The notes below the pieces were generated by a model. The model ran no database searches and had not been told where the DNA came from. It saw nothing but the letters and a program-made list of their open reading frames with translations. A stretch of DNA of 64,000 nucleotides from Bolinopsis microptera (taxonomy: Eukaryota > Ctenophora > Tentaculata > Lobata > Bolinopsidae): contig NC_087074.1 of assembly GCF_026151205.1 (NCBI RefSeq), positions 8,411,726-8,475,725 on the forward strand, read 5' to 3'. This document shows, one piece after another, positions 1 through 64,000 of the stretch. A program made the position numbers and the translations under genes. Position 1 is the first letter of the stretch, and every line of letters begins with the position of its first letter.

Positions 1-139
1 CACATCGCAGTATTAGCCGTATTTGAGTGCTGGGAAGGCTCAGTTCAGTTTTCTAAGATGGATATAGGTAAAAAAAACTAGGCCTAAGAGCCATCAAAAC
101 TCAAATAACATTACCCAGGTTCATGGAATGAACGAAATC

Positions 140-939
140 TTATATCCATCTTAGAAAACCGAATTGAGGCTTCCCAGCACCTAAATACAGCCAATACTTC
201 GATGTACCCATGTTCCAAAAATCTGGATTCTCAGGAGGATTATTGTGACAAAATTGGAACATTTTGGAACATTGGTAACATCGGTTCTAGACATGCAGTG
301 ATTCCCAAACTTGGTTTGAGTGGTCCTAGGACCAATTTAAACACTTTTCGACCAATTTTAAACCGTTCTGAGCATTTTTAGGACAATATTCATTTTCGTT
401 CATTCCATGAACCTGGGTAATGTTATTTGACTTTTGATGGCTCTTACTTACTTTAGTTACTTACTTTGGTTGTGTTTATCCTCGTAGCAGGAAGGGTCAT
501 CAGATTTCTGACCACCTCGATGGCGAGAAGTCTACCAGGGAATTAGACCAGCTGCAGCTATAACCGGAAGTCGGAGGGTTGTCCGGTATCAAAGCAATAA
601 ACTTGGACAAACTAACTTTAAACGACTCAAACGTAGCTTCAGCTTTAATATTATCAGGCACTTTGTTCCACAGTTTTGGTCCTCTTACAGCAAATGAGCT
701 GTCATAGAGTGTCTGGTTGCTCGAGGAACTCAACCTAGTTTTTACATATATCCATCTTAGAAAACCGAATTGGACTTCCCAGCACTTAAATACAGCCAAT
801 ACTTCGATGTGACCATGTTCCAAAAATCTGGATTCTCAGGAGGATTATTGTGACAAAATTGGAACATTTTGGAACATTGGTAACATCGGTTCTAGACTTG
901 CAGTGATTCCCAAACTTGGTTTGAGTGGTCCTAGAACTA
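140..939. repeat. Direct repeat pair flanking a LINE relic
   Basis: A block of about 190 bp at 140-337 recurs in the same orientation at 747-939 with few differences. Both copies share the stretch running from the AAAACCGAATT region to TGAGTGGTCCTAG. A short inverted pair around ATTACCCAGGTTCATGG also lies at 105-130 and 400-425. The reverse-transcriptase fragment at 500-823 reads into the second copy. The simplest reading is a dispersed repeat duplicated around, or carried by, a retrotransposon fragment. Seen directly; the mechanism is inference. Confidence 0.7.
500..823 (-). pseudogene. Non-LTR retrotransposon reverse transcriptase, C-terminal fragment
   Basis: The 107-codon reading frame contains FAVRGPKLWNKVPDNIK followed by a segment like SFKVSLSKF. 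This arrangement (FxxRGxxLWNxLPxxIK, then FKxxLKxxL) is characteristic of the end of the reverse-transcriptase ORF in LINE-type elements of invertebrates. The polymerase core with its YADD-type site, the endonuclease and ORF1 are absent. About the first 30 codons are simply the neighbouring repeat read through. It is a dead 5'-truncated copy, and the exact LINE clade cannot be told from this tail. Confidence 0.75.
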
Positions 940-1562
940 ATATAATATAACTAACTCCTGACACTAACCAAATTGAGATACTATGGTGAAAAACTAAAGA
1001 TTAAAGTAAATAGAGGTCAATACCGATCAAAATATCCAATGGTCTAGGTCTATTGATCGAATATCTGAAAATGTATACTCAAAATATTGGAATTGTAATA
1101 ATTTCCCGATCGGGAAAATACATCGGGAATGCTGATGTCGGGATCGTCTGCACTAATTAAAGTGGTTCAAATTGAAATAGATACCTGAAGCGGTATAATT
1201 ATATGCCAACATATTTTCATATTAGAAAATGAAATTCCTAATCGGGCTGTCTGCCGATAGAATTATAACCCTGGAACACTTCGCTGAAAATCTCCAACGA
1301 ATTTTGAGGGAGCTTTTGAGAGAAAACGACAAATTATTTGAGAGCAATTTTATGAATATCAAGATTTGGATTGTATTTCTAATAGTCTGAAAAGATGTGA
1401 TTAAATTTGAAATTAATAAGGTGGTCTAAAAGTCCGGATATAACCTACGGTTTGAGTTACTCAAAAGCCATGAAATTAAATGGTGTATTTTAAGTTTGGA
1501 AGGTTGCCATGGTCACCATAGCAACCTTAGTTAGTTCCCTAGCAACTGAAAATGAGATCATC
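940..1562. other. Intergenic, nothing recognised
   Basis: AT-rich sequence without a convincing reading frame, RNA gene or inverted repeat visible by eye. Confidence 0.5.
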
Positions 1563-2437
1563 TTTAGATGTAGCCTGTGTAATTTAATATCGTTCTACCA
1601 CATTGAACTTAAATTCCACATTCAAGCATAATAACATTAATTAGTCACATAAAGGCATTATATGTAGTTTAATTTCTGATGACGTACGATGATGCTTGTG
1701 TCATTATTAATTGATTTGATTCATTGTATCTCCAGGACTCACGAACCCTTACTCTTTTGTTTTTCTTTTGTTTTGCAGATATTTGTGGTATTTGACTATT
1801 ACACTGCTCAAGATTTACTCGCCTAAGTTTAAGTTTTGAACCGGTTCTTAAGTTAGATTATGTGCTATAAATAGATATATGTGCTATAAATAGATATATG
1901 TGCCATAAAATCCCTCCTGTTTTCTGATTTGCTGCTTCTAGGTCTCATGTAACATGTATAATGCGATTATACATAATCAGCTTCATTATATTTTCCCAGA
2001 CAAATAATAATCAGAACAAAATCAGCTCAAAATTGCTTGCTTATGATGCTCAGTTGGTTTGTGTAATTATAAATTTCGCATGCTGGTCTGCTGGACCTCT
2101 CTCATGTATTCTTTATCCAAGTTACATACATTTATTGTTAACAGTGAAGCTTATTGGATGTTGACATCACACCAAAGATGGCTTATCCTACATAACGATT
2201 GACTGGATGATTTTCTTAACAGTTTACATGTGTTAACTAATTGTACCCCTATTATTCGGACATTTAGATTTTCCGTGCAATTTTTCCTTCCTGAGGCTTG
2301 GAAAATTGAGTGTTAACGCTAAAATTATAAATAATGAGATTGAATATCCTTAGATGTAGCCTGTATAGTGTAATTAAATATCTACCACATTGAACTTAAA
2401 TTCCACATTCAAGCATAATAACATTAATTAGTCACAT
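1563..2437. repeat. Direct repeat, two 88-bp copies
   Basis: Copies at 1563-1650 and 2349-2437 share a central run of over 50 identical bases (for example CTACCACATTGAACTTAAAT) and a similar TTAGATGTAGCCTGT start. They lie about 790 bp apart in the same orientation. The spacing could fit terminal repeats of a small decayed element, but no coding sequence lies between them. Also present is a short tandem duplication of GTGCTATAAATAGATATAT at 1861-1899. Confidence 0.65.
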
Positions 2438-3294
2438 TTTAACATTGAGATTTTAATATGAGATTAAATATCCGGAACTAAGCGTTCTGCATTTTCTCGT
2501 CACACGAAGGTCCTTCGCAAAGTAGTAGGAAGAGGATTGAAGCAGGAATTGTTCGTTAAACACGATCATATGCTTCGATTGTTGAGCAACAGTTTCCTGT
2601 TTTTTGTCGTACTTTTGGAGCTCCCGACGCGACGCTAGCTTTGACTTTAAGCTTAAAAACTGTGATTATTCCCCTCCATTAAATAGATGAGGAGAGTTAA
2701 ACACTTACTTCCTATTTTGATGGTCTGGAATGTGACCCAGTCTAAGCTCGTGGTCGAGGTGACCAACATTAAATGTCCTCATGCAATGAAATGTATTTAA
2801 AGCATATCTTACAGTAATTTAGAAAACATGCGAATAACTATCAGTGCTAACAAATTACGTTAAACGAATTCATGCCGACTAAAGTTTTACTGAATAGCGC
2901 TGAAATTCCCTATTTTCAACGTGTAAAGCGGACGTGATAAATCGAACCGAACTTAATTTCGTATAATAAGGCATATCCTAATGGCTAATTATCCATGTCC
3001 AATTGTAAAAGCAAAAGTCAAGATCATGCTAATTGCTAATTTTCCCCACCCAATCGCTTTCATCAAAACCAAAATTTTGGCGGATTTTGAGGTCAGAGCA
3101 TGATCAGATTAATTTCAGTTAGTCTTGTTTCCGGAGAATTACTGATTAATCTAAGAAGCTCAAAATAGCCGGATTCTTTATGATAATTAAACGAATGCTT
3201 ATTGTACAAATAGCTGATAATGAAATAACAACACTTAAAAGAAACAATGTTCTTACTAGTGTTTGGAAGAAGTTCATTTTAAACTCTACAAACT
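2438..3294. other. Intergenic, nothing recognised
   Basis: No reading frame or repeat structure that I can support. Confidence 0.45.
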
Positions 3295-3298
3295 TTAA

Positions 3299-5319
3299 AG
3301 GACCAGTTAACTGAAAAATTTTTAGTCTCCAATTTGGCTAAGATTTAAATCAGCTGTGACAAACTGGTAAAGAATCGTATCGCCGAAAGAACCAATTCTC
3401 TAGCGTACGTGTAACGCGTGTTATTGCAATAATAAGCTGTGGCGTCGTGACGTCATAAAGTCCCTCAGTGCGCGCTTGCATAGCGTAATACATTGCAAAT
3501 GTTTATCATCGTCAATAAAACACGTGTAACTCACTCAAATTTTAGAATTATGACTATTACCCTAGTTCTCCAAAATCCTTATAGTTTTGGCAATCATCCT
3601 AACTAAAGGAATAGCTGATTGTATGTACAGTGCTCACGTCATGATTTTAAACAGTGACATAATTTCTTGAACAGTGGCGGGTGAATGTGCGGTTAGAAAG
3701 TTTCTGCTATTACAACTTATGTCATATAATGTGATAATTTTGGATTGTTTTCATTGCTTAATTACACAAGCAGGGAGACTGTACCGATTATTTTTCCCCA
3801 GTCCATGAAACTCTAACGAATTTAGAAAGGATCTAGATAAGTAGGAGTTTGTTCAATTCCGAGAGCAATTATATTTATATCATAGCGGAATTTCTAACTT
3901 TAATCCACATGTGTCAGCCAGTACAGGAGACAAGAAGTCTGGCTACTTTACGGCCGTTCCTCTGGGACCATTAGTAGAAGTAGCTTCTATCAGAACAGTG
4001 CCGTGGGAACAGAATTCCCGCCAAAATACCCGGTCTACCAAATAGTAATACTGATTGGTGTGTACGGTGTGCGGTGTGTTTTGAATTAGACTTACGGCTT
4101 ACCTAGTTGTTATCCTAATTGCATTATCATCGGTACATAACATAAATAAACTACTGGTAAGTTTAAATACCAAGTGCAAACGTTTTCAGTCAATTGACCC
4201 ACTGAACAACTATAGAATTTCCAAGACCCTATTATTCTCTGGCCATATATTACGGCACGATCGATTGTTAGATGGCTAAACGACCAACGTTAATCTATAC
4301 AATTCTAAAACTATGAGCTAGCACTTTAATCTAAAAATACACTTTTTATATTACTCCTGATTTTTACATTTCACGTTAAACATTGTCGCCACAGGTTGAT
4401 CATGGACACTAACAGCTTAATTTGAGATAAATGACTTATGAGTTTCTCTAAAGTTAACTCTAAAGTTGTGTAGTCCAGTCATTTATGGACATTTATGGAA
4501 ATGAACCTGCAAATGTTCAAATACTCACGAAACTTTGCACAGACCTTCCTGAAGGTTTGAATAAACGATTTTCGTTTGGAGACATTTTTTGACCGTGGAG
4601 AAAACCCAGGAGGGCCACGCCCATATTGACCCAATAACGTAACCGACCCCTTGCTTCTGAAGGTCGTAGAGACTTCTAAATAGGCTTAAACCAAGCGGCA
4701 TATGCATGTTTATATAGGAGTTACTGAGCAACACATGGCCTAAAATCCTTACTTTTCGAGAAATTTGCCAAAAACCATTTTGGGCGTGGTGCTGAGCCCA
4801 TTTTCGATAGGATCGTGATAGAGTCTTTAGACAGGGTGCAAAAGAACCGCAATTAGCATATTAATATATGACTTACGAACAAACATATGCCTTAAAGTGC
4901 TTACTTTTTCAGTTGTTGGCGAAAAACTGATTTTCGGTTCCAGAAATCATGCTAAAATATGGGCATCTCGTAAATTGGGCTATGAAGGCCCTACAGATTT
5001 TTGAATGAGTGCAAATTGTGCAGAATGGCCATGTTTATATACAACTTATGAAGCAACATGTACCCTAAAATACTTACTTCCGAGTTATTTGGGGGAGAAA
5101 CATTGTATTATGTCCATTTTCTACCTGTAAAATACAGTCTCACGAGCTACTCTGTGCGCGCAAGGGACTTTATGACGTCATCGCCAAAATAATACAAACG
5201 CTAATTACACGCGTTAGAGAGCAGTTAGAGATTTAGGAATTTCGACTCGTTGCTTAGTTTGCTATTTGTCACAATCTGTCAAAATATGAGGATAACTTTT
5301 TTTTCAGTTAACTGGTCCT
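3299..5319. mobile_element. Inverted-repeat element flanked by TTAA
   Basis: The left end reads AGGACCAGTTAACTGAAAAA and the right end is its complement, AGTTAACTGGTCCT. TTAA stands directly outside both ends (3295-3298 and 5320-5323). Similarity between the arms continues inward for roughly 190 bp, including a shared TGACGTCATAAAGTCC block. No transposase frame is present. TTAA target duplication is typical of piggyBac-type elements. The interior at about 4500-5100 holds degenerate copies of a roughly 200 bp unit. A non-autonomous element is the best reading; the superfamily is inferred from TTAA alone. Confidence 0.75.
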
Positions 5320-5323
5320 TTAA

Positions 5324-5681
5324 CTTCAAGTCTGCCCAGAAGACCTACGATCAGTTATTTGCTGGTCTGAAAAAACCTTCACTGATATTTTTCACTGTGG
5401 AACCTTTCTGAAGCCCAAGGGTAGCAATCTAGTATTCAGGATATTAATCATTTTTAATAGTGCGACTTTATATACCTTAAAACTCGTCACTCAGCCTAGC
5501 TCAATATATTTTGAGTGATATATCAAAATAAATGTTTATGATTTATCTGTCCGGAAAGTGCACCTTAGACCTGGGTGAATCTTCTCGTTACAGTTGACAT
5601 ACAGTTTGCATGAGCATGTGTTTAAGAACTTGAATCACAATAACATAATTATCTTCATGTCACACAGATTGAGTTACCACA
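5324..5681. other. Upstream region of the PLAC8-like gene
   Basis: Contains an AT-rich stretch with TTTATATA near 5467 and, just before the start codon, a TCATGTCACACAG sequence ending at 5668 that resembles a 3' splice site. A non-coding first exon upstream is possible. No promoter can be fixed from sequence alone. Confidence 0.3.
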
Positions 5682-6425
5682 ATGAACCAGCAAGTAACTG
5701 TTATAAACCAAGGGGGTGGTAATGAATGGAACAACGAATGGAGTCACAGTCTGTTTGGGTGTTTTGACGACTGTGGAGAGTGTCTGCTCGCATGGTGTTT
5801 TCCGTGCATCACCTTCGGTTTGAATGCCCGGGATTCTGGGACTTGCTGTGGAGGTTGCTGTGGGGCGTTCTGTGGCTGTATAATGTTCTTCTGTCCATTT
5901 GCAGTTTGTGCCTGGTGTTGCTGCATCAGACCTGGCATCAGGAGAAAATACAGGATCCACACTAATTGCTGTTTGGATTTACTGGCCATTTGTTGTTGTC
6001 CTTGTTGTTCTTTGATCCAGGAACGACAACAATGCAAAACAGCCATCCCTTTTGCAAGTCAGCAAGTTATTGTGGTACAGAACGTGGTAACAGTCGCTCC
6101 TCAGTCTTATGCTACAACTGAACAGCACCTCCCTGCAGATCCTAACGTGTATGGCAAAGGACCTTCCCAGGTACCCCCTCAACAGCATGATCCTGGGCCA
6201 TCTCAACAGTACCCTTCTAGATCCCCTCAACAGTACCCCCCAGCTCTTCTTCAAAGAGATCATCCTGCTCTTCCTCAAAGAGATCCTCCTGCTCTGCCTC
6301 AAAGAGATCCTCCTGCTCTGCCTCCAAACGCACCTCCAGGAGCATCTCAAAGTCAGTACGCCCCTTATAATCTGTACCCCCCTGCTCCCCCTCGAAGAGA
6401 TGACCCACCACCGTACACACCTTGA
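5682..6425 (+). CDS. PLAC8/cornifelin-family cysteine-rich protein with PPxY tail
   Basis: Single-exon protein of 247 residues. The family acts at membranes or the cell cortex, for example cornifelin, placenta-specific 8 and the plant cell-number/metal-transport relatives. Residues 20-120 form the PLAC8 domain: a WSHSLFGCFDDCGEC start, the CFPC motif at 39-42, a Cys-rich hydrophobic middle (about 54-81) and the closing CCCPCCSLIQERQQCK (about 104-119), where the family usually has CCPCxLxQExRE. Residues 150-247 are an added low-complexity tail rich in Pro and Gln, with three PALPQRDP-type repeats, ending in PPPY, a canonical WW-domain ligand that could recruit NEDD4-type ligases. The start is the first ATG of the open frame, in the context CACAATGA. 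The family is certain; the molecular role is not. Confidence 0.92.
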   Translation: MNQQVTVINQGGGNEWNNEWSHSLFGCFDDCGECLLAWCFPCITFGLNARDSGTCCGGCCGAFCGCIMFFCPFAVCAWCCCIRPGIRRKYRIHTNCCLDLLAICCCPCCSLIQERQQCKTAIPFASQQVIVVQNVVTVAPQSYATTEQHLPADPNVYGKGPSQVPPQQHDPGPSQQYPSRSPQQYPPALLQRDHPALPQRDPPALPQRDPPALPPNAPPGASQSQYAPYNLYPPAPPRRDDPPPYTP

Positions 6426-6591
6426 CATGTCCATGTAATATAATCTTGCACACGGTTGCCTTGACTCACTGTATCTTAACTGATGATGATGATGATGATT
6501 GTCTGGATAAATCTTTGGAGGAATTATCGCCGAACAATCATTTTTATGACATGTCTGAATTTTTGATCGAACATTTTTTGTTTTTTTGAAA

Positions 6592-6597
6592 AATAAA
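6592..6597 (+). terminator. Poly(A) signal of the PLAC8-like gene
   Basis: AATAAA lies 167 bp after the stop codon and is followed by a T-rich stretch, as expected for a cleavage and polyadenylation site. It is preceded by an ATG-type microsatellite at 6481-6499. Confidence 0.6.
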
Positions 6598-6619
6598 CTT
6601 TTTGTAATGCATGTTTTAA

Positions 6620-7051
6620 TTTTTTTTTTCATGGCGCGACATTTTTATTTACAAAGTTTATTATTTACAATGTGTATGAAGTCGTGTTATATTTTTTAAT
6701 ATCATCTGATACTTGTTTGATGATCAGAATGTTTAGTTTTAAATACTTTTCTGTTGTAATAACTGTTTAAAAAAATTAATTTTCATATTGTTGCCTGATT
6801 GCTAAAAGACACTAATTTATGCCTGATGTAGAGATATTATAAAGGCGTGTCTTAAGCTTGGAACTAGCGGTCACACGTGGTCACACAGCCGCGTAACTTA
6901 GTAAAAAAGCAGTTTCAACATAATAATTACAGTTTTAAATCCTGACCGAAGCTATGACGTCAGATCACGGTACATGATTACTGATTAGTGACGTTAATAA
7001 AGTGCTCTCGGAATGAATACAAAACTTGTGTGTGACAAATCCTTATTACAG
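6620..7051. other. Spacer or intron between the PLAC8-like gene and GMPPA
   Basis: No reading frame recognised. It ends in the acceptor CCTTATTACAG used by the first visible GMPPA exon. Confidence 0.5.
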
Positions 7052-9689
7052 GTAGAGCACTACGTGGAAAAGCCAGAGACATTTGTCAGCAACACAATCA
7101 ACTGTGGGGTATATGTACTCGGAATAGGAGTCTTGGACCACATGAAGGTAATTCAATGATATCTTTTGGAATCCAATATAGAGAGTTGTTAAAACACCAT
7201 CTGAATTGTAGGGGGTTCTGGTAATATTTAATCTAAATTCTCCCGAAAAAACCGAACCTAAAATAACCTGCAGGAGGTGTTCCAAGAACTACAAAGTGCA
7301 ACTCTCAGTACAGACTGTATCCAACTAGAACGGAACATCCTTTCTACCTTCGCAGGAACTCGCAAACTCTTCGTTTATCGTCACAATGGATTCTGGTCTC
7401 AGGTACGAGGTAAATAGCGATTCTACGAAATCAGTCCGAAATATAAACACTACAAATACGTAAAAAGAACTTAATAGCAACACAACAGATACGTTATAAG
7501 TACGAAATAGAAAATCAACAAAAACGTATAAAGTTACAAGTACGTTATATGAATATTCTTTTTAGTACGCTATAATAACGTGATTGATAGGCACCACCAA
7601 AAAATCAAATCGGATGTACTAAATCTCCAAATTACTGTGATCATAATGTTTAATATTATTAAACCAAGTCTCTTGTAAAATTTGACTAGACGCAAGTGCA
7701 CTAAAATGTAGTAATCAGAAGTCAATGACTAGACAGTAGAGACTAATATAAAAGATAAATTCATTAATTTTGAACCCTTTTGAAGAATTTGTTCTGTTGA
7801 TGTGACAATTCTTCAAATAACCCCCATTTACAGCATGAATTAAATGCAAGCATAAGTTATTGTAAGAAACAATACCTCAGATGTATAAACACCTGCTGAC
7901 ATTATAACCACTGTGTAGACTCTAGACAGGTGCAGATAATTGCATATATTTTATTACATAATAATAATATATTATAATATTATCATATCCCTAAAATCCA
8001 GATCAAGACGCCAGGAACGGCCGTGTTTGCGTCCCAGTACTACCTCAGTAGACGAAGGAACGAGGACGCCGAGTCCCTGGCTAAAGGTCCAAATATTATT
8101 GGAGACGTTCTAATTCATCCATCCGCTAATGTAAGTTTAAAATCTTAGGTATGTTTCTTCAAAATGTGCGGATACATTGAATTATTTTCAGAGGAGGTGA
8201 CTTAATTAACGTCGCATTATAAAACTCATTCTCCGGATTTTATTGTGGAAATGCTGTGTATTATTAACTCTATTAACTGTGTGAAACTTCGAACATGTCA
8301 GCGCAGTTTAACTAATATGAATATAACTAACAAATAGTAGGGGCAGCTGGTCAGCCGGCACAATGTCACTCCTCTTAAACGACATTATTAGGTAATAAAC
8401 GACATTATAATCTCTTAACGACAATATTACAAGATAAACGACATTATATTCTGTTAATGACAATATTACAAGATAAACGACATTATATTCTATTAATGAC
8501 AATATTACGAGATAAACGACATTTTAATCTCTTATCAAAATTTAAACGACATTATTGCCAAAAGCGACGATATTCGTGGGAATTGCACCGGCTGACCAGC
8601 TGCCCAGTAGAAACTAGCACGAGCCCCTTAGGTCCTCACTCCTCAGAGCAAGTACAAAAAATAATATCTAGGTATCAAAATGATATGTAGGTATTAGTCG
8701 TCTGATAGCTTATTGCAGCAGGTTAGCTGTCCACCTGCTACAATAAGCTGAGCAGGTGTTGGGGCGACGCGCGTCATTCTGAAATTCCGTGTGCACTATA
8801 AAATACATAGTAGGCAGTGCGCCATCGACAATAAGACGCGCGCGCTGACCATTGAATGGTTTTTTAGCTCTTATTTCGGCCAGCACATTATTTTGGAAAC
8901 AATCGAAAAGTTATAATACTTCCCATATAACAATTTTGTTGAAATTTGGTCAGTTTACGTAAACACTTATGTTCTACTGAACCTAATTTAGTTTGAGCAA
9001 TTTCGATGCTCAAAATTTGAGTTATCAACGAATTTATACCTATTTTGTCATTTTTAGACCTCTTAGTCAAGGCCAATCTCTCCCAACTAAATTAGGTTCG
9101 GTAGTTAAATATGATTGGAAGGTTCTGACAAATTTTCAGCATGATTCATGTTCAGGAACCGAAGATATGACAAAATAATACGACAAAAATCAACGAATTT
9201 CGTCAAATTACGCGACTTTCACACCTAATTTTGCTCCAAAAGCCGCGCACCATCAAATATGGCACCTAGGCGAAACTCACTGATCATTCCAAAAAGGTAT
9301 GATAAATTTGGTACTGTGAAAATTCTCACAGTCTTTAGAAAACGATGGTACAAAAATTTTGAAAATCCGAGCAAGTTTATTTTATCGTGCACCGCCTATA
9401 CATAGTATTAGTTACACGTCTTAAAGCGCTAAGGTCCTTGATAAGCGGTACATGTAGTAGGTAAGAGTCTTAATGTCGGTAAAATATAACTTTACAGTCA
9501 TCCTCAATAAATGTAATAGATTTGTAGTGGCGTAATTAGTTTAAAACTATATTAGTGATTTTATCTTTTTTTGGCATTTTTAATGTCGAAGAATGGAATA
9601 AATTCACTATAACATCTACTTAGGGGTCGTTCACATATTACGTAATCAGCTGAGGGGGGAGGGGGTTTCCAAATGCTTACGGTTGATTA

Positions 9690-9726
<37 letters not shown>

Positions 9727-10774
9727 GGGGGGTTTCGGTCGCTGATTACGTTATCAAAATTTTCTTTTTTACCCTCTAGAATAATAAAAATTTGATTTTT
9801 TAATTCAAATTCCACTCAATTTCACTCTGATAGTGATAAAATTTAGAAATTGATCGAATATCCGGCTATAATACTTATAGTAAGTACAGGGTGGGTCAAA
9901 AGTCAGTGGGCATACGTTGGCCTTAATACTGTAATAGCTCAGTCACTGAGTGACCAATTGAAGCAATTCTTTCTGGCACGACTTACTACCACCACTGGTT
10001 CGAGGAATTTGTCAAATCGAGTTCATTTCTTTCAAATGAAGGTTCTTTTTTGCATTTATTTGATAGTTTGGATAGTTTGGATAGTCGGATCGAGCTAAAT
10101 TTTATTGCATTGTATTTGGCTATTCGAATTACGTTTGTCCTGAAAAAAAAATTAAAGTTGTAGCTTCTCAGATGGCCGAGATACGAAGCATAACGAGTTT
10201 ATTCATTGCGTGTGATCAGGTGATTGGCTTACCTGATCACGTGATAAGGTCACCCCGTTAACCACCCCATTAAACATTATGGGAATCGTTAAGGCTGCCC
10301 AATTAAGGTGTCGTGTCACGGTGTGACATATTCACCCAGTCAATTTTGTTGACGAGATACACAAAATGCTCGATAACTTCGTCATTTCTAATCCGTTTCA
10401 CGTCATTTTTTCAGATCAAATGCAACATTTAATAATCTACCGTCTCTGAAAAAATCAGGCGTCCAGCATGTTTAAAGAGAACAATATAGGTGTTTTAATT
10501 TTGAATGGGCGTAGTCTAAAATAATCGAATTCTCAAATTTTGACGACGGAATCCTCGAACCAGAAGGTACAGTATGCCATCTGCAAAGCAACAGCTCTCA
10601 AATATAAAACACGGCGGAGCTATTAAGGTCAAGGCATGCCCACTGACTTTTGGCCCACCCTGTAGTTTAGAAGGTGCTTGGCCGGATATCATAACAATGA
10701 TTTCGGCTCATCATGATAGCATGATCAGGGTAGCACGAATCGTAGAGAAAAGTGTTTTCTAGGAAAAAAGTCAA

Positions 10775-10827
<53 letters not shown>

Positions 10828-12863
10828 GGGTCTTGATTACGGTTGATTACGGAAGGGGGGGGGGGGGTAAAAATTGCTAAAATATTGATTACGTAATATG
10901 TGAACGACCCCTTATATTTACTTACAAATTACGATTAAATGTTTAATGAAATGAGATCTGAAGTGTTTCAAATCTTCTGTTTCCAGGTTTCCAGTAGCGC
11001 TGTGCTGGGCCCTAACGTAACGATCGGAGCAAACACAGTAGTTAAAGACGGAGTGAGGATAAAGCACTCAATTCTACTAGAGGGCTGTCAGGTCAGTATA
11101 CTAAGTGCCGGCTTATCACGTGACAACTTTATCTTCCAGACAATTTGTAGTTTATGTTACTTAAAAAATTAAGTCGGTAGGTTATGAAATTTATAAAATT
11201 TATACCTACCGATTTGATAACTTTGTCTTCCAGACACTTGCGTCGATTTGTAGTTTTATAACTTACTGACGCGCGCCTTGAGCTGTACTCAGCTCTTCCA
11301 AAGAAGGGTTGGGCGGTCTTCACCTGTCAAATAACAAGTTCTTGCGAGATCAATTTAAAATATAATAAAATACTCTCTAAAATGCCCCCTATATTCTCGT
11401 AGATATTTCTACAATATCCCATATATTGTATTCATGACAGGTAGATCAACATGCCTGTATTCTGTACACGGTGGTGGGAGGCGGCACTCGTGTTGGTAGC
11501 TGGGCTCGTCTAGAGGGAACTCCTACTGCCGTCAACCCTAACAAACCCCTCGCTCACATCACTAATCCTCCGTAAGTATACTAACAAACCCATCGCTCAC
11601 ATCACTAATCCTCCGTAAGTATACTAACAAACCCCTCGCTCACATCACTAATCCTCCGTAAGTATACTAACAAACCCCTCGCTCACATCACTAATCCTCC
11701 GTAAGTATACTAACAAACCCCTCGCTCACATCACTAATCCTCCGTAAGTATACTAACAAACCCCTCGCTCACATCACTAATCCTCCGTAAGTATACTAAC
11801 AAACCCCTCGCTCACATCACTAATCCTCCGTAAGTATACTAACAAACCCCTCGCTCACATCACTAATCCTCCGTAAGTATACTAACAAACCCCTCGCTCA
11901 CATCACTAATCCTCCGTAAGTATACTAACAAACCCCTCGCTCATATCTCTTATCCTCCGTAAGTATACTAACAAACCCCTCGCTCACATCACTAATCCTC
12001 CATAAGTATACTAACAAACCCCTCGCTCATATCTCTTATCCTCCGTGAGTATACTAACAAACCCCTCGCTCATATCTCTTATCCTCCGTGAGTATACTAA
12101 CAAACCCCTCGCTCACATCACTAATCCTCCGTAAGTATACTAACAAACCCCTCGCTCACATCACTAATCCTCCGTAAGTATACTAACAAACCCCTCGCTC
12201 ACATCACTAATCCTCCGTAAGTATACTAACAAACCCCTCGCTCATATCACTTATCCTCCGTAAGTATACTAACAAACCCCTCGCTCATAGCACTAATTCT
12301 CTGTAAGTATACTAACAAACCCCTCGCTCACATCACTAATCCTCCGTAAGTATACTAACAAACCCCTCGCTCACATCACTAATCCTCCGTAAGTATACTA
12401 ACAAACCCCTCGCTCATATCACTTATCCTCCGTAAGTATACTAACAAACCCCTCGCTCATAGCACTAATTCTCTGTAAGTATACTAACAAACCCCTCGCT
12501 CATATCACTAATCCTCCGTGAGTATACGAACAAACCCCTCGCTCATAGCACTAATCCTCCGTAAGTATACTAACAAACCCCTCGCTCATATCACTTATCC
12601 TTCGTGAGTATAATACTTGTCTAATTCTTCAGAATTCTCTAAGGGTTCTGTATTTCAGAGTAGCATATCTTAAGAATGTTATAGTAAAATGGTCAGTAAC
12701 AATTTCAATCCACAGAACGTTTAACGAAGAGGGGAAGTTGAATCCCAATATAACTGTTCTAGGTCATAATACCAATATCTCTAAAGGAACCCTGATTCTT
12801 AATTCTATTATTTTGCCTTACAAAGACATTGACCATTCACACAAGAATGTTATTTTACTTTGA
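7052..12863 (+). CDS. GMPPA: GMPPA, mannose-1-phosphate guanylyltransferase regulatory subunit alpha (3' part)
   Basis: Six exons encode about 245 C-terminal residues: 7052-7147, 7274-7402, 8002-8130, 10987-11091, 11441-11571 and 12716-12863 (stop TGA). All junctions are GT-AG and keep frame; the last join is phase 2 to phase 1. Recognisable segments are HYVEKPETFVSNTINCG, WSQIKTPGTAVFASQYYL, the left-handed beta-helix SAVLGPNVTIG and WARLEGTP, and the end LILNSIILP, closely matching animal GMPPA. GMPPA senses GDP-mannose and restrains the catalytic GMPPB subunit in the cytosol. The N-terminal nucleotidyltransferase half is not seen in the window, although a complete PLAC8-like gene sits just upstream. 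The fifth exon's donor lies at the start of a 25-copy tandem array. An AATAAA at 13443 beyond a transposon could serve the 3' end. Confidence 0.9.
8341..8605. mobile_element. MITE with 5-bp target duplication
   Basis: A 265-bp element in a GMPPA intron. Perfect terminal inverted repeats GGGCAGCTGGTCAGCCGG (8341-8358 and the complement at 8588-8605) are flanked by AGTAG on both sides (8336-8340, 8606-8610). The interior is a tandem array of about 38-bp units built on AAACGACATTATA and TAATGACAATATTAC. It has no coding capacity. The superfamily is not assigned. Confidence 0.85.
8699..9420. repeat. Repeat-like intronic sequence with local inversions
   Basis: Contains short inverted pairs (TAGCTTATTG with CAATAAGCT at 8707-8750) and a nested pair around AACCTAATTTAG (8989-9000) and CTAAATTAGGTT (9087-9098). 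It resembles a decayed foldback element, but clean ends were not found. Confidence 0.4.
9623..10911. mobile_element. Harbinger-like MITE (GGGGTCGTTCACATATTACG ends) with poly(G)
   Basis: The left end GGGGTCGTTCACATATTACG and its complement at 10892-10911 are flanked by TTA on both sides (9620-9622, 10912-10914). A 3-bp TWA duplication with G-rich ends suits PIF/Harbinger. The subterminal regions carry GGTTGATTACGG motifs next to homopolymer G runs: 35 G at 9691-9725, 51 G at 10775-10825 and 13 G near 10855-10867. A second element is inserted inside it. It lies in a GMPPA intron. Related copies lie at 12975-13339 and 16365. Confidence 0.8.
9887..10662. mobile_element. Nested Tc1/mariner-type MITE (TA flanks)
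   Basis: Terminal inverted repeats begin CAGGGTGGGTCAAAAGTCAG at 9887. The matching right end finishes at 10662, with about 42 bp of TIR and five differences. TA stands immediately outside both ends (9885-9886, 10663-10664). The element sits inside the Harbinger-like MITE, so it inserted later. No transposase frame of normal length is present; it is a non-autonomous copy. Confidence 0.82.
11538..12612 (+). repeat. 25-copy 43-bp minisatellite spanning a splice donor
   Basis: The unit begins CTAACAAACCCCTCGCTCAC and ends TCCGTAAGTATA. It recurs exactly every 43 bp from 11538 to 12570, giving 25 copies. The first copy comprises the last 34 nt of a GMPPA exon plus the first nine intronic bases, so every copy repeats a donor (GTAAGT, or GTGAGT in a few). 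The junction between units reads TACTAAC, the optimal branch-point consensus. Copies are nearly identical near the left and vary more towards the right (CATATCTCTTATCC, CATAGCACTAATTCTC variants). Confidence 0.97.
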
Positions 12864-12974
12864 TTGTGTAAAGAATGTGATATAGTGACATTTTGTCTAC
12901 ATTTTAACTGTGTGCTGTTTTTGGTTTTCAGTTTTTATTATTTGCGTTTAGTTTTATTTGAGAAGTAGTACTAA

Positions 12975-13339
12975 AAAGGGACATATTTTACTTCACATAT
13001 TACGTAATCAATATTTTGGCAATTTTTACCCCCCTCCGTAATCAACCGTAATCAAGACCCCCCCCCCCCCCCCCCTATATTACGTAATCAAGGTTTTAAC
13101 CCCCCCCCCCCCCCCCCCCCCCCCTCCGTAATCAAGACCCCCCCCCCCCCCCCCCCCCCCCCCCATTTTTGAGTTAAATTTTGATGTAGAGATACATTTG
13201 ATTACAATTTTGATTACATAATTAACGAAAATTGTCCAATTGGTATTTCGAAAATCGGTAAAAAATTAAAATTTTGATTACGTAATCAACAACCAAACCC
13301 CCCCCCCCTCGGCTGATTACGTAATATGTGAACGACCCC
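12975..13339. mobile_element. Degraded Harbinger-like MITE in the GMPPA 3' region
   Basis: The right end, complement of GGGGTCGTTCACATATTACG, finishes at 13339 and is followed by TAA. The left end is interrupted (CACATATTACGTAATCA at 12997). The interior holds several C runs of about 18-27 bases separated by CCGTAATCAA motifs, the complement of the copy at 9623. It lies about 110 bp after the GMPPA stop codon, before the next AATAAA (13443), so it may be transcribed in the 3' UTR. Confidence 0.7.
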
Positions 13340-13344
13340 TAATA

Positions 13345-14820
13345 GTAACTGATTAATCAAATTTTATCTTGAAATAAGTTTGATTTCTAGAATGTTTTAG
13401 GTTGTTAACATGATTGATGATAAAAGCTTATGATTTGTTGAAAATAAATTTCTTCCCAGTATAACAGTATCCGAGAAATATTTATTAAGTTAAAATCATT
13501 CAGATATCCTTATACTAACTTAAAGTTGAACATTTACCAATAGCACGAGCTACATAACAAGTAAGGAGTATTCAAAGTAAAACACGACAATTTAAGATCA
13601 AAATGGTAAAGTGTTAATGTAGTATAAACGAAAATAAAGGATGCTACGCAAACTATGATTAGTGATCACTATTACTATTAGTATTCCGACTTAATCATGA
13701 TTCTGTCAGGTTGGAAGTTGTTTTAACGTATCACGAGCACGCCTACAGGCGCGATTTTCGCTCAAAAATGCGGTTTTATAATTATAAAATTTACTTGTAA
13801 GATAAAATTTCGCCTCGGCTGTCATAGGTTTGATCAGAATCTGATTCAGTTCAATGAAATCCCTGACAAATTGCAACATGATTACATCTGATCTTCATCA
13901 TCACATCATGTCAATTTGTCAAACGTCAAAGTAAGTTACAATCTGTCCAAAACCTAATAAAGTTCTGACAACCGTTACACGTTATATAATAAGCTTCTTA
14001 TCACGTGATATTACCACCCAATCACAAAAAATACCTTTAATTAAATCGGAATGTTCTTCATGGCATGCACTGCATCATGCATGGTATAATGCAGTTTTCA
14101 CTCAAAGATCATTCCTCATTCTTGATTTCACAATCCCAATACGATGCACTAACAAAGTAAGCTTTTTCTACTACTTACCTAGCTTGCTCATTGCTAGTCT
14201 ATTGCTCGCTACTAACTCCCACATCACACATAATGCGAGAAGCTAGGAAAGAGCGCCGCGCATTGGTATTCACGTGCCAGGTAATACTACTACTACTACT
14301 ACATACTAGTACTAGTAGATAACGTTTGTTTTATAAATAGACTAGAAAACCCGTGGTCACAGGGAGGAAGCTGATATTGATAGTATTTTTTCTTAGTAAG
14401 TTTAAATCGCGTCAAAAAATATCCATCACAACCAAAGATACAGCCAATTAAAATGTTGCTCGTACTAAACACATCGTAATATCGACAAAACTGATCAAAA
14501 TGACGTTAAAACAATCATTGCACGTGCACGTGCGTGTAACAATCCTTGTTACCATGGTAACTACGCAACTTCCTATTTCTCGTCTGATTTGCACGTGGGC
14601 GGTCGTACATACATTCTACAAAAAGAATTCTCTGAATTATAGTAGAGATATAAGGTCATTCTGCATTGATCATCATCACAATGCATGATGATCCCAAAAT
14701 ACTATGGGATCGACAATTAAACCAATCTCTATGAAATGCAACAACTTAAACATCTAAAATCGAGCTCGACAGCAACAAACACAAAACACAATTAATCTAT
14801 TTCAAAGCATTGTGTAATTT
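13345..14820. other. Intergenic, few features
   Basis: Beyond an AATAAA at 13443-13448 that could end GMPPA transcripts, I see no gene. A short TAC microsatellite and an ACTAGTACTAGT palindrome lie at 14284-14319, and GCACGTGCACGTGC at 14519-14532. Confidence 0.45.
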
Positions 14821-14824
14821 ACTT

Positions 14825-15865
14825 GTATCACGAGGTGCAACCCCCACGGTCGCTTCACTATAGTCTTCGACGATACAGGGGGAGCCGCGCACTTCGTGCG
14901 CGGCGGGTCATACAACGTATGACAATCATTTACCGGGGGACCTCAGGCTATTATGTTCATAAACATGATAGAGATTCGGCGGAATAGAGATTCGGCGGAA
15001 TGACAGGCTGAGCGCGGCCCAGTAATGTGTCATGTGTGCAGTGTCAATTGCCATGTTGTGTTGGTATTTTGAGCGCATGAATTTATCGAGTTAAGCTAGG
15101 TCCTGTGTCATATCATATCTATTGTTTTTAATGGGTGCATAATATTCCAATTAAAGCATGATGCATCATGCATATTTGTTTCAAAGACAGTCGGACAGCC
15201 TATCATTCCTTCAAACAGAGCCCTCTCGCTTGCAGTAACGCGCGATCGCCGTTAACAAGCGCGTCACCCAGTACGCGTAGACTTGACGGTTAATTGACGA
15301 TGTCAATTCATGGCAGCTCGGCGCGGTACAGTTAGCGCATCTCGCTACAAACTTGACGGATGTTACTCGTCTAAATTTCTTCGAAGTCAGAAGTAGCGCG
15401 CGCCGCTTTCTTCTCAAAATGGCCCAATGGCAAGTGCTACGAAGTAGCGCGCGCCGGGCCTGATCATTTACAATGGTCAAGCGTAGACACATTAACAATG
15501 GTCAAGCGTAGACACATGTCAATCCTTCGCATCTCACCGATTTGTGGTTGCGATAAGCTTCGTGACGAGATCGTAGCGGAGCTCTACAGCTATACTGGCT
15601 CTACTTTAACTGGCTACAAGAATACAAAAACTAAATGCTAAAACAAATTGGCATTGTCAATCAAACGTGTTGTAGGTTTTAACTTGTATCACGTGGTGAC
15701 CCCCACTGTCGCTTCACTATAGTCTGTATCGTATTCGACGATACAGGGGGAGCCGCGTATCGTCTTCGACAATACCTAGGGGGAGCCGCGTATCGTCTTC
15801 GACGATACAGGGGGAGCCGCGCACTTCGTGCGCGGTGGGTCATACAACGTATGACAAGTTTTCAC
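14825..15865. repeat. Dispersed GC-rich hairpin repeat, two copies
   Basis: Copies at about 14825-14935 and 15678-15865 share CTTGTATCACG, GTCGCTTCACTATAGTCT, GATACAGGGGGAGCCGCG and end in GTCATACAACGTATGACAA. Each contains two strong stem-loops: CCGCGCAC with GTGCGCGG around TTC, and TCATAC with GTATGA. The second copy has extra tandem units built on GGGGGAGCCGCGTATCGTC. They stand out in GC content from the surrounding DNA. A structured SINE- or MITE-like family is likely; no tRNA-type boxes were recognised. Confidence 0.65.
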
Positions 15866-16310
15866 TGGGCGGCGCTCAGTCCGTATTATTTTGCTTAATA
15901 TCTTTATTCGGATTATGAACATGAATATGATAGTCTGGGGTCCCCGGGTCCCGGCCCAGGGTAATGTTTGCTACAAGTTGTATACCTCTCCTGCACGCGA
16001 AGCGTGCACGCCGGCCGGTGGGCGCGCGCTCAAAAGGGGTTGCAGCGTGTGTCAAGGTAATGTAAGTTTATAACCCACCATGAAACGACGTGACGCGCGC
16101 GCCGAGTTGAGCTCGCGGTATAGCGTACTCGTCGACAGTATTATATTTGGAACATCTGTTGAAACAAAATTGGCGGCGCGGCCGCGGCCGTCCAGTAAAA
16201 ACGTGAAAAATAAAATATTTGGAGCAACTTTTTTTTCTTACCTGAGGACCTCAGGCTTTAATGTTGGTAAATTAGGCGGAATGACAGGCTGAGCGCGGCC
16301 CAGTAACTTT
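14940..16310. repeat. Dispersed motif family 'CGGCGGAATGACAGGCTGAG'
   Basis: A block reading GATTCGGCGGAATGACAGGC and then TGAGCGCGGCCCAGTAA occurs at about 14971-15029 (with a duplicated first half) and 16274-16306. It is usually preceded by ACCTCAGGC or CCCCAGGGTATTAT. Further copies lie at 51231-51270 and 51338-51397. A second motif, AGCCCTCTCGCTTGCAGTA followed by CGCGCGAYCGCC, lies at 15220-15252 and 16448-16482, with a relative at 33921-33952. These appear to be pieces of one GC-rich interspersed family. Confidence 0.6.
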
Positions 16311-16364
16311 TTTTCAAGTATCACCAATTACCCTTACTTAAAAAACGATATTTATAATTTTTAA

Positions 16365-16485
16365 GGGGTCGTTCACATATTACGTAATCAGCCGTAGAGA
16401 AAAGTGTTTTCTAGGAAAAAAGTCAAGGGAGGGGGTTGCTCTAACCAGAGCCCTCTCGCTTGCAGTAGCGCGCGACCGCCGTAGG
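16365..16485. mobile_element. Solo left end of the Harbinger-like MITE
   Basis: GGGGTCGTTCACATATTACG at 16365 is followed by a GTAGAGAAAAGTGTTTTCTA block also found next to the poly(G) tract at 10742. It then breaks into the AGCCCTCTCGC motif family. No matching right end was found, so this is a truncated or rearranged copy. Confidence 0.6.
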
Positions 16486-16744
16486 CGGCAAAAGAGGGCT
16501 CTATAGATGGCCACAAACTGGCACCACAAATCGTGGTGCCAGATTTCCTCCCATATTTCTGATGCCGCGCGCGACGTGTTAGTCATGTCTATAGTTACTG
16601 CAACTGTTAGACTCGTGTATTGCATTTGCACATATATAATCAGTGCAATATTTTCTCGTTGGATAAGAGTTTTTGGAGGGAATTAATTTTATCTCTTTGT
16701 TCAATCGTTTCATTTTACAACTGTTTCCTGTTTCTTTGTTCGTT

Positions 16745-16890
16745 GCAATCATTCGGCAGCTGATCAGATCATTCGGCGGATGTTTCTTTGTTCGTTGCTT
16801 TTATTCGGCAGCTGATCAGATCATTCGGCGGATGATTCAAAGGGAGACAACTTTAAAGGTGTTTGAAGGTCAGCTGAAGGTCAGCTGAAG
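16745..16890. repeat. Tandem duplication with TTCGGCAGCTGATCAGATC units
   Basis: ATTCGGCAGCTGATCAGATC followed by ATTCGGCGGATG is present twice in tandem (16751-16782 and 16802-16833). A smaller AAGGTCAGCTG doublet follows at 16866-16887. Confidence 0.6.
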
Positions 16891-17206
16891 ACGATTTACA
16901 TAAATATTTTGAAAGCTCCTGCTAATTAAATCCTTGCGTATCACTTATATGTTTTTAATATCCCCTCTAGGTTTTAAGGTTTCTGTTAAATTGTCAGTAA
17001 TCAGCAGACTTTGCTACACTTTTGTCATTTGCAATTGGACTTAAAAAATGTTAAAGGTTGTCATTGTCTATAATTTCGAAATAGAGTTTTGTGGGGAACT
17101 AATTTAGTCTCTTTGGTCAAGCAACCCGGAACCCCATGAATAGTGAATACTGTTATCATGATCTCCGAGTTCACAACAGGTATAGGTTTTAAAATTCATA
17201 ATATAT

Positions 17207-17665
17207 GGGGGGGGGGGGGGGGGGGGGGGGGGGGCAACCAACCATATTTAAGTATATTAAAGTATATCCCGGGTCAAAATCGGAAAAAATCCTACATTTT
17301 AATATACTTTAATATACCTACAATAAGTAGATTAGAAGATAAGCCAGTTGCTAGTCCCCTGAACTCATACTTCATATATTTTGGCTCATAAATTGGTCAA
17401 GTATCAATATCTTTGAACAAGACTAACTTTACATGAAAGGTAAATCTAATCTATATACATGAAATAAAACAACATTTTTCACATATATTTTTATAATATA
17501 GGTATATTAAACATGTTAAAGTATATTAAAGTATATCCCGGGTCAAAATTGGAAAAAAACCTACATTTTAATATACTTTAATATGGTTCAAAATTTTAAT
17601 GGAGATAATATAGGTATATTAAAGTATATTAAAGTATATTAAAGTATATTAAAGTATATCCCCGG
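17207..17665. repeat. Poly(G) run and AT-rich direct repeats
   Basis: A run of 28 G at 17207-17234 is followed by repeats of TATTAAAGTATATCCCGGGT, at about 17257, 17524 and 17648. The first two are followed by CTACATTTTAATATACTTTA. The region 17613-17660 is a short tandem of GTATATTAAA. It has no coding capacity. Confidence 0.65.
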
Positions 17666-17669
17666 GTCA

Positions 17670-19060
17670 AAGTTGAGGCACTTATAGTATTAGTTACAGC
17701 CAATATAAAGTTCTCAACTAGATTATCAAGTTTTTAATCTTTCGCATAGAATTGAGAAACAAGAATGACCATCGATTTTAAAACCATTTTAATAAATTAA
17801 CGGGGTTTTCATCACACCATATCAAAACAATTCAAATAATCCGCTCCTTCTAAATCGCTCGTCTCAATAAAATATTGTGTGAAATAAAAAGGTCCTAATC
17901 AGGGTATGAAAGTAACCTGAACCGGTGTATTTTTGGACGCTGATTCCAAATCACCCGGTCGATGACGTAGTAAAAATGCTTCCCTAAAGAATTATAAGGG
18001 ACAAAAACTGTTTCGGTCCGGTCTGAGGCTACTGTTATGATTGCGGTTAAGGTTCGACCGGGATCCCGGCTTCATCCCGATGTCGGTCAAAAATCTTCCA
18101 ATTATTCGTCCCCAATTAATTCGTTATTAATTAATCAATGAAACACTGTCAAAGTTATAAGTGCCAGTTTGTTAGGTGAGATGTGCTTGTGCTTGTAATC
18201 AATAAAGGATACCATGGGGTTGTTATAGTGTCAGAGTTGGTTAAGCTGGTTTGTTGGGTAAGCTTATGCTGTGTTTGTGCTTGTACATACTATGTAATTA
18301 TAAAATAGGTATTGTAATACCTATAAAGTAGCGGATACCAGGTTTTAGCTGCAGTTTTTAATTATGGTGAGACGGCTTGTAATCAGTACAGCTATAAAAG
18401 GATACAAAAGTTGTTGGTGTCAGAATCTGTAAATTAACACATGCTAGTATGCTACCCTACGCAATGTCCTCATCACCTGATCCGTCAGTATAATAAATCT
18501 AACTGGCTCTTCATTTGACTCCGTAACCATACTCTCGTCGTACGAGTCGTCTTTGTTCATATTGTTCGGGGTAATGTAATATAAACAATAAACAATCAGG
18601 AGGGAACTTGAACTGATATAATATTTCGTAGTTATTCTGGCTCTTCAGTCGTAGTTGATCATCAAGTTGATTTCTAAGTTTTCCGGCAGGATGCTCAGTC
18701 AACTTTTTTCGTCACCTTGAAAGCCGGCCCCTTTTCACTCGCGACTGAGAAAGGAGGTGGACACAGATAGATTCAGACAAGCTGGTTCAGATGTACAGAG
18801 TGTGATTTTCCGACAGGACTCCAGGAGATTTCGTCTCTGGGGCTCCAGCTTGTCTTTCAAATATCTTGTAACCTTGTCCTTACCAAACAGTACCACAGTA
18901 TTAGCTATGCCCTGTCTACTAGTTTAGCTTTATCTCTTAATCTGGTACCCTGCTATACAGTATACATGTTTACATATTAATTGCGTTTAAACCCCTCCAA
19001 CATCTCCCCCCCCCCCCCCAACATCTCCCCCCCCCCCCCCACCCACCCCCTTCTCCTGAG
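17670..19060. other. Intergenic with C-run relic at the right end
   Basis: No gene was recognised. A GACCGGGATCCCGGC motif at 18057-18071 resembles the CCGGGA-rich ends of the element at 25088. Two C runs (about 19005-19050) followed by GGATGACCCCTTA suggest another decayed copy of the GGGGTCGTTCAC-type MITE. Confidence 0.4.
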
Positions 19061-19639
19061 CGAGTGATTACTAAAACATGTGGATGACCCCTTATTATAC
19101 AAAGGACCATAGGTCGTCAGAAATAGCATACATTGATTATTGATGTACACGCTATATAATACACATTACAGTGTAAAGTTACACTGATCTACAGTTCATC
19201 TCTTATGGATTATTCCAGAATTGCGCGCGCACACGTGTTATGATCAAACAGATCGTTTCATAATCATGGCATGTATACCGTCGTTATATACACGCTCTCG
19301 TTGTGTGTACGTTTTGATCTTTAATATTTGATTTGATGCAACACATCACTACAGCAGCTACAATTGTACATTTAGACTTTAACTTTGCTCCAAATTATAG
19401 TCCCAAACTTTTCTAGTAGTTCTGAAAAAGCAAGATTTTCTATGATACAGCGACTTTTTATATCGCTGCAATATAATTTAGACTTTAGAGCCTAGTTACT
19501 TTTAGATAGCTGATCTTCAGGGCTCTTTCCCCTCAAATGATTGTAAAGCCCGCTCATGTTTGACAATATTTACACTGACAGAAATTGGTCATCTAATTTT
19601 ATCTTGTTCTCTCACAAACCTGAGTATTAACCAGTGTAA

Positions 19640-20250
19640 CTTTTCTAGGAGCTGCCATTTATGACTGGCATCACACACTATACACCTTGGGTTCTTGGAC
19701 TATTCAAAGACAGGACAAAACCTATAATGCTCCAGCTCTACAAATCCATGGTATTACGATCCAGCGAGTGGAGTACTGCTGCTCTGGAATCCAAAAAAGA
19801 TCTATAATATCCAGTCAGTCGAGAGCATACAACGCCAGTTTAATTGTAGACAGATTCTAGGGCTCAAAAACACCGACTATGGATAGACCGAAGGAACTGA
19901 AACTTATATCCCTGCTGGCTGCTAAGATGCTGAGGAGGCTAGACTCCATCATACATCTGTGGAAATTTCTCCAGGGTATATGTCCAAATTACCTATAGAT
20001 GATCGGATGTACAGTTCAGAGAGAATGCCAGACTGAGAGTTAAAGTAATACTATCTTCTCTCACCAAAAAAATCAGCTTCTTCACGCTCCATGCCTACGA
20101 CTAATCATTTGCAGTGAAAGCTGGGAGACTTGGAATTTTCTCCCTAAATTGACAATAGTGACAATATCAAAAGACTTTGCAATCTTCAAGACATTTCTCG
20201 GAAACGGGAAACCGCAGATTGCGTGATAACCGTGAACTTACCTATTTCTA
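19640..20250 (+). pseudogene. Decayed LINE reverse transcriptase, C-terminal region
   Basis: Frameshifted translation gives pieces such as LQLYKSMV, EYCCSGIQKR and PKELKLISLLAAKMLRRLD. These are the thumb and C-terminal signature of non-LTR reverse transcriptases: a lysine-rich L/IYKxLVRPxLEYC-type motif, then RRFT and RRxRGDLI-type positions. Stops and frameshifts are frequent. The start and end are approximate. Confidence 0.55.
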
Positions 20251-21369
20251 CTCTTCTATATAAGTTCAATAGGTTGGACCAAGAAGTTCTTGGGTAACAT
20301 TGTTTTTCTATCCTATATGTGACCTCTGCTGAGTTTCGCCAAGACTTGACGGGCCATCACATCTTCTGACCACCCCACCAGTATCGCTTGTTGCGCCAGC
20401 ACAGCAGAGAGTTCGTGAGGAGGGCCTGTTTCCCTGATCGCGGCTTATTGTTGTCGCTATAATTGCAATTGTCCAAACAACCTGTTGTAAGTAGAGCTGT
20501 GTTTATTTAAATTGACTGATGTTCAATATTAATATTATATTACCTCGACAAATAGAATAGTATAGTTGTTGGTTTAATTGATGCACAATTAATACGCTGA
20601 ACTTATTAGATTTATTTTTATTGGTCAATAATTTTATTGGTCAATAAACAATAAACTCACTATATCGCAGTTAATATCATTTCTTCTGTCAGTGAGTTGG
20701 TGCCAGTTAATAAAGCAAAAGTTCAACGGAGGTAGTACACACACTACACAGTACATGGTAGACAGAGAGCACGGTACGTTTTATTTTAATAACTTCTCAG
20801 TAGTGAGAATATCACTTTTACTAACTTCGTGTCTCCCTTTAGTTTATCCCGCAATAAGTGACTTTTACCAATGTGGTAATTTAGCCCTCCCATGGTTGTT
20901 TCAGTGAACTGGAACTTGGGCATTTCTGTTTAAGCCTTCGTTATAGATAAGATTATCGTAGTCACCGACATCCACCGACTTATTGTGTAATGCTTAATAA
21001 CAAAATTTCTGAATTAAATGTAACCTTGTATTGGGCTGAAATTACTAATAATAATTATAATGATAGGATTATGGGCTATGGCCACATTATACATAGCCAT
21101 TTAGACAAAACTTGAAACCCATGAACTGCACTCTACGCTATTGCAGTTCACACAATATTTTCAAAAGAAAATGTTCCTATCCGGAAAATGTTATGATTAA
21201 TTATTTTTGTGTTATGATTAATTATTTTTAGAACATGTAGTTCTGAATTTAACAACCAAAAAACATTGATTCCTCGGTATTTAGCAATCAATGCTTATTA
21301 GACATGAAATATGGCATATGAATCATGCTCACATGTAATATTTTTGACATCAAGGTTTCGTTAAGATCC

Positions 21370-21860
21370 TAGAAGTGAGCCTCCACTCGCTATCAGTCGA
21401 GCTTTGAATGCGTCTACTGAACTGGCTTCTTTAACCGAACTTGGTACTTTGTTCCAGTAATTGTTAACACGGTTACTGAGGACCTGATTTCCTCTTTTAT
21501 CTTAATTAGAATCTTGGTACCGCTACGTGATATTCTGAAAAGATCTTGTCCATAGTCCACTTTGCCCGTCGTTATTTTAAAGGTTTCAATAAGATCACTT
21601 CCTCATACGGCACTCCAGTTGTGTTGTTAACTGGAGGATTCTCAGTCTCTCATCGTATGGTAGAATACCAATCCCGTCGATTATTCGTGTAAGTTCTCAT
21701 CTTGAACATATTCTTAATAGTCTTAATACTTTAATAGTTCTCCAGTTTCCGTGCTCTGCTGGTAGATTCCACACTTGCACAGCGTATTCGATGTGAGGTC
21801 GACTAGAGTTCGGTAAACATTCAGCATAACAAATTTGTTACGGCAGATCAAGCTTCGTTT
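21370..21860 (-). pseudogene. Decayed LINE reverse transcriptase, C-terminal region
   Basis: Read on the minus strand, broken frames give EYAVQVWNLPAEHGNWR, LTRIIDGIGILPYDERLR, YGQDLFRISRSGTKIL and NNYWNKVPSSVKEA in the order expected for a LINE reverse-transcriptase tail. At least two frame breaks interrupt them. It resembles the copy at 34372 in motif order and is another dead fragment. Confidence 0.7.
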
Positions 21861-22469
21861 GATCCAGCCTATAACAGGACTTTGCTTTTTTTCAACGGAC
21901 TTGTCTATAGGGAAATTGTTATACTTATTAAGAAAAGCCGGTCCCGCCTAGCCTCCTATCATAATGAGTCAATGTTGCGATTGTACAATCAATACTTTTA
22001 ACACGTCACGTCATCGTATAATTGCTTGTCATTTTATTAGCTCTTCGGAAGGAATATTGTCTGGTACAACCGTATACAATGAAATTCTTTCTGCGACGTT
22101 TTTAACAGCTGTCTTTATACTGTCCTTAATCGACGGAGCACCGGTAGTTGTTTCACAGCCCTTTCACAGGGTTCTCCTTGACGATGTCACACCCAAGTTT
22201 TTTCAATCTCAGTTTGTACAGTTTGCTGGGACAGGAGTCGAGCTCTTTCTGTTGTCGTGTTTGGAACTGATCCTTCTGATAATTAGGCTGCGCTGATACA
22301 CAGTCTGTCTCGTACTGGCCGCAGATTTACACAGTTCAATATTGCCTGTCATCATTTTAGAAGATTTCAACAGCAGTAGCCAAGGGGTCTTTCGTTATAC
22401 CCATCAATCTCGAATGATTCAGCTTTGTTAACGGTTTGAGTTTTCGAGAGTTACAAAGTTCCATACTTG

Positions 22470-23990
22470 GTGAACGGACCGAATCACTACATGACTGAAT
22501 CCCTAACGGACTGAACGGATCACTATTGGTAGGGATTGAGGTATATTTTAGGACTGAATCACTACCGGACTGAATCACTACCGCTAATATCTAAACCTAA
22601 CCACCGCTAATATCTAAACCTAACCACTTCCTACTGAACTTTGCAATAAAGTATCTTGCGAAGGCAGTCATCTCAGCAGGAAGAGAAGGTTGAGAAGCGC
22701 CACGCCTGGTCCACATCACTGACTGGAACGAAGGGAGAGCTCCAATCTGCATGAAGGACTTTCTGATAGGGAGAGTTGTCGATAGAGTAGTCAGCAGCAA
22801 GTCCCTCGCCCTGCAGGTGTCTCCACAAGGGACTGTTTGAAGTGAACCAGCATCCTCTCAAGTAGTACCAGGCCAGACGTTGGAGACTTGCGTTCCCCAT
22901 AGCGATTTCATAGTCCACCAGCACCGACTGAGGGTAGAAGGGTCCGTAGGAGTCCAGTTCGTTGAGGATGTTCTCGTACATGATGTGCGCTTCCGGTAGG
23001 AGTCCAAAGGCTGCAGGATTCTCCATCCAGTAGGGTGTAAGGGCGTGGACTGTGAAGAGTTGAGTAAACAGGTCTGGAGAGGTCTTAAAGGTTCCATCCA
23101 CGACGAGGTGATCTGACTGATAGATGATGTTGATGTGTCTGCAGTACCAAGGAGGAGAGATCTTCTGGTGTTGGTGTCGTAGGAGGAGTCCCAGAGCAAC
23201 ATAGTGTCACCACCGGGAGAGGTCAGGTAGTTAGGAGGAATCACCAGGTCTTCTAAGGAGATGGGGTTGACAGGATGGGAGTAGGCTGTCATTCTGGCTC
23301 GTCTGACTAGGTCGTGCCAAGGACTTGGGATCACAGATGAGCCGGGACGAGGCTTCGAAGGATAGTCCAGCGACAGGAGTCTGCAACAATCTGCTTAGTT
23401 GAGTTCTCAGTAGTAGCTGCGAGGGTCTTCATTTTAGACTTGGAGCGGTGGGCTTGCAATTCTGCTGGTTGAGATTCTTGGTCATGAGGGGTAGCGAACA
23501 GAAGGTGTCCTGGACAAGGGATCAGGCGGGACTTGCACTTGTTGCACTTCCAGTAGTCTTGTCTTTCCTCTTTCTGTTAAGGTGGTAGAGGTGACCATCG
23601 TAGAGGACGTTGCGGCTGCCTTTCTTTCTGCCAGGAATAAACTCGATGGATGAGGAAGACATAGTGGTATAAGGCGTTGCGGGTTTATATATTATTCCCG
23701 CTAGCTGATTGAGATACTGTATTGTCGTATAGCAGGTCATTATGGATGACTTGATCCGAACCAGTTCTCGTTAGGGCTCCTCGTTGCGTACGTAAGTCTG
23801 TGGATCACAGTGTCTGACAGGCCCCATAGCAAGCACTCCATGAGAGCACCGGCTCAGATCACGTCATGATATTAGACTAGTGAACTAAGATCAACTGGTA
23901 GGGATTGAGGTATATTTTTAGGACTGAATCACTACCGGACTGAATCACTACCAGTAGTGATATTTGGGTGGTAGTGATTCCGTCCGGTAG
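22470..23990 (-). mobile_element. FLYWCH/MULE transposon copy with repeated ends
   Basis: A block reading GGTAGGGATTGAGGTATATT, then GGACTGAATCACTACC twice, occurs at about 22526-22583 and again in the same orientation at 23897-23952. Inverted GGTAGTGATTC motifs follow at 23969-23998, and shorter GACTGAATC motifs lie at 22490-22520. The coding remnant lies between. The ends are therefore built from multiple short subterminal repeats. Exact termini and target duplication were not resolved. Confidence 0.6.
22597..23740 (-). pseudogene. MULE-type transposase with FLYWCH zinc finger, frameshifted
   Basis: Minus-strand pieces in order are: a FLYWCH zinc-finger start (SSIEFIPGRKKGSRNVLYDG, then YWKCNKCKSRLIP after a one-base frame change); a linker with DLVIPPNYLTSP; and the MULE transposase core, opening with MDGTFKTSPDLFTQLFTVHA. 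In the core the first catalytic Asp is in DGTFK, and VDYEIAMGNA is the usual second-acidic segment. At least three frame breaks (near 23570, 23340 and 23140) and loss of the C-terminal part make it inactive. Such proteins cut and paste Mutator-like elements. Confidence 0.82.
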
Positions 23991-23999
23991 GGATTCAGT

Positions 24000-24530
24000 C
24001 CTACAATCCTCTTTTTCAAGTTTGTTCAAATTTTCCACAGAGTTGAACTCCATAGTATAAAGACAAGCTGATTAGCTCGGCGTGTCGATGTAAATCTGAG
24101 AATAACTGATTGTAACTCAACTTCTTCATGTGCTTTTTATGCTGACTTAGAGGTGCATTATTCTCCAGCATATATCTCGAAATATATGCCTGCGTTCCGC
24201 TAGAAACCGCCATTTTGAAATATTTTCTTGTGTTTGAAGTCATATCTCAAGTTTGGCACATAGAAACTCGCCCAAAATCGCACAGATTATTCGTCTGATA
24301 GTCATACAACTGTCTGGAAAGTTTAGAGAAAATCTATCATTCAGATCTCTAAATATATACCTGTGTTCCGCTAGAAACCGCCAATTTGGAAATATTTTCT
24401 TGTGTTTGAAGTCATATCTCCATTTTGGCACATAGAAATTCTCCCAAACTCTCACACATTATCTGTCATATAGCCATCTAACTATCTGGAAATTGAAGAA
24501 AATCTGTCATTCAGATCTTGTGAAAATCAA
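24000..24530. repeat. Tandem duplication of about 175 bp
   Basis: A unit containing GTTCCGCTAGAAACCGCCA, TGTGTTTGAAGTCATATCTC and GGCACATAGAAA is repeated at about 24195-24270 and 24366-24440. Both copies are followed by a TCATTCAGATC segment. Frames run through both copies only because they are repeats. Probably the interior of a decayed non-autonomous element. Confidence 0.65.
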
Positions 24531-24839
24531 AAATATATTCTAAGTTATTCACTAAAACACTCGATTTTCGAACTTTTTATTTGGAACAGATTTGTCGAAA
24601 GTCCTGATCTGTTCTGCAGACACTTTCGCGCTTGTGCAGTAGCGCGCGACAGCCATTTGGCGTAAACCCATTGTTAGATGGGCCAAAATTTGCAAATGTG
24701 CTTCAGAACTAGCATTGTCTGACTATAAAAGACCACTTAAATTGCACTTTTTGAATAAAAAGTATATCCTGTTAACATTTCTGAAACTCTATCTAATTTG
24801 CAACGTACGTTCACCACAGAAGTGTTGTGCGCAAAGATA

Positions 24840-25085
24840 ATTTGAGCCGAATCCAGATAGCACGAACAGGTGTTCGTGAAAAACTTATGATATGATGGTT
24901 ACCAGATCATATGACTGCCTAATAACTTGCTTAGGATGATGTGAACCCCTCGACAGCTTGACACAGAATCAAGTAGGGTTCACATTATCGCAAGCACTGT
25001 ACTCCTCCTGGACTGGACCATTCTCTTATCTCTAGGGGGGCCGTGGGTCCATTAATTTCGTCTAGACGGGAGAGTACCATGTCAG
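24840..25085. repeat. Fragment of the element family at 27590-28240
   Basis: Shares ACCAGATCATATGACTGC, TCAAGTAGGGTTCACATTATCGC-like and CCGTGGGTCCATTAATTTCG segments with 27640-27925, in the same order. A partial copy of that inverted-repeat family. Confidence 0.6.
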
Positions 25086-25087
25086 CA

Positions 25088-25872
25088 GTGGTCGACCGGG
25101 ATCGAAATTCAGTCCCGGCTGTGACCGGGCCGGGATGACATTCATCCCGGCCGGGACCGGGATTTTTCCAATATTTCTCAATCTCAGTTAAAATGAAATA
25201 ATGTTATATGTTAAATAAAATCTTCCAGAACAAACTGAGGTATGTCAAGTTAAAATTGACAGTAAGTAGTAGTAACTACTCTATCTCTCTCTAATCTCTA
25301 TCTCTCTATCTTTCTCTATCTCTCTCTTTATCTCTGAGATAGAGAGCGCGAGCGCTCTCATTGGTGGATCGACCTAGCGTGTCACAAATTATTATTTGAT
25401 ATATTTCATCAGATGAAGAAGCTGATGAGGGCGAGGCCCCTGACTCTAGAGTATTTCTAAGTTTGTTCGGACTTCAGCTTTCTTCTAACATTTTGTAATT
25501 TGTTACTCATGAAGTGAACAGTTGAACATATGATTAATTTTGAACATTAGTAAATTTTGTTTGACTTGAAATTTGACAACTACCATCGATCAAAATTCAT
25601 AGAATTTTGATCATGTAACATAAACATTTCACATAAGACTTGAAAGTTGAATTTTCAATAAACTTTTGGCGACGAGAAAGTGAAATGATCTAACTATTAA
25701 GAAGCACTGTAGAGCACTGTTGTAGTAAAACTTTTCGGAAAATGTTCACAGGTTCGTGAACTTTGGGCTCAAATATACGCTAAAAAACAGACTTTATTTT
25801 GGAAAAATCCCGGCTAAAAACAAAATCCCGACCGGGACCGGGACAAAATCGCCAAATCCCGGCCGGGATCTG
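25088..25872. mobile_element. Inverted-repeat element with CCGGGA-rich ends
   Basis: The left 75 bp (GTCGACCGGGATCG ... CGGCCGGGACCGGGATTTTT) is matched by an inverted counterpart at about 25798-25872 (AAAATCCCGACCGGGACCGG ... CCCGGCCGGGATC). The ends are themselves arrays of CCGGGA. The interior carries a TCTCT microsatellite (25277-25330). No transposase was seen. Confidence 0.65.
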
Positions 25873-25879
25873 CATGTCA

Positions 25880-26465
25880 GTAATTGGAATAGTTGTTGTT
25901 GTTGTTGTTGATGGCAACTGATAATACTCCACCAAAAACGAACGACTTCTATACCATATTTAAATCTTAATTATTTATTTCATTGAGCAATATAATATGT
26001 AGAATACCCCCTCTTTTGCTATTGAATCAGATAATTTATTTATTAGAAGATTGGGGAGACCTAAAATGAACTTTTATCTGTTTTAAGAAGTGATTTAAGT
26101 AGTAGAAATTAGCACATAGATAACTTGCATGAATTAAACGAAATCAAAGATATAGCTGCATGCAACAGATGTTGAGAAAAATTTTTTCAAGGGTACAGTT
26201 TACCGCATTAAAGTATTTTTATGAATCATTATTGACGGTAAGATCCTGTTTTATAATAATAATTATTATATGCTACGCTACAATCAGTGCTATTCGTAAC
26301 TAATTATATCCGAGAGACCACATTTGAATCGTTATCAATAGTTTGATCCAGCAATTTACTATGCTACAATTAATGGCAAATTATTCTAGCAATAACTAAT
26401 TGCAAGATACCATATAATACATATTACCATTGAATTTCATAACATTTCATGATTGATATGCTCCC
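25880..26465. other. Intergenic, nothing recognised
   Basis: AT-rich, with a short GTT microsatellite at 25890-25909. No gene seen. Confidence 0.45.
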
Positions 26466-26499
26466 ATATGGGGAAAATGGGCGATTAGGTTTGGCCCCT

Positions 26500-26850
26500 A
26501 TACTATGCGGCCACTATTAATACGGCCTCAATACGGCCTCTATAGTCTATATGGCCACTGTACGGGCACTTAAAAGATATTTTACATGAAACCAGCTACT
26601 AACCGGCACTTAATAAGTGGTCACTAGCCGATTACTAACCGGCTACTAGCCGGCTAGTGACCAAAAAGTGGCTACTAGGCGGTCACTAGCCGGCTATTAG
26701 CTTGTCTCTAAAGCAGACCTACTTTCTCGAGGTCCCAAACCGGCTTCTAGCAGGCTACTAGCCGGCACTTGAAAAGTGGTCACTAGACGGCTACTAACCG
26801 GCTGCTAATCGGCTAGTAGCCACAAAGTGGCTACTAATCGGCCACTACTA
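26500..26850. repeat. Degenerate array of self-complementary CTACTAGCCGG motifs
   Basis: The motif CGGCTACTAGCCGGCTAGTG and variants (GGCTACTAACCGG, GGTCACTAGCCG, GGCTACTAATCGG) recur about every 20-25 bp in both orientations, beginning with a related GCGGCCACTATT / ATACGGCCTC stretch. The array abuts the inverted-repeat element at 26851. Confidence 0.7.
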
Positions 26851-27546
26851 GCTATTTTCCAATTAGTTGCAGTCAAATAGTCACAGCAGGTCACAATTTA
26901 ACTTTAATTCTTTCTTACAGCAGGCAACTAGACAAGGTTCTGAGAATATTCCGGTAGACACGTCTTCCGCCCCGAGGAACAAATTTGGCTTCGGTAGACT
27001 TTCTGAATATGGGGCAGTTTTGCTCAATTGACCACGCCCTTTTTGACGCTTTCGTGATTTCTAACCCCACATATCTCCACTTTTGATTGGAGAAAGGATA
27101 TCAACTTGGGTATGAAAATGATCAGAATCATCACATTGAGTGGGGTAGAGCATAGTTTTAAAATCTACAGACTTCAGGTTGTTGAGTAATTAGGTCAAAA
27201 CCTATTTTTACGCTCTCGCGAGCCAAAATTTATGTACTTATTACAAGATATCTCAGCTTCTGATGGGAGCTAAGGGCTCATCTTGGGCATAAAAATGGTC
27301 AGCATCATCACATTAAGTGGGGTAGAGCATAGTTTTAAAGTCTACAGACTTCAGGTTGTTGAGTTCTTAGGTCAAAACCTATTTGTACGCTCTCGCGAGT
27401 CGAAATTTATGTACTTATTACCTCGGGGCGGAAGACGTTTCTACCGGAATATTCTCAGATCCTTGTTAAGTTGCCTGCTGTAAGAAAGAATCAAAGTTAA
27501 ATTGCGACCTGCTGTACTATTTGGCTGCAACTAATCGGAAAATAGC
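26851..27546. mobile_element. MITE with about 128-bp inverted repeats
   Basis: The left arm from GCTATTTTCCAATTAGTTGC to CCGCCCCGAGG (26851-26978) is the complement of the right arm (27418-27546) with few differences. The interior holds two tandem copies, about 200 bp each, of a unit containing GTGGGGTAGAGCATAGTTTT and CGCTCTCGCGAG. It has no coding capacity. Confidence 0.82.
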
Positions 27547-27589
27547 AAGACACAACTTTTGCGAACATTGAAATTAATTAAGTATGAAC

Positions 27590-28240
27590 ATGTGGCAGTA
27601 TCTAGATAGCCCGACCCCTGTCCGCGGACAACTGTCCACGAACAACTGTATACCAGATCATATTACTGCATAATAACAGTATCCCCTGAATCAAGCAGGG
27701 TTCACATCATCGCACGCGAATTTCAATCAGCGGTGGTGTCAAGGCTTATGAAACGATTAAGCAACCTTACGAGCAGGGAACCAGGGACATAGATGCGTTA
27801 CACCCAGGACAGGACATGGAGCTCTTTAGGAGGTTTTTCTGGAATAGGAAGTCTCGAGCATTCTCTAAGGAGGCCGTGGGTCCATTAATTTCGTCCATTA
27901 GACAGAAGAGTACCATGTCAGGAATATACTACGCTACAATCAATATTATTCGTAACTCATTATATCCGAGGGACCACATTTGAATCGTAATCAATAGTTT
28001 GATTATGCTAGTCGTAACTAATTGCATCCAAGATACCATACATACCATTCAATTTCATAACATTTGCGGTCATATGATCTGGTAACCAATCAACTATTCA
28101 CAAACACCTGTTGTTTGATTCAGGGGATACTGTTATTATGCAGTTATAACATGATCTGGTAGACAGGTGTTCGTGGACAGTTGTTCGTGGACAGTTGTCC
28201 GCGGACAGGGGTCGGGCTATCTAGATACTGCCGAACATGT
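27590..28240. mobile_element. Inverted-repeat element with CTGTCCGCGGACA motifs
   Basis: Left GCAGTATCTAGATAGCCCGA, then CCCCTGTCCGCGGACAACTG, is mirrored by the right arm at about 28130-28233. The right arm also carries a TTCGTGGACAGTTG doublet. A partial relative lies at 24840. No protein is encoded. Confidence 0.72.
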
Positions 28241-28793
28241 GGGGGTGGGCTGGTTTGAGCTTCTGAATGCGAGAAACGTTCCTGGGATGTCTCGACTTCT
28301 CGAGCTAAAGTCGGAGTATTTACTTGTCAACTTACATGTCGTACTTACTGGTAAAACTGGAAAATTAAAGTGATTCATTGGAAAATTAATTTATTCAACT
28401 CGCACAACGTATTGAGCAACTTTTTGAAATGGTTAATCTCATTATGATAAGGGACCATTGTACCAAACCAGATTAGGATTATTTAAACTACTAAGGAAAC
28501 GGCATGTCAAAAAGTAAGAGCTATTTGTGATTACAGTATTACTATTACCAGTAATTACAGCTATGACTACCATATACGTCATCAAGTAAGTAACATGCAA
28601 GCTTGAAGCTTGTCTCGTATAATTAGTGATTTGATCCATGGATTGAATATAATTGAGCTGGAAATGGGCTAGATCTGGGGTAGAGTTCATATGACAACTC
28701 TGTACATAGAAGCTATAAATTAAGAAGTGAACATGTTTTAAATTGAGACAATGTATTGGTTGGTTATAAAATGTTATTAAAATGTTAAATCGA

Positions 28794-29674
28794 TTAATGA
28801 TATAATACTTCAGAATACAACAAATTACTCAATATAATTACCAAAGTATTTCGCAACAGCGAACAATTACTCAATCTTTGTTGGGTATGCCGTGTAGAAG
28901 AAAGGTTGTACAGAATACTGCTGGAAATCCTCTTCTTTTTGGAAGGAGTCTTTCCAACAGCAAGCCGATCCAGATGATAATCTGTAACAACCTGTTGTTC
29001 CTTAATAGCACGAAAATATTCTTGAACAGAGGGCTTTGGGCGATTCACTCGGGTTTTGAAACCTCTTTGAAACCTCTTTGAAACCTCTCCGAGGGAGCTC
29101 TGGATCCTGAATAATACTGGCGAAATGATTCCAGAACACCCACATATCCTCTGGATATGTATGGTGTAACTTTGGGGAAATATCTTCTCTCATCTCTGTC
29201 AGTCTTCCCATCAAAGAGGAGAAATTGTTCGTCTCTTCTTGTAGATGTGCAGCTGGGAGGAAGAACGAATTCAAGAGAAGTCTTCGACCCGGTATGTTGG
29301 GCAGATCCGGAGGCAGAAGCTCTGGCTAGTTGGACGACTTTTCCTAGGGATTCCATATTAGGTAGCGTCTGGTTTACTTCTGTTGAAGCATTAGCAAGGA
29401 CTTCTGATATCAGGTTCTGAGTCGCCGACAGGGGTTGTTCTGCAGCCTTCCTCTTGAGCGTTGTAAGGAGTTCGAGTCTCAGTGGGGTAGCCGAATCTGG
29501 TTTACGTCCAATGGAAAGAGTGTTGTCTGTGAGAGCGAGGTAACAGTGGCAGGGACATTTAAGAGTTTTGTTCTTCTGGCAACGCCAAGCAGAGGAGAGG
29601 ACGCTGTCATCAGATTTCTTCCTGGTGTAGATATATCTGTCAGAATCAAGCACTTGTTGACTAGAGTGGTTCAT
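28794..29674 (-). pseudogene. Internally deleted FLYWCH/MULE transposase
   Basis: The long frame (29045-29674) begins MNHSSQQVLDSDRYIYTRKK. It has a FLYWCH-like segment with AWRCQKNKTLKCPC (a Trp-x-Cys then Cys-x-Cys pattern; the closing His is within CHCYLAL), followed by the linker that in MULE proteins ends in the FLLFDGKTDRDERRYF region. The catalytic DGTF core is then missing, and the frame passes straight into C-terminal text. A shifted frame (28794-29048) supplies SVQEYFRAIKEQQVV, typical of the MULE C-terminus. A triple TTTGAAACCTC tandem (29056-29090) marks the deletion zone. Non-functional. Confidence 0.68.
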
Positions 29675-29789
29675 TTTACCAAAAGTTGTTCAAATAATTA
29701 GACATCATATCTTATTAGTTGCTATATAGGGTCAGGAACGACCAAAAAATTTTTTTTGACTCTAGTGTTCCGGATATGGTCCGCACATG

Positions 29790-30125
29790 CCACGCCCATT
29801 TTTATAGCGTTTCTTATACAGGTAAAATAGGGAAAATCGCATTTTTTAACATGAAAGCGTCATTTCTGTGCTTTGAGACTTTCTACTCTAATATAAATGT
29901 GATGATGGCATTTCGTTTAAACATATTTTCAAAACTCTGTGACCACGCCCTGGCCGTGGACCACGCCCCTATTTCTTATACACATAAAAACACGAAAATC
30001 GCAGATTTTTAAATGATTGGATTGATTTAGAGCTTTGAGACTTTCTACTCGAATATAAATGTGACCCAAGCATTTCGTTTGAACATGGTTTAAAATTCCT
30101 GTGACCACGCCCTATGTGCCACACC
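29790..30125. repeat. Tandem pair of about 170-bp repeats
   Basis: Two diverged copies contain GTTTCTTATACA / ATTTCTTATACA, GCTTTGAGACTTTCTACTC, AATATAAATGTGA, GCATTTCGTTT and GTGACCACGCCC. They lie between the two coding pieces of the MULE-type element. Confidence 0.65.
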
Positions 30126-30224
30126 CATATTTTTTTAACAAATTTGTACATTAATTTTATTGTTAAAAGTTATGAAAATTAAATCATACATAATTGTAAT
30201 ACTACTTAAAAACATCTATTTAAA

Positions 30225-30967
30225 CTACAAAAACTTCTTCAGATCTTCTTTGGTCTTGATCGGGAACTTCTCGTGATGCGAAGCCACCACCCTCACCAGC
30301 TCCTGCCATGAGTCCTCGTCCCTTGTGATTGCCCCGTTGAGTCGAGTGGCTAGCGCTAGAGCCCGCTCGCAGGAGTCGTTCAGGGGGACAAGATTCCGGA
30401 GACCCCGCTTCATGTCGTCGTATTGAGGTAGAAGCCACCACTCATCTTTTGATAGGAAGGTGTGAGACTCCCCAAGTAGCTGGAAGATGAGGATGGAGCG
30501 GGGTCCCACGAAGTCACCAAGGCAAGACTTCTCATTGATAGTGGGCAGCTTCGGTTTCTGTATAGGTAAAGATCGGGAGGGTAGTTTTCCTATCTTAGCG
30601 GCAAGGATTTCTTTCTTCTCGTCCGGGACTTTATCTGAGAAGAGTGCAATAGGAATCAACTCTTCTGATAGGTACCAGGTGTGTCGCTGGATGATTTCGC
30701 TCGTCTTCTTCACGATTTTCTTCGAAAGTCTTCCAGGAACTTTGCTAAACCTCTGTAGAGAGGTGAACATCTTGAGGTCGTTAACGGCTGCATCTTCTAG
30801 GGAGGGAGAAGAGAACCAGAACTGCATGTAGCAGAATACTATCCAAGGAGCTAGGGTACGGACTTTCTCCTTCTTCTGCCAGGAGAGTTTCGATTGGTTC
30901 AGTTGATGACCAATGAGCGCCAACTTCAGGATGTAGATTGCTTTAGACATCCACAATGTTGAAACCA
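30225..30967 (-). CDS. Unknown transposon-associated protein, 247 residues
   Basis: An intact frame of 247 codons inside the MULE-type element. It has no recognised catalytic motif. From memory it resembles the C-terminal part of a family of lineage-expanded, mobile-element-linked proteins in cnidarians, molluscs and fish. The anchors are TWYLSEELIPIALFSDKVPD (about residues 96-115), a GDFVGPRSILIFQLLGES segment and a LNDSCERALALATRLNG segment. Acidic and hydrophobic residues alternate as in a folded domain; no signal peptide or clear membrane span was seen. It may be N-terminally truncated, since relatives I recall are longer. It is intact while the neighbouring transposase is broken, suggesting either recent arrival or selection; neither can be shown here. 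Confidence 0.6.
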
Positions 30968-31107
30968 TTTAGGAACGTGGAGAAGGTAGGCATGACTGTT
31001 GATAGAATGCGACCTTCTATCTTCCAGTATATATACCTAAGAACACTTGATCGGCTCACTCTCCTTACATGCCTTTAGCAAGTACGTCTCACATCCCTTG
31101 ATACGAG

Positions 31108-31109
<2 letters not shown>

Positions 31110-31173
<64 letters not shown>
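31110..31173. repeat. 64-base poly(C) tract
   Basis: An unbroken run of 64 C, followed by TTAA. Its length may be unreliable in the assembly. Confidence 0.9.
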
Positions 31174-31359
31174 TTAAGCAAGAGCTCCCGTCCCTTATGT
31201 GGTCTACGAGTCGAGCAGTCAGATCATGTTTACTTCTTAATGTACAGCTATGATTTACAGAATTTACATGTGAACTCTACCCCAGATCTAGCCCATTTAT
31301 GTGTCAATTATATTCAATCCATGAATCAGTGAATCACATCACTAATTATATGTCACTAA

Positions 31360-32725
31360 TTAGTGATGTGATCTGACCCCTCTTGGGGGCCGGATCAGTT
31401 TTCTGACCCAAGGTCTCCCAGTGGCTCCCACTGTCCTAATCCTGATTTGATCCATTGAGATCCGATCCATCGATACGTGATTGACTATTTGAGGACAGGA
31501 TCGTGCTAGCCGTACACTAACAAGCTGTAACAGGCTGTCGATCACATCACAGCCTACAGTGCATATAAGAGAGCGGTATGGGAATCAGTTATCGCAATCC
31601 AAAAACGCAACCAATCTTCAGTTTACCCCTCGACGCAAGCAAGGCTCGAAGGACCATGTCCTGAACTGATTTATATATAACATTCGTCCAATATATCGAC
31701 ATCAAATGAAAATAAACTATGGTAGAGTTCAGCTCAGATCATATATCAAATTGGAAATGTTACGTATACAAAGTAGCTAGTAACAGTTCAGATCATGTCT
31801 CTAATTGGAAATGTGTCGTATTGAAATTATATCACAATTCCGGACATATGTCTTTTTTTCTGATAACTTGAGTCGGACAATAGTCGCTGTCGGACAGATG
31901 TCTTGTTACCGTAGCTAATTCTTTCCAAATTTGCGATTTCATTGGAATACATTTTAGTAAGGTCCGGGATTAGAAGTCGGTAAATGTAGCTTCGCTGACT
32001 CACAATCTGCGACGTCGTCGTGACTTTAATTTCCGCTCACTGAAGCACATCTCACAAAACTTGCTACCTATATTCAGTTAAGCTGTATGTTGCCAACTTA
32101 TAACCTCTGATCCTACAAGCTTTCTTTGATAGTATAGTAGCTAACTTTGAAATAGAAAATCTTCTGCATTATGCCTTGCAGTTGCACGGTAAACCGAGAT
32201 TAAGAGTGTAGCGTAGGAGCGACACAATCGCCCGTGTCGCTCCTGCACTGCACACACTCACACTAACCTGGAGGGGGATATTTAAAACATACAAGTGATA
32301 TGAAAGGATTTTATTAGCAGGAGCTTTCAAAATACTTGTGTAAATTGTCTTCAGCTCACACTGCACACTAAGCTCGCTCCTGATCAACCGAGCACTTTAT
32401 GTCCTTATTAGCACAAAAGAGTATCTCTCGCATCATTTCAGTGTCAATGTTTAACTATACTCACAACCGCAATTAAAATTAAATACATTTATTGTGAAAA
32501 TATTATTAGTTCCACTATTCTCCCCTAACTTCCCAGTTCATCCGATCGGGCAGTAGTAAAGAACAAAATGTATCTTACATATTAAATATTAGCACGATCA
32601 AGTGATAGGGGCTGAAATATATCATTTGCTGTTTTACGTAACAGATTAGTAGATTACATTTACAGATGAGTAAATATGTCAATGACAACATGTACTTTTT
32701 CAGCATCCGGTCGGAGTTGGGCCTG
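31360..32725. other. Intergenic, nothing recognised
   Basis: Short repeats of CAGATCATRTVTCWAATTGGAAATGT type at about 31736 and 31791. No gene was supported. Confidence 0.4.
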
Positions 32726-32733
32726 CAGGAATG

Positions 32734-32948
32734 AACCCGTTTCTTACTGATTACGAAGTCAATGTTGGGACTGAAAGATCTAACCTGTTTCTTACTGATC
32801 ACGAAGTCAATGTTGGGACTGAAAGATCTAACCTATTTCTTACTGATCGCGAAGTGATTGTTGCGGCCGGATGGATTGGTTGTCGGTCACCGGATTGTTA
32901 TATGTTATATGTTATGCAAATGAATCCGTTTCTTGCGGATCACGAAGT
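32734..32948 (+). repeat. 48-bp in-frame tandem repeat (16-residue unit)
   Basis: Two exact-length units at 32734-32781 and 32782-32829, a third partial unit from 32830, and a separated fourth start near 32920. Translated in the open frame the unit reads NLFLTDHEVNVGTERS, and the whole 73-codon frame ends after a fourth FLADHEV. The unit length is a multiple of three and there are no stops, but no splice sites or homology identify a gene. It could be an exon of a repetitive protein, or chance. Confidence 0.6.
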
Positions 32949-32949
32949 G

Positions 32950-33695
32950 TGATGTAATCTCGTTATCATTTATACTTTCAATCTGTAATCTTCCGTAATC
33001 ATTTCTATGAAATTGTCTTTAGTTATTTAGTACATATTATTTGTTTATGTACGAAATTGTTTTTAGCATTTATGACAGAATCATTTGAAAATTATTTACA
33101 TGCAATTCAAATTGTAAAACTATCTCTACTATAATTCTAGAATTATCTTTGTACATTGTACGACCGTCCACGTGAAAGTTGTTAAAACGACATTTTTATC
33201 GGTTTTGTGGTAATTATACGTTGTGGTAATTATACGTTGTGTTCATTGCGAGCTATATTTTAATGGGCTGTATACTCGGTCGTGACAGATATTTTTTGAT
33301 GCGATAAAAACTGACTAAAAAGAATACTATTAGCTTCCTTTGTGTGACCACGGGCTTTTTAGTTTCTTTATAATATACAAAGAATACTTATATTTTTATG
33401 TAATCCTGTTGTAATTCAAATTGTATTTCAATCGTAGGATTTTTTAAATTTCTAATTTCTTATTGTACCACAATTCCTGTATTTCTGATTTCATCGTCTA
33501 AAAACTTCTTGGAATAGACATAAACCCTCAAATAGATACCAATCATCGCACACGATGTACGTGCACCCGGGGTTAAATACGACGCTATTGTCAGCACTGC
33601 GCGCGCGCACACGTACCATCTTATGTGTGCTGATCTGTATGTGCCTATCCTACTTGTGAAACAAGCGCGTCACGCAGTACGCGTAGGCACATGGC
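32950..33695. other. Intergenic, nothing recognised
   Basis: AT-rich; a GTGGTAATTATACGTT doublet at 33208-33237 is the only repeat noted. Confidence 0.4.
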
Positions 33696-33699
33696 TATG

Positions 33700-33960
33700 T
33701 GAAGGGAGGGGGGGTCATGCCATGATTACGTAACATTGCTGTCAGGAGGGGGGTTGGGTCTTGATTTCGGTTGATTACGGAAGTAATCAAGGGGGAGGGG
33801 GTAAAAATTGCTAAAATATTGATATTCACCTTACTCGAGTTAAAATGCTTTGAAGTAGCGCGCGCCACGTCTGACGTCAATCCATCAAAAATGGATCTGG
33901 ACACTGCTTGCTCTAACCAAAGCCCTTTTCTTGCAGTAGAGCGCGACCGCCGATAACAAT
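33700..33960. repeat. Mosaic of MITE and GC-rich repeat fragments
   Basis: GATTACGTAACATTG, TTGGGTCTTGATTTCGG, GGTTGATTACGGAAG and GTAAAAATTGCTAAAATATTG match the interior of the element at 9623. They are followed by GAAGTAGCGCGCGCC and a variant of the AGCCCTCTCGCTTGCAGTA motif. A rearranged relic. Confidence 0.55.
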
Positions 33961-34371
33961 TTGTTCAATGTTGGTCTCAGCCTGGTATCATGCTTGTATT
34001 GGTTTTGGAACTCTTGCCTATTGTTTTTTAATCGTTTTAGCATTTAGTATTATGAGCTAATATGTGACATATAAATGTATGAAAATTTAGCTTAAAAATT
34101 AAATGTAACTTGAGTGTAGCAATATTATCAGATTTCAGAATATACTTTATTCAATAATGAAGAACCCGTCGCCACTCTCAGCAGTCAACCAGGGCTTATA
34201 AAAGCTTAACTGCGTCTGTGTCCTTTTATTATTTATTTCACCAACTGTGCAAATGAGAGTGACGGTGTGGTCAGGTCGTCTTTAACAGCTCGTGTATTAA
34301 ATACCAGCTATCTGTTGCCTGCCAGCATACGCACTAACTCCACTAAAGTATATTTATAATAGTTAAGTATA

Positions 34372-34895
34372 GTGACTTGCATTATAAGGAATTTAGTAAT
34401 AAGGGAAAAAGGAGTTAGGATAACCATCTATAAAGCTTTGATAAGACCTCATCTAGAGTATTGTGTCCAATTGTGGAATCCAGTTGCGGCTCATGGAAGT
34501 TGGGGGATTGTTTTGGAGCTGGAGAGCGTCCAGAGGCGGTTTACCCGTCTTATTGATGAGGTGGGTACCCTTCCTTACAGCCGTAGACTGGAAATTCTCA
34601 ATTTGACAACGCTGGCAGAGCGGCGAATACGTCGCGTGGGGACCTAATTGAAGCTTTTAAGGTTATTAATGGTTTGACCGAGTACGGCTCAGATTGGTTC
34701 AAAGTGAGCAGATCTGGTGTTAATCTTGTATCATCCAACAGATGTTGTAAGAGTATGGCAAAGATTAGGAATCTCCAAAGTTCATTTCTTCCAGAGCGAG
34801 TTATTCCTTACTGGAACAAACTCCCTTCAGATGTTAAGAACTCGGTGACTGTTTTAAGTTTTAAGATTAAATTAGAAGGGTTTAGAAAGATATAA
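34372..34895 (+). pseudogene. Non-LTR retrotransposon reverse transcriptase, C-terminal fragment
   Basis: Two overlapping frames, separated by a one-base break near 34635, give a LIRPHLEYCVQLWNP segment, VQRRFTRLIDEVGTLPY, RRLEILNLTTLAERRIR, GDLIEAFKVINGL and VIPYWNKLPSDVKNS. This is the standard thumb-to-C-terminus order of CR1/L2-like LINE reverse transcriptases. The fingers and palm with the catalytic aspartates, the endonuclease and the 5' part are absent: a 5'-truncated dead copy. Confidence 0.88.
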
Positions 34896-34899
34896 TTTC

Positions 34900-35725
34900 T
34901 AAGGATATTTCTAATGATTCACATTTTTGGAATGTTTCAAATGAAGTATTAGGGAGAATTGAAGGACCTAGCTATGCTAATAAAGTAATAATAAAGAGAA
35001 GCATAACGATTATCTTTATTTCCACCCTTTTGTGGCAAAAAAGCGATTTATAAATCTTTATTCCACTGGGAAGTATAAATAGGGTTATCTTTTGGGGATG
35101 CTTTTTGAATTTATTTTGTAATTTATTTATAAAGTTGTAGTTAATAATTTATTGATTTGGGTGGTTAGATATTTATATTTTTCACAGATTCTCCTAGAAT
35201 AACCCCATTAATAGAATAACTTGATCTTATTATTAAAGTCTAAATGCATAACTAAACATTGAGTAGGATTCAACCTCCAAGGCCACTTACTAATTAATTA
35301 ATTCACAAAATCTCGATTTTTTGCCAAAAGAATCTCAATTTTGCTTAAATTGACTACCAACGAGCTTGACATTACTAGGAAAACTCATGTGGGACTATCC
35401 CAATAGTTTTAATTCAAAAATACGATGTTAAGATATCTTGCCTGGACATGCACATTCAGAATATTTTTCACTGCCAAATCTATAAATATCCCAGCGCCTG
35501 ACTTTACAGGGCTGTAACTTTGCTCAGGAATGAGATAGAATCAAAAATCAAAAGGTTCTGAGCTCAGAAACAACCTGGCTATTAGATTAAACTAGTTTAA
35601 AGTGATTTTGGAGACATGACTTTTTTGCTAAATGTCAGCATGGAGCCCCACTGTGAGGTCCTTTAAGTTCCTTTAAATCTTTAACCATAGTGTCATGACT
35701 CATGCTGAAAAGTATTCCATTGAGC
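34900..35725. other. Intergenic, nothing recognised
   Basis: No supported gene. The first part may be the 3' end of the LINE copy. Confidence 0.4.
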
Positions 35726-35729
35726 TTAA

Positions 35730-37054
35730 AGGATGAGGGGACCTTAGAAAAAGTTTTTTTCTCGTGCAAATCCTTCTATTACATTAATCGTATAAACCAC
35801 TTTAGTGAAATCCTCAAAGCTGTATTTCATTCGCACGCCAAGATATCCCGCCAAAACAATTTGAACCTGTCAATTATGGGACCTGCTCTGATCCGCGCAT
35901 ATAGAAATACAGGTAAAATGAGCGTGCGGGCAGACTAAATTACTAATTAAGAATACATTAACAATTTACGATACTAACGAGCCTATAACCAATGGAGAGG
36001 AGACTTTTTATGACCGGTTGAAAAAATAATTATCACCCTACGATAACCATGAGCCGAGATACACCTGAAATAAGATTGAAGTCACACAGAAAGAAAGTTG
36101 CTAGGTGTCCCAACGTAACACCTAGCAACTCCCTGTATTGTATCACAATTGATATATCAACATGTCATATCAACACAACACGGTCCTTATAAAAATGGAT
36201 CGGGTAGGTATGAAATGCATGTCTTCATTTCAGTTGGACAAGCACCAAGCAGCAAGCTTTTAAGTTCTAACTCGCAATGAGACACTACTTATAACATAAG
36301 CCAGATTTTCAACTATTACAGCACAAAATATAATACCAAGCATAGCAGACGAAAACATCCACATTTATTGTGTAATTTGTTACACTCAAGTCACAGCAAA
36401 CTCAAAACGGTAAATTATAAATGAGTGTAAAACTAAAGGTACACGAGCAGTGTCAAACCGCACGTGCGCACTCAGATAGGACTAGAGGCGCCAAGGGCCA
36501 GTTAGTAAAATGTCTTTTACTACATCATACATTCAATCGATTTTTAGATCTGCTGTGGCCCCTTGCCGTGTTATACATTCCTTTATTCTTGTATAAAGAA
36601 ATATGTCTATTTTTAATTGTGTCCATATCGGGTTTCAAACAAGTCAAAACAAAATAGCAGTTTTGTTGTTAGCGGATGCTACTTATCTTAGCTTATTTAG
36701 AAATATCTACTACAACTACAAGAAAGCCTTTCTGAGTTACATTTAACTATTAAAGAGTAATAATCGTTACTTAAACTAATTCAACGCAACCAAAGATACC
36801 GCTCTCGCTAAAGGTAACACGACGTAATTAAAACAGAACAGAACAAAATGCTGACAGGAGCGAAGGGTGCGCGCGCACGTTGGTCTTAACACATAAGTGA
36901 CGTCACAGCCCAAAATTGCTATCAGCCAATAGGAGCGCAGCGTGGTATTGCGCGAATTATCGATTACACAGTCTGGTGTATTTTTTGATTCTACACACTT
37001 TCGCAGGACTTAAACGCGAATATTTGGAAGTAAATTCTAAGGTCCCCTCATCCT
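35730..37054. mobile_element. Inverted-repeat element flanked by TTAA
   Basis: The left end AGGATGAGGGGACCTTAGA and the right end CTAAGGTCCCCTCATCCT are inverted repeats. TTAA stands outside both (35726-35729, 37055-37058). Start and flank resemble the element at 3299, so the two may share a piggyBac-like source. No transposase frame is present. Confidence 0.72.
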
Positions 37055-37245
37055 TTAAAGTCATCAGCAAATAATTTAATTTTACTCTTAATATTATCAG
37101 GTAAATCATTAATATGTACTAATATAAGTAGGCTGTAGCACAAATATGAATGGTTCTAGCAATGGTCCCTAATGTAGTATCCATCTCGTGGCTTCTTGAA
37201 TGACAGTCCTTTCCTTTCTAACACTTTTTTATCAACTAGGTCAGC

Positions 37246-40200
37246 ATGGCGTCAGAAAGTCCAGCCCGGAGCCATGTCAAGCTCCCCATGAGTTGGTTCC
37301 GGCAAATAATTGTGCTGAGCATCATGTACGTGATAGTTGTCAATAAACTTCTCAGAGGTAAGCCTGATCAAAATATGCACCCTACATAATGACCATATTA
37401 GACCTGTATCTAATGTATCTGGAATTGGACGTATTGAAATACCAATTTTGACTATATATCCACAGTTATTCACCATGGATTTGTTTGTTATTAAATAGTT
37501 TTTCATAAATTTTTGGATTTAGATTAATTCGATGTAATGGGTCCAAGTTACTGCGGACATAGTTCACTATGTGTTTACCGTGTTTGGGTGCCCATCATAT
37601 TTTACAGATGGGGGCGATATTTTGAACGATTCTATTTTATATTCATCTATTGCTGTACTCTGTAAAATTTGAAAAGTATTTAATAAAAAAAAAATAAGGG
37701 GCCATCTACTTAGGACGTCCGCCAAAATCGCAGATTTTCAGACCAGCCCCCCTCCCCCTGTCCGGGTGTGTCCGAATTTTCAAAGCCACCCCCCTCCTCC
37801 AGCTACTCTTAAGAGTACAAATAAATCCAACTTAAATTCATTGTTAATCAAATGTGCAGTTGGTAATCTTTCTTCGCTCTTATGAGTGGGTCGATCCATG
37901 ATAAAGGCATGTTGCTAGTTGCCGAAACGTGGAAAACTAGTTTGTTTTGAAACACTGAGTGGAGACTCTAACTTCGTCACCAACTGTCACTTAAAAAAAT
38001 GTGTAGTTACTTAAAATAGACAATAATACATTTAGTGACGAACAAGTTTAGCAATTAGCACAGTTACATTTAATTACATTTAAGTACTTAACATTCGTTC
38101 AAAATACAGGGATCTTAACTTACAGAGTAATTAGTGTCAAAGAGTTGAAATAAATGGGACTTTTTCGTTAATTCTGCCAAAATTTCCGGACGTCCGGATT
38201 TTCAGAAACCACCCCCTCCCCCTGTCCGGATTTGTCTGAAATTCCAAAACCACCCCCTCCCTATTTGCCGGATGCCCTAAGTAGATGGCTCTTAAACAAA
38301 AGATTTTTCTTTATTGACTAAAATGCAGGTTATTCATGCCTGAAGATCAACTTAATGGATAAAAATTAAAAGGGGACTTGAAAATTAGATTTAGTCGAAA
38401 TCAATATAGTGAGCTGGAAGTTAGTACTTAGTAACAGAAGAAAAACTTCATCAGGTTTTGTGTACATAGCACTTGAATGGTTTGTCGGTTGCTTTGCTCC
38501 AAAAAAACCAATAAAAGAGTTTCCAGCAATCCGATCACCCTTCTTGAAGATGCCAGCCACAACTCTTGAGCAACTTATCCGAAGAAGGCAAATCACTAGC
38601 ACACAACTTGTTGAGCTTTACATTGATAGAATTGTGGATGTGAGTAAAATTAAATAACATTCAATAGCTGTATTAATGTATATTTTATATATTACTAAAA
38701 TAAAAGTACATGTATGATGCATGAATATTACATATTATGCATAATTGTTATCTAAATATTACACTTCTCCATTCTAATAAGTAGCCTTGCTTTTATACGG
38801 TCATAGTGGCATGATTCGGAACAACTCTCTTCATCTGCATGTCCGGCAGCCGTATTAGACTTAAGTACAATAAATGTTATTACAGTAAAAGTAATATTAT
38901 GCGGTTAAATTCATTTCATCGTCAGGTAAACCCTTTGGTTAATGCTGTAGTCCAAACTGCATTTGCCAAAGCTTTGGATGAAGCTAACAGAATTGATGAA
39001 TTGATGAAGTCAGACAGTTTCGAAACTGATCCTAGATTCACAGTAGAGAAGATGCCATTCTTAGGTGTTCCTATCACATGCAAAGAAATCATCTTTGTTA
39101 AGGTGAGATTATTATATGAGATATTTTCTATTGGGATTCAGTCTTAGAGGCTGGTCAGTTCTGGGGTTTGGCAGCTCAAATTCCAGGGAATTTGAACGAC
39201 AATATCATGATAAGAAATGAAAATGTAAATTTTCAGGGATTCAGTGCAACTGCAGGATTGAAAGGGAGAATTGGTCACGTGTGTAAGGAAGATGCTGAGG
39301 TGGTAAAGTATATGAGAGCTTCTGGAGCCATCATCATTGGTCTCACCAATACCAGGTTGGTACTTCTTAGGTCCCAGGATCCATTGCATAACTGTGTTTG
39401 AAGTAAACATGGTGCGAAATATTAAGAAACTGAAGTTAGAGTTATTTACTTTTGTTACTTTTACTTTCGCGACGAAGCAATTTCGAATATTGTGGAACTT
39501 ACAGCCTTATTTAAATACTTTCAGCCTAGTTATTATTTTGCGGCTGTACAAATTTACTGTGTTGGCTTCTTAAAGCAGGACACTTAAAAAAGATATAATA
39601 TCAACGACCCCAATCATCCACTCCCTGTCCTGATGTGTTGTAATTCTAAAAGAAACTATATAGTAGTTACAGTGTTATCTTGTTATGTAACTCGCAGTCT
39701 TGCTACATTCTGTGTGGTGGATATCACATTATTAACTACAGGATATTAGAGTGCGTAAGAAACCTCAACTTTAGATACCGAAATGGACAGCTGGTGTTAG
39801 TTCAATTACTGGTGTCAACACTCTAACAAACTTTTATAAATCGAAAATGTGACTAGGAAAGTTGTAGGTGATATGGTTGGATTCCCGATTTTATTGATTC
39901 CAGGGTTTATTCCTGACGATTGGTCCAGTCGATTTAAATAATCGCATATTTAAGTGTTATTCATTCTCCCTGTTACAGCGAAGCATTAACTAGGACATGC
40001 ATGTTAATTGTTAGGATCAGTTCACTCTCAGACTTCTTACTCAGGCCAGCTTTTTGATTAACAATATTTGCTCTAGAGGTCATACTCCGACTTGTTACAT
40101 ATTCAAATTTAAGTGAGTAAAGTAATATGTTATATAATAAGTAAAGTAATATGTAATATTGTAAAGTAATAACATGTCTGCGTTTGCAGTGAGTTAGCGA

Positions 40201-43200
40201 TGTGGTGGGAGTCTCATAACCCTGTATACGGGTACACGTGTAACCCTTACGATCTGAGGTGTATTGTTGGGGGCAGCTCTGGAGGAGAGGTACGTTTGCT
40301 AGTCATTTGCATATTAAGTTACGTAATTAATAATCTATAAATATATTATCAATCAGGAAGTATTAGTTCTGATTTCTGTAGTTTGTCGGGAAGTATTAGT
40401 TCTGATTTCTGTATTTTGTCGGGAAGTATTAGTTCTGTCGTTCAACATTTTGTTATGGGACAATGATTTAAACGAATTACATATTTGCATGTTATTAATT
40501 GTTAAACTTTACATATTATTTTGATATTCAATGCACGGATGCTCAAGTGCGTGATTGTTGAATTAATAACTGATGCTTACTCAACTGCTGCAGAGTGCAG
40601 GCGTATAATAAATATAATGTAATATTATGTACATTATATAATATAATTGTTGATGACTGATTTATCACTTATCAGGCTGCTTCAGTTGCATCAGCCTGCA
40701 GCGTTATGGGTATTGGTAGTGATATCGGTGGAAGCATCAGAATGCCTGCATTCTTTAATGGCGTGTTCGGACACAAACCTTCTCCTTTCCTGGTCCCCAA
40801 CAAGGGTCAGTAGTTTCATTCAGAGAAAATCGATTTTGGTTCAAGATTATTTTATAGTGATTTTTGAAAATTCGAGGATCTTCTGCTAGTTTTCAGTACA
40901 AAAATATCATGTTAACATCTGGCCCAACAAAGCATCCCATGAAAGTTTTTCCGAAGTAAACATAGACTTTAGAGTAAAAACCGTTCAAAGTTCAGGTCAA
41001 TTTCCGGGAGCAACGGTAGAGTCAGCCAAGTACTTGGGACTAGGCCCCATCTGTAGATATGCACAGGACTTGGAGCCCATGTTGAAGTGTATGGCCCTGA
41101 AGGACGGACCTGTTGACTTCGAACAACCTCTCAATTACGATGTAGGTGAAGGAATACTGATTTGAATAAAATATTTAGTTAATTAAAAGCATTCCTTTGA
41201 AATAACACATTTAAGTAATAATCTGAATCGTGAAGTTACTCATTACTCATGTTTTTCTGATTATTTACAAGATTTAAACGTTTCTAGATCATTCGTATAA
41301 TCTAACAATTTGAGTTGATTTTACTGAACACAGCCATTATTATATATACGTTTATATCGCAGCAAGTCTAATCGTACAGTTAAATAGTTGCACATCATAT
41401 GACCAAGATACACGCTGTTGGAATGATGCCAGTATCACATGACGTTAAACTGTAATATCAGTTCATTAGCTGCTATTTTATCATCCCTGAAATGAGCCTA
41501 TAGACATTCAATTCCAGAATTTTTAGAATGCTTTCGTGCACCGTTCATGAGATTTTACATAAAATATTCGGCTAATGAATTGTTTTTTGTTTGACCGCAA
41601 TCTGGCCGCATATAATACAGCCAATAATAACCACGGCGTAAAATTCCAGACGTCAAAATTCCAGATTTCTCAAAATTAGTGTGTCGCAACCTACGTTAAT
41701 GATTATTGAATATATAGCGTTAAATTACGCTCTAAATATTTAAATTTTATTTCAATCCCCTCATACTAAGTTGAAAATATATATTCTAGAATGATCTGTA
41801 TCTCAAGCATAAACAACCGAGTGTGTTGGACACTAATTCTACACACCAAAATGTATAATTACAGCCAGTGTCAACTGTCAGGCTGTGGACAATGGCATGT
41901 ATCGACAAAATAGCTTACAGCTTGGCTACCATTCAAGATTGTGTGAGGCTTCATACTAGCGTGAAATTATTTGTGTATTTTTAATTAGTGGTGTACTAAA
42001 TACTGCGCGTACAAATAACGCAATGTCACAATGTACAGGGTTAAGGGGGGGGGACAATGGATATTTTTTTGTGAAACTTGATTTCGAGATAGCAGTTGAC
42101 CAACAAACTAGGACCAGTGACCAAACTTTTGAGGGGGTCCCGGACCCCAACCGCCAAACGGTGCCCGCGGGGCAGCCACACCCATATTTGGTCCAAATTA
42201 GGCCCAATTTAGCCAAATACCCTGAACATGCCCAAAACCCAGATTTTAGGTGCTCTTCTTGTAGCTAGTGGTCTCCTGAACTCGTATATGAAATTTCATC
42301 AAGATTGGACAAAAAATGACTGAGTTATGGGCCAAAAACCATATGCCCATATTTGGGCATACGCACCAAATTTGGTAGATTTCGTCCCATAAATTGAGCA
42401 AATATCAATATTTTTGAATGAAACTTACTTTATAAGAAAGGTAAGCCTAAACTATATATTCTCTGTAAGTTATAGCTTTATATTTGTTTAAATGTGGATA
42501 CTAAGGCGAAAAAACCACAAAAAATGAACTAAATTGCCCGTATCTTGGTTCGCGATATTCGCGGAATTGATCTCATTAAAATTGTAACAACTCAATCAGT
42601 TTTCAAAATTTTTGCATGAAATTTTCGGAATCGACTCGAAATCGCATTTCCACCTTATTTTGAGATCAGATTTTTGATTTAGGCCTCCAAAAAAATTTGG
42701 CGGCCAAATTCTGAATTTGTCCGGGAAAATTTTGGAATTCGGCCGCCAAATTTTTTTGGAGGCCTAAATCAAAAATCTGATCTCAAAATAAGGTGGAAAT
42801 GCGATTTTGAGTCGATTCCGAAAATTTCATGCAAAAATTTTGAAAACTGATTGAGTTGTTACAATTTTAATGAGATCAATTCCGCGAATATCGCGAACCA
42901 AGATACGGGCAATTTAGTTCATTTTTTGTGGTTTTTTCGCCTTAGTATCCACATTTAAACAAATACAAAGCTATAACTTACAGAGAATATGTAGTTTAGG
43001 CTTACCTTTCTTATAAAGTAAGTTTCATTCAAAAATATTGATATTTGCCCAATTTATGGGACGAAATCTACCAAATTTGGTGCGTATGCCCAAATATGGG
43101 CATATGGTTTTTGGCCCATAACTCAGTCATTTTTTGTTCAATCTTGATGAAATTTCATCTACGAGTTCAAGAGACCACTAGCTACAAGTAGAGCACCTAA

Positions 43201-46200
43201 AATCTGGGTTTTGGGCATTTTCAGGGTATTTGGCTAAATTGGGCCTAATTTGGACCAAATATGGGCGTGGCTGCCCCGCGGGCACCGTTTGGCGGTTGGG
43301 GTCCGGGACCCCCTCAAAAGTTCGGTCACTGGTCCTAGTTTGTTGGTCAACTGCTATCTCGAAATCAACTTTCACAAAAAAATATCCATTGTCCCCCCCC
43401 CCCCCTTAATGAAGAACAAAGTAGATTTAGTGAGTACTTTCTTCAGTAAAACAGGATGAAATAAGTTTAGAATTTAGCTTGCACACAGATCACTTCAAAC
43501 AGTCCCAATCTTGGAATCTAACTTGGTTTGAGATGCTGGCAGCAGGCGTGGTTCATGGTTGATATACAATACATGAGTCTAATTAGATAGTGCATGTTAT
43601 CAAGGTTCCACATAATATTCAGTCTATTATAATTGAGAAGGCGTACGTGTGGTTTTGAACAATGCCTCAGCATTTAGAATTGCAAAGCATGGTGGCTTTT
43701 CCGGCTGGGACACTAACTAAACAAAGCATCGTATAATGTCGACAGTAGTCCGTACAGAGTAGAGTCAAAAATAACAATCATTACCAAAACGAAGCCTCTT
43801 TCTCATGTTGAATTGAATTGAAACTCAAATCGACGCGATACAACTCTTTCAGATGTCGAAGATAAAGTTTATCTCTGTTGAAGATGACGGCTGGTCTCAG
43901 TTTGATGGCTGGTCAGTGTTTACTTCTCCCGTAGATCGGGAGTTAAAACTCGCTCAGCGCAGAGTTGTCAACTTCCTGGAATCTTCTTGTGGAGCAAAGG
44001 TTAGTACTCGAGGATTTGTCAAGGATTTATCAAGGATTTGTCCACTGTAGCAGTGTTACAGGTAGTATGATGTATCAATTAATGTTGATCAGTCTAAACG
44101 CCCTGATCTGACAATGCATCATATGAGCAGCTGTAACACAATACTTCATACTCATCATTCCTCGGCAGCTGTCTATAATTTGTTAGAAACAAATATTTGC
44201 AATACTATCCTTGTAATGAAGATTAATACGTCAGACAAGACACAATGTACTGCTGTGTAAATCTGTTGACTGGTGTATTATGATAGTAGTGCAGTCTAAT
44301 GATAGTATTGTCTACGACATGACTATTATTAAATCTAAATATTTGTATGTATATATCCTACATCGTAATATGATGTAGGATATATACATACAAAATACAA
44401 ATATGGAGGATATACGCATTATATACATTAAAACTATTTGATACAATACAACTCAATCGGGCGGGGAGTACCTGACCAGCACATACAGATAATATCAGAA
44501 TGTGCTAAGTGTAGTGCTTAAGTGTACTAAGTGTACTACTGTCATCATGATATTGATTGGAAACTGCTTAAAGCTACATAATGAGTTAACGGCTCTCAGA
44601 GCTATGGTATTTAACGATCAGAACTTTGGTATTTAGATGTAATGATCGGCATGTCCTAGACAATACTATCATTATACTGCACTGATATTATCATCATGTG
44701 TAGGGTAAAACTTCAAGAAGCACAGCTTTAATCTTAATTTAATCTTAATCAGCCGTATGAATCGTTAATCGCAGTTGGAACTCTCCTAGGTGGAGAAGAA
44801 GGAAATCATGTTGCTGCGTTACTCACTGCCCATCTGGATGGCAATTATTAACAACAACGGGGATCCTAAATTCTCTCAATTCTGCTCGTCCACAAAGGAC
44901 AACACCGAGGTTTCGAGTTATGATCTGCCATTAAAGAACATGTACAAAGAAATGCTGAAGAAGTGTGTTGGAATGTCAGATCATACCTTCTACGTTATCA
45001 TCACAGGTTTGTTCAGCTTGTTTATCATTTCCTACTTTAAACTTTTCTAATTTTAAATATTTAGTTTTATATTTATTTTCAACATCAGATTTTGTGAAAT
45101 GCCAAAGTAGCGTGATGTTTTCGGACAGCCAACGAATCCTACGTAGCATTCTGTACCGCTACGTAACATACCAAGGCTTCCTAAATTTAATTCCTGTCTG
45201 GAGCTGGGACTTTTGATTACATCATATCAACCCTTCTTATCAGTGCAGGAAGTTGGTATTGTTATTTATTGGCAACATCTTTCTAGTAACCAATGTCACT
45301 AGCAGTGTACGGTATATGATGTACAATTAATGTTGACCGTCTAAACCCCTGATGCAATGCATCAATGAGCCTGTAACAATACTTCATAGACCTATCTCCT
45401 ACGGCAGCGCTAAACAATTGTAGAAACAAATGTTGCGATACTATCCTTTAATGAGATATCGTCAGACAGACACAATGTATGCTGTGTAAACTGTTACTGC
45501 GGTATTATGATAGTAGTGCGCTAATGATAGTATTCTAGGACACTGCGTTCTTAAATCTAATATTTGTATGTATATCCTACATCTGTAATAGATGTAGATA
45601 TATCATAAAAATACAAGATGGAGGATAACGCATTATATACATAAACTATTTGATACAAAAACCATCGGGGGAGTACCTGACAGCACATACAATATATCAG
45701 GAATGTGCAAGTGTAAGTGCTAATGTCTACTGTCACATGATATTGATGAAAACTACTTAAAGCTACATAATGGTTAACGGCCTCTCAGAGCTACTGGTAT
45801 TTAACGATCAGAACTTTGGTATTTAGATGTAATGATCGGCATGTCCTAGACAATACTATCATTATACTGCACTGATATTATCATCATGTGTAGGGTAAAA
45901 CTTCAAGAAGCACAGCTTTAATCTTAATTTAATCTTAATCAGCCGTATGAACCGTTAATCGCAGTTGGGAACTCTCCTAGGTGGAGAAGAAGGAAATCAT
46001 GTTGCTACGTTACTCACTGCCATCTGGATGGCAATTATTAACAACAACGGGGATCCTAAATTCTCTCAATTCTGCTCTTCCACAAAGGACAACACCGAGG
46101 TCTCGAGTTATGATCTGGCCATTAAAGAACATGTACAAAGAAATGCTGAAGAAGTGTGTTGGAATGTCAGATCATACCTTCTACGTTATCATCACAGGTT

Positions 46201-49200
46201 GTTCAGCTTGGTTTAACATTTCCTACTTTAAACTTTTCTAATTTTAAATATTTAGGTTTATATTTATTTTCAACATCAGATTTTGTGAAATGCCAAAGTA
46301 GCGTGATGTTTTCGGACAGCCAACGATCCTACGTAGCATTCTGTACCGCTACGTAACATACCAAGGAAACGACCATTCTCCCGGAGAAGAATGTGCATAA
46401 TTTTCCGTCGTTACATTATAATTGTTTTACGGCAAAACACGTATTGTAGACTGTAGAACTGCATGTTTTATTGTCAGACAGTAAACAAATTGACGTCAAT
46501 GTTATCTTGAAAATCCGTTCTCAGAATGCCTGGGAAATTATTAATCACAATATTTTCATGAAGCCACTGTATTTTTATTTCCTGGATTGTAAGAATTCGG
46601 GCTTACGAGAACCTTCAACTAGTAACAGTTACCATATTAATAATGCTATGTAGTAAGATATTGGGGGTAACGGAGGGTATAGTGTGAGTGGGGTAGACGG
46701 AGTGATTAATTAACATGTTCTTCAACTGTGTGTAATCAGTTCTGCGTTATGGGTTAAAGATTGTTGATCACGTGTTGTGTTGATCACGTGTTCATCGTGC
46801 CTTATAAGGCTGAGACTGGGCAACCGTAAATCAACAACGCGCTATAAATGATAAAAGAACTGTTTGTGTTAGATGTGATTACGTTTTGATTTCGAATAAA
46901 TATTTGAAATATTTTCGCTGCTTTTTAGATTGCAGGGCAGCTTGCTTTTTAAAAGCTCACGTTAAGAATATTTCGAATCGTATGATAATGTTATCACCGG
47001 TGCGTGGAGAATAGATAGATACTCGAAGTTCAAGTGAAAGATAGTATGATAGTAAAATCAGAATAATTGGAATAATGAACAAACTAAGATCGCGGAACCC
47101 TGACCCTTACGCTAAACCTACATGTTTCGGAGAGGTCTAAGTTTATAATTAAAACAAGGTAGTTAACCGTTGTTTTAACTGTTGTTTAACTATCCTCTCT
47201 ACGGACTAGTGGTTTTAACTGTCCTCTTTACGGACTAGTGGTTTAACCCGTAAATATCAGGAGATATTTGGTCCTCGTGGAAGGTTCTAGAAGAATCAGG
47301 AGAGAGCTAGGAACTAGCTCGATTCAATCTATAACAATAAAATCGGATGATGAAATCGTATGATAAAATCGTACTTCGATGAAATCGGCTGATAAAATCG
47401 TACTTTGATAAAAATCGAATGATAAAATCGTGTGATATTCTTATCAAATCACATGATTAGTTTTGCAGAGTACATCCCAATTCTATGTAACATGTACAAT
47501 GTACATTGTAAGTTATCACAGGAAATCTGGTTTTTGTGAAAAACATTGTGTGCAAACAAGTGTGAAAAGAGTGAAATCATTAAATGTTTGATCGTTTCAG
47601 GAATGATAGAAAGGGGCCCGGTGAATGACACATTTTACAGAGTACATTTGAAAATTGTGATATCCTCACCATCTCCTCATATTCGCATTTCGTACCTTAT
47701 TTAACTTATGTGCGACATTTTAGGGGGATATAGTGTTTATAAAGCTTAAACAAGAGGCATTTATGGCTGCTTCTTTATTGACTATACGTATAGTAAATAT
47801 ACGCAACCCCTGAAAGGCTGATTTAAATATATTTAAAAGCTAGGCTGTAAACAAAAACAGCCACTTTAAATGCTTCGTGTGTGCACTGTGCGTATAGATT
47901 ATAGATATATATAGAATAAAGATATCATGTGCTGTCACATTATGAACCTGGGTGGTCGTCTAGTACACACACCTAACTACCGAGTGCCGACGTTTGGAAT
48001 ATAAATGGAGTTAAGTCACTAATTTTGTTAATTTCAGGAATGATGGAAAGAATCCCGATGGCTAAAGCGAGTATAGATCAATTGCTAGCGATGGGACAAG
48101 AACTGAGAGATTTTATCCACGAGCTACTTGAGGGAGATACTGTCCTGTTATACCCATCCCATCCCATGACAGCACCAAGGTTTGTAGGCTTGTAAACTTT
48201 GTAATGGGTACCACTGTAACCATTATGATTATCATTTATATATACCATTATGATACCATGAATACACCAGGGGTTTTCGTTATAAATTTTGACGTTATTA
48301 AATTATGAGGTGTTTGGTGCAATTTCCGCCCTGAGCTCCAGTTGGATTCAAAAAACCATCGTGCTACAAACGCAAGGCACTACAGAATAAGAATGCACTC
48401 AATTTTGTGTAACAAATCCGTTGGGTAATGGCTGTGAACTGTGTAAATAATGGCTATTATTCTAATAAAGCCGACTATTTATTTTAAATGCCGGTTTATA
48501 TCCAGCTCATAGCAGGTAGGTTATGTACTTAGTACATACAAATAATGGATTAGTATGATTTAGAATAAATCGCCCTTATCGCTTGATAATTACTCATTTT
48601 GTTTTTCAGACACCACATGCCATGTTTCACTGGATTTAACTTTGCGTACACTGGTATCTGGAACATTATTGGAGTTCCAGTTACTCAAGTCCCTCTAGGA
48701 CTCGACAAAAATGGTCTGCCGCTTGGTGTTCAGGTTTATATGCATACATACCTAATATGTCAAACACAATATTTAACACATTCTTTATACTTGATTGTTG
48801 GTAAGGTGTCATTGGTTGGCTGGTATTTTGTTTTATTCAGCAGTTGGTCAGTGGGGGCTCCACTTTGCAGTGGCTATCCCGCTTGACATTCCTTATACGA
48901 TATAATTATTCGCATTGATATCATACCATTCATAATATTGTCAAGAACTTTGCCCTGTGATCCACGTGTTAAATACTCGTGGAGCGTGCACTATTAACGA
49001 GAAGTTAATTAATATTAAATCCATCTTTTTGATTGGAAATATTTGCTAACATCACAGATCTTTAAGATTTGGAGAGTAAGTAACTAACACAGTCCTCTTC
49101 CTTCAGGTTATAGGAGGAGTTAACCAGGATAGGCTGACGATAGCTGTGGCTCGGGAACTGGAGAAAGCGTTCGGTGGCTGGGTTGACCCGACAGAGAAGT

Positions 49201-49322
49201 ACAAGGTCTACAAATACGAGCCAATACGAGGCATGCCATCCAGCCCACGTCATCACAATAACTCAACATCATCTCAGAGTAATCCAGTCACAACAGACTC
49301 CTCTTCTCCAGTAGACAGATGA
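37246..49322 (+). CDS. FAAH2: FAAH2-like fatty-acid amide hydrolase, 12 exons
   Basis: Serine hydrolase of the amidase-signature family, which hydrolyses fatty-acid amides at membranes. Exons: 37246-37357, 38410-38639, 38926-39102, 39237-39355, 40190-40289, 40676-40805, 40996-41141, 43853-43999, 44790-45006, 48038-48179, 48610-48733 and 49107-49322. All are GT-AG and in frame, giving 619 residues, somewhat longer than vertebrate FAAH2. Exon 1 gives a short N-terminus and a membrane anchor (about residues 20-36). The catalytic Lys is in PFLGVPITCKE (about 167), the bridging Ser in GGSSGGE (about 242) and the nucleophile in GSDIGGSIRMPAFFNG (about 266). Exon 11 holds FNFAYTGIWN and exon 12 a Ser/Asn-rich tail. 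A damaged second copy of exon 9 lies at 45981. Several repeats sit in introns. Possible AATAAA at 49566. Confidence 0.94.
37698..38292. mobile_element. MITE with TAA flanks in FAAH2 intron 1
   Basis: The left GGGGCCATCTACTTAGG and right CCTAAGTAGATGGCTCT are inverted repeats, flanked by TAA at 37695-37697 and 38293-38295. The interior contains direct copies of a CCCCTGTCCGG segment. It also holds a block (GAGTGGGTCGATC ... TTTTGAAACACTGAGTGGAG) that recurs at 51521-51585. The 3-bp TWA target fits Harbinger-like elements. Confidence 0.75.
40354..40440. repeat. 32-bp triplicate in FAAH2 intron 5
   Basis: GGAAGTATTAGTTCTGATTT followed by CTGTAKTTTGTC is present two and a half times in tandem. 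Confidence 0.75.
42045..43405. mobile_element. 1.36 kb near-perfect palindrome (foldback element), TTAA flanks
   Basis: Arms of about 670 bp (42045-42717 and 42730-43405) are inverted copies with only scattered differences. They begin with a G run then ACAATGGATATTTTTTTGTG on the left and its complement on the right, meeting at a spacer of about a dozen bases near 42724. TTAA flanks both ends (42041-42044, 43406-43409). It lies in FAAH2 intron 7 (between 41141 and 43853) and would fold into a long hairpin in the pre-mRNA. Open frames in the arms are mirror copies of each other and not genes. Confidence 0.93.
44342..44394. repeat. Perfect 23-bp stem, 7-nt loop hairpin
   Basis: The left arm at 44342-44364 pairs perfectly with 44372-44394 around loop GTAATAT, within FAAH2 intron 8. 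It has the size of a short precursor hairpin but is very AT-rich. The duplicated copy near 45570-45600 has lost the perfect pairing through single-base deletions. Confidence 0.8.
45981..46197 (+). pseudogene. Second copy of FAAH2 exon 9, frame disturbed
   Basis: 217 bp, the same length as the first copy, with intact CTCTCCTAG acceptor and CACAG/GTTGTT donor. It has lost one C after LRYSLP (near 46021) and gained one G near 46115, so about 31 codons in the middle are read in the wrong frame while both ends remain in the family frame. The first copy (44790-45006) matches FAAH2 throughout, including KEMLKKCVGMSDHTFY. It would splice in phase as an alternative exon but give a scrambled middle. 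Confidence 0.75.
46370..48037. other. FAAH2 intron 9, remainder
   Basis: Holds a short array of AAATCGTATGATAAAATCGT-type units at about 47338-47437 and doublets of GTTTTAACTGT near 47165-47225. No exon was recognised here. Confidence 0.55.
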
Positions 49323-51225
49323 CAGGGAGAAAACATAAAACACGTACGTGATAACGTGTAGCTGCTCGTTAGATTTATGAACATATGATTTACGTTAGGA
49401 GAGCTGTTATTTTTTACTTTTAAAAGTATGATGGCGAAAACTGAAATCCTGTTAATATTGAAAAATAGTCAGGCCATTTTTTAGTAGCAAATTGCGAATA
49501 TTTTGAAGCTTTCCCGCGTTTAGGTTTGTTATTTAGATTTGCAGATTTAAATGTTTTTATTCAATAATAAATCACTGGGTATTATAAGCTCTAATTTATT
49601 GATGAATTTGCGTGAAAATTTTGTTATATTATGTAAAACAGTCAAATGCCATATTATTAGAGACAGTAAATGTTTATGGTTAAGTCGGTTATTTGAAGTA
49701 TTTAGGGTAAATATCCTTTTAGAGCAATATGCGTATATTTAGTTATTATATATTATATATGCATACACGTTACAGTTTACTCTACTCACTGCACTTACTA
49801 CATAATATGTGTAAGATTTAATGGTTTAATTTAAATCATTAAAGTTGAACTATACGACAGTTTTGTGTTAATATAAATCAGTTTGATCATTTCAATCGTA
49901 TAACTTTAAAGTTAAAAAGTTTAAATATGTTTATAAGGTATGGGATAAAATGAAATTTATAATTTAACTGGAAAACAGAATAAACGAGTCGTAATTTAAT
50001 TCCCATAAGTGCACGAAATTCCACTCATTCTTCAATGAATATGTAAATTTTTCTAGCTTTAAGCTTAAACTTTCCTAAATTGATAGTTGTTAAATTATTT
50101 GTAAATAAGCAATGTTCAGTTGTAGTTGTTAGATGTTCTCTGGATTAAATGCAGATTTTTTGAGTTTATGATTTGTTGTCACATGAGAAATTCTTGTTCC
50201 TCAAACTGCTGACAGTTTTATTTCTTTGGTCAAATTTACAGTTTACTTTAACTCACAAAAATTGCTCATTTGCTCGTTTTACTCACCTCAAGTACACTTA
50301 ATTCCAAACATGTAAAAAGGACATTCAAAAATTTTAACATTCATCACAAATACATTTTATCCAAATATAGCGAAACAACTGTTATGAAATGAGACAGAGT
50401 AATAATCTGAGAGATGCTACACCAAAACTTGGCCTATCAAGAACAAAGATACAACTCATTGCTTTCCTGAATAAAACAGGTACTGAGGTACAACTCATTT
50501 TATCATGAAGAAGTAAATAGATGTTAACATATCGAGTAAACAATCTCGCTTTAACTGAAGATGAGGTAATGTTTCTGTAATTTCGGAATAGTTTTTTGTT
50601 GGTTTCGTAAACGACGCACCGTCTGGTGTTACATTTATTGACTATATTGTAAATTGAGAGGAGAATATTCTTTGGTCTGCCCTCCTCTCACTTCTTTCAT
50701 CTCATCGCTCCAAACTTCAATAAAAGTTTTATTCGCCCCATCCTGAATCTATACAGTATCCATATTGCTATTAATTCATATTTTGGCTTATTGAAAAATT
50801 GTATTTCAGGGAAATAAGTCATAATTCTGCACAATATATCGTATTAACGAATATCGCAATTATGAATTATGGCTGTACTGGTCATATTTTAATGAAAACT
50901 AATTAATTATTAGATTTAAATCAGACTTCTGACGTTCATTGTTCGTTGTGTACTAATAATTTACAGGGTGTGACATGTGCTATAGACACCTTGTCTATAG
51001 TTATTATAGTCGGTTGTAATGATTGTACAATATGACTTACGTAATAAAAGCGTTGTTTTGCTTTTCGGTCACGCGTTTCGCCGCTTCCGTCACGTTTATG
51101 TAACGCGCTTATATCTGATTGTGTTTAAACAAATTTTCAACGTTCACCTCGATATCAAGATTGGATTGTGCGCGCGTCGTCAGAGCACATTTGACATTGA
51201 TACATGTTTCGTATCCCATTCATAA
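49323..51225. other. FAAH2 3' UTR and intergenic region
   Basis: AATAAA at 49566-49571 is the first plausible poly(A) signal after the stop. Beyond that the sequence is AT-rich with no gene recognised. Confidence 0.4.
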
Positions 51226-51610
51226 TCATAGAGATTCGGCGGAATGACTGGCTGAGCGTCGCCCAGTAAATCGAAGCCGGACTTACTTCAGCTTTACCTG
51301 GGGACCCCAGGGTATTATATTTATGTTCATAATCATAGAGATTAGGCGGAATGACAGGCTTACATTATTAGCTGAGCGTCGCCCATACCAGTAAACTTCA
51401 GCTTTGACTGGCACAAAATGCGACGCACAGTCACACGCCGCACGCGAGTCTAAATCCAAGTATTTATAGATTTCATAATGGTAATCTTTCTTCGCTAGCT
51501 CTTATATCATAAGACTTATGAGTGGGTCGATCATATAGTTTGATAGTTGGGGACGAACTTATTGTTTTGAAACACTGAGTGGAGTCGGAGACTCTCACTT
51601 CGTCCCAAAA
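51225..51610. repeat. Repeat mosaic: CGGCGGAATGAC family and GAGTGGGTCGATC block
   Basis: Two copies of the AGAGATTCGGCGGAATGAC / CTGAGCGTCGCCCA motif (51231 and 51338) are separated by CTGGGGACCCCAGGGTATTA. The block TTTTGAAACACTGAGTGGAG shared with the FAAH2 intron-1 MITE follows. An inner inverted pair, ATAGTTTGATAGTTGGGGACGA with TCGTCCCAAAATATCAAACTA, spans 51535-51621. Confidence 0.6.
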
Positions 51611-51621
51611 TATCAAACTAT

Positions 51622-53796
51622 TTACCAGAACTGTGGTGTGAGGCGCCATCCCTCAAGTGCAATAATATTTTATTTCACATGATGTCTTACGACTCTTAGT
51701 CTTATTACTTGGCTGATTGTATGAAGCCTGGCTAGGAGATCAAAGAAGTAATATAAGTGATTGCATATCAATGAATTGTTGGCAATAAAACATGAACCTG
51801 CCGGGCTGCCGTATGTGAACAGTTTTGTTCATATAATATAATATTATATAATATAGCTAATATATATAAGCTTCATGTACTTTCTATGCATCTGTCACGA
51901 CTTAAAGTTTAAGTATATGATATCTTTATATAAAGCGCTATATGCTTCGCTATATGCTGCGACTTATTACAGTTACACTCTCTGTTAAACGTTTATATAT
52001 ATTATATATATATATGTAGTGACCAATGACCACGTTGCAAATTAGCTATATCTTGATATGCGTTTTTCGAACATTGAAAGGGATTAACTTTGATTAAAAG
52101 TCACAAGGCTTGAGGTTCTGATGAGCGTATTGGTATTGACTATCGGAATCGTGATATTACGTCTTAATGGGAAGGGATTAAATTTAATACATCGCATCGC
52201 TAGTCCAACAAATAAGCTGCTAGCAGATAAAAGAAATGTTTAACATATCATAAGCGGCTAATAAACAATCGCACAATCGACAATCGTTCAGCTTGAGGTT
52301 TCAATTGTCGTATCTATCGGCGCCACCAGCCACCTGTGGTTATAGGTACTTGCTATCCTGTGCTCGTATAAAGACAGTCAGATAGTCGTGACTTTTAAAC
52401 AATAGATTTTATAAGTATCATGTTATTTCAGAAAACCTTGACTATAGTTTCAGAGGATTGTCTCAGTTCCTTTTAAAACTGGTAACTAATGGTTGGCATT
52501 CAGCCCATCTAAATTAGATATTAAAGATCAATGCATTGAAATTCTAGCACATTATTACCACCAATATCATACCCTACATACCACCTCCCTTATCCCCATG
52601 ACAACTAATTATGATCCCAACCTCCAGTTATTGACTGAGTCACAAATATTACGCTTTTAGTCAGACTATTGACAGCCAACCAGACCGTTTATGCTTGACA
52701 TAACAGACAAGTAATTGCCGTTTTACGTGAGTTGCTTTCTAAAGCTCCGTATCAAAAGATCGTCACTTTGTTGCATATTATACGTAGCCCCAGCTAATAT
52801 GTTTACATCAATAACAATCAGATTCATCTAGAACAGACTAGTGTTCCGAATCAGACGGTAGCTATGGTCAGTTAACACTGAGGGCTCGGATATATAACAC
52901 CGTTTATTGCCGTTTTACGAGAGTTTCTTTCTATTTTCTAAAATTCCGTAGTAAAAGCTTTGTCGCCTTGTTTGATATTATAAGTAGCCCCAGCTAATAT
53001 GTTTACTTCAATAATAATCCTTCTCGTGTTAAAGAACAGAGTAATATTTGAAAGCGTTGATACGATTCAGCTAGTAGGCATGTCGGACTTAACAAAGACT
53101 TCGGCAAATTTTCAAACTATCGATTTGTGACTTGCTTGGTAATTTCTCATGAAATAACTGTGATGTTATATCCGTTATCGTTTAAAACTCAGCGCAGTTT
53201 TTCTTTTTTTCTTCTCGTTTCTTTTCATTTTATGAAAGCGTTTAAATAACTTTTTATAAAATATCGACACACAGTCTAGCGAGATCAGAGCGACTGTCGT
53301 TTATATTTATTAAGCGAGCCGCATCGGTCATACGAATATATGCAGCTTAATCCTGTAAAATTTGCAAAATCGCATTCATTTAATTCAAACATTTAAACAT
53401 CATTGAGTCGATAAAGAATCTATTGTCAAGCAAGAACATGATGCATTATGATTTGTTTTCATTTGCATTATTGATAGGTTGAATAGATCGTAAATCGCCA
53501 ACAGTTATGAAAGCAAAGGCTTGGCCTGGTAAATAATTATACTGTTCATTTTTTAAGAATCAGTGTGTTTCTTTTGTGAAATTTAATACAGTGTAACGTA
53601 TGCTGAGCTTTACCATTTTCACTTTGACTTAGTTTAAAAACCGATTTAGTTAAAAGATTCCTTAAACCTTAAAATCTGCATCTCCATGACAGATGACTTT
53701 TCCTGGCTTCTGTAGCCATAACATTAACATAGGTTATTAACAATAGTAGTACCTCCATTGGTGGTGTATGCGTGTGACACTGACAAGTAGAATTTA
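51622..53796. repeat. Intergenic with a diverged 115-bp duplication
   Basis: Most of this stretch has nothing recognised. A block beginning CCGTTTTACG and containing GTAGCCCCAGCTAATATGTT occurs at about 52719-52835 and 52911-53025 in direct orientation, with moderate divergence. It may include the promoter or first exon of the unknown gene downstream. Confidence 0.5.
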
Positions 53797-53881
53797 ATGT
53801 TCACAATACGATTTGTTATCTCATATATGTTATCTATTAAGTATCGGTTTTCTTGTGCTCCAGTCCTTGTCTGTACCAAAT

Positions 53882-55722
53882 ATGTGCCAACATGTTAGTA
53901 GATATAATTATATTTCAGAAGAGAAATTATTGGAGTTTCCTCACATAAAGTTTCATCACCCATCTTGCAACAACTACGTTTACATTAACGGACAAAAGTA
54001 TGCATTTTATTTGTTATTGCTCTTTGCTATTTGCTTGTAAATGAATAACAGGTTATAGCCTATAAGTATAAGTCAGTTGAACCTGGCAACTGCCCCTGTT
54101 TGAATCTGATACCATCTGTAGATCAATTGGGTGGTAGATAAATTGATTTAAAAGATTATTGAAGAGCGTGATCTATGATCAGTAAAAGTTGTAGAGGATA
54201 TAAAGTAGTATTATAATAGAGGGATGTAGAGTAGATGATTTTAAAATTAATGTTAGATTTGTTATTTGCTAACTTTACATATCATATAGGACCACTCAAA
54301 CTAGGGTTCCTTTTCTCGTATAACTTGTGCATTTTGAATGATCAAATAGTGCCGATCTCACAGACCAACTTCACATGACAGAACTTTAGTTAACTATCAC
54401 AAGTTAGGATATTTTATTGTGGTTTCTATTGAATACTCATTCTCTAATTTCTTAATAATCGTTGCTAATACTTTAATGATGTTTCAACATCAGGTTTCCA
54501 TCGTTACCCAAGAATGATCGTGGGAGGACGTGCTCATTCCACAAGGATTTACCAGAGTTCATAACTTCTCAATACACTGCATTCAGGTGAGTTGCTCACT
54601 AGTCACTGGTACAAACTGATCATAAGAGAGTTTAAATTTATCGGGTCAGCATGATAAGAATTTCTTTGAAGTTAATTCCAGCGGCACTCAGGCTAGTTGC
54701 TACTATCGTTTGTTATTGTTAAATGTTAATAAAATAGGCTTTAATTATTGTTAATAACCCTGCGTGTCAAGCTCAGCATTTCAGTTACATTCGGAAGGAG
54801 GAGAGATGTATTCTCTGCAAGAACTTCAGACTGGGTTCAGATAGCAGGGATGTTCATGTGAAATGTGAGAGTACGCGTCCCAAGTAAGCTATGTTGTGAT
54901 AAGATCGCATGTTTGGAATTTATAGGCTATTTAATTTTAGCAGCTCTGTTGCTATATATATATCCGAAATATAGCTAAGCTGAGAATAACTCATTGATGT
55001 AGTGTTCGCAATCGCTGTTGAATGTTTATAAATATACAGTCGCAGTTACATCAGAATTTACTATTAAAACGAGATAATCGTTGACGCGGATTCTTCAATA
55101 ACGTGAACATTTGTTATCTAAGGGTTTTAATATTCAACCAATAGACATGATCAGGTTTCAACCAAACTACATATTTGTACAGAAAGTTAAGTTACATATA
55201 TCTGATTAACTCGACTGTATAAATACCAGTCCTACATTCCCCAAAGTTGACATACCACCCCGCAGGAACGACAGCAACATACACGGCTCCAAAGTACTAC
55301 CCCTGAAGATCCACAAAGCAGTGACCTACCTGACCAGCAACCGACAAACAGATGCCGGGGCACGGAGCTACTCCACCCCAGCTACTCGGGGCACCAGCAC
55401 CAGAATGCAGAACACCATCTCCAGAATATCCAATCCACGACGATGTAAAACACGTGTTTCTTATACCTCTCCCTCCAGACTGTCTACCAGGGAGTCCACT
55501 AAAGGTCGACAAGGCAGCATGAGATCTAGTCTAGATTTCTCAATCGCTCAGTCGAGGGGAAGTAACGACTCCAGCTTTCCGCCGCTTTACAAAGACGAGT
55601 CCGTAATTTCGCCGTCTTATTGTCGCAAGTTTAACAGCCCCGTAGAACATTATCAACCAATCGTGAAGATAGACTGTTTATTGGGCAGTATGAAGTCTGC
55701 TATGAACCCTGTTTACATATAG
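53882..55722 (+). CDS. Unknown four-exon gene
   Basis: Exons to 53997, 54494-54586, 54785-54883 and 55266-55722 (stop TAG). They join with four-way consistent phase 2/1 GT-AG junctions and no stops, which argues strongly for a real gene. The first in-frame ATG is 53882 (MCQHVSRYNY); the frame is open further upstream through a hydrophobic stretch (LLSIGFLVLQSLSVP) without an ATG, so an upstream exon or signal peptide is possible. Residue text includes KFHHPSCNNYVYINGQK, GRTCSFHKDLPEF, a CILCKNF dicysteine and DVHVKCE. The last exon is Ser/Thr/Arg-rich and basic, then ends CLLGSMKSAMNPVYI. I do not recognise the family; the spaced cysteines could bind metal or form disulphides. Confidence 0.68.
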
Positions 55723-56750
55723 GGAATTTAATGGTATTTCAGTGTTTGGTTTCGAGAAGTCAGATGTTGATTGTTTCGTCCGTTTTATTGATTATAATTG
55801 CTGCTGCTATCTAATATTTGATATGATGATAAATGACAGGCAAGTCCTGCAAACAATGTTTACCATCTTATTTTGATTTTTGAACGGAGAACACGAGAAA
55901 GATTTTATTCATAGCAAAATAATGTTTATATAGATGATAATACATACAACTGAATTCAATAACTTTCTATTGTTCAACCGTTTGAATATTAGTGTGTATG
56001 TAAAGTAAAAACCTTCAATTCATCTTTCAAATCATGCTCAGCAATATATACCCCACGCATAATAAGCCGGCAACTTGATTTGAAGCCATGAGTTATAAAT
56101 CATAAACTAGAATCATAAACTAGAATCCATCAAGTGCCCCAATTCAAATAACCCGTATACAAAATATGCAACAGCCGTAATAAGGCATCAAATCAATAAT
56201 TTCCAAAACTTCAAATACCATGTGACTCAATATCATGGTTACTCATGACTGCTGTGTCGTCACAATATAATCCCCATAGATTAAAATCATTTAAATTTAA
56301 ATAACCCAATAAGCATCATTTTAATAAGCATCATTGTTAAGCAATGGTTTGGGCAGTCATCTTAAAATAATGAGACTGTAAAGTAAAGCTATTACATGGA
56401 ATTTTGGCTTAGCTACAACGCTAAGTCCAAAAACATATAATCGCAGTTTAATAAAAATAACAATAAAAAATGCAGTTTCTCAATTAAGAACACTCCAGCG
56501 GAAACTCTGTTCCGACGGGCAATGTCCATATATACACATATTGGAGTGAGATTAAGTTGGTAATTTGCCAACAATGTTAATATGAGTCGTTCTGAGTATA
56601 AGTACGCTCTCAATTTGAGGAGCTGCTCTGAAGTTCATGCTGTACAATAGCAGCAGCTCTTGTCGAATTAGTCATTTGCAATGTAGGGCTTCTTCCGAGG
56701 TCTAAGAGATTATTTCATACTTCAATAGTTTTTGCAGTCCTTCCAGGATA
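55723..56750. other. Convergent intergenic region
   Basis: The 3' ends of the unknown gene (+) and BCKDK (-) face each other. Only AT-rich sequence and small duplications (ATAAACTAGAATC at 56101 and 56114; AATAAGCATCATT at 56308 and 56323) are seen. Confidence 0.5.
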
Positions 56751-59700
56751 TCATATGCGAACCTCATCAATAATCTTACTGAGCTGAGGAATTTTTATGT
56801 AAACGTCCGTTCCGATGCCCGGCATCGTCTGGAACTCCAACTTCCCTTTTACAAACCCAACGTACGCACGGGATACTGGAATTCCAACGCCGAATCCAGC
56901 TAATGAACTGAAAATAAAATAGAATTACATAAAATAAAATAACACATTGTTTTGAGAAGATTCGATATAAGCTAACTGTGATTACTGGATTACATTACAA
57001 AAGCCACCAATGTTAGCTTTGCAATTTGCATGTATCTATGCCTGCGATCGAGCGGACACCGGCAGTGGAAGGTGCCTTGCGTGCGTCCTCCGTCGTGTTA
57101 ATTGCATGCAGTGGGCGCGCGCGGCAGCGCAGCATGATTCGAATATCGCGCTTTGTTGAACAGAGTTGTGAGTCAAGCGCGATACACAAATTAGCCCAGA
57201 AGACGTTTCCCTGAATTTTGTAGGGGATTTTGTAGGGGATTTCCTGGTCACGTCCCAGTACGGTTTTTTTTGTGTTGAATGTGAATCTTGCCCCCGTCAT
57301 GTAATTTGTCTATTTAATTGAGCTCTTACCAGTATTTTTCTACCTTATTCTAAATTTTTCTGAATTAAGCTATTAACAACTATGAATGAAATCAATTTTC
57401 GAGAATTGAGCAAGAAATTAGGTCAGACATAGAGTATATATACTCTATGTAGTATACATATATACTATATAGGGCTAGCCGCAAGCGTGCTAAAAATGGG
57501 GGCAAGAAATAGGGGCGTGCCACATCGCCTCGGTCACATACAGTGTGTGAATGGATATATGGCGTGAGGGCTGATTTTAACTACTACTGACAATAATGAT
57601 AGAGAGTTTAGATAAACAATCACGCATACGACGTGCATATTATATTCCTCAATAACATAAATTGTAATCGCATCTAAGAATAGAAAACAGAGATCAATCC
57701 AATGACGATCACAGGTTGGTTTAACTAGCATAAGCTAATCATAGTTTTTAAAAAGTGGCGTCATTTTAACTGACCACGTTCGAGTAAGATTTTAAGTGTT
57801 TGTGAAAATCCACGATATTTTGCATGTCACTTTATTCGTACACTTTCAAAAAATAAGAAATATTCCACCCTAAGTGGTGGTTTACGAGAACGATTTATGT
57901 GAACGTACCTTCCCTGATCCTGAACTCCAGTGCTGACTAAATCACCAAAAGCATGGGAGTACTCCTCCTCCGGCTTGAAGGATGTGTAACAGTAGTTCTG
58001 TATTTGATTTAAGACACTGTCCGGCATTCCCATCCCTCTGTCACTTATCCTGAAATAATGATCGTTTTTAGGTTTGCATATCTACGATTAGTGCACTGTA
58101 GGTTGACAAGAATTGTAGTTTTACACCCTAAGTTCGCTAGAGATAACCTTTTCCCGAACTACAGTCCAGGTAGTGGTTACAGTGCTGCACGCCGCCGTTT
58201 TTATTTCAAAACGGCGGCGGCGCGGTTTAAATCTTCGGTGGTGGCGGCGTAATCGACGTGGGGTCACGTGATTTCGCAGATTAAATTTCCCTCTAGAATA
58301 ATGCCATGAGGAGAGCAATTTTTTTGGAGAGCAAAATATCGACATTAGCGATGCCTGCGACAGTAAATAATATGGTTTGAAATGTTGGAAATTTCGTTCA
58401 AAGAATTCTTGCCAAAATTACGAAACGGCGCATTTGGCGTATAAACAGGTTCACGCCGTGTACGCCGTTTGAAAACGGCGGCATGGCCGAAAAATCATCG
58501 GCGGCGGCGTGCAGCAGTGAGTGGTTACACCTGATATCAATGAGGAGTGAGGACTGATCCTCTTGTAACTAAGTAATCCCATCACGTACATGGCTCTTGA
58601 ATCCCGTGATTTTAAAGCGACTCTTGTTGAACACAGAACATCCTTACGCACATCGACTATACTTCTCTTGTATCCGTACGTGTCGGACTACAATTCTACG
58701 GAGCAGTACGTGACGAACTTTAGTGCATGTTGACTAAAGCAATTGTACCGATATTTGGAATATCTGCACGGTGCTAAAACAATGCAACTTGCGTATATCA
58801 AAATCTCATACTTGGATAAGAACCAAACAATTTAACGGATTTTCCGGTTAGTTTGAGGTAAGATTTGTGCTTACATCTAGAATACTCATACAACTATATT
58901 TACTAATGACTACCATTACTTAATATCTATTGATAGCGTCGAATCGCGAGGAACTTCTGAGTTTTCATTCAATTGTAGCCACATTTTTTCAGTGAAATGA
59001 ATTTAAAAATCTCCCAAGTCGGCTCACTGTTCATACATTGGTTGCAATATAATTAATAGGACACTTTCAGGATGTTACACGTGTAAAGTATTGGGTATAT
59101 ATTAATGTACTAAGGAATGTGACAGAAACCGTAATCCCACATCTATTTAAAGACATCTAAGAAAGCACATACCGGCCTTGTACATTGTACAATGTACAGT
59201 GTACAATGTAGGAAATAAAATTAGTTTTCCTCTCAGTAAGGCACAGTTCGGTTAGTCCAAGAACAACGCAGATGTTACCTTGTAAAGTTTAAGCCATATT
59301 CTTACATTCTGCACATTCGACATATCCAAAATGCAGACGGAAGTACAATACATACACCATTGTACACTAATTTACCGTACACAAAAGCTTTCTCATGATA
59401 CTTATTTCTTAGACTTGATCAATAGAACCGATAAACTTACGTATTTCAGGCATCTCTACAAATAATACTGTCAAACCCAAAGAGTTCATTCTGGCAAAAC
59501 ACCATGGGCTTATATATAATCAAATTTCATGTACACTGTCCCACGCACAGTTCTATATAAATTAGGCGTGCTATCATCAACAAACCTACTGAGTCAATAG
59601 TCCGTAACTCATGTTTTAAAGAAGTGGCACTTCGACTACGTAGTAATTTTTCCTTCATTAGTGCTGGAAATTTTCCAATGACGATGATATTTCTGCAAGC

Positions 59701-60321
59701 TTTAACAGCACAGTCTCAGCTTTCTAAAGTACTACTCAACACCTTTAAGGGGGCAACCTCAAAACCCAATCTCAACCCTCCCTACACTGCTCACAACATT
59801 AATCTGAAGTTTTACACCAAATTAAACTAGCCTTAAAACCCAAGACCCGTTTAAACATTAAACAGCAAATTCTAGCCCAGGCTTCATTTTATCATCATGA
59901 TATTATACCTTGGCACACGTACACTGAATTAGTCCTACACGATTCCGTTCATATTGTAAGTTTTTTTCACTAATTGTTTATGCTGCTAGTCATTATTTTA
60001 ATTTCTATCCGGAAAATAAAGAGTCATATCGATTACTGCCTAAACAATCATGCGACTTTGATTATATGTTGTTCAACGAATGGGCCGAATCAATATCCAT
60101 TGATTTAATTTCAATCGTAAATCTGATTGATTTTATGATACAGAAATATGCCACTTTGATTATGGTGCTGAAGGAGGAGGTATTATAATCCAAAAAGCAA
60201 GCTTTTCTTTTTCCCTAGGAATCCGAGTCAATAACTAGTCTGGATCATATTTTTCAAAGACAGACAACATTGTGACCTTTCATTAGAATAAACAATCTAA
60301 ATAGTTGCAATATTATCATAG

Positions 60322-60360
<39 letters not shown>

Positions 60361-63300
60361 ATGGCTGAGTAGGATAACTACATGGAATAGCTCTACCATC
60401 AAGAAGATACTAGACAAACTACCTTCTAGAATCTTAACACCAGTGTTCCAGTAACCAGATACCAGTAACCGTATTATTAAATTTGGGGAATGGCACCACG
60501 AGTTATTCTCTGGGGATTGAAACCTTCACAATCTACGACACGTATTATTATTATTGTTATCTAATATTACCCACAGGAGGTAGGTACACTGCACAAAATA
60601 TGTAATACAGATTTTACGTTGTATTATATTAAAATGTTATAATTAACATTATTATAAGGACTTCCACTGCCCACTGGACTAGTATAGTGTAATAACTTAA
60701 TAAGTATCATATAAATATAATTGTTAATTGTAGCTGTGATGAAATTCACTTTATGTCTGTGACACTGAGAGAATAATGAGGATTTATTGCTGAACCGGTA
60801 TAAATATGTTGCGTTGGAAAAATATGCGGCGAAAATATCCGTAACAAAGTAAGAAGGCGAATGTAAATAATAAATATAACCTGACCGGTAACGCAATTGA
60901 AATTTCCTGTGATAAATTAGATAAATTTAAATTGATGTTTAAAAACGAACCGGATAGTCCAGAAATCAGGCGTGTTACAGATAGTACATATAATAGGGGG
61001 CTTGTCCACTTGGTGCATGTTGGCTTCAACCGTCGCTCTGAGATTTATAGGTAATTAATTACATAATTCTTAAGCTTACGTGCCGATATAAGACACGCTT
61101 CACTTGCTTCATGTTAATTTGAAATTACTCAGTCTTTAATAACGGCCCATGGCTCACGTGAAAATTAGAAAGATTCTAAAATTCCTTTGAATAAAAACTG
61201 GAATTCCATAAAAACTGGAATTCCTTAAAAATAAACTGGAATTCCTTAAAAACTGGAATTCCTTAAAAACTGGAATCCGACTCACCTGAAACTATTTTTC
61301 AATATCTCCCTCAGAACGTAGTCGATAATATTAGGAATAAAAGCTACTCTAGTCTCCGCATGTCCGTCAATAAGCACCTCAGGCAACGTGTCCATGTAGA
61401 CATTCTGACACACATTCCTGGAAATATGAGGATTCATTTCGCCATTTCTATGTAAGTATGTGAGTGCTCTACAAGTTATTGGGACGAAAGAATAAACTGA
61501 TTACAACATTACAAATCCATTACACTTATTATGAAAGCGATGTAACAGAATCGATATTTTCTAGTCCCCATTCATCGCAGTCTGGTAGTTTTACTGCCTC
61601 TAAAATATGTCATTTTTTACCTATTTTCATATCAGCTCTTCTCAATATCAACATTTAAACATTACGCCATGTTCATTACGTTACAATTTAATCAATTATC
61701 GCTAAAATTGTGCATATTTTAACAAACAATTGTTTTTTCTTACGCAGCGAAAGTAGCGTTCTTCATAATGATCTTCTTAAGAGAGAGTTCAGTGTTCACT
61801 TCACTTATGTACCCTACCTGAAAGCAGTTTCAACGTGTTGCTATGTCAACACGCTATTGCTATTCCCTAAAAATAGATTTATGTATTTGAATACTGTAAA
61901 TTTACATCAAAATGAAATTGTTGATACTAATTTGGATATTCTTTGCGCTAAACAACGATTTGAGAATCTTAATAACTACAAGATCAAGGATGGGCCAAGG
62001 ATGCAGCTGATGCTTACCATATCCTGCATATGAAGTTTACAGCATAATATGAACACTTCCAGCATATGAATTTTCTCAGCATATGAAATTTTCCAGCAAA
62101 TGAATTTTTTCCAGCATATGACAATTTCTATTTTATAAAATACATGAAATGGATAAAAAAAACATTAAGAATATTTACCCTGGTCACGTGCATGGACAAG
62201 TGGTGACGTGCAAGTATTCTGTTACCCAGTCTGTTCAGTACTATGTGATCCATCAGCTTCTTCACTGTATTTTGCTGAAATCATGTCTGTGTTAATTGGC
62301 AGGGGATAACAGAAGTGTACCTGAACTCTGAACAATAGTAATTGAAAACGTTAACTTGAAATGTGTTTACTGGATACTAAACTGGTCAACAAATTAAAAC
62401 CATTTTCACTTATCTGAATGGTAACTTAAACAAGAATTTTCACCCTCCTCGCAGATAAAAATATTGATGAGAACTCACAAAATTATCGCCTTTGAAATTG
62501 GGCTGACTATCATGTATTCCCTTAGAAAGGAGCAGAATTATATCTTTTAAGTCGTCTAGAATTCCGCTCAGAGCCTCGTTAAACGTGTCCACATCTCCTA
62601 AACTGAAAAAGAGAGAGCATGTGGGATTGGTTCACAGTATGTGTTTTTTTTATGATCTGGACTTGAAGAATATATATTTGTTCACATCATTTGTCATACA
62701 ATTTGTTTTTCTATCCTAAACGTGAGCAACTCACGAACTATGATTGTAGTAAGATTCTTACCTCTGAATTTTCTGCTGGTTAAGCATGTCCGAAAAAGCG
62801 TGCATGTACAGGTCCAGAACCCGCTTGATGTCTGCATTTGTCAGTAATATGTAGGGTAGGTTCTAAAAAATGCGATCGTTAGAAAAGGCAGTATAACCGC
62901 TGTTTGGTTAACCTGAACATTTAAAGTTAGTTTTATTGATCTTAATGTTAGTTCAGATTGTTAAACTCACAACATCTTAATCCCCAGCTCTGAAACTTGA
63001 TCATAAGGAATGTGTTATACTTACGATATGAAATGTTATCTCTGATCATTATGTACAGTGTGCACCTGCATAATATTATGTAGTCAGTTTGAGGTTAGTA
63101 AATGAGTAAATTTCAAAGAGTTCAATAAGTACCCACTACCCTCGCTAAATTTTAAATTCTGTGACTGATATAGCAACCAAATGGTAACGTTTTGCTGAAC
63201 TATATCAGACTGATTAATCATAATTATTATACCTTAGGAGACATATTCATATTCAACATTATTATATCTGACATGATAATGACATCATCATTTCATCAAT

Positions 63301-63893
63301 TGATCGACAAGAATGTGGAATTGTTTTGTAAAATCCTCAACTCTGGTACTATGTAAAATGTAAATATGTCTTCTGAGGTAGTTGGTTTACACAGTGCGCC
63401 ATAAGGTGAAGCTAATGTGAAGACACAAGTTGATGAGGTCTATTATATTATACGAGTGGTCTTAGAAACACTATAGCCTGGCTCAGCTCCATCATTTTAT
63501 TAAAATTGTAGAGTAATCGTTAACACATCTTGAAGTAATAAAGACGTGTTAGTATGTTATGGTAAACAAGTAATCATTTGTACATATTTTTTACATTTGT
63601 GTATATATTATAATCATTTTACCAAAGTTGGAATTTTCTGGTAGGTACAAAAGCTGTTTAAGTCATATAAATAATCTTCCGATACAGTAGAAAAGAAATT
63701 ATCGAACTTTCAAATACTGATAAAAATGATTTTCAATGACATGATGATTGTTAATTACCTGAAGGTCCATGATCACTTTCGCAATCCTGACCAGAAATTC
63801 CTTGTGCATAAAGTGGCAGCTCCGGATAAGCTTGTTCTTATCTCTGCTCCGAGATTCCTTCATCAGCATGCCAATCGTAGGCTCGTTTATTGG
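56751..63893 (-). CDS. BCKDK: BCKDK-like mitochondrial kinase, partial at 5' end
   Basis: Kinase of the PDK/BCKDK family, which phosphorylates and inactivates mitochondrial branched-chain ketoacid dehydrogenase E1. Exons in transcript order: 63893-63759, 62862-62762, 62602-62479, 62274-62179, 61417-61286, 58049-57909 and 56907-56751 (stop TGA). The first three give the helical regulatory domain (HKEFLVRIAKVIMDL, NLPYILLTNADI, LLSKGIHD). Next come GNRILARHHLSMH, the N-box-like YVLREILKNSF, the ATP-site ISDRGMGMP, then SLAGFGVGIPVSRAY and GIGTDVYIKIP. GIGTDVY favours BCKDK over PDK (usually GFGTDA). Two expected segments were not found: about 26 residues before NVCQNVY and about 30 before ISDRG. 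The targeting N-terminus lies beyond the window. Confidence 0.87.
58181..58520. mobile_element. hAT-like MITE with 8-bp duplication
   Basis: A 340-bp element in a BCKDK intron. The exact 8-bp flanks GTGGTTAC stand at 58173-58180 and 58521-58528. The ends are inverted (GTGCTGCACGCCGCCG against CGGCGGCGTGCAGCA), with internal AAAACGGCGGC motifs in both orientations. An 8-bp target duplication is the hAT hallmark. Not coding. Confidence 0.85.
60323..60360. repeat. (AGTT)n microsatellite
   Basis: About nine perfect copies of AGTT in a BCKDK intron. Confidence 0.9.
61194..61277. repeat. 17-bp tandem array next to a BCKDK donor
   Basis: Five copies of AAAAACTGGAATTCCTT-type units end within ten bases of the donor (CTCAC on the plus strand) of exon 61286-61417. 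Confidence 0.85.
61430..62130. other. BCKDK intron with a 19-bp tandem array
   Basis: Plus-strand frames at 61710-62033 show no recognised homology. At 62022-62126 an irregular tandem of CAGCATATGAATTTT units (five to six copies) is seen. The expected kinase exon between 61417 and 62179 could not be located. Confidence 0.55.
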
Positions 63894-64000
63894 CTGAAAA
63901 TAACACAGTTCAGTTTCACGATTTCAAGTTTCCCGATTTCACGATTCAAAGTTTTAGAATAAAAAATAATAATGGATCAAGTAATTGTGTTATAAGCACA

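Follow-up and report, generated by a model that had tools for sequence, protein, structure and literature searches.

A 25-copy minisatellite, most likely tolerated, across an exon-intron boundary of GMPPA in the ctenophore Bolinopsis microptera

In a 64,000 nt stretch of the Bolinopsis microptera genome (NC_087074.1, positions 8,411,726 to 8,475,725, here called the window) the second-last exon of GMPPA, a gene of sugar metabolism, runs into an array of 43-bp units that repeats the exon end together with the donor of the following intron. Judged by its sequence the array belongs to the mirages, as minisatellites lying across the edge between exon and intron are called; the type is known from amphioxus, human IFI6 being similar, and the array is most likely a tolerated repeat. 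It has probably grown passively, with the first donor (donor 1) chosen by its position and the decoys mostly ignored.

The last six GMPPA exons of the window (Table 1), joined by hand, form one uninterrupted frame down to the stop codon, their edges towards introns being bordered by AG on the acceptor side and GT on the donor side, and their product matches human GMPPA (PDB 7d72_A, E 3.4e-61) from residue 166 to its end at 420, confirming the gene named in the original prediction. The name rests on the PDB matches because two GMPPA exons searched singly gave no Pfam family. Upstream on the same contig (C3) lie the start exon and three middle segments, which together with the last six exons are ordered over 18 kb; the gene looks intact, the placement of its N-terminal half being partial. 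Only one clear GMPPA match is present in the assembly, the other hit at E <= 0.1 (C8, E 0.08) overlapping an NTP_transferase hit and probably being GMPPB. The loop at donor 1 aligns without gaps to human GMPPA (NPNKPLAHITNPP and NPNDPRARMDSES, respectively) until a single additional residue in the last exon, so donor 1 fits a conserved exon edge and the exonic copy was taken as ancestral. This loop, where the array starts, may correspond to the allosteric C-loop that PMC9424295 mentions for the alpha subunit.

Between the GMPPA exons and on the same strand lies a gene for a PLAC8-family protein (PF04749, E 1.6e-17; window 5673-6425, +) with an in-frame 24-bp repeat at 6243-6324. A MITE-like repeated element with the ends GATTACGTAATATGTG(AACGACCCC) is found in both orientations near 9623, 10887, 12994, 13315 and 16365, several copies lying beside pure runs of G or C (35 at 9691, 51 at 10775 and 18-27 near 13100), and a further run of 64 C is located at 31110.

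Table 1. Features of the GMPPA locus (window positions) and boundary arrays at other loci of the assembly
Feature	Position or locus	Strand	Description or basis
GMPPA exon (VEHYVEKPETF...HMK)	7052..7147	+	open frame, AG/GT edges, match to human GMPPA 7d72_A
GMPPA exon (EVFQEL...GFWSQ)	7274..7402	+	open frame, AG/GT edges, 7d72_A
GMPPA exon (IKTPGTAV...IHPSAN)	8002..8130	+	open frame, AG/GT edges, 7d72_A
GMPPA exon (VSSSAVLGP...LEGCQ)	10987..11091	+	open frame, AG/GT edges, 7d72_A
GMPPA second-last exon	11441..11571	+	131 nt, of which the final 34 nt make up the exonic portion of copy 1
Minisatellite, 25 x 43 bp	11538..12612	+	unit CTAACAAACCCCTCGCTCACATCACTAATCCTCC/GTAAGTATA, crosses exon-intron boundary
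Donor 1, GTAAGT	11572..11577	+	sole one of 24 keeping GMPPA in frame
Last GMPPA intron	11572..12715	+	1144 nt via donor 1, 112 nt via donor 25
Copy 11, donor lost	12002..12007	+	ATAAGT
Two identical 4-unit blocks	12140..12483	+	copies 15-18 = 19-22, 172 bp each
GMPPA last exon	12716..12863	+	48 sense codons, stop and one split-codon base
Donor array	L006		Sushi, E 0.043, under Pfam cut-off
Donor array	L007/L008		Sushi, E 0.0038, under Pfam cut-off
Donor array	L104		NNT, PNTB_4TM, E 6.4e-10; neighbouring exon matches NNT 6qti_A, E 2.7e-6
Donor array	L103		open frame only, without domain or PDB support
Acceptor arrays, two introns of CDK-like kinase	L003		two exons Pkinase, E 5.9e-20 and 6.2e-13; exon after second array by eye

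Analysis with TRF gave 25.0 copies of period 43 with 95% matches and 0% indels, in agreement with the 25 exactly spaced copies predicted, and the unit does straddle the boundary, being composed of 34 exon-derived and 9 intron-derived bp with all copies head-to-tail. A donor had been expected in every copy; GTRAGT is found in 24 of the 25 (20 GTAAGT and four GTGAGT), copy 11 having lost it, which leaves 23 GTRAGT decoys and not 24. Thirteen copies (1, 3-9, 14-16, 19 and 20) have the sequence of copy 1, copies 12 and 13 are identical, and the variants are interspersed from copy 10 onward except for one change in copy 2. The duplication of a block within the array suggests turnover, as seen in one assembly. 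Among the 25 copies 9 of 34 exon-derived and 2 of 9 intron-derived columns are variable, and as the donor columns vary about like the rest they give no hint of selection keeping the donors. A DNA search with the array through the assembly (264.65 Mb in 232 contigs; C1-C13, each 15.2-26.2 Mb, hold together 258.07 Mb), using a search that skips very common words, gave matches at the GMPPA locus only. Mitochondrial COX1 had no match in this assembly.

The heptamer TACTAAC, predicted as a perfect motif at each unit junction and as an amplified branch point, is present at 23 of the 24 junctions (copy 24 gives TACGAAC), where intronic ...GTATA joins exonic CTAAC... (Pro-Asn codons). The label of branch point was rejected: the heptamer occurs only at unit junctions and is missing in copy 1, which reads CCCTAAC, and it was found within 60 nt of the acceptor in none of 30 mapped myosin introns of this genome. 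The true GMPPA acceptor, after 12715, is far from the last TACTAAC.

The array has a unit of minisatellite length, crosses from exon to intron within a real gene and repeats splice signals, as mirages do. PMC3087553 describes mirages as tandem repeats across exon-intron boundaries in amphioxus Adh3 and globin genes (BflGb6/9), with normal splicing suggested by RT-PCR and with length and somatic instability, and proposes them as a route to intron gain, while PMC3902484 adds a TnC mirage and similar repeats in PGBD5. These mirages belong to another phylum, whereas the GMPPA array is from Ctenophora and has 25 near-identical copies with 24 GTRAGT. Among the papers listed in the literature searches no boundary minisatellite of a ctenophore was recognisable, which is not proof of absence. 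In the Rogers model, as cited in PMC3087553, introns are gained by tandem duplication of AG/GT sites; a tandem duplication carrying splice sites is shared with the GMPPA array, but the latter has donors without evident acceptor and needs no new intron or exon, one intron merely being longer. Each unit holds one AG within the donor hexamer, copies 18, 22 and 24 hold one more, and the gene model needs no new intron; judging from the units themselves, it is unlikely that they would act as self-contained mini-introns with the AG of GTAAG as acceptor.

The intron following the second-last exon is of phase 2, and use of donor 2 gives ...TNPP* at once. The claim that only the first donor keeps GMPPA intact is supported by the joined exons, which are open to the stop, while later donors add CCG TAA; likewise donor 2 puts the last exon out of frame, and this exon would be lost as predicted. 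The immediate TAA is, on the other hand, not special as had been thought, since by sequence logic a phase-2 intron with GTRAGT always reads xxG TAA or xxG TGA, as also seen in the NNT array of the same genome (AC/G TGA), and the stop is thus no sign of design. The distance from the stop to the new junction is 39 nt with donor 2, 82 nt with donor 3 and 1028 nt with donor 25, and under the 50-55 nt decay rule, which may not hold in ctenophores, only donor 2 products would escape because of their 39 nt.

For the 24 GTRAGT donors the predicted U1 duplex energies lie between -7.3 and -7.7 kcal/mol, against -4.4 for copy 11, and in predicted folding donor 1 (unpaired 0.40) has no advantage in accessibility over the other GTRAGT copies (0.28-0.49). 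RNA structure hiding the decoys was considered and rejected, the predicted folding giving no support. As neither U1 pairing nor accessibility explains the choice of donor, position remains. The intron upstream of the second-last exon is 349 nt and the downstream intron, by donor 1, is 1144 nt; donors 2 and 3 give exons of 174 and 217 nt, and donors 22-25 give introns of 241-112 nt, such short introns being ordinary in this genome, where 13 of 30 mapped introns are <=250 nt. According to PMC9225289, short introns favour the downstream and exon definition the upstream of two near-equal donors, the switch being put at flanking introns of 200-250 nt; upstream preference is also reported for minigenes with two identical CAG/guaagu donors, and before strength matching the downstream donor was preferred in ~60% of all human events. 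With an upstream intron of 349 nt, an exon of 131 nt and a downstream intron of 1144 nt donor 1 should therefore win, and the strong first-donor preference that was predicted to be needed would fit both the published similar repeats and competing donors under exon definition. The competitors would then be donors 1-3 on one side and donors 22-25 on the other, while the middle donors should be silent. These expectations extrapolate human and amphioxus rules to another phylum, and donors 22-25 stand as a counterpoint to the passive reading, because introns as small as theirs could be recognised through intron definition, under which a downstream donor has the advantage.

The array probably arose by tandem duplication, into the intron, of a 43-bp segment that joins 34 bp of exon end to the 9 bp with which the phase-2 intron begins; slippage and unequal exchange would later have enlarged and homogenised it. 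The last intron, 112 nt when 24 copies are subtracted, would thereby have been lengthened to its present size. Correct GMPPA mRNA would come from donor 1, which is transcribed first and, with the upstream acceptor, would define the normal 131-nt exon (exon definition), while the other 23 GTRAGT sites would be near-identical decoys, mostly ignored through position and not sequence. Any leak to later donors would run into a stop as soon as the true exon is passed; such leakage is presumably low.

An alternative that was raised in the original prediction and that we regard as unlikely, although it fares best among the rivals, is a regulated unproductive splicing in which donors 22-25 compete with donor 1 by intron definition and the length of the array sets GMPPA output, the stop-bearing transcripts being degraded or giving GMPPA minus the last 48 residues. 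In predicted U1 pairing the decoy GTRAGT donors roughly equal donor 1, the introns from donors 22-25 have a size of which there are many in the genome, and the decoys give an immediate stop; GMPPA is moreover described in PMC11228364 as inhibiting GMPPB by feedback, so that the dose of GMPPA could be of consequence. However, the stop follows automatically wherever a phase-2 intron opens with GTRAGT, variation in the donor columns is similar to that in the other columns, and the amphioxus mirages are reported in PMC3087553 as leaving splicing normal.

The repeat of human IFI6 (6-16) has a 12-bp unit, presumably starts at the exon end and, like the GMPPA array, consists of tandem units each offering a donor. 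Two downstream repeat units of IFI6 are used as donors, as stated in PMC4526556 citing Turri 1995, whereas in GMPPA, with its 43-bp unit, every later donor gives a stop. A few early decoys of GMPPA might similarly be used at a low level, as noisy splicing without a role, and donors 2 and 3 with the exons they define would suit this. We consider it quite improbable, as each GMPPA leak product would be truncated and, given the frame of the IFI6 repeats, selection against leak should exceed that in IFI6. That the true copy number is much smaller and the array expanded in assembly is very doubtful, for although assembling arrays is difficult, this one is, at 1075 bp, short relative to long reads, similar arrays are found elsewhere in the genome, and the interspersed variants together with the identical 172-bp block argue that the array is real.

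Besides the GMPPA array, 15 donor-bearing arrays were examined in samples picked by repeat patterns, and six of them straddle an exon edge (Table 1). Nine of the 15 were among the matches listed, all within the initial 0.57 Mb of C1 (+ strand), four were multi-row arrays among the best 100 of 124 rows, and the remaining two were L110 and L111, C3:5930744/5931991 and C4:676861-677218 being left out. The rest comprise one coding repeat (C13:10003386) and eight arrays without recognised exon, L110 and L111 having splice-like units. Three further straddling arrays appeared in the same pieces: sushi donors in L005 (E 2.7e-8) and L006 (E 6.7e-5), and an acceptor at L005:522-825 that lacks domain support. 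The exon at L005:811 has open-frame evidence only, without domain or PDB support.

The CDK-like kinase gene of L003 (C1:216300-218400) has three arrays in two introns, two of them repeating acceptor and exon bases. About 5 kb of 37/44-bp units with GTGAGT and TACTAAC occupy C10:17701344-17706578, the ends lying in L101 and L102 and showing no recognised exon, and the middle being known as pattern rows. In L110 (C4:661700-663400) 44-bp units GTACGG...TTGTTCAG and 39-bp units with GTAAGT...TTTCAG look intron-like, and rows matching L110 occur inverted at C4:676861-677218. The region C1:216-571 kb, near the contig start, appears to be packed with minisatellites whose units are of many different lengths. 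In L056 2713-3186 (C3:9154012-9154485) two neighbouring myosin exons cover the same motor region and look alternative.

In samples not picked by repeats, boundary arrays were found at none of the 60 edges belonging to 30 myosin introns (33 had been mapped and 3 of these were dropped for a score <3, while 11 exon pairs were not joinable) and at none of 39 kinase and sushi exons, where domain edges, not always exon edges, were inspected and two kinase pieces are near-identical paralogues. Set against the repeat-picked six of 15, these counts indicate that such arrays are rare per boundary and dense in one C1 stretch. Two of the unjoined myosin edges are borderline: at L059 6807 a 2.2-copy 20-bp repeat doubles the donor G/GTTAGT plus one exonic base, and at L057 3790 an AT-rich array begins at the donor but does not repeat it. 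Of 13 arrays in myosin introns, 2 start at -3 to +20 of the donor against 0.88 expected, which is not impressive, and the data contain no evidence for a preference of arrays for boundaries. A pattern of three GTRAGT spaced 30-60 bp apart gave 16138 + 16338 matches against 6625 + 5822 for the reversed hexamer, although the two hexamers are about equally frequent in sampled DNA (194 and 180). These matches are rows and not arrays; counted as arrays, the forward-strand matches listed up to C1:570,315 are 9 against 6, two being shared, so that an array-level excess lacks support. The top kinase matches (26 loci) mostly hold the whole domain in one frame and, being useless for boundaries, were used for repeat density only: together with the window they amount to 161,923 bp and hold 20 arrays (period >=15, >=2.5 copies), or 1.76% of bases, and GTRAGT-bearing units are found in one of the 20, the GMPPA array.

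It is a long shot that boundary arrays recur in this genome and that the length of the GMPPA array serves as a splicing rheostat. If true, growth would take the intron from 112 nt, where intron definition applies, to 1.1 kb and thus to exon definition, and the balance of donors 1-3 against donors 22-25 would set the GMPPA dose and hence the feedback inhibition of GMPPB. The GMPPA array extends boundary minisatellites to a ctenophore, with more in kinase, sushi-domain and NNT genes, and is relevant to the lengthening and change of introns. With 24 donors of near-equal predicted strength set at 43-nt steps (one of 86 nt) before one acceptor in a native gene, it also offers a natural system in which the rules of first-come choice, exon definition and intron definition can be compared.
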